From Arthrobacter cupressi (GTDB taxonomy: Bacteria > Actinomycetota > Actinomycetes > Actinomycetales > Micrococcaceae): a DNA stretch of 64,000 nt. The position numbers and the translations under genes were made by a program. Below the pieces are notes generated by a model, which worked only from the letters and a program-made list of their open reading frames with translations, was not told where the DNA came from and did no database searches. Of this stretch, positions 1-64,000 are shown one piece after another. The stretch lies in contig NZ_FNEI01000001.1 of the NCBI RefSeq assembly GCF_900099975.1, positions 62,001-126,000 of the forward strand. Reading direction: 5' to 3'. Numbering within the stretch: position 1 is the stretch's first letter; every line of letters begins with the position of its first letter.

Positions 1-2
1 CC

Positions 3-992
3 CGCGACGCCGGAGCGCAGGCGCGGTCCCTGCTGGACGCCCGTGCCGACGTCGTGATCGGACCCAGCGATTCGAGCCACGCACCGGCCGTGATCGACGT
101 CCTTTCCCGTGCCAAGGTGCCGGTGATCTCGCCGGCCAACACGGCCACCGTGCTGAGCGGCTACAAGAGCGGCGGATACTACTTCCGCACCGCGGCGGCC
201 GACTCCGCCCAGGGAAGCGTATTGGCGAAGCTTGCCCACGAGGGCGGGGCCGGACGGCTTGCCGTGATGCACGAGGACACCGGCTACGGCAAGGACGTTG
301 CCGTAGCCGTGGCGGACGCCGCCCGGCGGCTTGGCCTGGAAGTCCTGCCGACGGCCGGCTTCGCCGAGGGCAAAGCCGGGTCCGCGGTGGCGGCGTTCAA
401 GGACGCGGCGCCGGACGCCGTCGTCGTGGTTGCCCGGCGTGGCGCTCAAGCGGCCCTCGCCGAACTGCTCAACGCGGGAATCTCGGGAAAGAAGCTGCTG
501 CTCAGCGACGGCGCCGTCCGCCAGTATGGCGGCGAACTGGGCGCCCGCGGACTGGACGGTGCCCGCGGCGTGCTGCCCGGGGTTTTCCCGGGGACCGATT
601 TCCAGAACGCGCTGGTGGGGACCGACCCAGGGCTGAAGGACCTGACGTTCGCGGCCGAGGCGTTTGACGCCGTGAACCTTGCGGCCGTTGCCGCCGCTGC
701 TGCAGAGGACGACGGCGGAGCATCCATCGCCGCGCTCCTCACCACGGTGTCCGGCGGAGTCCGGCCCCAGGATGCCGGAACGGAGGAGCGGGCCGCCTGC
801 GGCAGCTACCGGGCATGCATGGAAGTCCTCGAGGCCGGCAAGACGCCGGATTACGAGGGCGAATCCGGTGCCATAGGCTTCGACGCCAACGGCGACATCA
901 CCTCCGCGAATTACATGGTTTTCGGCTATGGCCCGGACAACAGGGCCACGATGGAGGGCAAGGAAACGGCCACGCGCGCACCGGCGTCCTGA
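3..992 (+). CDS. Branched-chain amino acid-type ABC transporter substrate-binding protein (5' partial)
   Basis: The reading frame is open from the left edge of the window, so the start codon and any signal peptide lie outside; about 330 residues remain. The visible part has the periplasmic-binding-protein type I fold of the Leu/Ile/Val-binding (Peripla_BP_6) family: an early 'VVIGPSDSSH' ligand-lobe motif followed by 'VPVISPANTA', a second-lobe 'YGKDVAVAVADAARRLG' helix, and a late 'AFDAVNLAA' segment. Such proteins capture amino acids or other small polar ligands outside the membrane for an ABC importer. No permease or ATPase gene follows it here; groEL comes next after 300 bp, so any partner genes must be to the left or elsewhere. 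Two cysteines near the C-terminus could form a disulfide. The ligand cannot be told from the sequence. Confidence 0.85.
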   Translation, partial: RDAGAQARSLLDARADVVIGPSDSSHAPAVIDVLSRAKVPVISPANTATVLSGYKSGGYYFRTAAADSAQGSVLAKLAHEGGAGRLAVMHEDTGYGKDVAVAVADAARRLGLEVLPTAGFAEGKAGSAVAAFKDAAPDAVVVVARRGAQAALAELLNAGISGKKLLLSDGAVRQYGGELGARGLDGARGVLPGVFPGTDFQNALVGTDPGLKDLTFAAEAFDAVNLAAVAAAAAEDDGGASIAALLTTVSGGVRPQDAGTEERAACGSYRACMEVLEAGKTPDYEGESGAIGFDANGDITSANYMVFGYGPDNRATMEGKETATRAPAS

Positions 993-1053
993 ACTGCGGA
1001 TGATCACCGCTGGCGAACACGGGCCCGGCGGGCACCGTCCGGCCCGCCGCCTG

Positions 1054-1080
1054 CTTGCACTCTCCCCGGGTGAGTGCTAA
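1054..1080 (+). promoter_or_regulatory. CIRCE operator, distal copy (HrcA site)
   Basis: Half-site CTTGCACTC (1054-1062), a 9-nt spacer, then GAGTGCTAA (1072-1080). The right half is a perfect match to the CIRCE consensus TTAGCACTC-N9-GAGTGCTAA and the left half matches 7 of 9. HrcA is the known repressor of such sites at chaperone genes. It lies 213 bp before the groEL start. A TTGCAC (1055-1060)/TAATTA (1078-1083) pair 17 nt apart inside it could be the promoter. Confidence 0.85.
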
Positions 1081-1088
1081 TTATTGAC

Positions 1089-1115
1089 TTAGCACTCACT
1101 GGCATTGACTGCTAA
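1089..1115 (+). promoter_or_regulatory. CIRCE operator, proximal copy (HrcA site)
   Basis: TTAGCACTC (1089-1097, perfect), a 9-nt spacer, then GACTGCTAA (1107-1115, one mismatch). It begins 8 bp after the first CIRCE ends, so two complete HrcA sites stand in tandem on nearly adjacent DNA. A possible -35 TTAGCA and -10 GCTAAT lie within it, so a bound repressor would cover the promoter. Confidence 0.85.
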
Positions 1116-2921
<1,806 letters not shown>

Positions 2922-3096
2922 GCGCTCAGCCACTCCGTGTTACGACGACGGCGGTCTCCACTTCGGTGGAGGCCGCCGTTGGCGTTTCCCGGCGTTTCCC
3001 TCTGCCCATGTCCGCGGCCTTCGCCCGTATTCCCGGGAGTGGGGACTCCAGCGCTGCCGGGTTTCGCTGTCTGTCCCGTCTGGCAGGATTGAAGGC

Positions 3097-4134
3097 ATGA
3101 CGATTATTGCTGCCGCCGACGGCTCCGCCCTCGGCAATCCCGGGCCTGCCGGCTGGGCCTGGTACATTGACGACTCCTGTTGGCAGGCAGGGGGCTGGCC
3201 GCACGGCACCAACAACCAGGGCGAACTGATGGCGGTGCTGGATCTCTTCCGCTCCACCGCCCACCTGCCGCAGGAAGACCTCCGGATCCTGTGCGACAGC
3301 CAGTACGTCATCAACTGCATCACCAAATGGATGCCCGGCTGGAAGCGGAAAGGCTGGCGCAAGGCCGACGGCAAGCCGGTGCTCAACGTGGACCTGCTCA
3401 AAGAAATCGACCAGGCCATCGTGGGCCGCAGGTACACCTTCGAATGGGTCAAGGGGCATGCGGGCCACGACCTCAACGAAGCCGCGGACGAGCGCGCCCG
3501 GGCCGTGGCCTTGGCGTACCAGCAGGGAAGCCCGGCGCCGGTAGGCCCAGGCTTCCCTGGCGCCCTGCAGCCCGTGGCGGCAGGCGGCGCATCAACGCCC
3601 ACCGCGGCACCGGGCTCCGCAGCCGGTGCACCAGCCCCCGCAGCACCTCCAGCCCCCACAGCACCTCCAGCCCCCACACGCGCGGCGACTGGCCAGTTGC
3701 ACGCGGAGCCGGCCCTTTTCGGGGAGTCCGGCATCTTCGGGCAGGCCGACCTCTTCAGCGAACTCGACGACGAAATCCTGCCCTCCGGCGGTCCTCCGGC
3801 CGAGGACGTGGTGCTTGCCCTGGAACGGGAACTCCTGCGCCCTGACGTGCGGGCGGACATCGGCAGGATCGGCGTCCTGCTGCACCCTGATTTCGCCGAG
3901 ATCGGCAGCTCCGGCCGCTACTGGACGAGGGACGCGATGCTGATGGCCCTCGAGGAAGATCCCGGAGAAGCCATCGAGGTGGAGCTCCTGAGCGCCGACC
4001 GTCTCAGCGAAAACTCCATGCTGCTCAACTACCGCAGCCTGTCGCGTTCGGGTGCCTCCCTGCGCAGTTCGCTCTGGCTGCTCGACCGCGGCCAGTGGCG
4101 CCTCCGCTTCCACCAGGGAACGCCCGAGAACTAG
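3097..4134 (+). CDS. Ribonuclease HI fused to a DUF4440 (NTF2-like) domain
   Basis: 345 residues. Residues 1-150 are an RNase HI domain with the acidic catalytic set visible: Asp in 'AADGSALGNPGPAGW', Glu in 'NNQGELMAVL', Asp in 'LCDSQYVI', and His plus Asp in 'VKGHAGHDLNEAADERA'. It would cut the RNA strand of RNA-DNA hybrids. A Pro/Ala-rich linker (about 150-210, with repeated Ala-Pro blocks) joins it to a C-terminal DUF4440/SnoaL-like cone-shaped domain (about 230-340, 'LHPDFAEIGSSGRYW'), a fold that binds small molecules or dimerises; its role here is unknown. The start is the ATG at 3097, 7 nt after a CAGGAT -10-like box, suggesting a leaderless transcript. The gene end is followed by duplications of its own last 15 bases. 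Confidence 0.88.
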   Translation: MTIIAAADGSALGNPGPAGWAWYIDDSCWQAGGWPHGTNNQGELMAVLDLFRSTAHLPQEDLRILCDSQYVINCITKWMPGWKRKGWRKADGKPVLNVDLLKEIDQAIVGRRYTFEWVKGHAGHDLNEAADERARAVALAYQQGSPAPVGPGFPGALQPVAAGGASTPTAAPGSAAGAPAPAAPPAPTAPPAPTRAATGQLHAEPALFGESGIFGQADLFSELDDEILPSGGPPAEDVVLALERELLRPDVRADIGRIGVLLHPDFAEIGSSGRYWTRDAMLMALEEDPGEAIEVELLSADRLSENSMLLNYRSLSRSGASLRSSLWLLDRGQWRLRFHQGTPEN

Positions 4135-4199
4135 CACCGAGGCACGCCCGAGAACTAGAACATGCGGCCGGGGCGAGAACCAGAACATGCGGCCGCGGG
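4120..4199. repeat. Short tandem repeat, 24-25 bp period, over the RNase H stop codon
   Basis: The last 15 bases of the RNase H gene (ACGCCCGAGAACTAG, 4120-4134) recur exactly at 4144-4158, and a 21-bp segment starting GAGAACTAGAACATG at 4150 recurs with one mismatch at 4175. The array runs from the coding end into the intergenic space, as if replication slippage had duplicated the gene end. Confidence 0.85.
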
Positions 4200-4209
4200 C
4201 GATGTGAAA

Positions 4210-4246
4210 CTGCGGGGCCGGCCTGGGGGATGGCCCGGCCCCGCAG
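4210..4246. terminator. Hairpin between convergent RNase H and WXG100 genes
   Basis: A perfect 12-bp stem, CTGCGGGGCCGG (4210-4221) with CCGGCCCCGCAG (4235-4246), and a 13-nt loop. There is no T-tract on either side, so it is a plausible bidirectional terminator only by position and strength. Confidence 0.6.
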
Positions 4247-4287
4247 AGCTTGCGCGGGCGGAGGTGCAGCGGCTGGGAGCGTGAACT

Positions 4288-4351
4288 GCCCGGGAGCTGA
4301 AACGCCCAGTAGCTGCACTGCCCAGTGGCTGAATGGCCTAGTAGCTGAACC
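4288..4351. repeat. Four 16-bp tandem repeats over the WXG100 gene end
   Basis: Units start at 4288, 4304, 4320 and 4336 and share the pattern GCCCAGTAGCTGAAC with one to four differences each. The last unit contains the stop codon (4338-4340) and the final four codons of the WXG100 gene, so the protein's C-terminal Arg-Phe-Ser-Tyr is written inside the repeat. Confidence 0.85.
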
Positions 4352-4628
4352 TCTGGGTGTTCCCCTGCTCGGTCTGCAGGTAGGCGGCAGCCGCCGTCGA
4401 CAGCGCGAGGTTGATGGAGGCCAGTGATGCTTCCACCTTGTTTTGCGTCAGTGTCCATTCGGCAATGAGGCTCTGGAAATTGGTGGCAGCCGTGCCTTTC
4501 CACGTGGCATCGAGTTCATCCAGCCCGCGCTTCATGGCCTGGACGTCTGCCCTGATTCGGTCCTCCGTCGCCTTGACGTTGGTTGACTTCAACTGGAGCA
4601 ATTCGGTATCGACGGAAATGACGCTCAT
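4338..4628 (-). CDS. WXG100 family (ESAT-6-like) protein, orphan
   Basis: 96 residues, the usual size of the WXG100 family. Two helices flank the Trp-Xaa-Gly turn (Trp43-Lys-Gly45 in 'ATWKGTAATNF'), and the second helix ends with a Tyr-x3-Glu element ('AYLQTEQGN') that resembles the YxxxD/E secretion signal of type VII (ESX) substrates. Such proteins are exported as helical-hairpin dimers. No partner WXG100, EccC-type ATPase or LXG toxin is adjacent, so it stands alone and must use an ESX machine encoded elsewhere, if any. The start ATG at 4628 gives the canonical short N-terminal helix. The upstream region carries three DnaA-like boxes. Family assignment is firm; function is not known. Confidence 0.88.
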   Translation of the reverse strand: MSVISVDTELLQLKSTNVKATEDRIRADVQAMKRGLDELDATWKGTAATNFQSLIAEWTLTQNKVEASLASINLALSTAAAAYLQTEQGNTQRFSY

Positions 4629-4728
4629 GGCGTTGCCTTTCGACTCTGGCGGGTCCGCTAATGCGGCTGGCTGTGGTCCACGCCAACGAGCCTAGGGCCG
4701 GCTATGGCGGCCCTCCAGAGCCCAGGGC

Positions 4729-4779
4729 CGTTATGTGGACAGAGTCGTTATGTGGACAGCGCCGTTATGTGGACAACTC
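4729..4779. repeat. Three 17-bp repeats, each holding a DnaA-box-like sequence
   Basis: Three units of CGTTATGTGGACA plus 4 bp run head to tail (4729-4745, 4746-4762, 4763-4779). On the minus strand each contains an actinobacterial DnaA box: TTGTCCACA (4768-4776) and CTGTCCACA (4751-4759 and 4734-4742), from memory matching the high-GC consensus YYRTCCACA. The cluster lies 100-150 bp upstream of the WXG100 start. DnaA binding is inferred; the repeat core is longer (13 bp) than the box. Confidence 0.7.
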
Positions 4780-4826
4780 CATTACCGCGGTCGAACAGGG
4801 GCACCACACGGGGGGTGACGGGCGGG

Positions 4827-6335
4827 TCAGGATGCGGTTCCCGCAGCCGCGTCCGCTGCATTCTTGCCCTCGCCGGCGCCCTGCCCGGCAGGACCCCGGC
4901 CGGCCGGCCCGCTGGCTGTGGGGAGGCTGACCACCAAGGTGGCCCCGCCGCCGTCGGTGTCTTCCACCCGCACTGTCCCGCCGTGCGAGGTGATGATTGC
5001 CGAAACAATTGCCAGTCCCAGTCCGCTGCCGCCGGTTTCGCGGGTCCGCGAAGTATCGGCGCGGTAGAAGCGTTCGAAGATCCGCGACCGCTCCTCCACA
5101 GGGACACCCGCGCCGTGGTCCCGCACTTCCAGGACCGAGAAATCCCCGCCCTCCGTGCGGCGGACGCCGACGCCGATCTCCACCGGGCTGCCCTCGGGAG
5201 TGTAGCGGAGCGCGTTGCCCACCAGGTTGCCCAGCACTTGCCGGAGCTTCGCCTCATCGCCCAGTACTGGAGCCGCCGTGGCCGGTCCGCCGTCGATCCC
5301 GGTGAGCGAGAACGCCCGCCCGGGCGAATTCGCCAGGGAGTCCACCACGGCGTCGTTCGCCAGCAGTCGCAGGTCCACCGGGTGCAGCTGCAGCGGCCGC
5401 TGTTCGTCCAGGCGGGCGAGCATCAGCAGGTCCTCGACCATGGACCCCATGCGCTTGGCTTCGCTTTCGATCCGGCCCATCGCCGTCCCGACGTCCTCGG
5501 GCGTGGCCAGGGCGCCATGGCGGTACAGCTCCGAGAAACCGCGGATGGTGACCAGGGGAGTGCGCAGCTCATGCGAGGCATCAGCCGCGAAGCGACGCAT
5601 CCGCGCCTCCGAGGCGGCTCTCGCCGCAAACGATCTTTCGATGTGGGCAAGCATTGCGTTCAAGGATGCGCTCAGCCGGCCCACCTCCGTTGCGGGGTTT
5701 TCGATGTCGACGCGGCGGGACAGGTCGCCCGCCGCGATGGCGGCCGCTGTCTTCTCCACGCGCACCAAGGGCCGGAAGGACCGGCCCACCGTCCAGGTGG
5801 CGATGAAGAAGGCCAGCACCAGCGTCAGCAGCCCGACGCCGACCACCACCAGGGTGGCGTGCTCCATGACCTTGTCCACCGGGGTCAGCGGCAGCCCCAC
5901 GACCACCACCGCGTTCTGCCCCGTACTGGTATCGACGACGGCGACCGCGACGACGCGCCAGTTGTTACCGTCCGTGCCGCGCACCTGGAACGGCTGCAGC
6001 CCGTAGGACCGGGCGGCCTCCGGGGTGATGCTCTCGATATCCGGGTGGATGTCCTTGTTGCCCCCGAAGGGGTACGGCGGACTGCCCGGGCTCAGGAGCA
6101 TCAGGGAGTAGTCGGTGGGGACGGCCGGGTTGGGTTCGGAGAGCTTGTCGAAGGAACGCTGCTGGCGAGCGATTTCGACGGCGGTGCGCAGCTTGTCATC
6201 CACCTGGTCCTGCAGGTAGCTGCGCACCAGGGTCAGGGTTCCGGCGCCCGTTGCGGCCAGCGCCAGAAGCAGCAGGCCCATGATGATGGCCACGAGCTGC
6301 GACTTCAGCGAAGCCGACTTCCAACGATCGCTCAA
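4827..6335 (-). CDS. Two-component sensor histidine kinase
   Basis: 502 residues. A first membrane helix (about 13-36), an extracytoplasmic sensor region (about 37-158), a second helix (about 160-182), a HAMP domain (about 183-235), the HisKA box with the phospho-accepting His255 in 'DASHELRTP', then a complete HATPase: N box 'LGNLVGNALRYTPEG', G1 'VRDHGAGVP', F box 'RIFERFYRAD', G2 'GSGLGLAIVSAI'. It should sense an outside signal and phosphorylate the regulator encoded just before it. The start codon is TTG at 6335, only 2 bp after the regulator's stop, so the two are translationally coupled. The layout resembles actinobacterial TrcS/TcrY-type kinases; the stimulus cannot be read from the sequence. 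C-terminal Ala/Gly-rich tail of about 30 residues. Confidence 0.93.
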   Translation of the reverse strand: MSDRWKSASLKSQLVAIIMGLLLLALAATGAGTLTLVRSYLQDQVDDKLRTAVEIARQQRSFDKLSEPNPAVPTDYSLMLLSPGSPPYPFGGNKDIHPDIESITPEAARSYGLQPFQVRGTDGNNWRVVAVAVVDTSTGQNAVVVVGLPLTPVDKVMEHATLVVVGVGLLTLVLAFFIATWTVGRSFRPLVRVEKTAAAIAAGDLSRRVDIENPATEVGRLSASLNAMLAHIERSFAARAASEARMRRFAADASHELRTPLVTIRGFSELYRHGALATPEDVGTAMGRIESEAKRMGSMVEDLLMLARLDEQRPLQLHPVDLRLLANDAVVDSLANSPGRAFSLTGIDGGPATAAPVLGDEAKLRQVLGNLVGNALRYTPEGSPVEIGVGVRRTEGGDFSVLEVRDHGAGVPVEERSRIFERFYRADTSRTRETGGSGLGLAIVSAIITSHGGTVRVEDTDGGGATLVVSLPTASGPAGRGPAGQGAGEGKNAADAAAGTAS

Positions 6336-6337
6336 GG

Positions 6338-7048
6338 TCAGCGCTTCTCCGCCGTCCGCAGCACGTAGCCCACGCCGCGCTTGGTCTGGATAAGGCCTGC
6401 CGAATCGGGGTCAATGTCCACCTTGCGGCGCAGGTAGGAAATGTAGGACTCCACGATCGACGCGTCGCCGTTGAAGTCGTATTCCCAGACATGGTCCAGG
6501 ATCTGCGCCTTGGAAAGCACCCGGTTCGGGTTGAGCATCAGGTAGCGGAGCAGCTTGAACTCGGTGGGCGACAGCTCGATCACGGTGCCGCCGCGGCGGA
6601 CCTCGTGCGCGTCGTCGTCGAGCTCCAGGTCATCCACCCGGATCACCGCGTCGTCATCCTCCATCGGCTGCGTCCGCCGCAGCACGGCACGGATCCGCGC
6701 CACCACCTCGTCGAGGCTGAAGGGCTTGGTGACATAGTCATCCCCGCCGACCGTGAGGCCGGTGACCTTGTCCTCGGTGTCATCCTTGGCAGTCAGGAAC
6801 AAGACCGGGAAGTGTTTGCCGGACGCCCGCAGGCGCCGCGTCACGGTAAATCCGTCCATGTCCGGAAGCATGACGTCCAGGACCACAAGATCGGGAGCAT
6901 GCTGCTCGACGGCGGCCAGCGCCTCGCGTCCGTTCGCTGCGGCGACGACGTCGAAGCCCGCGAACCGCAGCGATGTGGAAAGCAGTTCCCGGATGTTGGG
7001 TTCGTCATCGACAACGAGGAGCTTGGCTTCAGGACCGTTTTTCTTCAT
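6338..7048 (-). CDS. OmpR/PhoB-family response regulator
   Basis: 236 residues. The receiver domain (1-125) has the acidic pair in 'LVVDDEPNI', phospho-acceptor Asp58 in 'LVVLDVMLPDMDG', the switch Thr in 'FLTAKDD' and the Lys of 'YVTKPFSLDE'. The C-terminal winged helix (about 135-232) shows the OmpR signature 'LSPTEFKLLRYLMLN' and 'ESYISYLRRKVD'. It would bind DNA when phosphorylated by the kinase that follows 2 bp downstream. The start chosen, MKKNGPEAK, fits the family length; an open frame runs 51 codons further but has no family similarity. Just upstream, after a GGGAGGA site, a second ATG opens a three-codon frame whose stop overlaps this start (ATGAATGCATGA). Confidence 0.94.
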   Translation of the reverse strand: MKKNGPEAKLLVVDDEPNIRELLSTSLRFAGFDVVAAANGREALAAVEQHAPDLVVLDVMLPDMDGFTVTRRLRASGKHFPVLFLTAKDDTEDKVTGLTVGGDDYVTKPFSLDEVVARIRAVLRRTQPMEDDDAVIRVDDLELDDDAHEVRRGGTVIELSPTEFKLLRYLMLNPNRVLSKAQILDHVWEYDFNGDASIVESYISYLRRKVDIDPDSAGLIQTKRGVGYVLRTAEKR

Positions 7049-7193
7049 GCATTCATGGTCCTCCCAGTAACTGTGTGTTTGCTGGAAGCTTGTTGGGAGA
7101 AATATCCAGGTGGCGGAACCGCCGGCCGCCGGGATGCGGACACGCCGGAACGGGAGGGCAAAAATTGTCAGTGCTTGGTTCCACACTGGAGCC

Positions 7194-7400
7194 ATGACCA
7201 AGCAAGCAGCACCGAAGACCGACCACGGGACCGAATACCACGTCCATTACCTCGATGCGGAATCGGGCCGCCTCGGGCACGAGACCTTCGACCACCTGGC
7301 CGAGGCCGAGCGCTTTGCGGACTCCAAACTCTCCGCCCCGGCATCCTGGGCCACGGTGGACGCCGTCCCGGCCGCACGTGAAGGGCGGCTGGTGGCCTGA
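7194..7400 (+). CDS. Small conserved-looking hypothetical protein
   Basis: 68 residues if started at the ATG at 7194 (earlier ATGs at 7110 and 7134 are in frame). The product is hydrophilic, with 'EYHVHYLDAESGRLGHETF' followed by a helix 'LAEAERFADSKL', and has no signal peptide or membrane segment. A GGAG lies close before the ATG, and a CACACT box 6 nt further up could be a -10 for a leaderless mRNA. It sits between a divergent regulator gene and a convergent lysE. I do not recognise a named family. The Asp/His-rich strand and helix pattern looks like a genuine small domain, not a shadow frame. Confidence 0.6.
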   Translation: MTKQAAPKTDHGTEYHVHYLDAESGRLGHETFDHLAEAERFADSKLSAPASWATVDAVPAAREGRLVA

Positions 7401-7412
7401 CGCCGCCCGGCG

Positions 7413-8147
7413 TCAGTTTCCCAGCACCAGGCCTGCCGCCAGCGCGATCATCGTGGCGGCAATACCGCCGTCGAGGATCCGCCATGAGGCGGGACGGGCA
7501 AAGAACCCCCGCAGCAGGCGGGCCCCGAAGCCCAGCGCGCAAAACCACAGGATGCTGCCCAGCACCGCTCCGGCGCCGAACCACCACTGCAGGCTGCCGC
7601 CTTGGGCGTTGGCCACCGAGCCCAGCAGGACCACCGTGTCCAAATAGACGTGCGGGTTGAGCCAGGTCAGGGCCAGGATCGTAGCCAGGACCGGGGCCAG
7701 GCGGTTGACGCGGGTTTTGGTTGCGAGGGCTGTCGACCCGGGCCCCGGGGACCCCATCCGTGCGGGCCCGTTCCCCGCGTTCGGCGCTTCTGCAGCCAGT
7801 GATTCTGCGGGCAGTTTCTCATCGTTGGCTTCCGCGGGAAGCAGGGCCTGCGGGCGAAGGGCACGCCGCGCCGCCATGACGCCGTAGCACAGCAGGAACG
7901 CGGCCCCCACGTAGCGCAGCACCACGACGGCGACGGGCGCGGCGGTGACCAGTCCGCCCATGCCGCAGATCCCTGCAGCGATGAGCGCGGCGTCGGACAA
8001 TGCACAGGCCGCGACCACGGGCCCCACGTGCCGGCCAAGGAGCCCCTGGCGCAGGACGAAGGCGTTCTGTGCCCCGATGGCAACGATGAGGGCAAGTCCG
8101 GTGCCCAGGCCCAGGATGATTGCTTGAATGATTCCGCTGATGTCCAC
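7413..8147 (-). CDS. lysE: LysE/ArgO-family basic amino acid exporter
   Basis: 244 residues with about six membrane helices. The N-terminus '[24 protein letters not shown]' is the signature of LysE/ArgO exporters, and '[19 protein letters not shown]' is the matching second-half motif. It exports L-lysine and/or L-arginine. The start is taken as GTG at 8147, giving [15 protein letters not shown], because the longer open frame to 8990 is antisense to the divergent regulator. A TAGCGT box lies 7 nt before this GTG. Between helices 3 and 4 is a hydrophilic loop of about 50 residues that is longer than I would expect. The divergent LysG/ArgP-type regulator and a shared 69-bp promoter region reproduce the lysE-lysG arrangement of Corynebacterium. 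Confidence 0.92.
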
Positions 8148-8172
8148 CCCATCGACGCTACGGGCGGAGCAC

Positions 8173-8200
8173 AGCTTAGACCAGCTAAAGATTCTAAGCT
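8173..8200. promoter_or_regulatory. Putative LysG operator in the lysE-lysG intergenic region
   Basis: An inverted repeat, AGCTTAGA (8173-8180) and TCTAAGCT (8193-8200), separated by 12 bp, sits in the middle of the divergent promoter region. The spacing suits a LysR-type dimer pair. Basic-amino-acid-responsive activation of lysE by LysG is known in Corynebacterium; this exact site is an inference. Confidence 0.55.
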
Positions 8201-8216
8201 TCAGTAAGATCTTCTT

Positions 8217-9179
8217 ATGGGCCGCTTTTCTTCCGAGCAACTGCATACCTTCGCCGCCGTGGTCAGTGAAGGAACGCTCGAAGCCGCGGCGCGGCGGCTG
8301 CATGTCACCGCATCCGCGGTCTCCCAACGACTCAAAGCCTTGGAGGACGGTGCCGGCCAGGTGCTGCTGAGGCGCAGCAACCCGGTCGAAGCAACTCCGG
8401 CGGGGGAGGTGGTGCTGCGCCTGGCCAGGCAGATGGCGCAACTCGAGGAAGACGCCGGGCGGGAGCTGGGATTGGCGGTCGGCGGCTCGGGCCACCACGC
8501 CCTCCCCATTGCCGTCAATGCCGATTCCCTGGCCGTATGGTTCCTTCGCGCACTGGCGAGGATGCCCGCAGGGCTGGACGTGGCCTTCGACCTCCGCCGG
8601 GACGACGAACAGCATTCGGCAGGGCTGTTGCGTTCGGGTGATGTCATGGCGGCGGTAACGGCCACCCCCGAGGCGGTACAGGGATGCCGGGTGGAAGCGC
8701 TGGGCATCATGCGCTACCGGGCCGTGGCCGCACCGGATTTCCTGGAACGGTGGCTGCCGGGCTTCGGCGACGGCGGGCTGCCGGACCCGTTCCTGCTGAA
8801 CGCTGCACCCGGCGTCGACTTCGACAGGAAAGACACCTACCAGGACGCCTTTCTCGGGAGCCTGTTCAAGAAGTCGCGCAGCCGCGCGGAGCGGCCGGCG
8901 CGGGGGCCGCGGCACTATGTGCCGGCGTCGCAAGACTTCTTTGACGCCGTCCGCCTCGGCCTGGGCTGGGCACTGGTCCCCGAAATCCAATCCCGGCCGG
9001 AGCTCGACGCCGGGCGCCTGGTCCAGCTGGCCCCGGACCGCCCCTTCGACGTTCCCCTGTACTGGCAGCGATGGCGGACGTCCTCATCCCTGCTGGATAC
9101 GGTCAGCGAGGTGGTGCGGGCGACCGCCGCGGAATACTTGTTCGGCCCGGAAACTGTCGCAAAGGCGCGCCGTGGCTGA
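8217..9179 (+). CDS. lysG: LysR-type regulator of lysine/arginine export (LysG/ArgP family)
   Basis: 320 residues. The N-terminal winged HTH reads '[38 protein letters not shown]', the ArgP/IciA/LysG variant, followed by the two-lobed effector-binding domain (about 90-300). It would sense intracellular basic amino acids and activate the divergent lysE. The ATG at 8217 follows a TAAGAT -10-like box by 6 nt, so the mRNA is probably leaderless. The stop is followed by a strong hairpin shared with the convergent surface-protein gene. Confidence 0.92.
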
Positions 9180-9202
9180 GGCCCGGCGCCGTGCGGACAA
9201 AA

Positions 9203-9234
9203 CGTTGGACCCCAGCGCTTGCCGGGGTCCAACG
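9203..9234. terminator. Bidirectional hairpin terminator
   Basis: A perfect 11-bp stem, CGTTGGACCCC (9203-9213) with GGGGTCCAACG (9224-9234), and a 10-nt loop, lying between the convergent lysG and surface-protein genes. No clear T-tract. Confidence 0.7.
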
Positions 9235-9285
9235 CGGATTCACCATGGCGGTCTGCTGTAAACCGCGTGAGCGGATCAGGGATCG

Positions 9286-10647
9286 CTACTGTGGGATGTT
9301 GACGTTCGCCGGGTGGTTTCCGTAACTCTTGTCGTCATAGGCTGCCCCGCCCAGGCCGCACAGCTGTGCTGCTGTCAGGCCGGCAGGCGCCGCCGCGAGC
9401 GAGGTCTTGTCCACGCCGTCAACGGTAACCGTGCTCGGGTAGAGCGAGTTATTGGCTTCCTTGCACACGAGGACAATGATCTTGAAGTCGCGTGGATCGA
9501 CAAAGGTAAGGGTCACCGTTGAACCGCCGGTCACCGTGACAGCCTGAGGGGCCGCGGTGTCGTGGCCGGGAGGCGTCGTGGTTTCCACTACCCAGTAGCT
9601 GCCCACCGGGATGTTGGTGAAGGAGCACTTGCCATCAGCACCAGTGGTGCAGGTGGTGGTTGTGGCTGTGTCCTCGGCACCGAGGGTTCCGCCCACGGGG
9701 GCATTGTCGTTGTACAGCGTGAAGACGGCACCCTGGAGTGCGGAGGCCGGGCTGTCGTCATCCTGCTTGACCACGTTGATCGTTCCACACCGGGATTCAC
9801 CGGCGCTGATCGGGGCGATGAAGTCCTTCACGGCCGCGGTAAAGGAGTCGGACGAGCGGCTCTTCAAGTAGGCGGATGCGAAGGGGAGGCAGGCCCCTGG
9901 TTCAATGATGTCGGCATCGGTCAGGTTGATGGCAGCTTCGCCGAAGGTCCGCGTGCTCAGGGTGCGGGGGGCGTCCGGGGCAATGGGATCAACGACGGGA
10001 CCGGAGTTGATTGAGCCTTCAAAGAACCCTGTCAGGCTGTGGACCTTGTCCCAGCAAGGCACGGTGTTCGATGCTTCACACACCGTGCGCGCGTTACCTG
10101 TGGTCACCCAGAGGTGGTAGCCAAGGATCGGGTTCACGCCGCCCTGTGAGAGGTCGTACTTGATCAGGACGTCACCGGCGGTACGGACCGGGGTGACACC
10201 ATTCGCGGAGAGCACCTTGGACTGGTTGAACTCGAAGTCCATGTTGGTTGTGCCGCTCGGTTCCTGGACGCGCTCCCAGGCCAGGTAGAGGAAATCATCG
10301 CCGTTTTCCGGAATGAGCCGGGTGTAGAAGCGGAGAAGATCGCTCTTGTTGTTCGGAATGGAGCCGTCGATCACGCTCGGGACGGCGTCGTCTTCCTTGG
10401 TGCCGTTGCCGAACGAGTCGTCCGTCTGGCCCGTGGGCTTGTCAATTGCGCAACCCAGGACGGTGCCGGGCGGACAGTCGATGCCGACGTTGGCCCAGTC
10501 CTTGGCCTCGTCATCGACGACGAGGTTGCCGTCCGCAGCATCGAAGCTGCTTCCGGCGAGGTTTGCCCGGGCGGCGGAGGTGCCGCTCAGGGCCAGCGCA
10601 AAGACGGCTAATCCGACGCCGATTTGCGCACGTGTTTTTCTTTGCAT
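9286..10647 (-). CDS. Secreted protein with SpaA/Cna-B-like prealbumin domain
   Basis: 453 residues. A signal peptide 'RAQIGVGLAVFALALSGTSA' with an Ala-x-Ala cleavage site ends near residue 29. Residues about 30-300 form a large domain I cannot name ('DKPTGQTDDSFGNGTKEDD', 'NMDFEFNQSKVLS'), with cysteines near 60, 210 and 255. Residues about 300-390 are a Cna-B/SpaA-like fold: 'GTINVVKQDDD', 'LQGAVFTLYNDN', 'GSYWVVETTTPPGHD', the pattern seen in pilin and adhesin stalks. A final 60 residues follow. There is no LPxTG motif and no C-terminal membrane helix, so it is released or held by other means. The start is the ATG at 10647 in front of the signal peptide; the open frame runs 59 codons further without support. 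Confidence 0.85.
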   Translation of the reverse strand: MQRKTRAQIGVGLAVFALALSGTSAARANLAGSSFDAADGNLVVDDEAKDWANVGIDCPPGTVLGCAIDKPTGQTDDSFGNGTKEDDAVPSVIDGSIPNNKSDLLRFYTRLIPENGDDFLYLAWERVQEPSGTTNMDFEFNQSKVLSANGVTPVRTAGDVLIKYDLSQGGVNPILGYHLWVTTGNARTVCEASNTVPCWDKVHSLTGFFEGSINSGPVVDPIAPDAPRTLSTRTFGEAAINLTDADIIEPGACLPFASAYLKSRSSDSFTAAVKDFIAPISAGESRCGTINVVKQDDDSPASALQGAVFTLYNDNAPVGGTLGAEDTATTTTCTTGADGKCSFTNIPVGSYWVVETTTPPGHDTAAPQAVTVTGGSTVTLTFVDPRDFKIIVLVCKEANNSLYPSTVTVDGVDKTSLAAAPAGLTAAQLCGLGGAAYDDKSYGNHPANVNIPQ

Positions 10648-10923
10648 CCTGATCGCTTCCCATTCATTGAGGACGCTTGATGTGCCCGGCCCGGAGGCAG
10701 GGCGCCGCAGTCCGTGACGGCGGCCGCGGGCGCTGCCGGGCCAGCCGGTGCCAGGCGGGGAAGTGATGGGACGGGTAATTGGGGGAGGAGTGCCGGGCGT
10801 CAGCTGGGGAAGAGTGGCAGTCACGCGCAGGTGGCGTCTTGCGACGCCGGCCCGGCCTCGCAGCAGGGTCTGGCGGACCCCTCTGAGTTCGGTCCGTCCA
10901 ACGGAAGCACCCCCGGCGGCTTG

Positions 10924-10952
10924 ATTATAGCCTCGCAGTCGAGCGTCGACAA
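10924..10952 (-). promoter_or_regulatory. Strong sigma-70 promoter for the secreted SpaA-like protein
   Basis: On the minus strand, -35 TTGTCG (10947-10952), a 17-nt spacer, and a perfect -10 TATAAT (10924-10929). Transcription would start near 10917, leaving a 5' untranslated leader of about 270 nt before the ATG at 10647. No other gene start lies between, and within 10648-11019 I see no other gene or recognisable riboswitch. Confidence 0.75.
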
Positions 10953-11019
10953 TCGTTTTTCGCCCGGCTTTTTTGGGGGTCCAAAGTACGCCTTCCGGAA
11001 CGGCACGAGGAGGTGGAAA

Positions 11020-12666
11020 TCAGCCCGCGGCGCCGACGTCCTTAGCGTCCATGATCCGGTAGGCGTACCCCTGTTCGGCCAGGAAGCGCTGGCGCTTGGC
11101 GGCGAAGTCCTGATCCAGGGTGTCCCGGGCAACCAAGGCATAGAACCGCGCCGCCCGGCCGTCCTTCTTGGGGCGCAGGAGCCTGCCAAGCCGCTGGGCT
11201 TCCTCCTGCCGGGACCCGAAGGAACCCGAGACCTGGATCGCCACGGAAGCCTCCGGCAGGTCGATGGAGAAGTTGGCCACCTTCGAGACCACCAAGGTAT
11301 TGATCTCCCCGGTACGGAACGCGTCGAAGAGTTTCTGCCGCATCCGCACCGAGGTTTCGCCCTTGATGACCGGGGCGTCCAGGCGCTGGCCAATTTCGTC
11401 GAGCTGGTCGATGTACTGACCGATCACCAGCAGCTGCTCGCCCGCATGAGCGGCAACCAGCTGTTCCACCAGTGCGGTCTTGGTTTCCGACGTCGAACAC
11501 AGACGGTACTTGTCCGCATCCTCGGCCATCGCATAGGCCACGCGCTCGTCCCGCGGCAGATCCACGCGCACTTCCACGCAGTCAGCCGGTGCAATGTAGC
11601 CCTGGGCCTCGATGTCCTTCCACGGTGCGTCATAGCGTTTCGGCCCGATGAGCGAAAAGACCTCGCCCTCCCGGCCGTCCTCACGCACCAGCGTGGCGGT
11701 CAGGCCGAGGCGGCGCCGGGCCTGCAGGTCCGCGGTCATGCGGAAGATCGGGGCCGGCAGGAGGTGGACCTCGTCGTAGATGATCAGGCCCCAGTCGTGC
11801 CCGTCCACGAGTTCAAGGTGCGGATAGATTCCGCCTCGCCTGGTGGTCAGCACCTGGTACGTGGCGATCGTTACCGGCCTGACTTCCTTGACCGAGCCGG
11901 AGTATTCGCCGATCTCGTCCTCCGTCAGCGAGGTCCGCCGGAGCAGCTCGTCCTTCCACTGCCGTGCCGCGACCGTGTTGGTTACCAGGATCAGGGTGGT
12001 GGTGCAGCCGGTGGCCATGGCGGCGGCACCCACGATGGTCTTGCCCGCGCCGCAGGGGAGCACCACCACGCCGCTTCCGCCGGACCAGAAGTTCTCTGTG
12101 GCCAGCTTCTGGTACGGCCGCAGGTGCCAGCCTTCCTCGATGAGGCTGATAAGGTGCGGCGTCCCGTCGACGTAGCCCGCCCGGTCATCGGCCGGCCAGC
12201 CGAGCTTGAGCAGCAGTTGCTTGAGCTGCCCCCGCTGCGAGGAATGGACCACCACGGTTTCGCCGTCGATCCGAGGGCCCAGCAGGGGCGCGATCTTCTT
12301 GGCCCGGATGACCTCCTCGAGCACCGGGTAATCGTCAGTGCGCATCACCAGTCCGTGCTGCGGATCCTTCTCCAGGCGCAGCCGCCCGTAGCGGGACATG
12401 GTTTCCTCGACGTCCAGCAGCAGCGAGTGCGGCACCGGGAACCGCGAATACCGCAGGAGGGTGTCCAGGACCTTTTCCGCATCGAGCCCTGCCGCCCTGG
12501 CGTTCCAGAGACCCAGCGGGGTGAGCCGGTAACTGTGCACGTGTTCGGGGGCACGTTCGAGTTCGGCGAACGCCGCGATGGCGTGCCGGGCCTCGGTGGC
12601 GAGTTCGTGGTCCACTTCCAGCAGGATGGTCTTGTCGCTCTGCACGATCAGCGGACCGTCGTTCAC
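11020..12666 (-). CDS. XPB/Ssl2-type DNA repair helicase
   Basis: 548 residues, a full XPB. The N-terminal damage-recognition region (about 1-180) precedes helicase domain 1 with Walker A 'LPCGAGKT', box II 'YDEVH' and 'GLTATL', then the RED motif (Arg-Glu-Asp in 'VREDGRE') that in XPB opens DNA at lesions. Domain 2 ends with 'FGSRQEEAQRLGRLLRPK'. It is a 3'-5' DNA helicase. From memory, mycobacteria carry the same protein next to the same partner. The start is GTG at 12666; its first four bases overlap the stop of the upstream gene (12663-12666, GTGA), so translation of the two is coupled. Its repair pathway in bacteria is not settled. Confidence 0.94.
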   Translation of the reverse strand: MNDGPLIVQSDKTILLEVDHELATEARHAIAAFAELERAPEHVHSYRLTPLGLWNARAAGLDAEKVLDTLLRYSRFPVPHSLLLDVEETMSRYGRLRLEKDPQHGLVMRTDDYPVLEEVIRAKKIAPLLGPRIDGETVVVHSSQRGQLKQLLLKLGWPADDRAGYVDGTPHLISLIEEGWHLRPYQKLATENFWSGGSGVVVLPCGAGKTIVGAAAMATGCTTTLILVTNTVAARQWKDELLRRTSLTEDEIGEYSGSVKEVRPVTIATYQVLTTRRGGIYPHLELVDGHDWGLIIYDEVHLLPAPIFRMTADLQARRRLGLTATLVREDGREGEVFSLIGPKRYDAPWKDIEAQGYIAPADCVEVRVDLPRDERVAYAMAEDADKYRLCSTSETKTALVEQLVAAHAGEQLLVIGQYIDQLDEIGQRLDAPVIKGETSVRMRQKLFDAFRTGEINTLVVSKVANFSIDLPEASVAIQVSGSFGSRQEEAQRLGRLLRPKKDGRAARFYALVARDTLDQDFAAKRQRFLAEQGYAYRIMDAKDVGAAG

Positions 12667-15152
12667 TCTGCTCCCTTACTTGCCGGCCTGGCGGTCTGTC
12701 CGGCCGCGGGCTCGACGTCGACAATACGGTGGATGGACAGAACCCGTTCGGTGTCCCGGGCAGGATCGAACACCCGCACCCTGCCGCCGGACACGGAGAC
12801 AGGAACAACGGTCTCGCTGTTGGAATTCCCGTCCCCGTCCACCACGTTCATGGTCACGGCCTGCTTCAGCCGGATGGCGCGCTGCAGCGCTTCAAGTCCC
12901 AGTTGCGCGGCCGCCTCGCCGGAGGTTTCCGCAGCCCCGCCCGGACGGTGCCGCAGCACCGCAAGCTGCGCCTCGACGTCGTCCTGTGCCGGAGCCGAAC
13001 GGGGCGCCGAATAGACCGGCCTGGCACTGCCGGTGGCGGCGGCGGTCCGCTTGTAGCGCACGACGGCGGGCTCGGGCTCCTGCACGGTGGGCGACAGTCC
13101 CAGCTCGCGCAGTACCCTCGCGGTTTCCCGGGGACTGGCCGCTGAGGTCAGCACGGTGGGGGCGATCCGGACAAGGCCAAGGCTTGCCGCCCCGGTCTCC
13201 TGGAGGAGCTCGGAGATGGCGGCCTCGTCGTCGCTCTGGATGAAGCTCGCGCTGCTGGCGACGCGCAGCCTGCCGTGCCGGGAGGCGGTGTCCCGCACCA
13301 GGTATTCCAGGGGTTGCGGCACCTCGGTGGCGGAGTGCTCGCGCAGGAACTGCAGGATGGCCGCGGCGTCCTGGCCGGCGTCGAGGGCCCTGCGGACTGA
13401 CGCTTCGGAGAAACGGTAGATGGTGGCAGGGCCCTGGCCCTCGGCGTCCGCGAGCAGGGTGAGGCGCTCGCCGAGGCCCGGTGCGAGATACCCGGGCGCG
13501 ACCGCGGTGAGGTCGGCCTGAAGCAGGATGTGGTTGACGGCTGCCGGCAGGTGTTCGCCGAGGATGTCCAGCGCGTGGTCCGGCTCCTCGGCGGCGATCG
13601 CCGCACCCAATTGGGTCAGCGCGCCGGAGCCGATCAAACCCAGGAGTTCGGCCTCCCGCAGTATCCCAGGCACCAGGGAACTGAAGCGGCGGGCCATCCG
13701 CGGCTGGGACCACTCGGCCCGCTCCAGCACGGATCGCGCGTCGAGCACGGGGGCGCGGCCGTCCGGGGCGGAGGCCTCCTCGGTGAGTTCCTGCAGGATC
13801 TCCAGCACCCGCCGTCGGATCAGCGGGGCGTCTGGCCGCTGGGCCTCGCCGGACAGGGCATTGATGCTGGTGCCAGCCGAATTGGGCCTGCCCTGGTGCC
13901 CGGCGGAGGTGGATACGGCCTGGCCCACGAGTGAGGGCGCGCGTTCGCTCGCCAGCCAGGCATTGACCACCCAAAGCCATTGTTCCTGGCGCGGCAGGGC
14001 GAGCCATTCCAGGCCCGGCGGCTGGATCCAGGTGGAACTGTCCACATCCAGGCGCAGCAGCCCGGCCAGCGCGGCGATCTCCAGGAAGAGCCCCGCCTCC
14101 CGGGTCTCAAGACGCAGCCGGTCCGCGAGGCGCTTGAGTTCCCGCACACCCACCCCGCCGGTGCGCAGCGTGGCCAGCGGCTGCTCGCGGACGGCGGCCA
14201 GCAACTCGCCAAGGATCCGCAAGGCCTCGGCGATGGCGCCGAGGGCAGCGTTCCGGCGCAGCAATGCACTGGTCAGGCCCAGCTCCGGCAGGGGCGCCTC
14301 CACCGTGAAGTGGTCCACGATCATGCCGCCGCGCAGGGCCAGGCCCACACTGTGCGGGAGTTCCACATGTGAGGCGTCCAGCGGGACGAGCAGGCCGCGG
14401 GCGAGGAGCCAGTCGACGGGGCCGACGTCGGGCCCCTCATTGCTGATCGACGCCATCCGCTGCGCCTGGGGCACGGCCCCCATCGCCCAGCTGCCGAACC
14501 TGTCCAGCAGGGCCCGGGTCCGTTCCGGGGCCCCGGCGAGGATGCCGTCCAGGTCCTTCGGCGCCGACGTCCAGCGCTGCAGCGCCAAGGCGGCCTCCAT
14601 GGGGGTTGCCGCCTCGGGAACGCCGGCCCCGCTGCGGCGCAACTCGGCAACCAGTTGGACCACCCGCTGCGCGAAGGCCGGCTGCAGGCGGACCAGTTCC
14701 GTGTAGCTGCGGCCCAGGCCCGCGGGGTAGATGCCCACCACGTCCTTCAGGGTGCCCACCGGAAGGTAGAAACGGTGCCTGGACCCGGCGGGTTGGGTGC
14801 CCGGGGGCGGTTCGCAGCGGTGGATGAGGGCCAGGGCCTCGAGCCGGTGGAGGATTCCTTCGAGCGCGGTCAGGGTGGCTCCCGCGATCGCCTTTTTCAG
14901 GCCCGGAGCGGAAATGCCGTGGCCTGTGTCCGGATTGGTGCAAAGGTGCAGGGCCTCCAGGACCTGCATCTCCGGCTTGTTGAGGCGTTCCAGGGCGCGC
15001 TGCACGCTCACCCGCGCGCTGGCCCGCGCCGCGAGGGCTGCGAAGTCCGGGGCAGCAGGGGAAATCAGGTCCGGCCGCGCGGCAAACAGGGCCCGCAGCG
15101 AGTCGTCGCTGCGCGCTTCCAGGTCTTTGCTGAGCGCGCGGATGAGGGACAT
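12663..15152 (-). CDS. XPB-partner protein with helicase-associated domain
   Basis: 829 residues from the ATG at 15152 (MSLIRALSKDLEARSDDSL). The open frame extends 87 codons further upstream as low-complexity Arg/Pro, which I reject. Helical winged-helix-like segments fill the N-terminal half ('LNKPEMQVLEALHLCTNPD'). The C-terminal third matches the 'helicase-associated/XPB C3 domain' proteins that sit beside actinobacterial XPB: 'ASSASFIQSDDEAAISELLQ' and a WYL-like end 'VTMNVVDGDGNSNSETVVPVSV'. It has no Walker motifs of its own. It stops within the first codons of the helicase gene, so the two products are made together and probably act as a complex on DNA. Its biochemical role is unknown. 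Confidence 0.85.
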   Translation of the reverse strand: MSLIRALSKDLEARSDDSLRALFAARPDLISPAAPDFAALAARASARVSVQRALERLNKPEMQVLEALHLCTNPDTGHGISAPGLKKAIAGATLTALEGILHRLEALALIHRCEPPPGTQPAGSRHRFYLPVGTLKDVVGIYPAGLGRSYTELVRLQPAFAQRVVQLVAELRRSGAGVPEAATPMEAALALQRWTSAPKDLDGILAGAPERTRALLDRFGSWAMGAVPQAQRMASISNEGPDVGPVDWLLARGLLVPLDASHVELPHSVGLALRGGMIVDHFTVEAPLPELGLTSALLRRNAALGAIAEALRILGELLAAVREQPLATLRTGGVGVRELKRLADRLRLETREAGLFLEIAALAGLLRLDVDSSTWIQPPGLEWLALPRQEQWLWVVNAWLASERAPSLVGQAVSTSAGHQGRPNSAGTSINALSGEAQRPDAPLIRRRVLEILQELTEEASAPDGRAPVLDARSVLERAEWSQPRMARRFSSLVPGILREAELLGLIGSGALTQLGAAIAAEEPDHALDILGEHLPAAVNHILLQADLTAVAPGYLAPGLGERLTLLADAEGQGPATIYRFSEASVRRALDAGQDAAAILQFLREHSATEVPQPLEYLVRDTASRHGRLRVASSASFIQSDDEAAISELLQETGAASLGLVRIAPTVLTSAASPRETARVLRELGLSPTVQEPEPAVVRYKRTAAATGSARPVYSAPRSAPAQDDVEAQLAVLRHRPGGAAETSGEAAAQLGLEALQRAIRLKQAVTMNVVDGDGNSNSETVVPVSVSGGRVRVFDPARDTERVLSIHRIVDVEPAAGQTARPASKGAE

Positions 15153-15193
15153 CACTTCAACGTTACCGCCCCCGGGAGCCGCAGCACCCGGGC

Positions 15194-15409
15194 TTATTTC
15201 CTGCGGCGTTGGACGACCGCATCCACCACCAGGACGAGCATTGCCAGGAACGCGGCCGGCAGGCCGTAGAGCGCAAGGGAGGTCATCCAAGCCGGGGCGG
15301 CACTGCCCGCGGCGGCGATGGCCATGACCCCGCCCACGGCGGCCAGGGACAGCAAAGCGACGACGGCGGCGGCGATCGTCAGGGGGCGGCGGTAGCCGGT
15401 GATACTCAT
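15194..15409 (-). CDS. Small membrane protein, two helices
   Basis: 71 residues from the ATG at 15409 (MSITGYRRPLTIAAAV). Two hydrophobic spans, about 11-33 and 42-64, end in a basic tail 'VVQRRRK', predicting a hairpin with both ends in the cytoplasm. It lies 41 bp upstream of the XPB-partner gene on the same strand and may share its transcript. I do not recognise a family. The much longer open frame through it (to 15937) is antisense to the cold-shock gene and is not real. Confidence 0.65.
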   Translation of the reverse strand: MSITGYRRPLTIAAAVVALLSLAAVGGVMAIAAAGSAAPAWMTSLALYGLPAAFLAMLVLVVDAVVQRRRK

Positions 15410-15578
15410 GCAAGCAACGCTAACAGCCCGCGCTGAAGCACGGGATCGCTGCCCGGCACGATAACCTTGGAGGAACAGACCAACACGGAGCAGGCAATTG
15501 CCCCTGATCCCGCAGGACCCTGCGGATGCGGTGAGCTGCCGGCCGTGTCTCCACGCAAGAACGAAGAAGGTTGAATAC

Positions 15579-15962
15579 GTGCCCACCGGCAAGGTCAAGT
15601 GGTATGACAAGGACAAAGGTTTCGGCTTCCTCGCCGCCGAAGACGGCCAGGAAGTGTTTCTGCCCAAGTCGGCGCTGCCCGCAGGCGTAAGCGAGCTCAA
15701 GGCCGGCACCCGGGTTGAATTCGGTGTGGCCGATGGCCGCCGCGGCGCCCAGGCGCTGGGCCTGCGCGTGCTGGACAAGCTGCCTTCCGTCGCCAAGGCC
15801 AAGCGCATGGGTGCCCGCGAGCTCGCCCCCGTGGTCCAGGACCTCGTCTCCGTGCTGGACAAGCTGTCCGGCAGCCTCTCCGCCGGCAAGTACCCCGAAG
15901 GCGCCAAGGGCAAGGCCATCGCGGCTGTCCTCCGCAAGGTTGCCGACGAGCTTGAGGCTTAG
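15579..15962 (+). CDS. Cold-shock domain protein with C-terminal extension
   Basis: 127 residues. The first 65 are a cold-shock OB fold with RNP1 'KGFGFLA' and RNP2-like 'EVFLP', preceded by the usual 'GKVKWYD' start. It would bind single-stranded RNA or DNA. A C-terminal helical extension of about 60 residues ('LAPVVQDLVSVLDKLSG', 'GKAIAAVLRKVADELEA') is longer than in CspA and typical of the larger actinobacterial form. The start is GTG at 15579 with a GAAGAAGG site 8 nt before it. The DUF3027 gene follows 7 bp after the stop, suggesting one operon. Confidence 0.92.
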   Translation: MPTGKVKWYDKDKGFGFLAAEDGQEVFLPKSALPAGVSELKAGTRVEFGVADGRRGAQALGLRVLDKLPSVAKAKRMGARELAPVVQDLVSVLDKLSGSLSAGKYPEGAKGKAIAAVLRKVADELEA

Positions 15963-15969
15963 GCCACCC

Positions 15970-16665
15970 ATGACCTCCGAATCCGTAGAAGCAGGCCAGA
16001 CCGGCGCTCCCGCAGCAGCGGCCGGCGGCGCTTCCGCGCGGAAATCCGCCAGGCCCCAGGCGAAAGCCCCGGCCAAGGTTCCGGCCGCCAAACCGCGGGC
16101 CGGCGTACCGGCGTGGCGGACAGGCAAGCCGGACGCATTCCTGGCTGCCGCCGTCGACGTCGCACGCGAGGCCGTGGCGACGATCGCCAAGGAAAGCGAG
16201 ATCGGCGCGCACATCGCCGCGAAGTCCGAAGGCGAACGGGTGGTCACTCACCTGTTCGAGTCCCGGCTTCCGGGCTACGGCGGCTGGCAGTGGTACGCCG
16301 TGGTCACACGCAATTCACGGTCCAAGACGGTGACCGTGAGTGAACTCGGCCTGTTGCCCTCGGAGGATTCCATCCTGGCTCCCGAATGGGTGCCGTGGGC
16401 CAAGCGCGTCCGTCCCGAGGACGAGGCGCAGGCTCCGGAGCACGGTTCCGACGGCGCTGAATCCGCGGAAGCTGAATCAGAGGAGCACGATTCCGAGGAC
16501 GTGGCTGACGGTGACGTCGCCGCGGAATCCGACGGGAACGTTACCGGTGACGCCTCGGGCGGCGAGGCTGCGGGCGAGGTCGCCGCTTCGGACAACGATG
16601 GGGACGACAACGGCGAAGCCGAGGACGCGGAGACCGGACCCGACGGCGAAACCGAGGCTGAATAG
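15970..16665 (+). CDS. DUF3027 family protein with acidic tail
   Basis: 231 residues. After an Ala/Pro/Lys-rich N-terminus (1-45), residues about 46-150 form the DUF3027 domain: 'AREAVATIAKESEIGAH' and 'ESRLPGYGGWQWYAVVTR', then 'SELGLLPSEDSILAPEWVPWAKRVRPED'. The last 75 residues are almost purely Glu, Asp, Ala and Gly, a disordered acidic tail. The family is conserved in Actinobacteria, from memory next to serC in mycobacteria as here, but has no known function. It begins 7 bp after the cold-shock gene. An acidic tail beside a nucleic-acid-binding protein hints at charge-based interaction, but that is only inference. Confidence 0.85.
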   Translation: MTSESVEAGQTGAPAAAAGGASARKSARPQAKAPAKVPAAKPRAGVPAWRTGKPDAFLAAAVDVAREAVATIAKESEIGAHIAAKSEGERVVTHLFESRLPGYGGWQWYAVVTRNSRSKTVTVSELGLLPSEDSILAPEWVPWAKRVRPEDEAQAPEHGSDGAESAEAESEEHDSEDVADGDVAAESDGNVTGDASGGEAAGEVAASDNDGDDNGEAEDAETGPDGETEAE

Positions 16666-16709
16666 TCTTTGGGTTGTCCTGCAGGTGATCCGGACGAAGG
16701 CGGCAATTG

Positions 16710-17993
16710 ATGTCCACCTTCAGATCCCTGCACATCCGCAATTACCGCGTCTGGTTCCTCGGGGCCCTGGTCTCCAACGTCGGCACTTGGATGCAGCGCA
16801 CCGCCCAGGACTGGCTGGTCTTTGACCACCTCAGCAACCACGATGCCGGGGCCATGGGCATCACGCTCGCCCTGCAAATGGGCCCACAGCTCTTCCTCGC
16901 GCCCTGGGCCGGCCTGCTCGCGGACCGTTATGACCGCCGCCGCCTCCTTTTCCTGACCCAGGGCCTCATGGCCTTGCTGAGCACGGGCCTGGGAATCCTG
17001 GTGCTGGCCGGCGCCGGCCAGTTGTGGCATGTCTACGTTTTTGCCCTGCTGCTGGGCTTGGTGTCCGCGCTGGACGCACCGGTCCGGCAGACCTTCGTGT
17101 CCGAGCTCGTCGGTGATGAATCCCTCGCGAACGCCGTGGCGCTCAACAGTGCCTCGTTCAACGTGGCCCGCATGATCGGACCGGCCGTGGCCGGCGTGCT
17201 CACCGTCGTGGTCGGCCCGGGCTGGGTCTTCCTGCTAAATACAGTGACATTCCTGGCGATGATCCTCGCGCTGGGCAATATCCCCGCGGGTACCCTGCGC
17301 GCCCAGCCGCGGGCCGCGGCAGGCAAGGGCCGCATCCGGGAGGGCCTGCGGTACGTGCGGCACCGCCGGGACATCGTGGTGGTCCTCGTGGCGATCTTCA
17401 TCATGGGCACTCTCGGGCTGAACTTCGTTCTCTTCATCGCCGCCATGGTGGGCACGGAATTCGGTATGGACGCCGGCGCATTCGGCCTCATGAATTCCGT
17501 GATGGCCATCGGCTCCGTGGCCGGTGCCCTGCTTTCGGCCCGGCGGGGACGGCCCCGCCTGCGCCTGATCTTCGGCGCCGCGGGAGCCTTCGGGGTGGCG
17601 AGCCTGCTGGCCGCCCTCGCGCCCAACTATCTCCTGTTCGGATGCGCGCTGGTACCCGTTGGGCTGTTTGCCCTGACCATGATCACCAGCGCCAACGGCT
17701 ACGTGCAATCCACCACTGACCCGGTAATGCGCGGGCGGGTGATGGCGCTATACATGGCGATCTTCATGGGCGGGACACCCCTCGGGGCGCCCCTCGTGGG
17801 CTGGATCGCCAACGTCGCCGGCCCCCGCTGGTCCCTGGGAATCGCCGCCGCGGCCGGGATCTCCGCCGCCGTCGTCGGGCTCGTCTGGATCATCAGGGCG
17901 CGGCAGCTGCGCCTGCGTTTCGACCGCAGGGCGAGGGGACTGCGGGTCTTCCGGATCGCATCGGTATCGGCCGCGGAGACGCCGGACCTTTAG
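16710..17993 (+). CDS. Major facilitator superfamily exporter
   Basis: 427 residues with about 12 membrane helices. The start 'MSTFRSLHIRNYRVWFLG' and the loop motif 'LLADRYDRRRLLF' between helices 2 and 3 place it in the MFS_3/EntS-like exporter group, which pumps out siderophores, drugs or metabolites. I chose the ATG at 16710 over the adjacent TTG at 16707. It follows the DUF3027 gene by 44 bp and ends at a strong hairpin shared with convergent serC. The substrate is not evident. Confidence 0.88.
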   Translation: MSTFRSLHIRNYRVWFLGALVSNVGTWMQRTAQDWLVFDHLSNHDAGAMGITLALQMGPQLFLAPWAGLLADRYDRRRLLFLTQGLMALLSTGLGILVLAGAGQLWHVYVFALLLGLVSALDAPVRQTFVSELVGDESLANAVALNSASFNVARMIGPAVAGVLTVVVGPGWVFLLNTVTFLAMILALGNIPAGTLRAQPRAAAGKGRIREGLRYVRHRRDIVVVLVAIFIMGTLGLNFVLFIAAMVGTEFGMDAGAFGLMNSVMAIGSVAGALLSARRGRPRLRLIFGAAGAFGVASLLAALAPNYLLFGCALVPVGLFALTMITSANGYVQSTTDPVMRGRVMALYMAIFMGGTPLGAPLVGWIANVAGPRWSLGIAAAAGISAAVVGLVWIIRARQLRLRFDRRARGLRVFRIASVSAAETPDL

Positions 17994-18002
17994 CCAATTA
18001 AA

Positions 18003-18045
18003 CGCGGCAGCGCCCGCCCGGAAGACCAGGGCGGGCGCTGCCGCG
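18003..18045. terminator. Bidirectional terminator between MFS gene and serC
   Basis: A perfect 17-bp stem, left arm 18003-18019 starting CGCGGCAGCGCC and right arm 18029-18045, with a 9-nt loop. It lies immediately after the MFS stop and before the serC stop, so it can serve both convergent transcripts. Confidence 0.85.
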
Positions 18046-18049
18046 TGTG

Positions 18050-19183
<1,134 letters not shown>

Positions 19184-19468
19184 TTAGCTCCAATGGTGTA
19201 GCGGCCTGGTGGTTCGTGGCGGGTGGCAGAAGTGCGCCGTCGCCTCCCCAATTCTGCCTGACTTCGCGGGCAGGGCAGAACCGGACTGTCACAGTGCGCC
19301 ACGGCCCGGAGAATGGGCCCACCCGCCGCCGGGAATTATCAAGAGTTATTCCAAATAAGTTAGGCTGGGGGTGTGGGGTCCGGGCCAAAATGCCCGCCAA
19401 ACGGCCGCCCGACCGCTTGCGGTACGGTGGAAAATAGCCAAGATACTGTGCTCGAGGAGCTGAGCTGG

Positions 19469-20164
19469 ATGACGGATCTGATCGATACCACTGAGATGTA
19501 TCTTCGAACCATCTTGGAGCTCGAAGAAGAAGGCATCGTCGCTCTTCGCGCCCGGATCGCCGAACGCCTGCGGCACTCCGGTCCCACGGTTTCCCAGACG
19601 GTGGGCCGCATGGAGCGGGACGGGCTTGTGATCGTTTCCAATGACCGCCACCTTGAGCTCACGCCCACCGGCCGCAAGCGCGCCACCGAGGTCATGCGCA
19701 AGCACCGCCTCGCGGAACGGCTGCTCGCCGACGTCATCGGCCTGGACTGGGCCTACGTCCATGACGAAGCCTGCCGCTGGGAACACGTCATGAGCGAGCG
19801 CGTTGAGCGCAGGCTCTACGAACTCCTCGACCACCCCACCGAGTCCCCGTATGGAAATCCGATCCCGGGCCTTGAAGCGATCGGCGGGACTGCGGCGCAT
19901 CCCTTCGGCGACGGCGTGGTGAACCTCCTCCAGGCGATGGAAGCCTACGCCCCGGACGCCCGCGTTGTGGTCAGCCGCCTGGCCGAGCCCATCCAGGTTG
20001 AGCCGGAGCTGCTGCTCCAGCTGGACGAAGGTGGCATCCGCCCGGGCGCGCAGATCTCCTTGGCCCGGGCGGGGGAGTACATCTCAGTTCGTGTCCCCGG
20101 CATTGAGGGTGCGCTGGAGCTCCCTCCGGAGGTCGCGGCGCACGTCTTTGTGACCGTCGCCTGA
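19469..20164 (+). CDS. DtxR/IdeR-family metal-dependent transcriptional regulator
   Basis: 231 residues. The N-terminus 'DTTEMYLRTILELEEEG' and the winged helix with 'RLRHSGPTVSQTVGRMERDG' are the DtxR/IdeR DNA-binding domain; the dimerisation and metal-binding domain follows with 'HRLAERLLADVIGLDW', 'CRWEHVMSERVERRL' (the Cys and Glu-His metal ligands) and a C-terminal SH3-like domain. It would repress iron (or manganese) uptake genes when metal is plentiful. The ATG at 19469 gives the canonical start; the longer frame upstream is not used. About 100 bp upstream, 19356-19366 resembles the left half of a DtxR box (TTAGGCT core), but the right half is poor. Confidence 0.93.
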   Translation: MTDLIDTTEMYLRTILELEEEGIVALRARIAERLRHSGPTVSQTVGRMERDGLVIVSNDRHLELTPTGRKRATEVMRKHRLAERLLADVIGLDWAYVHDEACRWEHVMSERVERRLYELLDHPTESPYGNPIPGLEAIGGTAAHPFGDGVVNLLQAMEAYAPDARVVVSRLAEPIQVEPELLLQLDEGGIRPGAQISLARAGEYISVRVPGIEGALELPPEVAAHVFVTVA

Positions 20165-20245
20165 GCGCCGCGGGAAGATAACGAATTTATTACTGAGGGT
20201 GTTAATCACCTATAGTTGGGTACTAGCGCCGATACCAAAGCGTTA

Positions 20246-20470
20246 CCTGCTCCGGAGTCGAGCTCTGCCAGCGGAACAGGTGAATTAATCCGTTCATTGG
20301 CAGGGGCGGGGGAACCATCGTTGGTTGCCGGAAGGCAGCCTTGGGGTGAAGTCCGCACGGGAATGCAATGTTGCACAGTGTCCTTCCGGGGATAGCTCTG
20401 TGCCGCGTGCCTTTTCTGCGGGCCAGGTCTGTGAACTCTCTGACCTGAATCCGACAGCTAACCTCGCAGG
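20246..20470 (+). ncRNA. c-di-AMP (ydaO/yuaA) riboswitch, copy 1
   Basis: The leader of the M23 gene holds the conserved ydaO elements in order: CTCTGCCAGCGG, then GGCGGGGGAACCA (about 20304), CCTTGGGGTGAAGTC (about 20339), and the 3' block AATCCGACAGCTAACCTCGC, closing a P1 stem CCTGC/GCAGG (20246-20250 with 20466-20470). In Actinobacteria this class controls cell-wall hydrolases, and c-di-AMP binding turns expression off. A -10 TATAGT at 20211-20216 may be its promoter. Boundaries are approximate; recognition is by sequence memory. Confidence 0.9.
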
Positions 20471-20488
20471 CTTCCAGAGAGGAACCTT

Positions 20489-21310
20489 TTGACCACGCAG
20501 AACACCAGGGGCCGCAGGCGTGCGTCCGGCCCCGTTGCTGAGCTGCGGCCACGGGCCGTCGCAACGATCGAGCGGCCCCGTGATTCCCACCGTGAAGCCC
20601 GCACCCGCAGGAGCCCCCTGCAGCAGGTAGCCGACTTCGCCGCCGCGAGCGGAGTGGGTCAAAAGGCCGGCGTAGCACTTGCAGCCACCGGACTCATCAT
20701 GACCGTTGCCCTCCCGGGAACCGGCGCCATGACCGCGAGTTCCGAGGCTGGATCCCCGGGGACTGCGATGGCAGGTTCCCAGCCCGAGATCGCCGTTTCT
20801 GCCAGCGCCAAGGTCGACTTCAGCCGCATGGCCGTCTCCACCAAGGCCGACCCGGACGCGAAGCTCCGCCAGCTGCTCAGCGCGCAGTCCGCCGGCTCCG
20901 TGCAGGCCGCTTCTTCCAAGGGGACGCTGGGCGCTCCGCTGGCCAGCATGGTTTCCGTCTCGCCCTTCGGCTACCGGATAGACCCGTTCACGGGTGGCTA
21001 CGGCGAATTCCACCGCGGCCGCGACTTCGCGGCGCAGTGCGGCACCGAGGTCTACGCGGCGGCTTCCGGCAAGGTCACGTTCGCCGGTTGGCACCCCTAC
21101 GGCGGCGGCAACCGCGTGGTGATCGACCACGGCAACGGCCTGGAAACCACGTATAACCACCTGTCGTCCTTCAATGTCTCGGTCGGCCAGAGCGTCAACC
21201 GCGGCGATGTGGTTGCACTCAGCGGCACCACGGGCGCCTCCACCGGCTGCCACCTGCATTTCGAGGTCATGGTCAACGGCGACGTCGTCGAGCCGGATGG
21301 CTGGCTGTAG
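20489..21310 (+). CDS. M23 family peptidoglycan endopeptidase (LytM-like), secreted
   Basis: 273 residues. A basic N-terminus of about 55 residues precedes a hydrophobic export segment 'GVALAATGLIMTVALPG'. The C-terminal LytM domain (about 150-270) carries the zinc ligands: His and Asp in 'HRGRDFA' and the HxH of 'GCHLHFEVMVNG', with the usual 'VVIDHGNGLETTYNHL' core. It would cut peptide cross-links in the cell wall. The start is TTG at 20489 directly after AGAGAGGAA, just below the riboswitch P1 stem, so ligand binding could hide the ribosome site or end transcription. The next gene downstream has the same riboswitch class. Confidence 0.93.
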   Translation: MTTQNTRGRRRASGPVAELRPRAVATIERPRDSHREARTRRSPLQQVADFAAASGVGQKAGVALAATGLIMTVALPGTGAMTASSEAGSPGTAMAGSQPEIAVSASAKVDFSRMAVSTKADPDAKLRQLLSAQSAGSVQAASSKGTLGAPLASMVSVSPFGYRIDPFTGGYGEFHRGRDFAAQCGTEVYAAASGKVTFAGWHPYGGGNRVVIDHGNGLETTYNHLSSFNVSVGQSVNRGDVVALSGTTGASTGCHLHFEVMVNGDVVEPDGWL

Positions 21311-21338
21311 ACCCCGATCTGAGGGAGTTCTCTCGAAT

Positions 21339-21392
21339 GAATGTCACGTGCCGTGACCTGAATGTGACATTCGATCCGAATTGCTGTACCGT
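21339..21392 (+). promoter_or_regulatory. Promoter with nested palindromes for the NlpC/P60 gene
   Basis: A GTGACA -35 (21364-21369), 17-nt spacer and TACCGT -10 (21387-21392). Overlapping the -35 are a 9-bp inverted repeat GAATGTCAC (21339-21347)/GTGACATTC (21364-21372), a perfect GAATGTGACATTC palindrome (21360-21372), and GTCAC-N5-GTGAC (21343-21357). The expected transcript would begin at about 21399 with an 8-bp hairpin, GCATCAAC/GTTGATGC (21400-21424). The binding protein is unknown. Confidence 0.6.
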
Positions 21393-21432
21393 CTAAACCG
21401 CATCAACTTTTAGAGAGTTGATGCACTTGAGT

Positions 21433-21618
21433 GGATTGCCTAGCTCTGCCACTGCTCAAGGATCCGTTCGCAAAACATCGTCTGGCAGAGGCGGGGGACC
21501 CACTTCCGGTCATCTTCACGGTGGCCTTGGGGTTAAGTCGCAGATCATTTCCACCCGGAACTGCCCTGCGGCCGGATGACTCCCATCCGAATCCGACAGC
21601 TTACCTCGCGGGCATAGG
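21433..21618 (+). ncRNA. c-di-AMP (ydaO/yuaA) riboswitch, copy 2
   Basis: A second copy with the same blocks: GCTCTGCCACTGC, GGCGGGGGACCCA (about 21490), CCTTGGGGTTAAGTCGC (about 21525) and AATCCGACAGCTTACCTCGC, closed by TGCC/GGCA around 21437 and 21614. It lies in the leader of the NlpC/P60 gene, 14 bp before its GTG. It is shorter than copy 1 in the variable stems. Confidence 0.9.
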
Positions 21619-21631
21619 GAGAGGCCTCTAC

Positions 21632-22396
21632 GTGTCTTCACGCACTATTGCTGCGCGCCACCGTGCCGCAGCCCCCAAGACTGCACCGCTTGCCGTCATC
21701 GCCAAGTCCGTTGGCAACAATGCCGGCACCATGGGCCGCCAGGCGGCCGTTATCGCCGCCGCTTCCGGCCTGGTTCTGACCAGCGGAGTCGCCGCCAACG
21801 CCGCCGAGTCCAGCGTTGCCCGCGAATCCAGCGCCGCTTCCACCCTGGAAGTCCAGTCCGTCGCGCAGGCAAGCATCTCCGCCGGCTCCAGCGTCGCCAT
21901 CAAGTTCGAGCGCCCGGCCGTCAAGACCGTTGCCGCTCCGGTAGTGGAGGAAGCCCCCGTTGAGGTCCAGGAAGCTGAGGCTCCGGCCGCAGAAGCCGCG
22001 GCCCCGGCTGCCAAGCTTTCCGTGACCACCCAGGCTGCTGCCGCCCCGGCCACCAAGGTTGCCAGCGGCAAGGGTGCAGCGATCGCCGCTGCCGCCTACG
22101 CCCAGCTCGGCGTCGCCCAGGACTGCACCGCCCTGGCCAGCAACTCCCTGGCCGCTGTGGGGATCAACTTCCACGGCTGGCCGGCCGACTACCTGTCCCT
22201 CGGCCGCACCGTCAGCGCCGCGGAAGCCCAGCCCGGCGACCTGATCTACTACCAGAACGGCGGCATGGGCATGGCCCACATTGCTGTCTACGTCGGCAAC
22301 GGCATGGCCGTACACGGCGGCTGGAACGGCGGCACCACCGCCCTCTACAGCGCCAACGTGGGCTCCGGCCCGGTCTTCATCCGCGTCGGCGGCTGA
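21632..22396 (+). CDS. NlpC/P60 family cell-wall hydrolase, secreted
   Basis: 254 residues from the GTG at 21632; the longer open frame to 21431 runs through the riboswitch and is rejected. The N-terminus is basic, then a signal-like helix 'RQAAVIAAASGLVLTSGVAA'. A long Ala/Val/Glu/Pro-rich spacer (about 60-140) leads to the NlpC/P60 domain: catalytic Cys in 'VAQDCTALASNSL', His in 'GMAHIAVYVGNG' and the third polar residue in 'VHGGW'. It would split D-glutamyl-meso-diaminopimelate or similar bonds in peptidoglycan. The spacer has no LysM or SH3 motif that I can see. Terminated by a strong hairpin. Confidence 0.92.
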   Translation: MSSRTIAARHRAAAPKTAPLAVIAKSVGNNAGTMGRQAAVIAAASGLVLTSGVAANAAESSVARESSAASTLEVQSVAQASISAGSSVAIKFERPAVKTVAAPVVEEAPVEVQEAEAPAAEAAAPAAKLSVTTQAAAAPATKVASGKGAAIAAAAYAQLGVAQDCTALASNSLAAVGINFHGWPADYLSLGRTVSAAEAQPGDLIYYQNGGMGMAHIAVYVGNGMAVHGGWNGGTTALYSANVGSGPVFIRVGG

Positions 22397-22411
22397 TTTC
22401 CCTTCTTCGTG

Positions 22412-22447
22412 CACGAGCCCCCAGGTCATTGACCTGTGGGGCTCGTG
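22412..22447 (+). terminator. Hairpin terminator after the NlpC/P60 gene
   Basis: Stem CACGAGCCCC (22412-22421) with GGGGCTCGTG (22438-22447), extended inside by AGGTC/GACCT around an ATT loop. It begins 16 bp after the stop codon. No long T-tract follows. The remaining sequence to 22679 holds no gene that I can support. Confidence 0.75.
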
Positions 22448-22679
22448 GCGTTAAGCACCGGCTTCGCGCGGCTAACGCCCGCTGTCCAGCCGTCCGGAAG
22501 GGCCGTCCGTTACGTGGCCGGCACATGAACTTTTGACGACATGCGCCGGGTTTGATAGTGCGGATTCGTTGATCCGGGCATTGCATGTTTACTCTTGAGG
22601 TGTCGATCCACAGCCCGTACAAGCAGAGGGCAGCCGGCCCTCGTGCCCCTGACGGGTGCGGCCGTGAAGAGGTACGTGC

Positions 22680-23180
22680 ATGCGCACACTCGTTCTGAAT
22701 GCTGGATATGAACCGCTGGCGGTAGTTACCTTCCGCCGGGCGCTGGTCCTTGTGCTCACCGGAAAAGCGAGCGTAGTGGCCGAAGGCGACGAGCCTGTCG
22801 TCGGGCCACGGGAGATTCTCGGACGTCCGTCCGTGATCCTCCTCAACCGCTACATCCGGCCACGGTACAACAGGATCACCGCGGTCACCCGCCGTGGCGT
22901 GCTGCGCCGCGACGGACACCGTTGCGCCTATTGCGGGAAGACAGCCCACACCATTGACCACGTCCACCCCAAATCCAGGGGCGGCGCGGATTCCTGGGAA
23001 AACCTGGTGGCGGCGTGCCTGCGCTGCAACAACGCCAAGAGTGACCACACACCGGCCGAGATGGGCTGGAAGCTGCGTTTCACTCCGGCGGCGCCCACCG
23101 GGACCATCTGGCAGATCAAGGAGCTAGAGAAACCTGCTCCTGACTGGGACCCTTTCCTGTTGCCTGAATCGGCAGCCTGA
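22680..23180 (+). CDS. HNH endonuclease family protein
   Basis: 166 residues. An N-terminal domain 'RTLVLNAGYEPLAVVTFRRA' common to actinobacterial HNH proteins precedes the nuclease core: 'CAYCG' and 'CLRCN' zinc pairs frame the H-N-H residues in 'TIDHVHPKSRGG' and 'WENLVAACLRCNNAKSD'. It should cut or nick nucleic acid with a beta-beta-alpha-metal site. The family is very common and stand-alone in these genomes, so it is not evidence for a phage or homing element. A GAAGAGG ribosome site precedes the ATG. Confidence 0.9.
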   Translation: MRTLVLNAGYEPLAVVTFRRALVLVLTGKASVVAEGDEPVVGPREILGRPSVILLNRYIRPRYNRITAVTRRGVLRRDGHRCAYCGKTAHTIDHVHPKSRGGADSWENLVAACLRCNNAKSDHTPAEMGWKLRFTPAAPTGTIWQIKELEKPAPDWDPFLLPESAA

Positions 23181-23234
23181 CGCGGGCGTGTGCCTGCTGC
23201 CCTTGGCAGCGGGCGCGGCCGGTAGTCTGGGCGG

Positions 23235-23837
23235 GTGGAATTCGACGCGGTGATTCTTGCGGGAGGCAGGTCCTCCCGCCTTGGCGGTGTGCCCAAGTCC
23301 GGATTGGTGTACGACGGCGCCACCCTCCTTGAGCGGGCAGTCGCCGCAGCGCGCGGCGCCGGTGCGCTCGTCGTCGTCGGGCCCCGTCCGGACGCACTGC
23401 CGGCCGGTGCGCTGACCGTCCGCGAGGACCCGCCCTTCGCGGGGCCCGCCGCGGCCATCGCCGCCGGACTGGACGAACTGGAGCGCAGCGGAAGGCCGCC
23501 GGCCCCCTGGGTCCTCGTGCTGGCCTGCGACATGCCCCATGCCGCCGCCGCCGTCCCGGTGCTGCTTGCCGCCCTCGACGCAGAGCCGGAGGCGGACGGA
23601 GTGTTGGGGTTGTCGGCGGACGGCAGGAAACAGCCGCTCCTGGCCGTTTACAGCACCGCGGCCCTGCACCGCGGCGTGCGGGAACGGGCGCAGGCAGGCA
23701 CCTTAACGAATGCCCCGGTGTTCAGCCTGCTTGCTAGTCTTGATTTGCTGACCGCAGCTGTCCCCGAACACGCCGCCGACGACGTGGATACCTGGGACGA
23801 TGCCGCTGCGCTCGGCGTGCACGGCGGCCCGTCGTGA
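23235..23837 (+). CDS. mobA: Molybdenum cofactor guanylyltransferase (MobA-like)
   Basis: 200 residues. The nucleotidyltransferase signature 'DAVILAGGRSSRLGGVPKS' opens the protein, and 'LVLACDMPHAAAAV' gives the metal-binding Asp. It would attach GMP to molybdopterin to make the guanine dinucleotide cofactor. The start is GTG at 23235, 6 nt after a TAGTCT -10 box, so it is probably leaderless. The next genes are a DUF6457 protein and moeA, which supports the cofactor role. It is slightly degenerate at the C-terminus compared with enterobacterial MobA. Confidence 0.88.
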   Translation: MEFDAVILAGGRSSRLGGVPKSGLVYDGATLLERAVAAARGAGALVVVGPRPDALPAGALTVREDPPFAGPAAAIAAGLDELERSGRPPAPWVLVLACDMPHAAAAVPVLLAALDAEPEADGVLGLSADGRKQPLLAVYSTAALHRGVRERAQAGTLTNAPVFSLLASLDLLTAAVPEHAADDVDTWDDAAALGVHGGPS

Positions 23838-23867
23838 CACCAGCTGCACCGGACTTGGAGGCGAATC

Positions 23868-24200
23868 GTGAAGAACCAGGAAGAAACCCTCGAAGAATGG
23901 TGCAGGACCCTGCTTCAGGCCTTTGAGCTCGAAGACACCCAGATCGATATTGACGGCGTGCTGTCCCTTGCCGGCGTCGCCGCCCACTCCGTGGTGCGCC
24001 CCGCCGCCCCGCTGACCACCTTCGTGGCGGGCCTTGCCGCCGGCCTCGCCGCAGGTTCCGGCCAGGCGGACCAGAAGACGTCCATGGACGCCGCGATGGC
24101 CCTGGCCCGCAAACTCTCCAAGGAATACACGGCCGCGGAACCCGGCACCGCCGAGTCCGGCGCTGTTGGATCGGGCACCGCGGAGACCGACGCCGGATGA
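23868..24200 (+). CDS. DUF6457 family protein, molybdenum-cofactor operon
   Basis: 110 residues from the GTG at 23868. An acidic helical start 'EETLEEWCRTLLQAFELED' is followed by 'DGVLSLAGVAAHSVVRPAAPLTTFVAGLAAGLAAG', and a variable Ala/Glu/Gly-rich tail. From memory this small family (DUF6457) is found between mobA and moeA in Actinobacteria; its function is unknown. It overlaps moeA by 4 bp (ATGA, 24197-24200), so the two are coupled and presumably act in the same step. The helix around residues 48-62 is hydrophobic but probably packs inside the protein. Confidence 0.78.
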   Translation: MKNQEETLEEWCRTLLQAFELEDTQIDIDGVLSLAGVAAHSVVRPAAPLTTFVAGLAAGLAAGSGQADQKTSMDAAMALARKLSKEYTAAEPGTAESGAVGSGTAETDAG

Positions 24201-25525
24201 CGGCTGCCGAGGCCACGCACGACCACGGCCACCTGGACCATCTCTGGGACGAAGCCCGGCAACTCGCCTTCGACAGCGCATCCCCGATCCCCGCCGGACC
24301 CGTCCCGCTGGCCGATGCGCTGGGCCGCACCCTCGCCGAGGACGTCCTCGCCCGCCAGGACCTCCCGCACTACGCCTCATCGGCCATGGACGGCTGGGCC
24401 GTCAACGGAAGCGGCCCCTGGATCCTCGCCGAGCCCGGCCAGCGCCTCGCGCCGCACCAGGCGAGCCTCATCGTCACCGGCGGCCTGATCCCGCCCGGCG
24501 CCAAGGCCGTGCTGCGCAGCGAAAGCGGCGTGATCACCACCGACGACGACGGCCTGCCGGTCCTCGCGCTCGGCGGCGGCGCGAAACCGGGGGAGCCCCG
24601 CAATGGCCAGCACATCCGCCGGGCCGGCGAAGAGGCTGCGGAGGGGGAGGTCCTCATCGCGGCCGGAACGGTCCTCAACCCGGCGCACCTTGCAGTGGCC
24701 GCGCTGGCCGGCTGCGACGAACTCACCGTCCTCGGCAAACCCATGGTCAAGTTCCTGTACACCGGTTCGGAGGTCGTCACCGAAGGGGTGCCCGTGCCCG
24801 GCCAGGTGCGGGACACGTTCGGCCCCCAGTTGGCCGCCGTCGTCGAACTCCTGGGCGGCCTCCGCGGCGGCCAGGCGAGGGCGGGCGACTCGTATGAGGA
24901 ATGGCTCGACGCCCTCCGGGAAGGCGAGCCATTCCCGGAGACGGCACCGGCCGACGTCGTCATCACCACTGGCGGAACCGGGCGCTCGGGCACGGACCAC
25001 CTGCGCAAGGCCGTCGCGGAACTGGGCGGGCGGCTGCTGATCGACGGCATCGCGATGCGTCCGGGGCACCCGGCCGTGCTGGCCGAACTGCCCGACGGCC
25101 GGTTCGTGCTCGGCCTGCCGGGAAACCCGCTCGCCGCGATGATGGCGCTGTTCACCGTCGGGGGGCCGTTGCTGGCGGCCCTTGGCCACGGCAGCCTGGA
25201 CGAGGTGGGCGAGGTTCCGTGCGGAGCCACGCTCGACCCCATGCCGGGCCGCACGCGCCTGATACCGTTCAAGTTCGTCTATGGCCTCGCCTCGCCGGCC
25301 CAGCACGCCGGCTCCGGCATGATGCGCGGCCTGGCCGGCGCGGACGGCGTGATGGTGGTGCCCCCGCATGGCGTCCAGCTCGGGGCGCCGGTGCCGGCGT
25401 TCCCCCTGCCGTGGGGCCCGCCCCTTCCGGCGACGAAGGCCCCGGACGAGAAGCCGCGGAAGGCCGCGAAGCCGGCGCGCAAGGCCCAGTCGGGCCCGGT
25501 GGACTGGAGCGCCCTGGACGACTGA
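24197..25525 (+). CDS. moeA: Molybdopterin molybdenumtransferase MoeA
   Basis: 442 residues. Domains in order: 'LADALGRTLAEDVLA' and 'DLPHYASSAMDGWAV' (the MoeA N-terminal motif), the domain with 'TGGLIPPGAKAVL', the catalytic MoCF-binding core 'DVVITTGGTGRSGTDHLRKA' and 'VLGLPGNPLAAMMALF', and the C-terminal beta barrel. It inserts molybdate into adenylated molybdopterin. The C-terminus ends in an added Lys/Ala/Pro-rich tail of about 30 residues. It overlaps the DUF6457 gene by 4 bp. fdhD follows 174 bp downstream. Confidence 0.93.
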   Translation: MTAAEATHDHGHLDHLWDEARQLAFDSASPIPAGPVPLADALGRTLAEDVLARQDLPHYASSAMDGWAVNGSGPWILAEPGQRLAPHQASLIVTGGLIPPGAKAVLRSESGVITTDDDGLPVLALGGGAKPGEPRNGQHIRRAGEEAAEGEVLIAAGTVLNPAHLAVAALAGCDELTVLGKPMVKFLYTGSEVVTEGVPVPGQVRDTFGPQLAAVVELLGGLRGGQARAGDSYEEWLDALREGEPFPETAPADVVITTGGTGRSGTDHLRKAVAELGGRLLIDGIAMRPGHPAVLAELPDGRFVLGLPGNPLAAMMALFTVGGPLLAALGHGSLDEVGEVPCGATLDPMPGRTRLIPFKFVYGLASPAQHAGSGMMRGLAGADGVMVVPPHGVQLGAPVPAFPLPWGPPLPATKAPDEKPRKAAKPARKAQSGPVDWSALDD

Positions 25526-25699
25526 ACGGGCCCCGGGCCGCATGGATGCTCCAATGTGTGCCCGGATGCCGGGCACCAAGTGGCATCGCACCCCCGCGCT
25601 TGTCATGATGGTCACAGGAACAGGCATGCTCCACAGCTGGACATCATGGTCATCGTGGTCCGCTTCATCAAGCATGCAACAACAGTGGAGGGCAGCTGA

Positions 25700-26572
25700 A
25701 TGGGACGCGTGACCCAGCGCCGCAAGGTACATAAGTTCGTCTTGGACGGCTCCGCACAGGCCGCCGAGCACCCCGTCCGGTACCGGGAGGACGTGCTCGC
25801 CGTCGAGGAACCGCTGGAGATCCGGCTCGGCCGGATGTCCTTCTCCGTCACCATGCGCACCCCCGGCGACGACTTCGACCTGGTTGCCGGTTTCCTGGTG
25901 TCCGAGGGCGTGATCTGGGACGCCGCCCAGCTGGTTTCCCTGCGCTTCTGCGCCGGCGAGGACGAGGACGGCGTGCAGACCTTCAATGTGGTGGAAGCGC
26001 AGTTGCGGCCCGACGTCGTCCTGCCGGACACCGGGCGCAACGTCTACACCTCAAGTTCCTGCGGGATCTGCGGCACCGATTCGATCGAGGCAGTGCGCAA
26101 GACCCTGCGCCACGACACCGCCGACGACGGCCTGCGGCTCCCGGTGGAGACAGTCGCCGCCCTGCCGGACCGGCTCCGCGAAGCCCAGGCCGTGTTCGAC
26201 AAGACCGGCGGCGTGCATGCGGCCGGGCTGTTCCGGATCGGGGACGACGGGTCCGCCGAACTCTTGTGCCTCCGCGAGGACGTCGGCCGGCACAATGCGG
26301 TCGACAAGGTGGTCGGATGGGCCTTGCGCGAAGGCAAACTTCCCCTGTCCGGTACGGTGCTGCAGGTATCCGGGCGCGCCTCCTTCGAACTGGTGCAGAA
26401 GGCCGCCCTGGCCGGCATCCCGGTGCTTGCCGCGGTCAGCGCACCGTCCAGCCTGGCCGTGCAGCTCGCCGAGGAAACCGGCGTGACCCTGGTGGGCTTC
26501 AGCCGCCGCACCAGCCTGAACGTGTACGCGGGAAGCGAGCGGCTCCTGAGTGGTGCGCAGTCCCCGGCCTAA
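25700..26572 (+). CDS. fdhD: Formate dehydrogenase accessory sulfurtransferase FdhD
   Basis: 290 residues. The cysteine motif 'SSCGICGTDSIEAV' (Cys-x2-Cys) is the sulfur-carrying site that FdhD uses to pass sulfur from a cysteine desulfurase to the molybdenum cofactor of formate dehydrogenase. Other family motifs are 'MRTPGDDFDLVAGFLVSEG' and 'CLREDVGRHNAVDKVVGWA'. The start is the ATG at 25700 after a GGAGGGC site. It belongs with mobA and moeA functionally, but no formate dehydrogenase gene is in the window. The 174 bp before it hold nothing I can name. Confidence 0.94.
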   Translation: MGRVTQRRKVHKFVLDGSAQAAEHPVRYREDVLAVEEPLEIRLGRMSFSVTMRTPGDDFDLVAGFLVSEGVIWDAAQLVSLRFCAGEDEDGVQTFNVVEAQLRPDVVLPDTGRNVYTSSSCGICGTDSIEAVRKTLRHDTADDGLRLPVETVAALPDRLREAQAVFDKTGGVHAAGLFRIGDDGSAELLCLREDVGRHNAVDKVVGWALREGKLPLSGTVLQVSGRASFELVQKAALAGIPVLAAVSAPSSLAVQLAEETGVTLVGFSRRTSLNVYAGSERLLSGAQSPA

Positions 26573-26619
26573 CCGCGGTGGAACGGCGCAGACACAGCGC
26601 AGGGAGAGTCGGCAATCAC

Positions 26620-26648
26620 TTGGCGATTGGCCTCAGACGACGTAGATT
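26620..26648 (+). promoter_or_regulatory. Promoter for the alpha-mannosidase gene
   Basis: TTGGCG (26620-26625), 17-nt spacer, TAGATT (26643-26648). Transcription would start near 26655, leaving about 118 nt of leader before the TTG start at 26773. Confidence 0.6.
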
Positions 26649-26772
26649 TTTATCCATCGATTGGAAGCGCCGTCCGCGAGGGACAGCATTGTCCGCACCA
26701 TACCAAGCCTGCTTTCCATTGCGGCTTACGGCCCGGCCGTGAAATGACGGCGGGGCGCTAGGGGGATCTGAA

Positions 26773-29700
26773 TTGCACGACGACCGGCGACTGACCGAAA
26801 AGCGCCTCGACCGATTCGTCCGCGAGCGGATAGCGCCCGCGATCTACGGCCGCACCGTGCCCCTGACCCTGAGCAGCTGGGATGTTCCCGGCGAGCCGGT
26901 ACCCGCAGCCGAAGCGATCCACCAGGTCTACACGCCCCTCGAACACGGCTCGGCCTGGGGTCGGGCCTGGAGTACCAAATGGATCCGCCTGGAGGGCGAG
27001 GTCCCTGACGGCTGGGGCGCCGCCGACGGCACGACGGTGGAGGTCGTCGTGGACCTCGGCTTCGGCCTGGACGCCCCCGGTTTCCAGTGTGAGGGCATCG
27101 CCTGGCGGCCGGACGGCACCATCATCAAGGCCATCTCACCGCGCAACCAGCACGTTCCCCTGAAATTGCTGGGCGGCGGCATGTCCGTGGACTTCTACGT
27201 GGAGGCCGCGGCCAATCCGGACCTGAGCCAGGGCTGGACCTTCGCATCGACCCCACTGGGCGACAAGGCCACGGCGGGAGAAGAACCACGCTACCGGCTG
27301 GGCCGGATTGCCATCGCCGAGCTCAACGAAACCGTCTGGGAGCTGCATCAGGACATCTGGACCCTCGGCGGACTCATGCATGAGTTGCCCATGGACCTGC
27401 CGCGCCGCCATGCAATCCTGCGCGCCTTTGAACGCATGCTGGACATCATGGATCCGGACGACATCGCCGGAACCGCCGCCGCCGGGCGCGCCGCGCTCGC
27501 CGGGGCCCTGGCCAGCCCGGCCTACGCCTCGGCGCACGAGCTGCTCGCCACGGGCCACGCCCACATCGACTCCGCCTGGCTGTGGCCGGTCCGTGAGACC
27601 ATCCGCAAATGCGCACGCACGTTCTCCAATGTCGTTGCCCTCATGGATGACAACCCGGACTTCGTGTTCTCCTGCTCCTCGGCGCAGCAGCTGGCCTGGA
27701 TCAAGGAGTTCTACCCGGAGCTTTTCGTCCGGATCCGGGAGAAGGTAAAGGCCGGGCAGTTCGTGCCGGTGGGCGGCATGTGGGTGGAATCCGACACCAA
27801 CATGCCCGGCGGGGAAGCCATGGCGCGCCAGTTCCTGGAAGGCAAGAGCTTCTTCCTCGAAGAGTTCGGCGTGGACTGCCAGGAAGCCTGGCTGCCCGAC
27901 TCCTTCGGCTATTCCGGGACCCTGCCGCAGATCGTCAAGTCCGCAGGCTCGCGGTGGTTCCTGACCCAGAAGATCTCCTGGAACCAGGTCAACAGGATGC
28001 CGCACCACACCTTCAATTGGGAGGGGATCGACGGCACCCGGCTCTTCACCCACTTCCCGCCCGTGGACACCTACAATTCCGAACTCCACCCCCGCGAACT
28101 CGCCCACGCCGAGCGCAACTACCGCGAACACGGCAGGGGAAGCATCTCCCTGGTGCCCTTCGGCTACGGCGACGGCGGCGGCGGACCCACCCGCGAGATG
28201 GTGGCCGCCGCGCACCGCACGGCCGACCTCGAGGGCTCGCCGAAGGTCCGGCTGGGCAGCGCCCGGGACTTCTTTGAACAGGCCGAGGCCGAATACCCCG
28301 AGCTGCCGGTGTGGGTGGGGGAGCTGTACCTGGAACTGCACCGCGGAACCTACACCAGCCAGGCCAACACCAAGCAGGGTAACCGCCGCTCGGAGCACCT
28401 CCTGCGGGAAGCCGAGCTGTGGTGCGCGACGGCGGCCGTCCGTTCGGACTACGCGTATCCTGCCGCGGAGCTCAAGAAGTTGTGGCGCCTGGTGCTGCTG
28501 CAGCAGTTCCACGACATCCTGCCCGGCAGCTCCATCGCCTGGGTGCACCAGGACGCCGAGCGCAACTACGCGGCAGTCGCCCGGGAACTCGAGGGCATCA
28601 TCGCCGGCGCCGCCAAGGCGCTCCTCGGGGAAGGGGACACCCCGTTCCTACTCAACGCCGCGCCCCAAAGCCGCGGCGGCGTGCCCGCCCTGGCCGCGGC
28701 CCAGGCGGCAGCCCCCGGGGAACCGGTGGGTGCATTGGAACACGACGGCGGCTACGTACTGGACAACGGCGTCATCCGCGCCGTCCTGGACGCCAACGGC
28801 CTGCTCATTTCGCTGCGCGACCATGCGAGCAGCCGTGAAGCCATGGCGCCGGGGCAGTACGGCAACCACCTGGAACTGTTCCGCGACACCCCCAACGAGT
28901 GGGACGCCTGGGATATCGACGAGTTCTACCGCCACAACGTCCGCTCCCTGGCCGAAGCGCTTTCGCTCCGCTTCGAGCGCGACGGCGGGGACGCCGTCGT
29001 CGTGGTCGAACGCGCGGCGGGTTCCTCCACCATCACCCAGCGCATCCGCCTGGCTCCGGGTTCCCCGTCCTTGGACATCTCCACCGCGGTGGACTGGCAG
29101 GAGCGGGAGAAGCTGCTGAAGGTTTCCTTCCCCTTCGATGTGCGGGCGGACCGTTCGGCCTCGGAGACGCAGTTCGGGCACGTCTTCCGGCCCACGCACA
29201 GCAACACCTCCTGGGAGGCGGCGAAGTTCGAAATCTGCGCCCACCGCTGGATCCACGTGGGCGAACCTGGCTACGGCGTGGCCGTCGCCAACGGCTCAAG
29301 TTACGGGCACGACGTCACCCGGGCCATCCGGGACGACGGCGGCACCACCACAAACGTGCGTGTCTCGCTGCTCCGGGCGCCCAAGTTCCCGGACCCCCAG
29401 GCCGACCGCGGCCTGCACGTCCTGGAGCTGAGCGTGCGGCCGGGCGCCGCGATCGCCGACGCCGTCGAGGAAGGCTACCGCCGCAACCTCGCGCCGCGCG
29501 TCGTGGCAGGCGCGAAGGCGGCGGAGCCCCTGGTCACGGTGTCCGGAAAGGCGATCGTGGTGGAGGCCGTGAAGCTGGCCGAAGACGGGTCGGGGGACGT
29601 GATCGTGCGCCTCTACGAATCCCTCGGCGAACGTTCAACCGGCGTGGTCATGGCCAACTTCGAGGCCCGCTCGGTGCGCACGGTGGATTTGTTGGAACGG

Positions 29701-29793
29701 CCCGTGGACGCGCCCGGCGTCGCCGCCGGCAAGGACAACGCCAGGCTCACGCTCCGGCCCTTCCAGCTGGTGACCCTGCGCTTCGGCCGCTGA
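26773..29793 (+). CDS. Glycoside hydrolase family 38 alpha-mannosidase
   Basis: 1006 residues, cytoplasmic (no signal peptide). The GH38 catalytic domain begins with 'ATGHAHIDSAWLWPVRETIRK' split as zinc ligands His and Asp, and the nucleophile Asp lies in 'AWLPDSFGYSGTLPQI'; 'LTQKISWNQVNRMPHHTFNW' and 'QQFHDILPGSSI' complete the site. An N-terminal beta-sandwich (about 1-230) and C-terminal beta domains (about 640-1006) complete the family's usual plan. It removes alpha-linked mannose, probably from imported oligosaccharides. The start is TTG at 26773 behind AGGGGGAT. It is monocistronic, ending 26 bp before a 42-bp palindrome. Confidence 0.94.
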   Translation: MHDDRRLTEKRLDRFVRERIAPAIYGRTVPLTLSSWDVPGEPVPAAEAIHQVYTPLEHGSAWGRAWSTKWIRLEGEVPDGWGAADGTTVEVVVDLGFGLDAPGFQCEGIAWRPDGTIIKAISPRNQHVPLKLLGGGMSVDFYVEAAANPDLSQGWTFASTPLGDKATAGEEPRYRLGRIAIAELNETVWELHQDIWTLGGLMHELPMDLPRRHAILRAFERMLDIMDPDDIAGTAAAGRAALAGALASPAYASAHELLATGHAHIDSAWLWPVRETIRKCARTFSNVVALMDDNPDFVFSCSSAQQLAWIKEFYPELFVRIREKVKAGQFVPVGGMWVESDTNMPGGEAMARQFLEGKSFFLEEFGVDCQEAWLPDSFGYSGTLPQIVKSAGSRWFLTQKISWNQVNRMPHHTFNWEGIDGTRLFTHFPPVDTYNSELHPRELAHAERNYREHGRGSISLVPFGYGDGGGGPTREMVAAAHRTADLEGSPKVRLGSARDFFEQAEAEYPELPVWVGELYLELHRGTYTSQANTKQGNRRSEHLLREAELWCATAAVRSDYAYPAAELKKLWRLVLLQQFHDILPGSSIAWVHQDAERNYAAVARELEGIIAGAAKALLGEGDTPFLLNAAPQSRGGVPALAAAQAAAPGEPVGALEHDGGYVLDNGVIRAVLDANGLLISLRDHASSREAMAPGQYGNHLELFRDTPNEWDAWDIDEFYRHNVRSLAEALSLRFERDGGDAVVVVERAAGSSTITQRIRLAPGSPSLDISTAVDWQEREKLLKVSFPFDVRADRSASETQFGHVFRPTHSNTSWEAAKFEICAHRWIHVGEPGYGVAVANGSSYGHDVTRAIRDDGGTTTNVRVSLLRAPKFPDPQADRGLHVLELSVRPGAAIADAVEEGYRRNLAPRVVAGAKAAEPLVTVSGKAIVVEAVKLAEDGSGDVIVRLYESLGERSTGVVMANFEARSVRTVDLLERPVDAPGVAAGKDNARLTLRPFQLVTLRFGR

Positions 29794-29819
29794 TCCCGTC
29801 CGGCTGGTCCAAGTAGCTC

Positions 29820-29861
29820 GCAGTTAATGCCGTTTTGAGCGCTCAAAACGGCATTAACTGC
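29820..29861. terminator. Perfect 42-bp palindrome between convergent genes
   Basis: Left arm 29820-29840 and right arm 29841-29861 are exact reverse complements with no spacer (centre GAGCGCTC). In RNA it gives a stem of about 19 bp with a 4-nt loop for either strand. It lies 26 bp after the mannosidase stop and 12 bp before the convergent ABC ATPase stop, so a bidirectional terminator is the simplest reading. A T4 run (29833-29836) is inside the stem, not after it, so it is not a standard rho-independent terminator. Confidence 0.8.
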
Positions 29862-29873
29862 CAGTCAGTTGGG

Positions 29874-30704
29874 TCAGACCTCGTGCTGGATGCGCTTGAC
29901 GAACTGCTTGGTGCGCTCCTGCTGCGGGGCGCCCAGGACATCGGCCGCGGGGCCGCGTTCCACCACGATGCCGCCGTCCATGAAGACAACTTCGTCCGCC
30001 ACGTGCCGGGCGAAGCCGAGCTCGTGGGTGACGATCACCATGGTCCAGCCTTCCTCGGCCAGTTCCTTGATGACGGCGAGGACTTCGCCCACCAGTTCCG
30101 GGTCGAGGGCCGAGGTGGGCTCGTCGAAGAGCAGGAGTTGCGGTTTCAGGGCCAGGGCGCGCACGATGCCCACGCGTTGCTGCTGCCCGCCCGAGAGCTG
30201 GAAGGGGTAGGCGTCGCGCTTGTCGGCGAGCCCCACCCGTGCCAGGAGGCGCAGGGCGTCGGCCTCGGCGTCCGCCTTGGGGCGTTTCTGCACCTGGACC
30301 GGGCCCTCGGTGACGTTCTTCAGCACCGTCATGTGCGGGAACAGGTTGTAGTGCTGGAAGACCATGGCGCTGCGGTCGCGCAGCGCCGCGATCCCCCGCT
30401 TGCCCACGGTGGCTCCGAAGTCCAGCGCGAGGGGAGTCCCGGCCCCCGCCCTGCCTGCGGCGCCGGCCCCGCCGAAGGTGCCGGTGCCCCCGAAAGACAC
30501 GGTACCGCCGTCGGGCACTTCAAGGCCGTTGAGCGAGCGCAGCACGGTGGTCTTGCCGGAACCGGAGGGCCCGATCAGGGCCACCACCTGTCCGCGGCGG
30601 ACGTCGAGGTCGATGCCGCGCAGGACGGTGTTGCTGCCGAAGGACTTGGTGAGCCCGCGGGCGGACAGCACCACGGAGGCGTCGACGGGATCAGTGGGCG
30701 ACAT
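29874..30704 (-). CDS. Polar amino acid ABC transporter, ATP-binding protein
   Basis: 276 residues. Walker A 'IGPSGSGKTT', Q-loop 'MVFQHYNLFPHMTVLKN' (the polar amino acid subfamily signature), ABC signature 'LSGGQQQRVGIVRAL' and Walker B 'LLLFDEPTSALDPE'. It powers the importer whose permease and binding protein are encoded just upstream. Between Walker A and the Q-loop it has an unusual Gly/Ala/Thr-rich insertion of about 30 residues ('GGTGTFGGAGAAGRAGAG'). The start at 30704 overlaps the permease stop by 14 bp. Confidence 0.93.
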   Translation of the reverse strand: MSPTDPVDASVVLSARGLTKSFGSNTVLRGIDLDVRRGQVVALIGPSGSGKTTVLRSLNGLEVPDGGTVSFGGTGTFGGAGAAGRAGAGTPLALDFGATVGKRGIAALRDRSAMVFQHYNLFPHMTVLKNVTEGPVQVQKRPKADAEADALRLLARVGLADKRDAYPFQLSGGQQQRVGIVRALALKPQLLLFDEPTSALDPELVGEVLAVIKELAEEGWTMVIVTHELGFARHVADEVVFMDGGIVVERGPAADVLGAPQQERTKQFVKRIQHEV

Positions 30705-31356
30705 AGCGGTCCAATCTGCGTTCCAGGGCCGATTGTGCGGTGGAGAGCGCGAGGCACACCACCCAGTAGACCAGCGCCGCCTGGAGGTACAGCACCATGA
30801 ACTCCTGGCTGAACGCGGCGATCTGCTGGGCGTTGCGGAAGAGCTCGGTCACCAGGATCAGGGAGGCCAGCGAGGTGTCCTTCACGAGGGAAATGAAGGT
30901 GTTGGACAGCGGCGGCACCGACACGCGGGCCGCCTGCGGCAGGATGATCCGCAGGAGGGTCTGGGTGCCGGACATGCCGATAGTGTGCCCGGCTTCCCAC
31001 TGTCCCTTGGGCACCGAGAGGATGGCAGCCCGGATGATTTCTGCCGCGTAGCCGCCCACGTTCAGGGAGAAAGCGATGATGGCGCTCGGCCACGGCTCCA
31101 GCTTCACCCCCAGGCTGGGCAGGCCGTAGAAGATCACGAACAGCTGCACCAGCAGGGGAGTGCCGCGGATGACCGAAACGTAGAAACGCGCGACGGCGGA
31201 AAGCACCTTGTTGGGGCTCAGCCGCAGCAGTGCCACGAGCAGGGCCAGGAGCAGGCCGAAGGCGAAGGACGCCAGGGTCAGCGGGATGGTGCCGGTGAGG
31301 GCTCCGCCGATGATCGGCCCGAAGGAACTCCAGACGAGGTCCCAGTTGAAAGTCAT
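30691..31356 (-). CDS. Polar amino acid ABC transporter, permease
   Basis: 221 residues with about five membrane helices of the HisM/GlnP type. The family N-terminal segment 'GALTGTIPLTLASFAFGLLL' and the ATPase-contact (EAA) loop 'EAGHTIGMSGTQTLLRIILPQA' are clear, as is 'RGTPLLVQLFVIFYGLP'. One permease gene is present, so the complex is probably a homodimer. It lies 15 bp after the binding protein gene and overlaps the ATPase gene, forming a tight three-gene operon. Confidence 0.93.
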   Translation of the reverse strand: MTFNWDLVWSSFGPIIGGALTGTIPLTLASFAFGLLLALLVALLRLSPNKVLSAVARFYVSVIRGTPLLVQLFVIFYGLPSLGVKLEPWPSAIIAFSLNVGGYAAEIIRAAILSVPKGQWEAGHTIGMSGTQTLLRIILPQAARVSVPPLSNTFISLVKDTSLASLILVTELFRNAQQIAAFSQEFMVLYLQAALVYWVVCLALSTAQSALERRLDRYVAH

Positions 31357-31371
31357 CCGCGGGCCGTCCGG

Positions 31372-32196
31372 TTACTTGGTGACATCCGCACCGAAGTACT
31401 TCTGTGAGATCTTCGCCAGGGTACCGTCGGCGCGGAGGTCGGCCAGAGCCTTGTCGACGGCGGCGGTGAGTTCCGTGGATCCCTTGCGGAAGACGAAGGC
31501 GCTCTCGGTCTTCTCCTCGGTTTCGGCGGCGACCTTCAGCCCGGAGTCGGGGGTGGTCTTGGCGTAATCGAGGTAGGTCAGCTTGTCGTTGACCGTGGCG
31601 TCGACCCGGCCCTGGCGGACCAGGGTGGCGGCCTGCGCCCAGCCTTCAACGGACTGCACGTTGGCGCCGGCCTCCACGGCCAGCTTGTAGAAGTTGCTGG
31701 TGAGCGACTGCGCGGTGGTCTTGCCCTTGAGGTCCGCGAAGCTGTTGATGGCCGAGTTGTCGGACTTGGTCACCACGACGCCGGTGGACACCGTGTAGGG
31801 GGTGGAGAAGTCGTACTTGGCCTTGCGTTCGTCGTTGATGGAGATCTGGTTGGCGATCGTGTCGAAGCGCTTGGCGTCGAGGCCGGCGAAGATGCCGTCG
31901 AACTGGGTTTCCTGGAAGCTTGCCTTGACGCCCAGCTTGGCGGCCACGGCCTCGGCGATTTCGACGTCGAAGCCGGTGAGCTTGCCCGAGCCTTCTTCAT
32001 GGAAGCTGAAGGGCCGGTAGGTGCCTTCGGTGGCGATCACGATCTCGCCCTTGGACTTGATGTCGGAGAGGGACGTGTCCGAACCGGACGCAGGGGCTGA
32101 GGGGCTTCCGCCGCAGGCGGCAAGGGTGAGGGCGGCGGCGGCAAATGCTGCGGAAAATGCGGTGCGGCGGGTGAACAGGCTTTTCATGAATGCCAT
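31372..32196 (-). CDS. Polar amino acid ABC transporter, substrate-binding lipoprotein
   Basis: 274 residues. A lipoprotein signal 'FAAAALTLAACGG' (lipobox Leu-Ala-Ala-Cys) anchors it outside the membrane. The SBP family 3 domain shows 'IVIATEGTYRPFSFHEEGSG', 'LTGFDVEIAEAVAAKLG' and 'RFDTIANQISINDERKAKYDFS', a pattern close to cystine and other polar amino acid binders (FliY/TcyA type), but the ligand is not certain. The start is taken at the ATG at 32196; a second in-frame ATG at 32187 is possible. First gene of the operon with the permease and ATPase. A rho-independent hairpin stands 50-90 bp upstream in its likely leader. Confidence 0.92.
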   Translation of the reverse strand: MAFMKSLFTRRTAFSAAFAAAALTLAACGGSPSAPASGSDTSLSDIKSKGEIVIATEGTYRPFSFHEEGSGKLTGFDVEIAEAVAAKLGVKASFQETQFDGIFAGLDAKRFDTIANQISINDERKAKYDFSTPYTVSTGVVVTKSDNSAINSFADLKGKTTAQSLTSNFYKLAVEAGANVQSVEGWAQAATLVRQGRVDATVNDKLTYLDYAKTTPDSGLKVAAETEEKTESAFVFRKGSTELTAAVDKALADLRADGTLAKISQKYFGADVTK

Positions 32197-32249
32197 CTTG
32201 CCATGGCCTTCCGCCGGAACCGGTTGGCACGGGCCCCGGAAGGGCCGTT

Positions 32250-32282
32250 AAAAAGGCTGAGTGGGGGCGGTCCCCAACAGCC
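32250..32282 (-). terminator. Rho-independent terminator upstream of the amino acid ABC operon
   Basis: Read on the minus strand: GGCTG, one base, TGGGG, a 5-nt loop, CCCCA, two bases, CAGCC, then TTTTT (32254-32250). It may end the regulator/membrane-protein operon that stops at 32451, or act as an attenuator for the ABC operon that starts at 32196. The region 32283-32450 also holds a CACAAT-CATT-ATTGTG inverted repeat (32375-32390). Confidence 0.7.
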
Positions 32283-32450
32283 CGCCACCACTCATCCCCC
32301 CAATGGTGATCCTGTCCGCGCCACAGCTTCTCGAAACCCGTTCATGATTCAAGGGCCAGGCTGCGTTCCATTCACACAATCATTATTGTGGCACGTTCTA
32401 ATGTGTTTGTGAAAGAGGTTACGCGGTATGTTATGGATTCTTCACAAAGG

Positions 32451-33152
32451 CTATCCCCGGCCTGGGCGGCGGGCAAGGGACTTCGAGAGCCAGATGCCGC
32501 CCATGCCCAGCGCACAGGCCAGCGCTGCCGAGTAATTGATCGCCGGGCGGAGCCAGGACGCGGACTCCGGAATCAGCGGGAAACCCTGCGACAGCAGGAG
32601 CAGGCAGAGGCCCAGGAACAAAGTTCCGGACGCGAAGCGCAGCAGGGCCGGGCCCGCGCCGCGGATCGCCTGCCAGATACCGGGGAGCAGGCATGCGGCA
32701 ACGTAGCCGGGATACAGCCGGCCCAGGGCGGCGTAGCTTTCCAGGCCGGGCTCCCGGCCAAGCCCGGACAGCCCCGGCGACGAGCCCCGGGTGTCCATGG
32801 AGAAGAAGATCCACGCGGTCAGCACCGCAACCAGCAGCAGCGCGGTAATTCCGGCGGGGCCAAGGATGGCCCGCAGCCCCGCCGGGGAGCCGAACGCCGC
32901 GGCCGTCTTGGCGCCGAGGAGCAGGAACGTGCCGTACAGCATGAAGCGCAGCAGGAGGTTGGCCAGGTTGAAGCCGCCAAGGACGGCGTCAATGGCGAGG
33001 TAGGGCTCCCGGATGCTCAGCAGGATGTCCGCGGAGAGCAGCGCGAAGAGGAGGAACATGGTGCGGTTCTGGCCCCTGATGGCGCTGGGCACCCGCACGG
33101 CTGTCATCGCAACGCAGACACACAGCGTCAGCCATGGCAGGACGGTGGTCAT
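32451..33152 (-). CDS. Multi-pass membrane protein paired with an HTH regulator
   Basis: 233 residues with about seven hydrophobic spans, beginning 'VLPWLTLCVCVAMTAV' and ending with a short basic tail 'SKSLARRPGRG'. The start ATG at 33152 overlaps the stop of the regulator gene by 4 bp (33149-33152), so the two proteins are made in step. I recognise no transporter, enzyme or sensor motif. Small XRE regulator plus multi-helix membrane protein pairs are widespread in Actinobacteria, and the membrane partner may sense or export something, but nothing here shows which. Confidence 0.75.
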   Translation of the reverse strand: MTTVLPWLTLCVCVAMTAVRVPSAIRGQNRTMFLLFALLSADILLSIREPYLAIDAVLGGFNLANLLLRFMLYGTFLLLGAKTAAAFGSPAGLRAILGPAGITALLLVAVLTAWIFFSMDTRGSSPGLSGLGREPGLESYAALGRLYPGYVAACLLPGIWQAIRGAGPALLRFASGTLFLGLCLLLLSQGFPLIPESASWLRPAINYSAALACALGMGGIWLSKSLARRPGRG

Positions 33153-33871
33153 CCCAGGTTCTCCCAGATTCTTTCGGTGCGGTTTCTTTCGTGTTCCTGG
33201 CGGTGCAGGGATTTGCCGAGCGCCTGGAGCCGTTCTCCGGCGAGGGCCACCAGCTCGGCAGTGCCCAGCCGGTCCAAGGCCGCCCGCCTGGCGCCGCGCG
33301 GCCAGCCTGCCTCCTCGGGGCTGACCAGTCCGCAGGCAATCAGTCCGCCCGCGGGTCCGACGCCGGCCTCCTTGGCTGTGGCGACGGCAAGCTCCGGGGG
33401 CATCCGGTTCGCGCTCAGGTGGGCGGAAAAGTTCTGCGGGGCGATCCCGGTGGCGCGGCTGACCCGGTGCCGCAACTCGCCGTCGTCGATTGCATCCACC
33501 CAGTTCCGCACGGAAGTTTCGTGCGGGGCGGCGGCCAGCTCGAAGTGCTGCGGCGCCCCGGGATCGTTCCGCGCGATGACGGCCCGGAGCAGGTCCATGG
33601 TGGCGATCTGGCTGATGAGCTCGGCGTCCGTCGGGGGGACGGGGGTGCCGCGCAGGTCGGCATACGAATCGAAGGACGCCAGCGCGGCAACGGGATTGAC
33701 GTCAAGCGCCCGGCTGATCCGCACCAGCGAGGACTCCGCGACCTTGCCGCGGACCATCTGCTGCGCCAACGTGGTCCGTTTCAAGCCGGAGGCCCTGCAG
33801 ACATCGGAAGTGCTGGCGTCCGGGGCAACTCCATGCAGCCAGCGCTGGAACGCTTTGGAAGGGAGGGACAT
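33149..33871 (-). CDS. XRE-like helix-turn-helix regulator
   Basis: 240 residues from the ATG at 33871 (MSLPSKAFQRWLHG), with a GAGGG-type site not evident. Residues about 15-65 form a helix-turn-helix ('TSDVCRASGLKRTTLAQQMVRGKVAESSLVRISRAL') followed by a helical region with 'DLLRAVIARNDPGAPQHFELAA'. A second HTH-like or helical segment ('RVSRATGIAPQNFSAHLSANRMPPELAVATAKEAG') lies near 150-185. It overlaps the membrane protein gene by 4 bp and is divergent from the ABC-F operon 206 bp away, so it may regulate itself or that operon. A longer frame to 34213 crosses the ABC-F start and is rejected. Confidence 0.78.
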   Translation of the reverse strand: MSLPSKAFQRWLHGVAPDASTSDVCRASGLKRTTLAQQMVRGKVAESSLVRISRALDVNPVAALASFDSYADLRGTPVPPTDAELISQIATMDLLRAVIARNDPGAPQHFELAAAPHETSVRNWVDAIDDGELRHRVSRATGIAPQNFSAHLSANRMPPELAVATAKEAGVGPAGGLIACGLVSPEEAGWPRGARRAALDRLGTAELVALAGERLQALGKSLHRQEHERNRTERIWENLG

Positions 33872-33901
33872 GCTCGACTTTCGAATCTGGTGCGGTCTGA
33901 T

Positions 33902-33930
33902 TTCACGTTGGGGTCGTATTGAATTATGCT
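33902..33930 (+). promoter_or_regulatory. Likely promoter of the ABC-F operon
   Basis: TTCACG (33902-33907), 17-nt spacer, TATGCT (33925-33930). Transcription would start near 33937, about 140 nt before the ABC-F ATG and immediately before a terminator hairpin. The prediction rests on hexamer match only. Confidence 0.5.
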
Positions 33931-33939
33931 TGATTCCCG

Positions 33940-33985
33940 AACCCGCTGGTCCGAACACCCCCCAAGTCCGGACCTGCGGGTTTTT
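33940..33985 (+). terminator. Candidate attenuator in the ABC-F leader
   Basis: AACCCGC-T-GGTCCG (33940-33953) pairs with CGGACC-T-GCGGGTT (33969-33982), a 13-bp stem with one T-T mismatch, followed by a plus-strand T-tract (33981-33985). The tract fixes its orientation as plus. The nearest upstream plus-strand gene ends at 29793, so this cannot be an ordinary gene-end terminator. Downstream, CCCGCCCGCA (34041-34050 region) could pair with the right arm as an anti-terminator. Confidence 0.7.
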
Positions 33986-34077
33986 CCATGCCTGGAAATT
34001 GTGGGCCCGGAACCGGTGGCCCGGAAGCCGTCCGGCGGTGGCCCGCCCGCACCGCGGGGCGGTGAGAGGATTGAACA

Positions 34078-35742
34078 ATGACTGCAACACTCGTCGCCAA
34101 GGATCTTTCCGGCGGCCACGGTCACCGCACCCTGTTCTCCGCACTTTCCCTGACGGTGGCGCCGGGGGACGTGGTGGGCGTCGTCGGTGCCAATGGGGCC
34201 GGCAAATCCACACTGCTGCGCATCCTGGCCGGAGCGGACCGCCCGCAGGAAGGCACGGTCAGCCTTGCCCCGGCCGATGCCTTCGTCGGCTGGCTTCCGC
34301 AGGAACACGAACGGACCCCGGGCGAAACGGTGGCGGCCTACATTGCCCGGCGCACCGGCTGCGCCGAGGCGACGGCCGAGATGGAAGCCGCCGCGGAAGC
34401 CCTGGGCAGCGGCGCCCCCGGCAGTGATGACGCCTACTCCGTGGCCTTCGACCGCTGGATGACCTCCGGCGCCGCGGACCTTGAAGAACGCATCCCGGCG
34501 ATCCTGGCCGAACTCGGCCTCGAGACCGGGCAAGACGCCCTCATGACCGGGCTCTCCGGCGGCCAGGCCGCGCGTGTGGCGCTCGCGGCCCTGCTGCTGA
34601 GCCGCTTCGACGTGGTGCTCCTCGACGAACCCACGAATGACCTCGACCTTGAGGGCCTGGACCGGCTGGAAAAGTTCGTCCAGGGCCTGCGCGGCGGGGT
34701 GGTGCTGGTGTCCCACGACCGGGAATTCCTGGCCCGTTGCGTCACCCGGGTGGTGGAGCTGGACCTGGCCCAGAACTCCGTGGCGGTGTACGACGGCGGC
34801 TACGAGTCCTTCCTCGAAGAACGCGCTGTGGCCAAACGGCACGCCCGCGAGCGCTACGAGGAGTACGCCAGCACCAAGGCCGACCTCGTGTCCCGGGCCC
34901 GCACCCAGCGCGAATGGAGTTCGCAGGGCGTCCGGAACGCCATGAAGAAGAACCCGGACAACGACAAGAACCGCCGCGCCGCCAACACCGAATCCGCCGA
35001 GAAGCAAGCCCAGAAGGTGCGGCAGATGGAATCCCGGATCGCCCGCCTGGAGGAGGTCGAGGAGCCGCGGAAGGAGTGGCAGCTGCAGTTCAGCATCGGC
35101 GCCGCGCCGCGCTCCAGTTCCGTGGTCGCCACGCTTCGGGACGCCGTCGTCCGCCAGGGCGGCTTCACGCTGGGCCCTGTCAACCTGCAGCTGAACGCCG
35201 GTGAGCGGATCGGCATCACCGGACCCAACGGCGCCGGGAAGTCCACCCTCCTGCGGCTCCTGCTCGGGATCACGGCCCCCGACGACGGCGACGCGTCCCT
35301 GGGCGTGTCGGTCGCCATCGGCGAAATCGACCAGGCCCGCGGCCTGCTGGCCGGGCACCTCACCCTCGCGGCCGCCGTCGAGACCGTCCTGTCAGACTGG
35401 CCCACCGCGGAGGTGCGAACCCTCCTGGCGAAGTTCGGCCTCAAGGCCGACCACACTTCCCGGACCGTCGACTCGCTTTCGCCGGGGGAGCGGACCCGCG
35501 CCGCCCTGGCCCTGCTACAGGCCCGCGGCGTGAACCTGCTGGTCCTGGACGAACCCACCAACCACCTGGACCTGCCGGCCATCGAGCAACTGGAAGAGGC
35601 GCTGGACAGCTACGACGGCGCGCTCCTGCTGGTCACCCACGACCGGCGTCTGCTCGAAAACGTACGTCTGGACGTGCGCTGGCACGTCGAAAGCGGCCAG
35701 GTCACGGAACTTCAGCACGCAACGGGAGGCACAAAACCATGA
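34078..35742 (+). CDS. ABC-F family ATPase
   Basis: 554 residues, two ABC cassettes and no membrane helices: Walker A 'GANGAGKSTLLRIL' and 'GPNGAGKSTLLRLL', signatures 'LSGGQAARVALAALL' and 'LSPGERTRAALALL', Walker B 'VVLLDEPTNDLDLEG' and 'LLVLDEPTNHLDLPA'. The linker between cassettes (about 235-335) is a charged coiled coil rich in Arg, Lys and Glu. ABC-F proteins act on the ribosome E site; several give resistance to ribosome-targeting antibiotics. The ATG at 34078 follows GAGAGGA by 7 nt. It overlaps the following ABC exporter gene by 4 bp. The linker length and the exporter partner suggest a resistance role, but housekeeping EttA-like roles cannot be excluded. Confidence 0.92.
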   Translation: MTATLVAKDLSGGHGHRTLFSALSLTVAPGDVVGVVGANGAGKSTLLRILAGADRPQEGTVSLAPADAFVGWLPQEHERTPGETVAAYIARRTGCAEATAEMEAAAEALGSGAPGSDDAYSVAFDRWMTSGAADLEERIPAILAELGLETGQDALMTGLSGGQAARVALAALLLSRFDVVLLDEPTNDLDLEGLDRLEKFVQGLRGGVVLVSHDREFLARCVTRVVELDLAQNSVAVYDGGYESFLEERAVAKRHARERYEEYASTKADLVSRARTQREWSSQGVRNAMKKNPDNDKNRRAANTESAEKQAQKVRQMESRIARLEEVEEPRKEWQLQFSIGAAPRSSSVVATLRDAVVRQGGFTLGPVNLQLNAGERIGITGPNGAGKSTLLRLLLGITAPDDGDASLGVSVAIGEIDQARGLLAGHLTLAAAVETVLSDWPTAEVRTLLAKFGLKADHTSRTVDSLSPGERTRAALALLQARGVNLLVLDEPTNHLDLPAIEQLEEALDSYDGALLLVTHDRRLLENVRLDVRWHVESGQVTELQHATGGTKP

Positions 35743-37652
35743 GCATGGACCGCGTGGCGTGGACCTCGCTCTACAACATCACCCGGGCCAAGAGCGGCTC
35801 ACAGCCCTTCTCCAAGGAAACCCTCAAACGGGTGCTGGGCTTCGCCCGGCCGCACCGTGCTCGCCTGATCGCCTTCGTGCTGGCCTCAATCGGCGGGGCG
35901 ATCCTGGCAGTAGCCACCCCGGTGCTCGCCGGGCGCGTGGTGGACACGATCATCGCCGGCTCGGACGCCGGCGAGGTGATCCGGCTGGCCGTGCTCATCG
36001 CGATCGTGGCGGTGGCCGAGGCCGGGCTGGGGCTGCTGACCCGCTGGCTGTCCTCGATGATCGGCGAGGGCGTGATCGTGGACCTGCGCACCAGGGTGTT
36101 CGACCACGTCCAGCGGATGCCCATCGCCTTCTTCACCCGCACCCGCACGGGCGCCCTGGTCAGCCGCCTCAACAACGACGTCATCGGCGCCCAGTCGGCG
36201 TTCGCCGGCACGCTCTCCGGAGTGGTCAGCAACGGTGTGGCGCTCGCCCTGACCCTGGTGGTCATGCTGAACACGTCCTGGCTGGTGACCGTGCTGGCCA
36301 TGGTGCTGCTGCCCGTGTTCCTGATCCCGGCCCGGCGGATGGGCTCCAGGCTGGCCGACCTCCGCCGTGAGGCCGCCTCGCACAACGCCGCCATGGGCAC
36401 CCAGATGACGGAGCGGTTCTCCGCCCCGGGTGCCACCCTGGTGAAGCTGTTCGGACGCCCGGCCGACGAATCGGCCGAGTTCGCGCTGCGGGCCGGCCGG
36501 GTCCGGGACATCGGCGTGCGCACGGCGATGCTGCAGTTCACCTTCATCACGGCGCTCACGCTCGTCTCCGCCCTTGCGCTGGCCCTGGTCTACGGGCTGG
36601 GCGGCTGGCTTGCGCTGCAGAAGCAGCTGGCTCCCGGCGACGTCGTGGTGCTGGCCCTGCTGCTCACCCGGCTCTACGCACCGCTCACCGCGCTGTCCAA
36701 CGCCCGGGTGGAGATCATGAGCGCGCTGGTCAGCTTCGAGCGGGTCTTCGAGATCCTGGACCTGGAACCGTTGATTCGCGAAAAGCCGGGTGCGGTGGCC
36801 GTCCCCGAGGGTCCGGTGGCGGTGGAGTTCGACGACGTGCGCTTCGGCTACCCGTCCGCGGACAAGGTGTCCCTGGCCTCCCTCGAGGAGGTGGCGATCC
36901 TGGACACCCGGGGCGGCGAAGAGGTGCTGCACGGCATCAGTTTCCGCGTCGAGGCCGGGCAGACCGTGGCCCTGGTGGGTTCCTCGGGCGCCGGCAAGTC
37001 CACGGTGGCGCAGCTGCTGTCCCGCCTCTACGACGTGGATTCCGGCACGGTACGCCTGGGCGGCTACGGGCCCGGCACCGGCCTGGACATCCGGGATGCC
37101 ACCTTCGACTCCCTCCGGGACACCCTCGGCATGGTCACCCAGGACGGGCACCTCTTCCACGAGAGCATCGCCTCCAACCTGCGCCTGGCCCGGCCGGGCG
37201 CCACGGATGCGGAAATGTGGGAGGTGCTTCGCCGGGCCCGCCTGGAGGACATGGTCCGTTCCCTGCCCGACGGCCTGGAGACCGTGGTGGGGGAGCGCGG
37301 CTACCGTCTCTCCGGCGGCGAACGGCAGCGGCTCACCATTGCCCGGCTGCTCATTGCCCAGCCCCGCGTGGTCATCCTCGACGAGGCGACGGCGGCACTG
37401 GACTCCACCAGCGAAGCCGCAGTGCAAGCGGCCCTGGGCGAGGCACTGCAGGGGCGGACCGCCGTCGTGATTGCCCACCGGCTGTCCACGATCCGCGCGG
37501 CGGACGCCATCCTGGTGGTGGAGGACGGCCGGATCGTCGAACGCGGAACGCACGCCGAACTGCTCGCCGCAGATGGCCGCTATGCCGAGCTGTACAACAC
37601 CCAGTTCGCGGAGGCGACGGCGGTGGCGCAGGAGGCCGTTCCCGAGCTGTGA
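35739..37652 (+). CDS. ABC exporter, fused membrane and ATPase domains
   Basis: 637 residues. A six-helix exporter membrane domain (about 45-340, 'HVQRMPIAFFTRTRTGALVSRLNNDV' being its coupling region) precedes one ATPase: Walker A 'GSSGAGKSTVAQLL', signature 'LSGGERQRLTIARLL', Walker B 'VVILDEATAALDS' and 'VVIAHRLSTIRAAD'. It would work as a dimer and export lipids, peptides or drugs. The ATG at 35739 overlaps the ABC-F stop (ATGA), so ribosome protection and efflux proteins are co-translated. A 25-residue insertion before the ATPase core ('SADKVSLASLEEVAILD') is slightly unusual. Confidence 0.93.
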   Translation: MSMDRVAWTSLYNITRAKSGSQPFSKETLKRVLGFARPHRARLIAFVLASIGGAILAVATPVLAGRVVDTIIAGSDAGEVIRLAVLIAIVAVAEAGLGLLTRWLSSMIGEGVIVDLRTRVFDHVQRMPIAFFTRTRTGALVSRLNNDVIGAQSAFAGTLSGVVSNGVALALTLVVMLNTSWLVTVLAMVLLPVFLIPARRMGSRLADLRREAASHNAAMGTQMTERFSAPGATLVKLFGRPADESAEFALRAGRVRDIGVRTAMLQFTFITALTLVSALALALVYGLGGWLALQKQLAPGDVVVLALLLTRLYAPLTALSNARVEIMSALVSFERVFEILDLEPLIREKPGAVAVPEGPVAVEFDDVRFGYPSADKVSLASLEEVAILDTRGGEEVLHGISFRVEAGQTVALVGSSGAGKSTVAQLLSRLYDVDSGTVRLGGYGPGTGLDIRDATFDSLRDTLGMVTQDGHLFHESIASNLRLARPGATDAEMWEVLRRARLEDMVRSLPDGLETVVGERGYRLSGGERQRLTIARLLIAQPRVVILDEATAALDSTSEAAVQAALGEALQGRTAVVIAHRLSTIRAADAILVVEDGRIVERGTHAELLAADGRYAELYNTQFAEATAVAQEAVPEL

Positions 37653-37663
37653 GTTGGGCGGGC

Positions 37664-38062
37664 TTACCGCCTGGCCAGCGCCGGGAGGACGTGCTCGGTG
37701 AGCAGCGGGGCGAGGTCTTCGGGCAGTTCGCGGTCGAGCTCCAGCCAGCGGATCTCGGCGATCTCCGCCGAGGGGTGCGCCTCCCAGGTGCCGGGTGCGG
37801 TGAAGACGGTGGCCTGGATGTCCGTGCCGGCCTCGTTCGCGGCGGTGGCCAGGTAGACGCCCAGCGGTTCGAGCTCGCCCGGCGTGATGCTGATGCCCAC
37901 CTCTTCGGCGAGTTCCCGGGACGCCGCTTCCGCAGCGCTTTCGCCAGGCTCCGGCTTGCCACCGGGGTGCATGAACTTGTCCGTGCCGCGCTTGCGGACC
38001 GTCAGCATGCGGCCCGCGCGGTCGTACACGCAGACGGCGCTGACTACGATCAGATCCCTCAC
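37664..38062 (-). CDS. Nudix hydrolase
   Basis: 132 residues, a single Nudix domain. The Nudix box is intact: 'GGKPEPGESAAEAASREL' followed by 'AEEVGI' (G-x5-E-x7-R-E-x2-E-E-x-G-I), giving the metal-binding glutamates. It hydrolyses a nucleoside diphosphate linked to some group; the substrate is not evident. The 'VVSAVCVYDRAGRMLTVRKRG' start resembles MutT-like sanitation enzymes. Its GTG start overlaps the DUF6314 stop by 4 bp (38059-38062). Convergent with the ABC exporter. Confidence 0.9.
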   Translation of the reverse strand: MRDLIVVSAVCVYDRAGRMLTVRKRGTDKFMHPGGKPEPGESAAEAASRELAEEVGISITPGELEPLGVYLATAANEAGTDIQATVFTAPGTWEAHPSAEIAEIRWLELDRELPEDLAPLLTEHVLPALARR

Positions 38063-38502
38063 GGTTCCCTCCTCAGGACGGATTCAAGCAACAGGTCCTT
38101 CGCCGGGCCGTGCACATCCCAGCTGTAGGCGAAGGAATCCGGGCCGAGCCAGCGGTAGTCCACGGCATAATCGTCGGGATCGCACCAGTGCCGGTCATGC
38201 GATGCGTCCGGGCCGAAGCTGAAACGGTGGAAGGGCCGGCCGTCGGGGAAGAACATGTCCATCGCGTCCGGGGTGTCCGCGGGACGCAGGAGGTACTCGC
38301 GGGAGGCGGGGCCACTGTGGTCTCCCCATGACAGGGTGCCGTGCTCGCGGTAGTGGAGGCCGCCGTCGGGCGTTTCCGAGTAATGCGCGACGCCGGTGAA
38401 GGTACCGCGGGTGCCGCTGCCGCGGTCCCACAAGGTGCGCTCCACGGTCCAGCCGCCGGTCAGCCAGGCGCGGAGGTCCGGGACGGGCTGGGTGTCAGTC
38501 AA
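38059..38502 (-). CDS. DUF6314 family protein
   Basis: 147 residues. 'LRAWLTGGWTVERTLWDR' and 'GTFTGVAHYSETPDGGLHYREHG' and 'HDRHWCDPDDYAVDYRW' are the family pattern of a small beta-barrel, lipocalin-like protein of unknown function. The only workable start is TTG at 38502, since the tRNA-Arg gene ends 1 nt before it; the next candidates inside (CTG, GTG) would cut into the conserved domain. It overlaps the Nudix gene by 4 bp. No separate ribosome site is possible outside the tRNA sequence. Confidence 0.8.
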   Translation of the reverse strand: MTDTQPVPDLRAWLTGGWTVERTLWDRGSGTRGTFTGVAHYSETPDGGLHYREHGTLSWGDHSGPASREYLLRPADTPDAMDMFFPDGRPFHRFSFGPDASHDRHWCDPDDYAVDYRWLGPDSFAYSWDVHGPAKDLLLESVLRREP

Positions 38503-38503
38503 G

Positions 38504-38576
38504 TGCCCTCGATTGGAATCGAACCAACGACACCGGCTTTAGGAGAGCCGTGCTCTATCCACTGAGCTACGAGGGC
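38504..38576 (-). tRNA. tRNA-Arg (anticodon CCT)
   Basis: Read on the minus strand this 73-nt sequence folds as a complete cloverleaf: acceptor stem GCCCTCG with CGAGGGC, D arm GCTC-AGTGGATA-GAGC, anticodon stem CGGCT with AGCCG around the loop CTCCTAA (anticodon CCT), and TPsiC arm with GGTTCGATTCC. The discriminator base is A; no CCA is encoded. It reads AGG arginine codons, which are rare in this GC-rich genome. The DUF6314 gene begins 1 nt downstream. Confidence 0.97.
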
Positions 38577-38683
38577 GTTCGGTGCACGAGGCCTGCTCCA
38601 CAGGGTCAAGCGCCGGACACGCCTACAAGCATACAAGCTGCGGACGGGACGGCCGAACACCTGGCGCCTGTACGCTGGGCCTG

Positions 38684-39466
38684 ATGGCAAAGCAGACGTC
38701 AGCCCCGGCCGTGCCGGGCAGCTTCCTGCCCGACCTCGGAAGCCCGCGCTCCCTCGTGGGCGCTTGGGCGCAGCTCAGCGTGGTGCAGTACTTCGCTGCC
38801 GAAGCCGCTGTGATCGAGGCATGGGCAGCACCGCAACCCTACGACCGCCGGACCGGCTTCATCAGCGACCTGGGCGCCGTCAACTGCGCAGTCTACGACG
38901 GGCGGGACGTCTGCTCACCACTGCACCTGCTGATGAATGCCTCGTTCGTGGTCCAGGGCCTGGGGCTGCTCCTGGGTGCGCTGCTGCTGGGCTCGGCGAT
39001 GCTGTGCATTGCGGCCCGGCCGGGCGTGCGCATCCTGCAGGACACGGCGTACCTCAAGGGCCGCAGCGGCGCCATCGGTGCGCGCATCCTGACCGGGGCG
39101 GCCGGCGCGGGGACGGTGATCGTGGGGCTGGTGCCGGAAGACTACGGCTCGCCCTGGCACTTCGCCGGCGCGCTCATGTACTTCATCGGAGGCGCCTTCG
39201 CCTTGCTGCTGCTGGGTTTCCTGTGGCTTCCGCACACCAGGATGAGCTGGTTTCTGCTGGCTTGCGGCACGGTCTGCTTCGCGGCACTCATCGCGGGCGC
39301 GGTGACCCGGATGGAGCTGCCCGAGCCCGGCACCCTGGAACGCCTGATGGCCTATCCGCTGACCATCGGATTCTCCGCGGCAGGCCTGCTCATTGCCACC
39401 CGGGTGCGGCGTGTCCGGCGCATTGCGGCCAGCGCGGCGGCGTGGGACAGAAGGGAGCGGATGTGA
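38684..39466 (+). CDS. DUF998 family membrane protein, copy 1
   Basis: 260 residues, about six membrane helices. 'DRRTGFISDLGAVNC' and 'CSPLHLLMNASFVVQGLGLLLGALLLG' are the DUF998 pattern. The function of the family is unknown. The ATG at 38684 lies 7 nt after a TACGCT -10 box, so the mRNA is probably leaderless. A paralogue stands 3.6 kb to the right at 43108 with the same order of motifs (ISDLGA-NC, CSPL-LMNASFV-QG, GLVPED/GLIPED). Confidence 0.85.
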   Translation: MAKQTSAPAVPGSFLPDLGSPRSLVGAWAQLSVVQYFAAEAAVIEAWAAPQPYDRRTGFISDLGAVNCAVYDGRDVCSPLHLLMNASFVVQGLGLLLGALLLGSAMLCIAARPGVRILQDTAYLKGRSGAIGARILTGAAGAGTVIVGLVPEDYGSPWHFAGALMYFIGGAFALLLLGFLWLPHTRMSWFLLACGTVCFAALIAGAVTRMELPEPGTLERLMAYPLTIGFSAAGLLIATRVRRVRRIAASAAAWDRRERM

Positions 39467-39570
39467 CAGGAGTGACTTATCATGGGTCCACCGCAGCATC
39501 GGCGCCGACAGGATACGTGGCAGGTCGGTGCCGCAGAAAACCCATTGCCACGGCAGGATCCTGGGGCCCC

Positions 39571-39984
39571 ATGAGCAATCAGCAGACCACGCGCCAACAA
39601 GGTGGCACGGACCTGGCAAGCGCCGAGAAGATTGAAATCGGGCTGGATGACGGGGGCATCGTGGAAGTGGTCCTCCCCGTCTGCTCGGAGATTGGTGCTC
39701 CGGAAGCCCAGGCAGCGGCGGCTGTCGTGCGCTCGATGTCCGGCGGGCGGAAACGCCCGGTGCTGATGACTGTCACTGGCGTGCTGGACATCACCGACGG
39801 TGCCCGCGCCGTCTACGCCGCCGCCGAGACAGTCTCGGCCTTCGCCCTCCTTGGCGAAAGTCCCGTGGACCGGGTGCTCGCGCATTTCCTGCTGAGGGCC
39901 ACCCCGCAGTCCGTTCCGGCACGTTACTTTACTTCCGAGGCCGCTGCCCGGGAGTGGCTGGCAGGTTATCTTCGTGAATCCTGA
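39571..39984 (+). CDS. STAS/SpoIIAA-like protein upstream of a GGDEF-EAL gene
   Basis: 137 residues from the ATG at 39571, 105 bp after the DUF998 gene. After a polar leader of 20 residues, 'EIGLDDGGIVEVVLPVC' and 'GRKRPVLMTVTGVLDITDGAR' and 'LLGESPVDRVLAHFLLRA' and 'PARYFTSEAAAREWLAGYL' follow the strand-helix pattern of SpoIIAA-like/DUF7793 STAS proteins. They are soluble switch proteins. Its last 11 bp overlap the start of the GGDEF-EAL gene, so a joint role in that signalling protein's control is likely. The family assignment is from pattern memory and is moderate. Confidence 0.7.
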   Translation: MSNQQTTRQQGGTDLASAEKIEIGLDDGGIVEVVLPVCSEIGAPEAQAAAAVVRSMSGGRKRPVLMTVTGVLDITDGARAVYAAAETVSAFALLGESPVDRVLAHFLLRATPQSVPARYFTSEAAAREWLAGYLRES

Positions 39985-41494
39985 GCAGCAGGATCCCCGC
40001 CTCCTGGCGCTGGTGGAGGGCGTGATCCGGATCGCCGACGGCGATCTCAGCACGCGTATCCCGCTTTCCGGGCCCCGGGACGAGGTTGCCGCAGTCATCG
40101 CGGGAATCAACCTGATGGCCGACGATCTGCAGGCCGTATACCGGGAGCTTGAAGAACGGGTCGAGAGCCGCACGGCAATGCTCCGCGAAGCCCAGATTGA
40201 GCTCGAGCGGATGGCCCTGACCGATCCCCTGACCCAGCTGGCCAACCGCACGGCCCTGAACCGCGCGCTGAGCACCGAACTCGACGGAACCGCCGCCGGT
40301 GAACTGCCGCCGGCGCTGCTTGTCCTGGACTTGGATTCCTTCAAGGGGGTCAACGATCGGCTCGGCCACAGTGCAGGTGACGATGTACTCCGGATTACCG
40401 CGAAGCGCATCAGCGACGCCGTCCGCGACGGCGACATGGTGGCCAGGCTCGGCGGGGACGAGTTCGCCGTGATGCTGCCCAAATCGAACGTGATGCAGGC
40501 CCGCGGCGTGGCCAAGCGGATACTGCGCGCCCTGGCGGAGAGCATCGAGATCGGCGATCTGCGGATCGTTTGCGGTACCAGCATCGGGCTCCGGGTCGCC
40601 GAACCGGGTCAGACCGTAGACGAACTCGTGATGGAGGCCGACACCGCGATGTATGCGGCCAAGGCCGAGCAGCGCAATACTGTCCGGGTGTTCGAGCCGG
40701 CTTTGCTGCACGCGCGGCGGCTGCAAGGGCAGATGATCACCGAGCTGCGCGAAGCTATCCGGACGGACCAGCTGGTCCTGTACTACCAGCCCGTGGTGGA
40801 GCTGGGAAGCGGCCGGGTCGAGGGAGCCGAGGCGCTGGTGCGGTGGAACCACCCCGAGCGTGGCTTGTTGATGCCGGATAAGTTCATCCCGCTGGCCGAG
40901 GAAACCGGCCTCATTGTGGACCTCGGGGACTGGGTCCTCCGGGAAGCCCTGCGGCAATTGCGCACTTGGCTGGACACCCCGGGACTCGTCGACGACTTCA
41001 GCATGCGCGTGAACATTTCACCCACGGAGCTAAGAAGCCTCGAACTGATCGAACGGGTGCGCGAGGCGCTCAACGCCGCCAGCGTCGACGCTTCAAAGCT
41101 GGTCATCGAGCTCACGGAATCGGTGGCGGTCAACGGTTCCGACCTCGACCGCTATTCCTTGTCCGGCCTGCGCCACCTCGGCGTCCAATTGGAGATCGAC
41201 GACTTCGGCACGGGATACTCCTCCATCAGCTACCTGCGCAACCTGCCGGTCCACGTCGTCAAGATCGACCGCTCCCTCATTCAAGGACTGGGCACCGATG
41301 ACGGCCAGCGGGACTTCGTTGCGGCGGTGCTCCAACTGATCCACGCCTGTGGCATGGCGGCCGTGGCGGAAGGGATCGAGACCGCTGAACAGGCCGCGGA
41401 GCTGTCCTGGCTTGGATGTGCCAGCGGCCAGGGTTACTACTTCAGCCGCCCGGTGCCGCCCGAGGACTTCGTCCGCCTACTGGGCCGCTCCTGA
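39974..41494 (+). CDS. GGDEF-EAL c-di-GMP signalling protein, cytoplasmic
   Basis: 506 residues, no membrane helix. The N-terminal 75 residues look like a HAMP-type signalling helix pair ('IRIADGDLSTRIPLSGPRDE') leading to a coiled stalk. The GGDEF domain has an intact active site (GGDEF at 160-164) and an RxxD inhibitory site (Arg151 to Asp154) exactly 5 residues before it. The EAL domain has the 'EALVRW' signature, 'DDFGTGYSS' loop and 'EGIET' motif, so both cyclase and phosphodiesterase sites look active. The start is GTG at 39974, inside the STAS-like gene's end. A HAMP without its own membrane anchor suggests that the STAS-like partner supplies the input. Confidence 0.92.
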   Translation: MNPEQQDPRLLALVEGVIRIADGDLSTRIPLSGPRDEVAAVIAGINLMADDLQAVYRELEERVESRTAMLREAQIELERMALTDPLTQLANRTALNRALSTELDGTAAGELPPALLVLDLDSFKGVNDRLGHSAGDDVLRITAKRISDAVRDGDMVARLGGDEFAVMLPKSNVMQARGVAKRILRALAESIEIGDLRIVCGTSIGLRVAEPGQTVDELVMEADTAMYAAKAEQRNTVRVFEPALLHARRLQGQMITELREAIRTDQLVLYYQPVVELGSGRVEGAEALVRWNHPERGLLMPDKFIPLAEETGLIVDLGDWVLREALRQLRTWLDTPGLVDDFSMRVNISPTELRSLELIERVREALNAASVDASKLVIELTESVAVNGSDLDRYSLSGLRHLGVQLEIDDFGTGYSSISYLRNLPVHVVKIDRSLIQGLGTDDGQRDFVAAVLQLIHACGMAAVAEGIETAEQAAELSWLGCASGQGYYFSRPVPPEDFVRLLGRS

Positions 41495-41546
41495 TTCGAA
41501 AGCACACAGGGTTCGTAGGCACACAGAAAACTCCAGGCAACGCGAA

Positions 41547-41573
41547 AGGGCGCCGGATAGGTTCCGGCGCCCT
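41547..41573. terminator. Hairpin between GGDEF-EAL and the repeat-peptide gene
   Basis: AGGGCGCCGGA (41547-41557) pairs perfectly with TCCGGCGCCCT (41563-41573) around a 5-nt loop. It separates the convergent genes. No T-tract. Confidence 0.75.
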
Positions 41574-41596
41574 CGCTTGCCTCAACTGGGAGTGGT

Positions 41597-41842
41597 CTAG
41601 ATGTCGTCTCCGGTCGTGGTGGAGTTCGGCCACCAGCCACCGGCTTCTACCGAGCTGTTGTAGAAGTGGGGCCACCAGCCACCGGCATCTACCGAGGTGT
41701 TCGAGATGTGGGGCCACCAGCCACCGGCGACGGAGGTATCCTGCGCAGGATTTTCGGCACTAGCCGAAATGGCTGCCGACGTGGAAAATCCGGCCACCGC
41801 AAGTGCGACAGCGGCGAGGAATGTGGCGATGGTTCTTTTCAT
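41597..41842 (-). CDS. Small secreted precursor with three GGWWP repeats
   Basis: 81 residues. A classical signal peptide (MKRT, then a 'FLAAVALAVAGFS' core, cut after Ala-Ser-Ala near residue 33) leaves about 48-50 residues. These hold three 14-residue repeats, 'TSVAGGWWPHISN', 'TSVDAGGWWPHFYN' and 'SSVEAGGWWPNSTT', then an acidic end 'GDDI'. At DNA level a 17-bp core, GGCCACCAGCCACCGGC, recurs exactly at 41628, 41670 and 41712. The start at 41842 follows GAGGAG and a TATACT promoter. No cysteines, no anchor. I do not recognise the family. Tandem short motifs after a signal peptide resemble multi-copy peptide precursors, but a wall-binding role is equally possible. Confidence 0.8.
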   Translation of the reverse strand: MKRTIATFLAAVALAVAGFSTSAAISASAENPAQDTSVAGGWWPHISNTSVDAGGWWPHFYNSSVEAGGWWPNSTTTGDDI

Positions 41843-41899
41843 ACGGGTGCTCCTCGTAGGTGACTGGTGTGATGCAAGAGAACGGAGTGAAACGTAGTT

Positions 41900-41929
41900 A
41901 GTATAGCGATTTGCGACACGCGGTGTCAC
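41900..41929 (-). promoter_or_regulatory. Promoter and palindromic operator for the repeat peptide
   Basis: On the minus strand, -35 GTGACA (41924-41929), 18-nt spacer, -10 TATACT (41900-41905). A GACAC-GCG-GTGTC palindrome (41915-41927) covers most of the -35 and spacer, a position suited to a repressor. Transcription would start near 41893, about 50 nt before the ATG. Confidence 0.65.
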
Positions 41930-42016
41930 TAGTGAGTTTACGATTTTCGGGGAAAGTGGTATTTTTCCGCCCTGCTGTCGGACAACACTTCACCGCATTC
42001 TCGGCATAATGGGGTC

Positions 42017-43057
42017 ATGCCGGATAACAGGGGGACGCCGTCCTACGCAGCCGCTGAGCTGCGCGCCAGGGAGCTCAGGGCCAGCCACGAATTCGCCAAG
42101 GCGGCGGATAGCGCACGCATAGCCGCGGATACGGCACGTGCGGACGGTGACATCTCCGGGTGGTGGAACATGGTGTTCTTCCAGGCCGAGAACCTGCTGG
42201 ACGCCGGGGAGTCCGGCGAGGCCGCAGATCTCGCCCGGACGCTGGCAGAAGCGCCGGTGACGGCGGCCGCACCGCGGGATCGGGCGAGGGCGCTCGTCCT
42301 GCTGGCAAATTCCCTGCAGGGCAGGGGACTCCTGGATGACGCGGCCACTGCGGCGCAGTCCGCCGTCGGCCTGCTTGCCGATGACGCCGACGCCGAGTTT
42401 GAAGTCCACGCCCGCCAGGCCCTGATCGCGGCGCTCGCGGAGTCCGGCAAGCTCGACGAGGCCTGGACGGAATCCCTCGCGCTTTCCGAGCGTATCTCGG
42501 ATGACATGGATGACCAGTTGGCAGGTAAGGCCTACTGGGTCATCGGCAACGTTGCCTTCCTGTGCAATATGGTCGAGGAAGGCCTGGAGCACCACGAACT
42601 CGCCGCGGACACGTTTTCGCCGTCGAGCAACCTCGACGTCTGGGCGAAATTCAACAAGGCCTCGGCCGCGATGCGCCTGGCGGCAGGGGTGGCCGATTCC
42701 GGCACCCTGCGTTGCATTGAACGCGCAGAACTTGCCACGGATATTGTGGGCGGCAGCGAAGAGGAGATCCTCCTGTTGCGCTACGTGCGCGCCCACTGGA
42801 CGTTCCTGGCCGGAGACGTCCCGGCCGCGATCCTCCTGTTGAATGAGGTCACTGGATCCGCTGACAAGCTTCCGCCGCAGACGGCAGGGGAGGCGTTCCT
42901 GCTCCTCGCGCGGGCCGAAGTTTCGGACGGGCGCCGGGAGGCCGCGGAGTTGAGCGTGAAGAAGTCGGTGGAGTATTTCGAGAAGGCCGGTGCCCGGCAG
43001 CGTGCCGCGCAGGCGGGCGCGCTCCTCTCCGAAGGCATCGACGCTCCGCCCGTCTGA
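42017..43057 (+). CDS. TPR-repeat protein divergent from the repeat peptide
   Basis: 346 residues, all-helical, with paired helices of the TPR type across the whole length: 'EFAKAADSARIAADTARADGD', 'GRGLLDDAATAAQSAVGLLA', 'EESLALSERISDDMDDQLA'-like and 'GRREAAELSVKKSVEYFEKAGA'. No HTH, membrane span, signal peptide or enzyme motif is visible, so it is a cytoplasmic protein- or peptide-binding scaffold. The size and HTH-free plan resemble Rap-type proteins. The ATG at 42017 is 6 nt after CATAAT, so the mRNA is leaderless. It shares a 174-bp region with the peptide gene. Could also be an ordinary TPR adaptor. Confidence 0.8.
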   Translation: MPDNRGTPSYAAAELRARELRASHEFAKAADSARIAADTARADGDISGWWNMVFFQAENLLDAGESGEAADLARTLAEAPVTAAAPRDRARALVLLANSLQGRGLLDDAATAAQSAVGLLADDADAEFEVHARQALIAALAESGKLDEAWTESLALSERISDDMDDQLAGKAYWVIGNVAFLCNMVEEGLEHHELAADTFSPSSNLDVWAKFNKASAAMRLAAGVADSGTLRCIERAELATDIVGGSEEEILLLRYVRAHWTFLAGDVPAAILLLNEVTGSADKLPPQTAGEAFLLLARAEVSDGRREAAELSVKKSVEYFEKAGARQRAAQAGALLSEGIDAPPV

Positions 43058-43107
43058 CGGTTGCGGTCCCCTTCGCCCGCACGCCGGGCGGGTCTATATT
43101 TGCGTCT

Positions 43108-43878
43108 ATGACGACGGCGGGTACCCCGCGGGCGGGCGACCGTGCACTGCTGCCGGACCTTGCCGGACGGCGTGAACTGGTGGGTGCCTGGGCGTCCCTG
43201 AGTCTCATCCACTATTTCGTGGTCGAAGCCGCGGCCATGGCAGCCTGGCAGGGCTCGCCGGCGTACGACAGGCGCTCCCACGTGATCAGCGACCTCGGCG
43301 CCGCGAACTGCGGCCCCTTCAACGGCCATGAAGTCTGTTCGCCCTTGAACTGGCTCATGAACGCCTCCTTCGTGCTGCAGGGCATCGCGATGGTGCTCGG
43401 CGCGGTGCTGCTCAGCTCCGCCGTCCTGTCCGTGGCGGCGCGGCCCGGCCAGCGGGCCATCCGGACGGGTCCCGGCAACATTCCGTGGCTGGCCGCCGGG
43501 GCGGTGAGGGCCTTGATCCTGGTGGCCGGAATCGGGCAGGCCATGGTCGGCCTAATCCCCGAGGACACGGAACTGGTGTGGCACCTGACCGGCGCCGGCC
43601 TCTATTTCATTGCGGCCCCGCTGGCCCTGGCGATCCTCGGCCTGGTGTGGCTGGGCCGCAGCACGATGTCCTGGATGGTGCTGCTCTTCGGTGTGGTGTC
43701 GCTCGGGGGCACCGTCTTTGTGCTGGCCTCGGCGCTGCGCGTGGACGAACCGGGAGCCATTGAACGGACCATGGCCTACCCGATCATCCTGGGGCTGTCC
43801 CTGGTGGGCCTGACGGTCGCCTACCGCGTGCACGGCGAGCGCCGGCGGGTGCGCCGGCTCGCCGCAGGCGCCGGGTAG
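43108..43878 (+). CDS. DUF998 family membrane protein, copy 2
   Basis: 256 residues, about six membrane helices, paralogous to the protein at 38684: 'SHVISDLGAANCG', 'CSPLNWLMNASFVLQGIAMVLGAVLL', 'GLIPEDTELVWHLTGAGLYFI' and 'IERTMAYPIILGLSLVGLTVA' correspond in order. Function unknown. The ATG at 43108 lies 7 nt after a TATATT -10 box, again giving a leaderless mRNA, and 50 bp after the TPR gene stop. Convergent with the following membrane protein. Confidence 0.85.
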   Translation: MTTAGTPRAGDRALLPDLAGRRELVGAWASLSLIHYFVVEAAAMAAWQGSPAYDRRSHVISDLGAANCGPFNGHEVCSPLNWLMNASFVLQGIAMVLGAVLLSSAVLSVAARPGQRAIRTGPGNIPWLAAGAVRALILVAGIGQAMVGLIPEDTELVWHLTGAGLYFIAAPLALAILGLVWLGRSTMSWMVLLFGVVSLGGTVFVLASALRVDEPGAIERTMAYPIILGLSLVGLTVAYRVHGERRRVRRLAAGAG

Positions 43879-43904
43879 CGCGAGGCGGCGCTCCGGAAAC
43901 CGGA

Positions 43905-44546
43905 TCAGGCGCGCTTCGCGCGGCGCCGCCCGATGAAGACGGCGAGCACGCCGCCGGCGAGGCTCAGCAGGAACAGCACCCAGCCGAGCACGGTGAGCGC
44001 GGACGCCAGGGCGACCTGGCCGGCGTCGGGCGTTGCCGGTGCCAGGGCGGCATCCACGGCGACGTTGCCCCACAACCGCACCACGGCGAAGGCCAGCGGC
44101 GCCGCCCACAGCGCCCAGCGGAGCGCCTTGCGGGAGACATTGATGCCCACCAGCAGCAGCCAGCTGAAACCGAAAATCAGCGGGAACAGGGTGCCGGCGG
44201 TCTTGTGGACGTAGCTGAGCTGGCCGCGGGCGTCGTCATTCATGGCGTTATGCAGCTGCTGGATGTAGTCGGGGGAGAAACCACCCATGAGGGAATCCGG
44301 CATGGCCAGGCCGCCTGCGAGCTGCGTCATCTGGTTCAGGGTCAGTAGGTGCAGGTACCAGAACAGGAACAGGCTCGCCACGACGCCGGCGATCACCACG
44401 AGCTTGCCGTTGCCTTCGGCTTGGGCCGGCGTGCGGTTCGTGGTGGGGTTGACGGGCGGTAGGGTCCGGTTCGACTGCGGTTGGCTCGCCGGGCCGGCGG
44501 CCTTGGCGCCGTGCTTCCTGATCCGTTGGGCGTGGGTTTTGGCCAT
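43905..44546 (-). CDS. Membrane protein with basic N-terminal tail
   Basis: 213 residues from the ATG at 44546, 6 nt after GATAAT. The first 45 residues are polar and basic ('AKTHAQRIRKHGAKAAG'), then a membrane span 'LVVIAGVVASLFLFWYLHLL', an outside loop of about 60 residues ('FSPDYIQQLHNAMNDDARGQL') and three further spans ending in 'GRRRAKRA'. The longer frame to 45665 is antisense to the inositol phosphatase gene and is rejected. No family recognised; it is divergent from that gene across a 54-bp repeat array. Confidence 0.7.
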   Translation of the reverse strand: MAKTHAQRIRKHGAKAAGPASQPQSNRTLPPVNPTTNRTPAQAEGNGKLVVIAGVVASLFLFWYLHLLTLNQMTQLAGGLAMPDSLMGGFSPDYIQQLHNAMNDDARGQLSYVHKTAGTLFPLIFGFSWLLLVGINVSRKALRWALWAAPLAFAVVRLWGNVAVDAALAPATPDAGQVALASALTVLGWVLFLLSLAGGVLAVFIGRRRAKRA

Positions 44547-44571
44547 CCAACCATTATCCCGCCACTTAACG

Positions 44572-44731
44572 CCTATCCGCTTCCCCAACCTCGCTGCGCT
44601 CGGCCGGGGCCCCTCGCGGATAGCGCCTATCCGCTTCCCCAACCTCGCTGCGCTCGGCCGGGGCCCCTCGCGGATAGCGCCTATCCGCTTCCCCAACCTC
44701 GCTGCGCTCGGCCGGGGCCCCTCGCGGATAG
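44572..44731. repeat. 54-bp unit repeated three times in a divergent promoter region
   Basis: Units begin at 44572, 44626 and 44680; the first two are identical and the third matches to 44731. Each unit carries terminal inverted repeats CTATCCGC and GCGGATAG and a CGCTGCGCTCGGCCGGGGCC core, so each can fold as a hairpin. The end of the third unit supplies the first bases of the TAGGCT -10 box of the next gene. There are no unique spacers. Confidence 0.92.
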
Positions 44732-44741
44732 GCTGGGTCCC

Positions 44742-45569
44742 ATGACCACTGGCAGGCATTCCGCTGTTGAACTCGATCCCGCACTCGACGACTACGACCT
44801 GGCCGCGGCCCTCGTCCGCGAAGCCGGGCAGCTCGCGCTCCTGATGCGGATGGGCGGCCTTCAGGGTGACCGCAAGACCTCCGTCTCCGATGTCGTCACC
44901 GCAGCGGACCGTGCCGCCGAGGCGTATGTGCTGGAGCAGCTGCGCCGCTGCCGCCCCGAGGACGGCATCCTCGGCGAAGAAGGCAGTTCGGTGGCGGGCA
45001 GCAGCGGCCGGACCTGGGTGATCGACCCCGTGGACGGCACCTTCAATTTCCTGCACGGCTCGGCCTACTGGTGCTCGGCGATCGCCCTCAAGCGGGACGG
45101 CGACGGCCCGGACCCCGAGGCGATCCTCGGGGCCGTCTACCAGCCGGAACTCGACAAGCTCTGGCTGGGCGGCGAACGCCGCCCAGCCACCCTGAACGGC
45201 GAACGGATCGCCGGCCCCTCCGCCACCCCGCTGGCCGAACTCTGCGCCGCCACGTACATCCACCCCACCTGGCTCGCCGACCCGCGTGCGGCCATGCCCT
45301 GGCACGCGGCAGCGGTCTCCGCGGCGTCCCTGCGCATGTTCGGCTCCGGCTCCTGCGACCTCGGCCGGGTGGCGGACGGCGAACTCGGCTGCTGGTTCCA
45401 GCACAGCTGCCCCGAATGGGACTGGCTCCCCGGCAAGGCGATTGTCCGCGCCGCGGGCGGGGACACCGCCGTCGTCCGCGTGAACGGGCTGGACTGGTTC
45501 CTGGCGGGAGGCCCGACGGCGGTCGGCGAGCTCCGCGCGGCGCTCGCCTCCGTGCCCCAGTTCGCCTAG
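44742..45569 (+). CDS. Inositol monophosphatase family phosphatase
   Basis: 275 residues. The metal-binding motifs are complete: 'DGILGEEGSS', 'WVIDPVDGTFNFLHG' and, near the end, 'PEWDWLPGKAIVRAAGG'. The family cleaves inositol-1-phosphate, histidinol phosphate or similar phosphomonoesters; which one is not clear. The ATG at 44742 is 7 nt after TAGGCT, whose left half is made by the third 54-bp repeat. The stop region is duplicated: the last 16 bp (45557-45572) are repeated with one change at 45573-45588. Confidence 0.9.
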   Translation: MTTGRHSAVELDPALDDYDLAAALVREAGQLALLMRMGGLQGDRKTSVSDVVTAADRAAEAYVLEQLRRCRPEDGILGEEGSSVAGSSGRTWVIDPVDGTFNFLHGSAYWCSAIALKRDGDGPDPEAILGAVYQPELDKLWLGGERRPATLNGERIAGPSATPLAELCAATYIHPTWLADPRAAMPWHAAAVSAASLRMFGSGSCDLGRVADGELGCWFQHSCPEWDWLPGKAIVRAAGGDTAVVRVNGLDWFLAGGPTAVGELRAALASVPQFA

Positions 45570-45663
45570 CCGCCAGTTCGCGTAGCCGCCAAGCTGCCCT
45601 GCGGGCCGCCTCGCGGCGCCGGGAAATCCGGTGTCAGTCCCACCGCCTAGACTTGTAATCACC

Positions 45664-48243
45664 ATGGATATGTTGTTCGACCCCTACGCAGGCAGCTCGT
45701 ACAAGGCTGCGCCCGAGCCCGCCCGTTCCCTCGCCGGGGCCGGCCGGCCCGCCTCGGCGTCCGGCGGACCCGGGGCATCGCAAGGCGGCTCCAACCGGCC
45801 CGGGGGCTCCGCGCCATGGGAGTCCGGGGGCGGCCACGGCGGTCATTCCATGCCGAGTGCCGAATCCCTGCTTCTGGGCCTGAACCCGCAGCAGGAGGAG
45901 GCGGTGAAACACGGCGGCAGCCCGTTGCTGATCGTGGCCGGCGCGGGGTCGGGGAAGACCCGCGTGCTCTCCAACCGCATCGCCTACCTGATCGCCACGG
46001 GACGGGCGCACCACGGCGAAATCCTGGCCATCACGTTCACCAACAAGGCCGCCGCCGAAATGCGCGAACGCATCGAAGCCCTGGTGGGCGGCCGCGCCAA
46101 GAGCATGTGGATCTCCACCTTCCACTCCTCCTGCGTGCGGATCCTGCGGCGGGAGGCCGCCACGGTGGGCCTGAAATCCAACTTCTCCATCTACGACTCC
46201 GCGGACTCGCTGCGGCTGATCACCCTAGTGGCAAAGAACCTGGACCTGGACCCCAAGCGATTCGCACCCAAGGCCATCCAGCACAAGATCTCCGCGCTCA
46301 AGAACGAGCTCGTGGACGACGACGCCTTCGCCGCCGCGGCCAACTACAACGATCCCTTCGAACAGGCCGTAGCCGAGGTGTTCAAGGGCTACACCCAGCG
46401 GCTGCGCCAGGCCAACGCCATGGACTTCGACGACCTCATCGCCCAGACCGTCTACATGTTCCGGGCCTTCCCGGCGCTCGCCGAGTCCTACCGCCGTCGC
46501 TTCCGGCACGTGCTGGTGGACGAGTACCAGGACACCAACCACGCCCAGTACGCCTTGGTCCGCGAGATCGTCGGCACGGACGCCGGAACCCAGGGCGCCG
46601 CAAGCCAGGACGGCCCCGGACACGGCGGACCGGGACACGTCGGGCCCAGCGAGCTGACCGTCGTCGGCGATTCCGACCAGTCCATCTATGCCTTCCGCGG
46701 CGCGGACATCCGCAACATCGTGGAATTCGAAGAGGACTACCCGAACGCCCGCACCATCAAGCTGGAGCAGAACTACCGCTCCACCCAGAACATCCTCTCC
46801 GCGGCGAACTCGGTGATCTCGCGCAACCCGAACCGGCAGGAGAAGCGCCTCTGGACTGCCGAGGGCGATGGCGAGAAGATCATCGGCTACGTGGGCGAAA
46901 ACGAACACGACGAGGCCCAGTTCATCGCCAAGGAGATCGACCGGCTGCAGGACGAGGACGGCCTGCGTCCGGGCGACGTCGCGATCTTCTACCGCACCAA
47001 CGCCCAGTCCCGGTCGATCGAAGACGTGCTGGTCCGCGTCGGCCTGCCCTACAAGGTGGTGGGCGGCACCCGCTTCTACGAGCGCAAGGAAATCAAGGAC
47101 GCTCTCGCCTACCTGCGGGTCCTGGTAAACCCGGACGACGACGTCAACCTGCGCCGGGTGCTGAACGAACCCAAGCGCGGCATCGGCGACCGTGCCGAAG
47201 GCGCCGTGGCGGCCCTCGCCGAACGCGAGAGGACCTCCTTCATGGCGGCGGCGCGCCGCGCCGCGGACGCCCCGGGCATGGCCACACGTTCCGTCAACGC
47301 CGTGCTCGGATTCGTGAAACTGCTCGACGACCTGGCCGAAGTCGCGTCCGGATCCGGGGCGGCCGCCGCATTGGAGGCCGTGCTGGAACAGACCGGCTAC
47401 CTTGCGGGCCTGCGGGCCAGCAACGACCCCCAGGACGAATCGCGCGTGGAGAACCTCGCCGAACTGGTGGCCGTGGTCCGCGAATACGAGCGTGACAACC
47501 CCGAAGGCTCGCTCGGCGAATTCCTGGAGCAGGTGTCCCTCGTGGCGGACGCCGACCAGATCCCGGATGCCCCGGGCGCGGACATCGATGCTGCCGTCGC
47601 CGAAGCCAAACGCCTGGGCGTGGTCACGCTCATGACCCTGCACACGGCCAAGGGCCTGGAATTCCCCGTGGTGTTCCTCACCGGCATGGAGCACGGGATC
47701 TTCCCGCACCAGCGTTCGGCCACGGACCCGAAAGAACTGGCCGAAGAACGCCGCCTGGCTTATGTGGGGCTGACCCGTGCCCGGCAGCGGCTGTACGTCA
47801 CGCGTTCGGAAGTCCGCAACATGTGGGGCCAGAGCCAGTACAACCCGGCCAGCCAGTTCATCGAGGAAATCCCCTCCGACCTGGTGGAATGGAAACGCGA
47901 AGGCACCTCCCGCCAGGCCGGCGGCTGGGGCGGGCCGTCCTTGGGCGGGAACCGCTACGGCGGTTCCTACTGGGGCGCCGGGACCTCCCGCGGTGCTGCG
48001 GCCAGCCCGTCCGCAGGGTTCGACGCCGACGTGCCGGCCGCCGTCGCACGCAACCGGGTGCAGCCGCAAAAGGAAGTCATCGCCGTTGCGGTGGGGGACA
48101 AGGTCAACCACACCAGCTTCGGCAACGGCACCGTCATCGGCGTCGAAGGCTCCGGTGACAAGACCGTGGCCAAGGTGACGTTCGACGTCGGGGAGAAGCG
48201 CCTGCTGCTGCGATACGCGCCGCTGACCAAACTGGAAGGCTGA
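45664..48243 (+). CDS. pcrA: ATP-dependent DNA helicase PcrA/UvrD
   Basis: 859 residues, superfamily 1A helicase. Q motif 'LNPQQEEAVKHGGSPLLI', Walker A 'AGAGSGKTRVLSNRIAYL', box II 'VLVDEYQDTNHAQY', motif III 'VVGDSDQSIYAFRGAD', motif IV 'LEQNYRSTQNIL', motif V 'TLMTLHTAKGLEFPVVFLTG' and VI 'EERRLAYVGLTRARQRLYV'. The last 50 residues form the Tudor-like domain ('VNHTSFGNGTVIGVEGSG') that binds RNA polymerase in other bacteria. It has an N-terminal Gly/Ser-rich extension of about 60 residues and a His/Gly-rich insertion of about 22 residues between motifs II and III. TAGACT lies 10 nt before the ATG. Confidence 0.96.
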   Translation: MDMLFDPYAGSSYKAAPEPARSLAGAGRPASASGGPGASQGGSNRPGGSAPWESGGGHGGHSMPSAESLLLGLNPQQEEAVKHGGSPLLIVAGAGSGKTRVLSNRIAYLIATGRAHHGEILAITFTNKAAAEMRERIEALVGGRAKSMWISTFHSSCVRILRREAATVGLKSNFSIYDSADSLRLITLVAKNLDLDPKRFAPKAIQHKISALKNELVDDDAFAAAANYNDPFEQAVAEVFKGYTQRLRQANAMDFDDLIAQTVYMFRAFPALAESYRRRFRHVLVDEYQDTNHAQYALVREIVGTDAGTQGAASQDGPGHGGPGHVGPSELTVVGDSDQSIYAFRGADIRNIVEFEEDYPNARTIKLEQNYRSTQNILSAANSVISRNPNRQEKRLWTAEGDGEKIIGYVGENEHDEAQFIAKEIDRLQDEDGLRPGDVAIFYRTNAQSRSIEDVLVRVGLPYKVVGGTRFYERKEIKDALAYLRVLVNPDDDVNLRRVLNEPKRGIGDRAEGAVAALAERERTSFMAAARRAADAPGMATRSVNAVLGFVKLLDDLAEVASGSGAAAALEAVLEQTGYLAGLRASNDPQDESRVENLAELVAVVREYERDNPEGSLGEFLEQVSLVADADQIPDAPGADIDAAVAEAKRLGVVTLMTLHTAKGLEFPVVFLTGMEHGIFPHQRSATDPKELAEERRLAYVGLTRARQRLYVTRSEVRNMWGQSQYNPASQFIEEIPSDLVEWKREGTSRQAGGWGGPSLGGNRYGGSYWGAGTSRGAAASPSAGFDADVPAAVARNRVQPQKEVIAVAVGDKVNHTSFGNGTVIGVEGSGDKTVAKVTFDVGEKRLLLRYAPLTKLEG

Positions 48244-48301
48244 CGCCTTCCCGGACCGGAGACGCACCGGGGCGGCGCGGCCGCCCGGCATAATGGGTGG
48301 C

Positions 48302-48988
48302 ATGCGACGGACTGTATTGGGGATTCTGGCCGCCTGCCTGCTCACTGTGGCCACCGCGTGTTCGGTGACCACCAAGGACCCCGACTACGTGCCGCCGCCG
48401 CCCTTGCCGCCCCTGGAGCAGATCAAGCAGGTCCCGGTCACCCAGCCCAGTACACTCGGCAGCGGCGGCGACGTGACCGCCTTCGTCACCGAGGACCGCA
48501 ATATTGCGTGCGCCATGACCTCGGCCCGTGGAAACCACCTGAACCTGCCGTACGAGGCCAACAACTACGGCGACAGTGCCAACGGCAAGCTCGCCACCGT
48601 GCCTGTAGTGCATTGTGAACTGGCCGTGTACCCGGCCCCGCAGGCCGGCGACGCCGCCCGCACCTGCAACGGCACGGGCCTTGGCTACCTCGGCGGTACG
48701 GTGCTGCTGCGTCCGGACACGGTGGAGTACGGCGGATGCCGCTCCGGTGTCACCGAAATGGAAGCGGAGTTCGGGCCCAAGGGCAACCGCACAGGACCCA
48801 TCGCGGAACTGCCCGTGCTCAGCGAAGGGCAGAACATCGAACGCAACGGCCTGCGTTGCTCCGCATACAACGGCGGTGTCGCCTGCGGGAACATCTCCGC
48901 AGGGGTGGCTTTCTTCGTGAACCGGGCCGGATACCTGCTGGTCTCTGACGGCGGAACTGTTACCCGCGGCAAAATGCCGGCGGCCTAG
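48302..48988 (+). CDS. Secreted lipoprotein, DUF6636-like
   Basis: 228 residues from the ATG at 48302, 7 nt after CATAAT (an in-frame ATG at 48293 is inside that -10). The signal 'LGILAACLLTVATACS' ends in a lipobox. A Pro-rich linker precedes a domain with six cysteines: 'DRNIACAMTS', 'VVHCELAVYP', 'ARTCNGTG', 'GGCRSGV', 'GLRCSAYNGGVACGNISAG', 'AGYLLVS'. The pattern resembles the DUF6636 secreted domain of Actinobacteria. Function unknown. It lies between pcrA and sucC. Confidence 0.72.
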   Translation: MRRTVLGILAACLLTVATACSVTTKDPDYVPPPPLPPLEQIKQVPVTQPSTLGSGGDVTAFVTEDRNIACAMTSARGNHLNLPYEANNYGDSANGKLATVPVVHCELAVYPAPQAGDAARTCNGTGLGYLGGTVLLRPDTVEYGGCRSGVTEMEAEFGPKGNRTGPIAELPVLSEGQNIERNGLRCSAYNGGVACGNISAGVAFFVNRAGYLLVSDGGTVTRGKMPAA

Positions 48989-49189
48989 CCCGCCAACAGC
49001 GGGAAAACGGCGCAAAAACCGCGGGATCACGCGGATTTTCTACGTCTGATAGAAGTGTGTGGTTGGTCACTTAACGGGTAGTGTAGAACCGGCTCGCCCC
49101 CGCGGGCGGCTAGAGTTCCAGAGGAACTTGCGCAATATGACCGGCAGTTTGTGGCGGAATGTTGCACACTTCTCTTCCGCAGCTGGTTA

Positions 49190-49204
49190 CCGCGGTCACC
49201 GCGG
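49190..49204. promoter_or_regulatory. Perfect 15-bp palindrome before sucC
   Basis: CCGCGGTCACCGCGG is a perfect 7-1-7 palindrome 47 bp upstream of the sucC start. It could be an operator or a leader hairpin for the sucCD operon. The rest of 48989-49250 holds no gene; a promoter is expected there but I cannot place one with confidence. Confidence 0.5.
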
Positions 49205-49250
49205 ACGCCGGCTGTACCGACACTACTTCGACGTAGAAGGACACTAAACC

Positions 49251-50420
49251 GTGGACCTGTTTGAATATCAGGCGCGCGATATGTTCGAAGCGCACGGTGT
49301 ACCCGTGCTCGCCGGCATCGTGGCGCACACTCCTGAAGAAGCAAAGGCAGCTGCCGAGAAGATCGGCGGAGTCACTGTCGTCAAGGCACAGGTTAAGGTC
49401 GGTGGCCGCGGCAAGGCCGGCGGCGTGAAGGTTGCCAAGTCCGCCGACGAGGCGCTTGAGCACTCCACCAACATCCTGGGTATGGACATCAAGGGCCACA
49501 CCGTCCACAAGGTGATGATCGCCCAGGGCGCAGACATCGCCGAAGAGTTCTACTTCTCGATCCTGCTGGACCGCGCGAACCGCAACTACCTGGCCATGTG
49601 CTCGGTGGAAGGCGGCATGGAAATCGAGCAGCTCGCCGTCGAGCGTCCCGAGGCCCTTGCCAAGGTCGCCATCGATCCCGCCGTCGGCATCGACCAGGCG
49701 AAGGCTGACGAAATCGTCGCCGCCGCCGGTTTCTCCGCCGAACTGGCCCCCAAGGTCTCCGCCGTCATCCTGAAGCTCTGGGACGTCTTCAAGAAGGAAG
49801 ACGCCACCCTGGTGGAGGTCAACCCGCTGGTCCGCACCGGCGCCGGCGACATCGTCGCCCTGGACGGCAAGGTCTCCCTCGACGAGAACGCCGACTTCCG
49901 CCACGTGCACCACGCCGCGCTGGAAGACAAGGACGCCGCGGACCCGCTCGAAGCCAAGGCCAAGGCGCAGGACCTGAACTACGTGAAGCTGGACGGCGAA
50001 GTGGGCATCATCGGCAACGGCGCCGGTCTTGTGATGTCCACCCTCGACGTCGTCGCCTACGCCGGCGAGAACCACGGCAACGTCAAGCCCGCCAACTTCC
50101 TGGACATCGGCGGCGGAGCCTCCGCCGAGGTCATGGCTGCCGGCCTGGACGTCATCCTGGGCGACGAGCAGGTCAAGAGCGTTTTCGTGAACGTCTTCGG
50201 CGGCATCACCGCCTGTGACGCCGTAGCCAAGGGCATCGTCGGTGCACTGGCCGAGCTCGGTACTTCCGCCAACAAGCCGCTGGTTGTCCGCCTCGACGGC
50301 AACAACGTGGACGAAGGCCGCCGCATCCTGACCGAGGCCAACCACCCGCTGGTGACCCTCGCAGCAACCATGGACGAGGGCGCCGACAAGGCCGCCGAGC
50401 TCGCCAACGCAGCAAAGTAA
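49251..50420 (+). CDS. sucC: Succinyl-CoA synthetase beta subunit
   Basis: 389 residues, full length. An ATP-grasp fold opens with '[19 protein letters not shown]' and '[20 protein letters not shown]'; '[22 protein letters not shown]' gives the metal ligands and '[12 protein letters not shown]'-like '[20 protein letters not shown]' the phosphate loop. With SucD it makes succinate and ATP/GTP from succinyl-CoA in the citric acid cycle. The start is GTG at 49251 after GAAGGACACT. sucD follows 14 bp later. Confidence 0.97.
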
Positions 50421-50434
50421 AGGGACGCAGGACT

Positions 50435-51337
50435 ATGTCTATCTACCTCAACAAGGATTCCAAGGTCATCGTCCAGGGCATCACCGGCGGCGAAGGCACC
50501 AAGCACACCGCCCTGATGCTCAAGGCCGGCACCAACATCGTCGGCGGCGTGAACGCCCGCAAGGCAGGCACCACCGTGCTGCACGGCGACAAGGAAATCA
50601 CCGTCTACGGCACCGTCAAGGAAGCCATCGCGGAGACCGGCGCAGACGTCTCGATCGTCTTCGTTCCCCCGGCATTCACCAAGTCCGCCGTGGTTGAAGC
50701 CATCGAAGCCGGCATCGGCCTCGTGGTGGTCATCACCGAAGGCGTTCCGGTGCAGGACTCCGCCGAATTCTGGGCTCTGGCCCAGTCCAAGGTGGACGCC
50801 GACGGCAAGCAGATCACCCGCATCATCGGCCCGAACTGCCCCGGCATCATCACCCCCGGCGAAGCCCTGGTGGGCATCACCCCGGCGAACATCACCGGCA
50901 AGGGCCCCATCGGCCTGGTTTCCAAGTCGGGCACCCTGACCTACCAGATGATGTTCGAACTGCGCGACCTCGGCTTCTCCACCGCCATCGGCATCGGCGG
51001 TGACCCGATCATCGGCACCACCCACATCGACGCCCTCGCTGCGTTCGAAGCCGACCCGGAGACCAAGGCGATCGTGATGATCGGCGAAATCGGCGGCGAC
51101 GCCGAAGAGCGCGCGGCTGACTTCATCAAGGCCAACGTCACCAAGCCGGTCGTCGGCTACGTGGCAGGCTTCACCGCCCCCGAAGGCAAGACCATGGGCC
51201 ACGCAGGCGCCATCGTCTCCGGCTCCGCCGGTACCGCCCAGGCCAAGAAGGAAGCCCTCGAAGCCGCGGGCGTGAAGGTCGGCAAGACGCCGTCCGAGAC
51301 CGCCAAGCTGCTCCGCGAGGTTTACGCCGCGCTCTAA
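50435..51337 (+). CDS. sucD: Succinyl-CoA synthetase alpha subunit
   Basis: 300 residues. The CoA-binding Rossmann domain shows '[19 protein letters not shown]' and '[11 protein letters not shown]'; the phosphorylated active-site His is in '[25 protein letters not shown]'-type motif (split: '[11 protein letters not shown]', '[11 protein letters not shown]'). It partners with SucC. The ATG at 50435 follows an AGGGACG site. The operon ends at a strong hairpin. Confidence 0.97.
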
Positions 51338-51359
51338 GGCGCCACCGCCTCAGCTGCTA

Positions 51360-51410
51360 ACGACGGCGCCCGCACCTTCCCCGCGAAGGTGACGGGCGCC
51401 GTCGTCGTTT
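51360..51410 (+). terminator. Terminator of the sucCD operon
   Basis: ACGACGGCGCCCG and ACCTTC (51360-51379) pair with GAAGGT and CGGGCGCCGTCGT (51385-51405), with a one-against-two-base bulge and a CCCGC loop, followed by a short CGTTT tail. It begins 22 bp after the sucD stop. Confidence 0.8.
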
Positions 51411-51485
51411 AAGCGGCGTGGTTTAGGCGGACAGGCCCGACGGCGGCCGGCCGCCCCGGCGGCGCGCTCCGGGGGAGCAGGCCTC

Positions 51486-53399
51486 CTAGCCCGCCGCCCG
51501 CACCGCCAGCCACACGAACTCCTGGGCTCCGAGCGTCAGGCCGTCCGCCAGGGACACCGGCCGGCCACCCAGGAGTTCGGTGGCGCCCGGAGCGAAACCG
51601 GAGAGGGTCTGGGCCGTGACATGCTGGGCCGCGTCCGCGAAGTTCGCCAGGACCAGCACGGTGCGGCTCCCGCCCGGGCGCTGGTAGCCCAGGACGTGCC
51701 GGTTGTTGGCGTTGAATCCGATCAGCGGGTTTCCCGCGAGCTCGGGCGTTGCGGAACGCACGTCGAGCATCCGCTTCAGGCTCGCGAAGATGGCGCCTTC
51801 CGGCGTCGACGGATCGCCGCGGTGCGCGTAGCGCCCGGCGGGGTAGTGCGGACGGTGGACCCAGCGGCTGTCGGCCTCATGGCCGGGCTCCTCCGCGTAA
51901 CTGTAGTCGTTGAGCTGGCCCACCTCGTCGCCGAGGTAAATCAGCGGAATCCCGCCGGTGCTGATCGCGATCGAGTGCAGCAGCAGCACCCGGCGCACCG
52001 CCTCCGGCGAGCCGTCCTCGAGTCCGCACAGGGACGCCGTCGTGCCCGAAATTCGGCAGTCCCCCGTCTTCGGGTTGTCCTGGAAGGCGACGCCGCGCGC
52101 GAAGCTGCCCGGGAAACGGTTGACGTAGAACGAGTTGAGGAAGCGGCGGTGGTCGAAGCCGTTGATCCCCAGTTCCGCGGCGTCCTCGTCGGCGAAGGTC
52201 CAGCCGATGTCGTCATGGCTGCGCACATAGTTGACCCACGCGGTCCCGGCCGGCAGGTTGTGCCGCCGTTCCAGGGCCTGGGAGAGCAGCGATGCGTCCC
52301 GCGTGGCCAGGGCCTCCCAGCCCAGCGCCATCTCCAGCGGGTTGTACGAAATCTGGCATTCGGCGGGGTCGATGTACTGCACCACCTCGTCCGGGTGGAC
52401 GATCGCCTCCGACTTGAACAGCAGCGACGGCGCGGCCAGGCGGCACACGGCGTTGAAGCCCCGCAGCAGCTCATGGGCCTCGGGCAGGCTCTCGCAGGCC
52501 GTGCCGAGCTGCTTCCAGATGAAAGCGACTGCGTCCATCCGCAGGATCTCCACGCCCTGGTTCGCGAGGAACATCATCTCGCCCGCCATCGCCCGGAACA
52601 CGGCCGGGTTGGCGTAGTTCAGATCCCACTGGAAGGTGTGGAAGGTGCACCAGACCCACCGGCCGTCCGGCTGCTGCACGAAGCTGCCCGGGTGGTCGTC
52701 CGGGAAGATCTCCCGCACGGTCTGCTCGTAGGCGTCCGGCATGGTGCGGTCCGGGAAGATCCAGTAATAGTCGGAGAACTCCTGCTCGCCCGCGGCGGCG
52801 CGCCGCGCCCATTCGTGCTCGTCCGAGGTGTGGTTGAAGATGAAGTCCAGCACCAGGCTGATGCCGTTCGCCCGCAGCTCCGCGGCCACCTCCCGCAGCT
52901 CTGCCATGGTGCCGACCTTCGGGTTGACGTCCCGGTAGCTGGACACCGCGTAGCCGCCGTCCGAGTTCGGTTCAGGGGCAAGGAAGAGCGGCATGAGGTG
53001 CAGGTAGCTCAGCCCGAGTTCGCGGAAATAGGGGATGCGTCCGCGAAGGCCCTCCAAGTTTTCGGCGTAGCGGTCCACGTAGCAGACGCCGCCGAGCATG
53101 TTTCCGGCGGCGAACCACTGCGGCTCGGCCTCGCGCCGGGCGTCGAGTTCCTTCAGTTCCGCGGGGCGCTCCTGCCACGACCGGGCGCACTCCACCACGA
53201 GGGCCGCCAAGTGCTCCTCCCAGTCCGGGCGGGAGCCGTAGAGCGAGGCGAACAGTCCCCGGAGCACTGGCACGTACTCCTCCACGCGGGCGAGAAAGAC
53301 CTTCCAGTCAGGTCCTTTCCGGCGCAGCCCGGGGTCTGCTTCCAAGGCCTCGAGGACCTGCTTCAGCGTCGCGTTTCCGTCGCTGCTCGTTCCGCCCAT
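51486..53399 (-). CDS. Amylosucrase (GH13)
   Basis: 637 residues, the length of Neisseria amylosucrase, with long matching motifs: 'GGVCYVDRYAENLEGLRGRI', 'LGLSYLHLMPLFLAPE', 'SDGGYAVSSYRDVNPKVGT', 'VLDFIFNHTSDEHEWA', nucleophile Asp in 'ILRMDAVAFIWKQLGT', acid Glu in 'LLFKSEAIVHPDEVVQYI' and 'VNYVRSHDDIGWTFADEDAA'. It moves glucose from sucrose onto alpha-1,4-glucan and releases fructose, a cytoplasmic route to glycogen-like polymer. The ATG at 53399 follows AAGGAGGTCC. It is monocistronic, with a LacI-type operator upstream. Confidence 0.95.
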   Translation of the reverse strand: MGGTSSDGNATLKQVLEALEADPGLRRKGPDWKVFLARVEEYVPVLRGLFASLYGSRPDWEEHLAALVVECARSWQERPAELKELDARREAEPQWFAAGNMLGGVCYVDRYAENLEGLRGRIPYFRELGLSYLHLMPLFLAPEPNSDGGYAVSSYRDVNPKVGTMAELREVAAELRANGISLVLDFIFNHTSDEHEWARRAAAGEQEFSDYYWIFPDRTMPDAYEQTVREIFPDDHPGSFVQQPDGRWVWCTFHTFQWDLNYANPAVFRAMAGEMMFLANQGVEILRMDAVAFIWKQLGTACESLPEAHELLRGFNAVCRLAAPSLLFKSEAIVHPDEVVQYIDPAECQISYNPLEMALGWEALATRDASLLSQALERRHNLPAGTAWVNYVRSHDDIGWTFADEDAAELGINGFDHRRFLNSFYVNRFPGSFARGVAFQDNPKTGDCRISGTTASLCGLEDGSPEAVRRVLLLHSIAISTGGIPLIYLGDEVGQLNDYSYAEEPGHEADSRWVHRPHYPAGRYAHRGDPSTPEGAIFASLKRMLDVRSATPELAGNPLIGFNANNRHVLGYQRPGGSRTVLVLANFADAAQHVTAQTLSGFAPGATELLGGRPVSLADGLTLGAQEFVWLAVRAAG

Positions 53400-53487
53400 G
53401 GGACCTCCTTGTACACCGTGTGTGGCAGCAGCCGCACAGGGAATGTATGCGCTGCATCACATACTGTAGTGGCCTCCGAGGCACGCA

Positions 53488-53501
53488 TGAAAGCGCTTAC
53501 G
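53488..53501 (-). promoter_or_regulatory. LacI-family/cre-like operator upstream of amylosucrase
   Basis: TGAAAGCGCTTACG matches the cre-type consensus TGWAANCGNTNWCA in 13 of 14 positions, with an AAGCGCTT palindromic centre (53491-53498). It lies about 90 bp before the amylosucrase start. Proteins of the LacI/CcpA class that respond to sugars bind such sites. No LacI gene is adjacent. Confidence 0.65.
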
Positions 53502-53514
53502 CATCTGCCGCGGC

Positions 53515-54300
53515 TCAGCCGCCGGACCGGCACACCTCCACGAAGGCTCGGAACGGCGCCAGCCGCTGCCCGTCAGGCAACTGGCCCGCCTCCGGATGCC
53601 ACTGCATGGAAACAACCCAACGCAACGGATCCTCCAGGCCTTCGATCGTGCCGTCGTCGGCCACCGCCGTCACCAGCAGCCCGCTGCCCACCCGGGCCAC
53701 GGCCTGGTGGTGGCCGGACGCGATCCGCACGCTGGGCGAGCCGCCGTACAGGCCCGCGAGACGGGAACCTGCCGCCAGCCCGACGTCGTGCCACGCCCAG
53801 GAGTGTTCAGCCCAGGAGTGTGCAGCCCGGGTGTCCGGGACTTCGGCAGCGGGTTCCGGCCCCGCCGCGATCCGGTGCGTCACCGCGGACGGGTGCATGT
53901 CCTGGATGAGCGTGCCGCCGTAGAGCACGTTCAGGACCTGGTGGCCCCGGCAGATCCCCAGTACCGGGATCCCGGCGGCGACGCCCGCCTTGGCCACGGC
54001 GATGTCGAGCTCGTCCTGGGCAGGGTTGACGTCGTACAGCGCGGGGCCGGGTTCCTCGCCGTACAGGCCGGGGTCCACGTCGCCGCCGCCTGGCAGCACG
54101 ACGCCGTCGAGCCCGCGCACGCCGGCGGCCGGGTCGCCGTCGGAGGAATCCAGCAGCACCGCTTCCGCCCCGGCCCGGCCGAGCAGCTCCACGATGAGTT
54201 CAAAGAGGCCGTTGGCCTTGCCGACGCGCGGGTCGGCGCCTTCGGAGTTGCTGAGCCGGACGGGGATGCCGATGCGCGGTGCACCGTTTGAAGGCTGCAT
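53515..54300 (-). CDS. Class I glutamine amidotransferase, gamma-glutamyl-GABA hydrolase type
   Basis: 261 residues of the PuuD/peptidase C26 family. The catalytic triad is visible: Cys in 'VLGICRGHQVLNV' and His-Glu in 'VSMQWHPEAGQ'; 'GLDGVVLPGGGDVDPGLYGE' forms the oxyanion region. It would hydrolyse a gamma-glutamyl amide, as in putrescine breakdown or gamma-glutamyl-polyamine turnover. A small duplication gives 'AHSWAEHSWAWHD' before the active-site His region. Start ATG at 54300 lies 6 nt after a CAGAAT box, giving a probable leaderless mRNA, divergent from the LOG gene by 58 bp. Confidence 0.9.
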   Translation of the reverse strand: MQPSNGAPRIGIPVRLSNSEGADPRVGKANGLFELIVELLGRAGAEAVLLDSSDGDPAAGVRGLDGVVLPGGGDVDPGLYGEEPGPALYDVNPAQDELDIAVAKAGVAAGIPVLGICRGHQVLNVLYGGTLIQDMHPSAVTHRIAAGPEPAAEVPDTRAAHSWAEHSWAWHDVGLAAGSRLAGLYGGSPSVRIASGHHQAVARVGSGLLVTAVADDGTIEGLEDPLRWVVSMQWHPEAGQLPDGQRLAPFRAFVEVCRSGG

Positions 54301-54358
54301 GGCCCCATTCTGCTACGGAGCCGCCCGGAAAGGACCAGCAAATGCCTAAGCTGATCGG

Positions 54359-55489
54359 ATGACACCCTCCGGCCGCCTGAATCCCAGCCCGCGCACCCTC
54401 GACGTCGAAAGTGTGGCGCACTTCGACCGGCTGGTCAGCGCCGGTGCCGGGACGATGCATGGCTGGCACGCCCAGTCGCTGGACCTGAGGGGCCGCAGCC
54501 GCGAACTCACGGCGCTCGACGCCCAGGGCGCCATTTTCCTCGGCTGCACTTTCGACGACGGCGTGGAGGACAGCCTGCGCAGCCGCGGCGCCCTGATCTT
54601 CCCGAAACTGCGCGGCATCCCCTTCAATCCGTACCGGGGCAGCCTGTATACCGCCGCCGAACTCTACGAGGACATCGCCGGGCACGAATACGAGGCCACC
54701 CCGGACGCCCGGATCTACCAATGGAGCATCCTGCCCGGCCAGCGCACCAGCCTCGACGCCACCCTCGCAGCGGCCCTGCACGACCACGCCGTCGGGGACG
54801 CCCTCGAGGAGGCGCTCTCCAACGGCGACTTCGCCGGCACCCGCCTGGTGGGCGTGATGGGCGGCCACGCGGCCCGGCGCGGCACGGCGGAATACGCCGA
54901 CGCCGCCCGGCTCGGCAGGCTCCTGGCCCGTTCCGGTTTCACCGTCGCCACCGGCGGCGGCCCGGGTGCGATGGAGGCCGCCAACTGCGGCGCGTACCTC
55001 AGCGGACTGCCCGACGGCGACTTCACCGCCGCGCTCGGAACCCTCGCCACCGCGCCGGGCTTCCGGCCCTCGGTGACGGAGTGGGCGCGGGCGGCGGCCG
55101 CCGTCGTCGGGCAATACCCCGGAGGGACCGCCTCGCTGGGCATTCCCACCTGGTTCTATGGGCACGAACCGCCCAACCTCTTCGCCACCCACATCGCCAA
55201 GTACTTCGCGAACTCCGTACGGGAGGCGATCCTGCTGGAACTGTGCACGGGCGGCATCGTGTTCCTGCCCGGATCGGCCGGCACGGTGCAGGAAATCTTC
55301 CAGGACGCCTGCGAGAACTACTACGGCGCCCCGGAAACCATCACGCCCATGGTGCTGGTGGGGCGTGAACACTGGGAGGAAACGTACCCGGCCTGGCCCA
55401 TGCTGCAGGCGCTCGCCCTCGGAAAGCCGATGGCCGGCCGTATCCACCTCGTGGACACCGTGGAGGAGGCGCTCACGGTGCTCGCCTAG
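54359..55489 (+). CDS. LOG-family nucleotide-binding protein (long form)
   Basis: 376 residues. The Rossmann core (about 160-370) has the LOG motifs 'GGHAARRGTAEYADAARLGR', 'VATGGGPGAMEAANCGAYLSG' and 'FLPGSAGTVQEIFQDACENYY' (PGGxGTxxE variant). LOG proteins act as cytokinin-type nucleoside 5'-monophosphate phosphoribohydrolases. The N-terminal 150 residues are an extra domain ('HFDRLVSAGAGTMHGWHAQSL') absent from the short LOGs, and PGSAGT replaces the usual PGGxGT. The start ATG at 54359 is 6 nt after TAAGCT. Role uncertain. Confidence 0.85.
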   Translation: MTPSGRLNPSPRTLDVESVAHFDRLVSAGAGTMHGWHAQSLDLRGRSRELTALDAQGAIFLGCTFDDGVEDSLRSRGALIFPKLRGIPFNPYRGSLYTAAELYEDIAGHEYEATPDARIYQWSILPGQRTSLDATLAAALHDHAVGDALEEALSNGDFAGTRLVGVMGGHAARRGTAEYADAARLGRLLARSGFTVATGGGPGAMEAANCGAYLSGLPDGDFTAALGTLATAPGFRPSVTEWARAAAAVVGQYPGGTASLGIPTWFYGHEPPNLFATHIAKYFANSVREAILLELCTGGIVFLPGSAGTVQEIFQDACENYYGAPETITPMVLVGREHWEETYPAWPMLQALALGKPMAGRIHLVDTVEEALTVLA

Positions 55490-55506
55490 CTGCCCTTCCC
55501 GCGCAC

Positions 55507-55546
55507 GGACATGTCCGCTCCTTCGTGCGAAGAAGCGGACATGTCC
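55507..55546. terminator. Long dyad between LOG and creatinase genes
   Basis: GGACATGTCCGCT (55507-55519) pairs perfectly with AGCGGACATGTCC (55534-55546), and the loop adds CTTCG/CGAAG, giving an 18-bp stem with one C-A mismatch. Each arm contains the 10-bp palindrome GGACATGTCC, so two copies of one site lie 27 bp apart. Probable bidirectional terminator between convergent genes. Confidence 0.75.
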
Positions 55547-55553
55547 CGGTGGA

Positions 55554-56804
55554 TCAGGCTTCCACGATGTTGTGCTCCGGGCCGAAGCCGAACTTGGTGA
55601 TGTTCTCCACCGAGTCCTCGCCGATCACCAAGATGTCGTGCTCGCGGTAGCCGCCGGCGCCCGGGAGGCCGTCGGCCACGGTGATCATCGGCTCCATGGA
55701 GACCACCATGCCCGGCTCGAGCACCGTCTCGATGTCCTCGCGGAGCTCCAAACCCGCCTCGCGGCCGTAGTAGTGCGAAAGCACGCCGAAGGAGTGGCCG
55801 TAGCCGAACGTGCGGTTGGGCAGAAGGCCGTAGCCGATGTAGATCTCGTTGAGCTCGGCGGCGATGTCCTTGCAGACGGCGCCGGGCTTGATGAGTTCGA
55901 GGCCGCGGCGATGCACCTCCACGTTGATGTTCCAGAGCTCGAGCGAGCGCTCGTCCGGTTGGCCGAGGAAAAGGGTTCGTTCGAGGGCGGTGTAGTAGCC
56001 GGAGGTCATGGGGAAGCAATTCAGCGAGAGGATGTCGCCCTTCTCCAGCCTGCGGGTGGTGGCCCAGTTGTGGGCGCCGTCGGTGTTGATGCCGGACTGG
56101 AACCAGACCCAGGTGTCGCGGACTTCGCGGTCCGGGAAGGTCCGGGCGATCTCGTGGACCATGGCCTCGGTGCCGATCAGGGCCACCTCGTATTCGGTGA
56201 TGCCTTCGCGGATCGCGTTCCGGATGGCCTCGCCGCCGAGGTCGCCGATGCGGGCGCCGTGCTTGATGACCTCGATTTCCTCGGCGGACTTGATCATGCG
56301 CTGCCGCATGGCGTCCTGGGAGACGTCGAGGAGCCGTGCGCCCGGGAACGCGGCGGCGAGCTTCTCGCGGGTCAGGCCGGGCAGGAAATCGTCCTCGACG
56401 CCCAGGCGCGTGGCCTTGACGCCCCGCTGCCGCAGGGCCTCCTGGATGCCGAAGTAGAAGTTGTCGCGGCGCCAGTCGGTGTAGACGATGTTTTCGCCGT
56501 ACGAGGTGCGCCACGGCATGCCGGCGTCGATGTTCGCCGTGATGGTGACCGAATCGTCGGCGGTGACCACCAGGGCGTAGTTGCGCCCGAACGTCGTGTA
56601 GAGGAAGTCCGAGTAGTACTTGATGCCGTGGTACGAGGTCAGGACGACGGCGTCCAGCTCCTTCGCGGCCATGATCCGGCGGAGGCCGGCCAGGCGGCGT
56701 TCGAATTCCGCAGCCGAGAAGGTGAGCTTGCCCTTGCTGCCGTTGTGCAGGACCTTGAGGCGCTCGAGTTCGGTGACGTTCGTGACGGTGGTGTCGACGG
56801 ACAT
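55554..56804 (-). CDS. Creatinase (creatine amidinohydrolase), M24 fold
   Basis: 416 residues, close to the 403 of Pseudomonas creatinase, with the same landmark stretches: 'SYHGIKYYSDFLYTTFGR', 'NIDAGMPWRTSYG', 'WFQSGINTDGAHNWATTRR', 'FPMTSGYYTALERTLFLG', 'FGYGHSFGVLSHYYGREAGL' and 'EPGMVVSMEPMITVADGLPG'. It hydrolyses creatine to sarcosine and urea, using a pita-bread fold without metal. The conserved His of 'DGAHN' and Glu of 'MEP' are present. It lies 62 bp after the creatininase gene, the last of three co-directional genes. Strong family match. Confidence 0.95.
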   Translation of the reverse strand: MSVDTTVTNVTELERLKVLHNGSKGKLTFSAAEFERRLAGLRRIMAAKELDAVVLTSYHGIKYYSDFLYTTFGRNYALVVTADDSVTITANIDAGMPWRTSYGENIVYTDWRRDNFYFGIQEALRQRGVKATRLGVEDDFLPGLTREKLAAAFPGARLLDVSQDAMRQRMIKSAEEIEVIKHGARIGDLGGEAIRNAIREGITEYEVALIGTEAMVHEIARTFPDREVRDTWVWFQSGINTDGAHNWATTRRLEKGDILSLNCFPMTSGYYTALERTLFLGQPDERSLELWNINVEVHRRGLELIKPGAVCKDIAAELNEIYIGYGLLPNRTFGYGHSFGVLSHYYGREAGLELREDIETVLEPGMVVSMEPMITVADGLPGAGGYREHDILVIGEDSVENITKFGFGPEHNIVEA

Positions 56805-56866
56805 GGTGTGTCTCCTTTTCAGGGGTTGTGTTGCGTGGGTGATGGAAGTTGGTGGATGCCGCGCCG

Positions 56867-57640
56867 CTACTGCGCGGCGAGTTCGGCGCTGATCGCCTCG
56901 GCGAGGGCCTTGGAGGTCCGCTCGAGCAGGAGCTGCCCGGCGGCCTCCGAGGCGGATTTGGCCGAGGAGAGGCAGCCTGATGCGGGCGTGAGTTCGGCCC
57001 GGACCGGCAGGATGTCGTAGCGGGGCAACTGCGCCGCCGGCAGGTCCATGACCCGCTCCAGGCGGACGAGGTCGGGGTGCAGGTGCAGCATCAGGGAGGT
57101 CTCCAGGACGCCGCCGTGCTCCACGTCCCAGCCAGGGAAGGAGCCGCTGTAGATCTCCTCGATGGTGTCCTCGTCGACGAAGTCCCAGTACGAAAGCAGG
57201 ATGGCGGACACGTCCTGGCCGCGCCGTGCCAGCTCGGCCGTGGCTTGTTCGATTCCCTCGTAGAGGAACTGGTAATTCTCGAAGTGGCCGTTGAGGAAAA
57301 TGAGCCTGTGTGCGCCGTGCCGGGCGAACTCGAGGGTGAGCGTCCTGGCGATCGAGATCAGCGTCGTCGCGTCGAGGCTGGTGGTGCCGCCCAGGTGGTT
57401 CCCGCCGCCCGAACGCTGCTGCGACTTGTACCCGTACACGACCGGCGCGGCGACGAGGCCCCCAATGACCCCGGCGAGGCGGGTGCTCATGGCCTTGGAC
57501 AGGATGACGTCGGTGTTGAGCGGCAGGTGCGGTCCGTGCTGCTCGATCGAGCCGACCGGGATGATGACCGGCGCACCATCTGCGATGGCCTCGCGGTAGG
57601 TGAACGCGTCGAGCTCCTCCATGAGGACGCTGCGGGGCAT
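56867..57640 (-). CDS. Creatininase (creatinine amidohydrolase)
   Basis: 257 residues of the metal-dependent creatininase family. 'PVGSIEQHGPHLPLNTDV' gives the Glu-x-His metal motif; 'GGGNHLGGTTSLDATTL', 'LNGHFENYQFLYEGI' and 'WDVEHGGVLETSLMLHLHP' complete the active site. It opens creatinine to creatine, feeding the creatinase encoded next. 'YGYKSQQRSGGGNH' fits creatininase itself more than its formamide-hydrolysing relatives. Start ATG at 57640; 88 bp after the permease gene stop. Confidence 0.94.
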   Translation of the reverse strand: MPRSVLMEELDAFTYREAIADGAPVIIPVGSIEQHGPHLPLNTDVILSKAMSTRLAGVIGGLVAAPVVYGYKSQQRSGGGNHLGGTTSLDATTLISIARTLTLEFARHGAHRLIFLNGHFENYQFLYEGIEQATAELARRGQDVSAILLSYWDFVDEDTIEEIYSGSFPGWDVEHGGVLETSLMLHLHPDLVRLERVMDLPAAQLPRYDILPVRAELTPASGCLSSAKSASEAAGQLLLERTSKALAEAISAELAAQ

Positions 57641-57728
57641 GGTTTCTCCTTGAATGCGGTGTGGGAAGGCATGGGGGACCGGGGCGGCGGCGGGTCGTGG
57701 GCCCGCCGCCGCCGCGATCCGGGAAAGG

Positions 57729-59342
57729 CTACGGGGCCGGGATGTGGCTGGCGTCGGGAGCGGGGGGCACTGCCTGGACAGACGCCGATGGCTGGACGGG
57801 AACTGCCTGGACGGGCGACGACGGCGGTTCGGCCGCTTGCGTCACGTCACCGTGCACGTCGAGGTACTCCTGGTCGCTGACGCCGTCTTTGATGCCGAGC
57901 GGCACCTCCGGGTGGATCCGGTCACGGAACCGCGGGTAGCTGAGGGCGAAGTACAGGATTCCCGAGGTGAGCGAACCGGCCAGCCAGGACAGGTCCACGC
58001 CGCCCATGGCCGTGGCGATGGGGCCTTGGAAGACCGGCAGGGCGCCGTACATGAACAGCCAGGTCATCACCAGGCCGGCTGCGAAGGCGATGAGCGCGCG
58101 CGGGTTGACGGCCTTGAGTTTGGTGTCCCGCGGGCCGGCGAACAGGTAGCCGAAGTTCTTGTGCCGGCGTTCGAAGATGAAGTAGTGGACTGCCATGATG
58201 CCGCCCCAGGTGGCTACCCAGGCCGCGATAGCGATGACCCAGCTGTCCAGGAGCGTCGCGAAGTCCTCGGCGAAGAGGAAGAGGATCACGGCGCACATCG
58301 AGAAGATGCCGACCACGATCGAGATCTTCCTGCGTGAAATCTTGATGTCGAGGGCCTGGGTGGCAACGCCGAAGGTGTACAGGTTGATGATGTTGGTGGC
58401 GATCGGTCCGTGGATGACCAGCAGGATGACCGGGATGGCCATGGCGCCGAAGCTCTTGACGATCAGCTCGCCGGGATCGGCGGTGCCGTTCATGGTCGCC
58501 AGGCTCGCACCGAGCAGGCCCAGCCAGGCGACCGGGAGGAACTGGCCGAGGACCGAGGTGAAGTAGAGCTTGCGGGGCACGATGCTCTTGGAAACGAAGC
58601 GTGAGTAATCCGGCGCGTAGGTGAACCAGCCGATGCCCCACCCAATGCCGATCGCGGTCATGATGCCTGACATCGCCGCGATCCGCTCGCCGCCGCTGAG
58701 GACCTCGCCGGCCGGGCCGGCGTAGCTCCAGTCGATGGGCAGCTGGGTCCAGGCGATGATGGACATCGCCACGAGCACAAGGAGCGTGGGCGGCATGGTG
58801 ATGCGCTCGAACTTGGCGATCGCGCCGTAGCCGCGGTAGCAGATGGCCACCTGCACGCCCATGATGACGGCGGCAACCCCGACCTTCCAGGCCAGGTTCT
58901 CCTGGGCCGGGTCCACCCAGCCGATCATGCCGAACAGGGCCATGACCAGGTCGAGGATGACCCAGGTGTTCACGGCGGACCAGCCCACCGCGACGATTGC
59001 CTGGATGGCGGCCGGGACGTAGGCGCCGCGGCGGCCGAAGGCGCCCCGGGCGAGGAGCATGCCGGTTGCCCCGGTCTTCTGTCCGAGGAGGACGAAAAAG
59101 CCGAAGCCGACCATGCCGATGACGTTTCCGAGGACGAGCACCGTCATGGTGTCGGCAAGGCCGAGGCCCATGTTGATGCCGAGGGCGCCGAGGATCCAGT
59201 TGATGGGGGCGACGTTGGCCCCGGCCCAGATCCAGAACTGCCCGGAGAGTTTGGTGGTGCGGGCCGACTCCGGAACGGGCTGCAGCACATCCTCGACGGC
59301 GTGCGTGGCGTTCTCAGAGTGGCTCTGAGTGCGAAGACTCAT
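57729..59342 (-). CDS. NCS1-family (cytosine/purine-type) permease, probable creatinine uptake
   Basis: 537 residues from the ATG at 59342 with about 12 membrane helices. 'FWIWAGANVAPINWILGALG' at the start of helix 1 and 'YAPDYSRFVSKSIVPRKLY' are NCS1 hallmarks of CodB-type permeases, which bring in cytosine, purines, allantoin or related ring compounds. The C-terminus has an added Pro/Val/Ala-rich tail of about 50 residues. It is the first gene of an apparent operon with creatininase and creatinase, so creatinine or creatine is the likely cargo. That substrate is inferred from context. It is divergent from the PucR regulator. Confidence 0.9.
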   Translation of the reverse strand: MSLRTQSHSENATHAVEDVLQPVPESARTTKLSGQFWIWAGANVAPINWILGALGINMGLGLADTMTVLVLGNVIGMVGFGFFVLLGQKTGATGMLLARGAFGRRGAYVPAAIQAIVAVGWSAVNTWVILDLVMALFGMIGWVDPAQENLAWKVGVAAVIMGVQVAICYRGYGAIAKFERITMPPTLLVLVAMSIIAWTQLPIDWSYAGPAGEVLSGGERIAAMSGIMTAIGIGWGIGWFTYAPDYSRFVSKSIVPRKLYFTSVLGQFLPVAWLGLLGASLATMNGTADPGELIVKSFGAMAIPVILLVIHGPIATNIINLYTFGVATQALDIKISRRKISIVVGIFSMCAVILFLFAEDFATLLDSWVIAIAAWVATWGGIMAVHYFIFERRHKNFGYLFAGPRDTKLKAVNPRALIAFAAGLVMTWLFMYGALPVFQGPIATAMGGVDLSWLAGSLTSGILYFALSYPRFRDRIHPEVPLGIKDGVSDQEYLDVHGDVTQAAEPPSSPVQAVPVQPSASVQAVPPAPDASHIPAP

Positions 59343-59523
59343 GGGGGGACTACTTTCTCTTGGTCTGCTTTTCGAGCGAGTAGCCGGCTCCCTTCCACTG
59401 TATGGCGGCCGATCCGCATCCAGTAGACTCACCCTGTCGCCATTGAGTGCGGCTCCGGGTTACAGATCGTCACCTGCATGAGATGCGCGTTACACGGACG
59501 AACGTGAGGAAGCGAGGCGCTGC

Positions 59524-61029
59524 GTGGCCGTTCCGTTGAAGGAAGTCCTGGACAGCGTGGCGCTTCTGCCGGGCCAGCCGGTGGTGCTCGCCGGGCAGGA
59601 GGCGGTTGCCCACCGGACGGTGCGCTGGGTGCACTCAAGCGAGGTGGTGCAGATCGCTCCGTTGCTCAGGGGCGGCGAGTTCCTGCTGGTGGGCGGCCAG
59701 AACTTCCTTGCCCTCCGCGAGGGCGCGCAGCTGGAGTACATCAGGAGCCTGTCCGAGCGCGGGGTCGCCTGCGTCGCCTTCGAAACGGCTGGCGGACGCG
59801 ACATCCCCCTGGAGGTCCTGGCGGCCGCCGACGAGGCAGGGCTGCCGCTGGTGGGGCTCCGGAACGTGGTGCCGTTCGTCGAGGTCGCCGAATGGGTGAA
59901 CCGGCGCATCGTTTCCCGGCAGGTCGAAGCGCTCCAGATTGCCGATGCCCTTTCGCAGCAGCTCGCCGAGCGGGTGGCCGCGGGCGGTGCCCCGCTCCTG
60001 CCAATCCTCGAACTGACGGCACGGGCGCTGGATGCCTGGGTCGCCGTCGTCGATCCGCGCGGCGTCGTGATCGAATCAGCCGGTACCGAACCAGGGGAGC
60101 GCGGCCCCGCCTTCAGCGTTGAACTGAACGTTGGCGGCATCGACATCGCCCGGCTCGAGATCTCCTCCGCTTCGGAGGACCCGGACCGCCTGGAGACCGT
60201 GGCCCAGCGGATCCGCGGCATCGTGGCCCTCGCCCTCTCGCAGCGCCACCGTCCCAGCCTCGCCCGGATGGCCGATGACGCGCTGCTGCGGATGATCGTC
60301 GCCGGGGGCGGCGGTGACCAGCTCCTGGAGTTGGCCGAGGCGGCGGGGCTGCCGCCGGACGTTCCGGTCGCCGTCGCGCTTTTCCGCTCCCGGGACTCGG
60401 GGCGTCCCGCTCCCGACGCCGAGCGGACCCTCCGCGCGCTGGGCGCCCAGATCCGGCTCCACGCCGACGGCGACGCCTTGGTGGCGCTTGTTCCGTTCGA
60501 GCGCGGGGGGAGCGTGGCCGCGCGGCAAGAGTTCATCCGCTCGCTGCGGGAATCGCTCTCGGGCAAGGGCGGCCTTGGCGCGGTCGGTCCCACCGAGCCG
60601 TCCATCCGCGGGGCGTCCCGCTCACTCGCCGAGGCCCGGATTACCCTGCGGCTCGGGCGGGCGTCGAAATGGGAACACGCCGTCTATGACAGTGCCGACT
60701 TCGTCGTCGAGCGCTTCGCGGAACGGGAGCTGCCCCGGCATGCCGTGGAGCTCTTCATCGAGGAGACGTTGGGGCCGTTGATGGAGCTGGAGCGCCGCCG
60801 CGGCGGCGAGCTGGTGCGCACGCTCGATGTGTGGATCACAGAAGGCTGCAACACTGCGGAAGCCGCGCGGGTCCTCTTCCTTGAGCGGCAGAGCCTCCAC
60901 AAGCGGCTCGCCCGCATCTTTGAGGTCCTCGGCGGTGATCCCCGCGGGACGGGCCGGCTGGGAGCGCTCGCCTTCGCGGTCAAGCTCGTGCGCGGAAACG
61001 CCCGGCTGCGCGACGGCGCCCGCGGCTGA
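59524..61029 (+). CDS. PucR-family transcriptional regulator
   Basis: 501 residues. The N-terminal PucR domain (about 5-125, 'HRTVRWVHSSEVVQIAPLLRGGEFLL') binds a ligand; the C-terminal HTH ('ITEGCNTAEAARVLFLERQSLHKRLARIFEVLG') is the PucR-type DNA-binding end. These proteins control nitrogen-compound catabolism, such as purine and GABA use. The start is GTG at 59524 after CGAGGCG. It faces the NCS1-creatininase-creatinase operon across 181 bp, so it most likely controls that operon. The stop is followed by a strong terminator. Confidence 0.93.
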   Translation: MAVPLKEVLDSVALLPGQPVVLAGQEAVAHRTVRWVHSSEVVQIAPLLRGGEFLLVGGQNFLALREGAQLEYIRSLSERGVACVAFETAGGRDIPLEVLAAADEAGLPLVGLRNVVPFVEVAEWVNRRIVSRQVEALQIADALSQQLAERVAAGGAPLLPILELTARALDAWVAVVDPRGVVIESAGTEPGERGPAFSVELNVGGIDIARLEISSASEDPDRLETVAQRIRGIVALALSQRHRPSLARMADDALLRMIVAGGGGDQLLELAEAAGLPPDVPVAVALFRSRDSGRPAPDAERTLRALGAQIRLHADGDALVALVPFERGGSVAARQEFIRSLRESLSGKGGLGAVGPTEPSIRGASRSLAEARITLRLGRASKWEHAVYDSADFVVERFAERELPRHAVELFIEETLGPLMELERRRGGELVRTLDVWITEGCNTAEAARVLFLERQSLHKRLARIFEVLGGDPRGTGRLGALAFAVKLVRGNARLRDGARG

Positions 61030-61052
61030 CGGGCGACGGGCCGGTAACGCAG

Positions 61053-61083
61053 GACGCCGGGCACCAATTCGGTGCCCGGCGTC
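61053..61083. terminator. Terminator between PucR and betaine-binding protein genes
   Basis: GACGCCGGGCACC (61053-61065) pairs perfectly with GGTGCCCGGCGTC (61071-61083) around AATTC. It serves the convergent genes on both sides. Confidence 0.85.
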
Positions 61084-61099
61084 GCGCTGTGGAGAAGGT

Positions 61100-62071
61100 C
61101 TACTTGAGCCAGGCCTCCACCTTCTCGGGGTGCGCCTCCACCCACTTCTTGGCCGCAGCTTCCGGTGCCATGCCGTTCTGGATGTCCGTTGCCACGGAAT
61201 CCTGGTCGGCGTTGGTCCAGCTGAACGCCTTGGCCAGCTTGGCCGCCGGCGAGCCGCTGTCCGCGAACTTCTTGGAAATGACCTTGTTCAGCTTGTAGTC
61301 CGGGTAGTCGCAGGCAATCTTCTCGGCGTCCGCATCGCAGCCGGGTGTCCACTTCGGCAGGTTGACCTTCACGAGGGGAACTTCGGCGAGGAACCACTGG
61401 GGTTCGTAGAAGTAGCCCAGCAGCGGGGTCTTGTTCTTCTCCGCGGCACGGAACGACTGGATGAGGGCGGCTTCGGAGCCGGAGTACACCACCTTGAAGT
61501 CCAGCTTCAGGTTCTTGACCAGGGCTTCGTCGTTCGTCACGAACGCGGGGTCGCCGTCGAGGAGCTGGCCCTTGCCACCGGACTCGGAGGTCGCAAGGAG
61601 CGAAGCGTACTTGTTCAGGTTCTTGCTGTCGGTGATGTCCGGGTGGGCCTTTGCCAGCCATGGCGGCACGTACCAGCCGATGTGTCCTTCGTTTCCTGTC
61701 GGCCCGGCGTCGACGGCTACGGCCTGCTCGGTGATGTACTGCTTGGCGAGGTCCTCGTGGCCCCAGTTTTCGATGATGACGTCCACCTCTCCCGAGCCGA
61801 AGCCCTGCCAGGCGATCTGCTCGTTGAGGTCCTTTTGCACCACCGTGCACCCCAGCTTTTCTTTGGCCACGTAGCTGTAGACGGCAGCGTTGGCCGTGTA
61901 GCCGACCCACGCGTTGAGGGCCACATTGACGGTGCCGCACTGGGGCTTCGACGCGTCGGCCGCCGCGGCCTGGTTGACGGACGCGCCGCCGCAGGCGGAC
62001 AGGAGCAGGGCTGTGGCTGCTGCCCCGGCCAGGGCCGGGACAAGCCGTTTCAGGACACTGGTACTTTTCAT
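61100..62071 (-). CDS. Glycine betaine/proline-type ABC transporter binding lipoprotein
   Basis: 323 residues from the ATG at 62071, 7 nt after GGAGG. A lipoprotein signal with 'ALLLSACGG' anchors it. The OpuAC/ProX domain shows 'VNVALNAWVGYTANAAVYSYV', 'VDVIIENWGHEDLAKQYI', 'GYFYEPQWFLAEVPLVKVNLP' and 'FSWTNADQDSVATDIQ'. It would bind a quaternary amine such as glycine betaine, choline or a relative. It lies 2 bp after the permease stop, in the same operon. The neighbouring creatinine genes raise the possibility of a methylated amine ligand such as creatine or sarcosine, an inference. Confidence 0.92.
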   Translation of the reverse strand: MKSTSVLKRLVPALAGAAATALLLSACGGASVNQAAAADASKPQCGTVNVALNAWVGYTANAAVYSYVAKEKLGCTVVQKDLNEQIAWQGFGSGEVDVIIENWGHEDLAKQYITEQAVAVDAGPTGNEGHIGWYVPPWLAKAHPDITDSKNLNKYASLLATSESGGKGQLLDGDPAFVTNDEALVKNLKLDFKVVYSGSEAALIQSFRAAEKNKTPLLGYFYEPQWFLAEVPLVKVNLPKWTPGCDADAEKIACDYPDYKLNKVISKKFADSGSPAAKLAKAFSWTNADQDSVATDIQNGMAPEAAAKKWVEAHPEKVEAWLK

Positions 62072-62073
62072 GG

Positions 62074-64000
62074 TCAAGCCTCCTTGGTGTTGGGAACGGA
62101 GTTGTTGGGAACTGGTTGGGCTTTGTGGGTGGACTTTGAGGGTCGTGCGAAGGCCGCCGCCTGCGTGATGCGGTCAAGGAGGATGCCGAGGAAGACGATG
62201 GTCAGGCCGGCTGCCATTCCCTTGCCGAAAAGCGAGCTCTGAACGAACCCGGCGACGACGTCGTAGCCAAGGCCGCCGGCACCCACCAAGGCGCCCACGA
62301 CGACCATGGCCAGGACGTAAATGAGGCCCTGGTTGGCGGCGAGTCCAAGCGATTTCCTGGCCATGGGGAGCTGGACCTTCGTGATGACCTGCCAGGGGGT
62401 TGACCCGCTGGACACCGCGGCTTCGACCACAGTGGGGGAGACCCCGGAAATGCCGTCGGCCATGATCTTGATCGCCGCGGGCGCCGCGTAGATGACGCCT
62501 GCAATGATCGCGGTGAAGCGGGTTGCGCCGAAGAGGCCCAGGAAAGGAACCAGGTAGACGAAGGCGGGCAAGGTCTGGCCGGCATCCAGTACCGGGCGCA
62601 GGAGCTTGTCGAGCCTGCTGGAACGGCCCATTGCAACACCGAACAGCACACCCAGGACCATGACGATGACGGTCGCTACCAGGGTGCTCGCGAGGGTCAC
62701 CATCGCGTCGCCCCACAGGCCGAGGTAGACGATCGCGGTCAGGCAGCCAAGGACCAGGGCGGTGAGCTTCCAGCCGCCGAAAGCGTAGGCTGCCAGGGCC
62801 AGGACCGCGAAGATGATGAAGAACGGCGTTTCCGTGGCGAGGGACTGGAACGGGTTCAGGAAAGCGACGGTGACCGCCTCCCGGAATGTCTCGGTCAGCA
62901 GGAACAAGTGGGTTTGCATCCAGTCACTGGCCGACGCCACGCCGCTGGTGATGGCCGGGCCGAAGTTCAAATCCGTGGGGAATTGGGCCGCCCAGAGCAC
63001 CGTCCTGGAAAGTTGGACCAGAACCAGCACCAGGACGAAGGTGGCGCCCAGGACAATCACCCGCAGCCGGCGCGAAACCTTGCTTCGCCGCCGCTGTGTG
63101 GCAGGCTTTGCCCTTTCGCTGGCGGCGGTGGTCACCCGGTCGAGCATGATCGCCATGAGGACGATCGAGAGGCCCGCATTCACGGCCGTGCCGACGTCGA
63201 GCGACTGCAGGGCACGGACCACCACCTGGCCAAGGCCGGGAGCGGCGATCAGCGCGGCGATCGTCACCATGGAAAGTGCGGCCATGGTGCCTTGGTTGAT
63301 GCCCATCACGATGGTCCGCTTGGCCATGGGTATCTGGAGCGTGAACAACCGCTGCAGTCCGGTGGTTCCCAGGGAGTCGGATGCTTCACGGGTGTTCTCC
63401 GGGATGCCCCTGATGCCGTGGGCGGTCAGGCGGATGATCGGCGGCGCCGCGTAGATCACGGTGGCGATGACGGCGGAGGCCGGGCCGATCAGGAAGACCA
63501 GTGCCAGGGGCGCCAGGTAGACGAAGGTCGGGAGGATCTGCATGAAGTCCAGCACCGGCGTGATGATCTTCTCGATGCGGGCGCTGATGCCCGCCAGCAC
63601 GCCCAGGGGGAGTCCGACGAGCAGGGACAGCAGGACCGCCGTCACCACGAGGGAAAACGTGTAGGCGGCCTCGACGAAGAGTCCCTGCAGGCCAAAGAAG
63701 ACGAACACGGCAGCGGTCAGCACCGCCACCCGGGCGTTGCCGACGGCGAAAGCGATCCAGCTCAGGAGTCCGACGGTACCGAGCCAGCCGATTTCCGGGA
63801 GCCTCAGGCCCGTGGGGCTCGCCGCGAACGTGGTGGTGAACACGTTGGCGACGGCGTCGACGGCGGAGCGCAGCGGCGAGAAGACGTAGAGGAAGACGGG
63901 GTTGTCCGCGCGGTTGGATGCCACCCAGGCGTTGAAATGGTTCAGCGAGCGGTGGAGATCCGTCAGTTCCGCGGTGGGCAGCGTGAGGGTACCGGTGCCG
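62074..64000 (-). CDS. Betaine-type ABC permease, two fused permease domains (5' partial)
   Basis: At least 640 residues, open to the right edge, so the start is outside; a GTG at 63924 is internal ('NHFNAWVASNRADNPVFLYV' runs through it). Two complete BPD permease domains occur in one chain: about 90-290 with EAA loop 'DSLGTTGLQRLFTLQIPMAK', and about 390-600 with 'VSSGSTPWQVITKVQLPMAR'. Each has five or six helices and 'LPTFVYLAPLALVFLIGPAS' or 'LPAFVYLVPFLGLFGATRF'. Usually a ProW homodimer is used; here a single chain can provide both halves. The binding protein gene follows 2 bp later. An ATPase gene is probably just beyond the window. Confidence 0.92.
   Translation of the reverse strand, partial: GTGTLTLPTAELTDLHRSLNHFNAWVASNRADNPVFLYVFSPLRSAVDAVANVFTTTFAASPTGLRLPEIGWLGTVGLLSWIAFAVGNARVAVLTAAVFVFFGLQGLFVEAAYTFSLVVTAVLLSLLVGLPLGVLAGISARIEKIITPVLDFMQILPTFVYLAPLALVFLIGPASAVIATVIYAAPPIIRLTAHGIRGIPENTREASDSLGTTGLQRLFTLQIPMAKRTIVMGINQGTMAALSMVTIAALIAAPGLGQVVVRALQSLDVGTAVNAGLSIVLMAIMLDRVTTAASERAKPATQRRRSKVSRRLRVIVLGATFVLVLVLVQLSRTVLWAAQFPTDLNFGPAITSGVASASDWMQTHLFLLTETFREAVTVAFLNPFQSLATETPFFIIFAVLALAAYAFGGWKLTALVLGCLTAIVYLGLWGDAMVTLASTLVATVIVMVLGVLFGVAMGRSSRLDKLLRPVLDAGQTLPAFVYLVPFLGLFGATRFTAIIAGVIYAAPAAIKIMADGISGVSPTVVEAAVSSGSTPWQVITKVQLPMARKSLGLAANQGLIYVLAMVVVGALVGAGGLGYDVVAGFVQSSLFGKGMAAGLTIVFLGILLDRITQAAAFARPSKSTHKAQPVPNNSVPNTKEA

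Follow-up and report, generated by a model that had tools for sequence, protein, structure and literature searches.

The locus described here raises the question whether a small secreted protein with repeated GGWWP motifs and the TPR protein encoded opposite it form a peptide signalling system or are unrelated neighbours. The two genes lie in a window of 64 000 nucleotides from Arthrobacter cupressi (NCBI RefSeq assembly GCF_900099975.1, contig NZ_FNEI01000001.1, positions 62 001 to 126 000 of the forward strand), to which all coordinates refer. On the comparison reported below, the window pair is probably a member of a Micrococcaceae family of RRNPP-like intercellular peptide signalling systems, of which the branch lacking an HTH would act on a c-di-GMP enzyme.

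Precursor and candidate receptor genes of the window

The features of the locus are the following.

39571..39984, plus strand: small DUF7793 protein, overlapping the GGDEF–EAL gene (PF25056, E = 3.1e-16; SpoIIAA-like below the cut-off only)
39974..41494, plus strand: HAMP–GGDEF–EAL protein, candidate target of the receptor (Pfam EAL 2.9e-73, GGDEF 3.5e-42, HAMP 2.3e-8)
41600..41842, minus strand: secreted multi-copy peptide precursor, 81 aa (stop codon 41597–41599, ATG at 41842)
41756..41842, minus strand: predicted Sec-type signal peptide, residues 1–29, cut between ASA and E (read from the sequence)
41687..41728, minus strand: repeat 1, AGGWWPHISNTSVD (sequence reading)
41645..41686, minus strand: repeat 2, AGGWWPHFYNSSVE (sequence reading)
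41600..41644, minus strand: repeat 3, C-terminal, AGGWWPNSTTTGDDI (sequence reading)
41849..41854, minus strand: Shine–Dalgarno sequence AGGAGC of the precursor (clades 1 and 2 share AGGAG)
41900..41905, minus strand: −10-like TATACT of the precursor promoter (TATACT or TATAAT in 12 clade-1 sequences of the alignment)
41914..41928, minus strand: palindrome TGACACCGCGTGTCG in the −35/spacer region, candidate operator (alignment)
42017..43057, plus strand: HTH-less TPR protein, candidate peptide receptor, 346 aa (ORF, relatives, AlphaFold2 model and fold search)

The precursor runs from signal-like residues 1–29 through a short spacer into the three repeats. Its predicted cleavage context, read manually, places the cut between ISASA and EN, and the protein has the basic start and uncharged hydrophobic core by which Sec export was predicted (a rule of our own). 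The preliminary description of this DNA had given three 14-residue repeats after a signal peptide; the three repeats and their invariant AGGWWP core were recovered, and the lengths were corrected to 14, 14 and 15 residues. Comparison with the nearest relative, from Arthrobacter celericrescens (locus L122; receptor 89% identical), gave pN = 0.073 and pS = 0.363, and one AGGWWP core of the relative is spelled with different synonymous codons. By this sequence comparison the window precursor behaves as a conserved coding gene. A longer ORF starting with GTG at 41929 was rejected as the precursor, being unnecessary with AGGAGC directly upstream of the ATG at 41842. The precursor and receptor starts are 174 bp apart on opposite strands. 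The GGDEF–EAL gene, which the preliminary description did not include, directly adjoins the pair, and the GGDEF and EAL signature motifs were read as intact in its product.

In the promoter alignment the palindrome TGACACsGCGTGTCG was present in 12/12 clade-1 sequences and, among the aligned clades, was seen in clade 1 only. A scan of the window's own genome returned one exact copy and one copy with a mismatch, the reversed control pattern giving one match. The promoter motif TTTACAATNNNTGTCAAC of the HTH-bearing paralog described below had one occurrence in the same genome with up to two mismatches allowed. As both motifs are near-unique there, no wider regulon can be predicted from them.

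A Pfam scan of the window TPR protein alone returned no family at E ≤ 1, and single TPR families were matched in up to 38 of 61 receptor relatives at the same threshold. The AlphaFold2 model built with 61 relatives (mean pLDDT 92.9) forms a regular superhelix; its 18 helices follow the TPR order, begin at residue 8 and are regularly paired. In Rap proteins an N-terminal three-helix bundle precedes the TPRs. No HTH was found in or upstream of the receptor by Pfam and a profile check. The description of the divergent gene as that of a TPR protein without an HTH was thus borne out by the modelled superhelix and by the profile. The best PDB fold matches were the TPR domains of LGN/Pins (Z 25–27), most of them complexed with partner peptides or proteins. 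RRNPP receptors appeared lower, among other TPR proteins (NprR 20.2, RapI 19.6, RapH 19.5 and pLS20 Rap 18.9); RapI and RapH aligned over most of the model, RapI over residues 8–345, and the RapH–Spo0F and RapF–ComA structures were also among the matches. Since the RRNPP entries rank below LGN, the fold alone is no proof of RRNPP membership. A PDB sequence profile search gave no RRNPP chain among the 19 sequences at E ≤ 10, and RNPP_C was matched in two of the 61 relatives with a best E of 0.064. With no detectable homology to known RRNPP receptors, the protein is therefore termed RRNPP-like and not a proven member.

Positions of the concave groove, assigned by hand from the TPR register and not from coordinates, were more conserved than the rest of the protein (mean entropy 1.04 versus 1.49), with Glu58, Lys171, Trp174, Asn178, His260 and Glu292 nearly invariant. 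In a second AlphaFold2 model, of an HTH–TPR receptor, the HTH part, covered by four alignment rows, mostly had pLDDT < 50.

Conservation of the pairing and variation of the WP core

The pairing was followed in 150 genomes of the genus, sampled from a larger group. At E ≤ 0.001 the precursor was matched in 63 of these, and all 150 had a homolog of the TPR protein at E ≤ 1e-10; among the matches listed, these homologs fell into two paralogs, TPR-A (43–100% identity) and TPR-B (about 40%). TPR-A was present in at least 86 of the 150 genomes (manual count over the matches listed), with one further, broken copy in genome G131. A secreted (x)WP precursor accompanied TPR-A in 85/85 loci read, from 85 genomes, a count that excludes L119, whose receptor is broken, and L102 and L121, which are second copies. 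The precursor was divergent in 84 of these loci, at 94–220 bp from the BLAST-inferred receptor start, and lay about 1.6 kb upstream of the receptor in the remaining one (G079). In the 86th TPR-A genome (G048), outside these 85 loci, a precursor match is listed beside the receptor.

A second set of 80 named loci from Arthrobacter, Pseudarthrobacter and Paenarthrobacter, 76 of them with TPR-A-like receptors, shares 51 loci with the genus set. Under a fixed rule, a divergent secreted-WP ORF no more than 450 bp from the receptor was found in 77/80 named loci, against a background of 0.010 expected per slot (814 kb of flanking DNA). The three misses were L133, which is the G079 locus by contig and whose peptide is encoded further upstream, together with L173 and L196, in which the first receptor lies near a contig end. 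Judged by this conservation in sequence, chance pairing is excluded. The check proposed in the preliminary description was co-occurrence of the two genes across genomes; they stood together in every intact TPR-A locus read (85/85), and the contrary outcome that it had named, absence of co-occurrence, was not encountered.

The 95 distinct precursors of HTH-less receptors are 41–121 aa long, some exceeding 100, and carry one to six copies of the core (51, 21, 5, 12, 5 and 1 precursors, respectively). The last WP is followed by 0–1 residues in 40 of them, 5–7 in 46 and 9–10 in nine, which probably places the mature peptide at the C-terminus or close to it. Across the whole set of loci 77 multi-copy ORFs were collected, and 73 were retained after four, judged spurious by eye, had been removed. 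The tripeptide before WP was identical in all copies in 71 of these 73 and differed between species (GGW, TGW, IGW, VGW, PGW, VGN, IGN, TGN, IGD, VGE, VGD, VWI, PGI and others), and the linkers vary within many of the precursors. This pattern looks like concerted evolution of a recognized core and appears pherotype-like. The DNA of the core is often identical between copies of one precursor; recent duplication or conversion therefore accounts for part of the homogeneity. As read from the precursors, the motif extends beyond GGWWP to a wider xxxWP family (GGWWP, GNWPDPM, GEWPH, GIWPN and others).

In TPR-B the region upstream of the TPR part codes for a fused XRE-type HTH. Among the matches listed, this paralog (about 40% identity) occurs in nearly every genus genome, the incomplete G073 giving a weak match only. 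The own-genome HTH–TPR paralog (G000:C24, locus L202; HTH_31, E = 8.9e-12) stands opposite a divergent precursor that contains IGNWPDPM four times, and all ten distinct genus TPR-B loci read (L118/L198, L200, L201 and L202–L208) had both the HTH and a GNWPD precursor. Precursors facing HTH–TPR receptors in other genera of the family carry FVGNWPDAVAP (five copies), VGEWPH (two), VGDWPH (six), VWIWPD (two), PAVGNWPDRFYSVT (five) and PGIWPD (three), and in a second family of the same order (f17) the precursor TVGGSWPTSQDP has three GGSWPT copies. A peptide was found in 32 of 59 further receptor loci, 12 of them among the 13 HTH-less loci and 20 among the 46 HTH-bearing ones; peptide scans found none in the other 27, of which 26 are HTH-type. 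These 27 may have lost the peptide, use other start codons or have the peptide elsewhere. A weak NDWPISYPR ORF beside L233 was excluded from the peptide counts.

In the family sample of 245 genomes from 32 genera, members of the receptor family were detected in 115 genomes and 17 genera; the order sample gave 23 of 347 genomes (only three outside the Micrococcaceae, all in f17) and the class sample six of 394, all Micrococcaceae or f17. Searches of phage and plasmid records gave no receptor matches, and a mobile-element origin was set aside; one match to a viral contig (L265) was discounted, covering only about 40 residues with 13 bits against the profile and no WP precursor.

Linkage to the GGDEF–EAL gene and receptor–peptide covariation

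A GGDEF–EAL homolog was present in 76/76 HTH-less named loci, of which 73 had it no more than about 2 kb from the receptor, versus 0/4 HTH-bearing ones; the corresponding figures for a DUF7793 homolog were 70/76 and 0/4. The HTH state was profile-checked in every locus of the linkage count. In 60 further loci, mostly with flanks of about 2 kb, the GGDEF–EAL gene accompanied 8/13 HTH-less and 0/47 HTH-bearing receptors (Fisher p 5e-7; the loci are related by descent, so this p does not rest on independent events). When the flanks of the five other HTH-less loci were widened, the gene was found about 4.5 kb away in four of them, giving 12/13; widening was applied to HTH-less loci only, and among the HTH-bearing loci the flanks were 9 kb for L118 and L202 and 6 kb for the four from the named set. 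Combined, and with three duplicate loci removed, the gene was linked to 87/88 HTH-less and 0/49 HTH-bearing receptors, most flanks of the latter being shorter. The link is kept while the gene order varies: in the clades of the window the GGDEF–EAL gene is upstream with the peptide gene between, in other arrangements it is downstream after DUF7793, and in Paenarthrobacter it is downstream and overlaps the receptor stop codon. The enzyme gene occurs in 148 of the 150 genus genomes, versus at least 86 with the HTH-less receptor. The enzyme therefore does not need this receptor, and its presence or absence is uninformative, linkage being the informative test.

Receptor residue 292 is Glu in 106/106 receptors whose peptide has Trp, Asn, Asp or Ser before WP and Asp in 5/5 with Tyr. 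These five YWP-type receptors also carry Arg256 (E292D/Y256R); they form one clade and therefore represent one event. For peptide residue −3, counted back from WP, two clades showed an enrichment of covarying receptor columns among the groove positions (p 0.0005 in each by label permutation). With phylogeny ignored, this enrichment ranked third and second of 330 shifted controls in the two clades, and the rank-sum p, likewise ignoring phylogeny, was 0.0096 in clade 2 and 0.12 in clade 1. Groove sets shifted by one or three residues score part of the −3 effect, some of them nearly as well. In clade 2 no such enrichment was seen for residues −2 and −1 (p 0.86 and 0.99, respectively). On two independent changes to Pro at −3, TPR residues 97, 183 and 185 shift alike in nearly all rows, a parallel that is suggestive only. 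Between the window pair (Gly) and its nearest Thr-type relative, the fixed receptor differences are scattered over the whole protein.

Proposed mechanism and relation to known systems

In the proposed mechanism, the precursor would be exported by Sec and trimmed to short peptides with an xGWWP[N/H] core, which would be taken up again, probably via an oligopeptide-type ABC importer; nine SBP_bac_5 importer proteins are encoded in the own genome. Once imported, the peptide would bind to the TPR protein in its concave groove. The HTH-bearing sister receptor presumably acts on promoters via its XRE domain, and the HTH-less window receptor probably works by protein contact, most likely with the adjacent HAMP–GGDEF–EAL enzyme; the peptide level would then tune c-di-GMP. 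The comparison shows the conserved pairing, the conserved core with its pherotype-like variation, the HTH paralogs with WP peptides of their own and the GGDEF–EAL linkage; export, processing, import, binding and output are inferred steps. A more specific 'WP code' is put forward tentatively and with somewhat less than even confidence: each Arthrobacter genome sampled would have one or two orthogonal channels, an xGNWPD peptide with an HTH–TPR regulator and an xGWWP peptide with an HTH-less TPR protein, the latter forming a peptide-gated second-messenger switch in which protein contact links extracellular peptide directly to a c-di-GMP cyclase/phosphodiesterase.

The same pair could serve an output other than c-di-GMP, the receptor titrating a transcription factor (for instance, in mixed dimers with the HTH–TPR paralog) or acting on the palindrome via a third protein. 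The conserved palindrome of the clade-1 precursor promoter, the HTH-bearing paralog in nearly every genus genome among the matches listed, and the action of Rap proteins on transcription regulators all agree with such an output; it is nevertheless considered unlikely, as the palindrome is restricted to clade 1 among the aligned clades, the promoter motif of the paralog differs and occurs once in the own genome, and the link between the absence of an HTH and the presence of GGDEF–EAL would be left unexplained. Self-sensing, in which the peptide reports to the cell on the cell's own export or proteolysis and is taken up by the producer only, has been discussed for some Firmicutes systems and would give the same anatomy. 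Pherotype-like divergence between species fits social signalling better, without proving it, and self-sensing is regarded as distinctly improbable.

That the peptide is antimicrobial or wall-binding and the TPR protein an immunity or accessory protein is judged very improbable. The peptide is indeed Trp-rich, predicted to be secreted and multi-copy, and species-specific variation also fits toxin–immunity pairs, but peptides of this kind also adjoin HTH-bearing paralogs, in the loci with genes listed the TPR-A pair had no recognizable dedicated modifying enzyme beside it, TPR-A occurs in at least 86 of the 150 genus genomes, and an immunity function would be odd for a cytoplasmic TPR protein with linkage to a c-di-GMP enzyme. 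The notion of unrelated neighbours, which the preliminary description had kept as an alternative, retains a negligible probability. Nothing in its favour was found: dozens of species maintain the pairing, as do paralogs and other genera, and the 77/80 named loci, far above the background of 0.010 per slot, contradict it as a general explanation.

For the favoured reading, an RRNPP-like signalling family, the closest comparison is with RRNPP systems themselves, for which the accessible part of PMC10075063 gives a propeptide of 10–100 aa, Sec secretion, a receptor of 250–500 aa, TPRs and genes −60 to 400 bp apart. The window pair has four of these five features (81 aa, 346 aa, TPRs and 174 bp), Sec export being judged by our own rule. 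As in RRNPP systems (Rap, Rgg, NprR, PlcR, PrgX, AimR), a small precursor, here with a predicted Sec-type signal, stands directly beside a TPR receptor of 250–500 aa (PMC10075063, accessible part), and both HTH–TPR and HTH-less TPR forms occur. Unlike the RRNPP systems of Firmicutes, the present one belongs to another phylum, lacks detectable sequence similarity to known RRNPP structures and would use a new W-P pheromone code, with up to six copies per precursor, divergent gene order and a GGDEF–EAL-linked HTH-less branch. The analogy with RRNPP and Rap receptors drawn in the preliminary description is partly supported: it has gained from the HTH paralogs with W-P peptides of their own, the homogeneity within precursors together with the differences between species, and some covarying receptor residues, and has lost from the LGN-type nearest folds and the lack of RRNPP homology. 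At the level of gene and domain arrangement, an RRNPP-type architecture is present in Actinomycetota.

The data of PMC10075063 cover Firmicutes and viruses, Actinobacteria being said in its accessible part typically to use enzyme-made small molecules, and PMC9765709 treats RRNPP as a Firmicutes system in the portion available. The signals of Actinobacteria given in the accessible part of PMC4748050 are γ-butyrolactones and cyclic or modified peptides, with only LuxR-type predictions for Arthrobacter; the available portions of PMC4748050 and PMC10075063 make no mention of a TPR-receptor peptide system in Actinobacteria. In searches of the open-licence literature, nothing relevant was found for GGWWP and nothing for NWPDPM, and no description of a WP-peptide/TPR-receptor system of Actinomycetota was recognized among the papers listed. 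The locus appears to represent a previously undescribed cell-to-cell peptide signalling system of the Arthrobacter group. With γ-butyrolactone-type signals it would share density signalling in the same phylum.

In Rap–Phr pairs an HTH-less TPR receptor acts by protein contact, a Sec-exported precursor is encoded alongside, and the Rap targets are response regulators. The window receptor resembles Rap of Bacillus in lacking an HTH and in having its precursor alongside, membership in Rap not being claimed, and differs in that the linked gene is that of a c-di-GMP enzyme and not of a response regulator. It is also unlike receptors of the PlcR/NprR/ComR type in having no N-terminal HTH, although its own-genome paralog has one. 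RpfR has GGDEF–EAL domains, and DSF is a fatty-acid signal bound by the enzyme itself; here, in contrast, the signal would be a peptide and the receptor a separate TPR protein. DSF–RpfR couples a quorum signal to c-di-GMP turnover in gram-negatives (PMC6361424, accessible part), and some Phr precursors are known to contain the pheromone in tandem copies (PMC11343458, accessible part).

A conserved peptide–receptor family with species-specific codes would open density sensing in a major soil genus to tests with synthetic peptides, and its HTH-less branch offers a testable route from extracellular peptide to c-di-GMP. Paralogs with and without an HTH may show a DNA-binding receptor turning into a protein-contact receptor, or the reverse. 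In ComRS, XIP is read by an HTH–TPR receptor and derives from the small single-copy ComS. The present system differs in its precursor, predicted to be of Sec type and often multi-copy, in an xWP motif in place of WW alone and in the HTH-less window receptor. It would share with ComRS a short double-tryptophan pheromone, the type II XIP of streptococci having a WW motif (PMC5131902, accessible part), and this common motif may reflect convergence.

Tandem, separated and apparently damaged receptor loci

HTH-less TPR receptors were found paired in tandem, with one precursor (the small secreted protein carrying xWP-motif peptide copies) for each receptor, at loci L219, L220, L176 and L195 of the sampled genus g31 and its relatives. 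The first type of precursor at these loci has a DDWPH or DNWPN end and the second bears GNWPD/G repeats. A second channel, i.e. a further peptide–receptor pair, may have arisen here through duplication.

Among the intact loci read of TPR-A, the paralog group of the window receptor, adjacency of precursor and receptor was broken solely at L133 (4378-6000; Arthrobacter sp. MA-N2), where the two are separated by ∼1.4 kb of additional DNA. The receptor copies L119 (genome G131) and L218 (G176:C45) are apparently broken by a frameshift or stop; in G131 the precursor has stayed intact.

Promoter of the GNWPD precursor

At L202, the HTH-TPR locus of the window's own genome, a strongly conserved TTGACA...TTTACAATnnnTGTCAAC block lies upstream of the HTH-TPR gene and within the GNWPD precursor promoter. 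It occurs once in this genome, a similar sequence is present in several genera, and the block is a candidate autoregulatory site.

Surroundings of the receptor/GGDEF block

The block is flanked in the window by genes for paralogous membrane proteins (48% identity across 247 amino acids):

38582-39466, membrane-protein gene, one flank
43108-43878, membrane-protein gene, DUF998 (E = 2.1e-13), other flank

Shortly downstream, three perfect copies of a 54 bp tandem repeat occupy 44570-44731.
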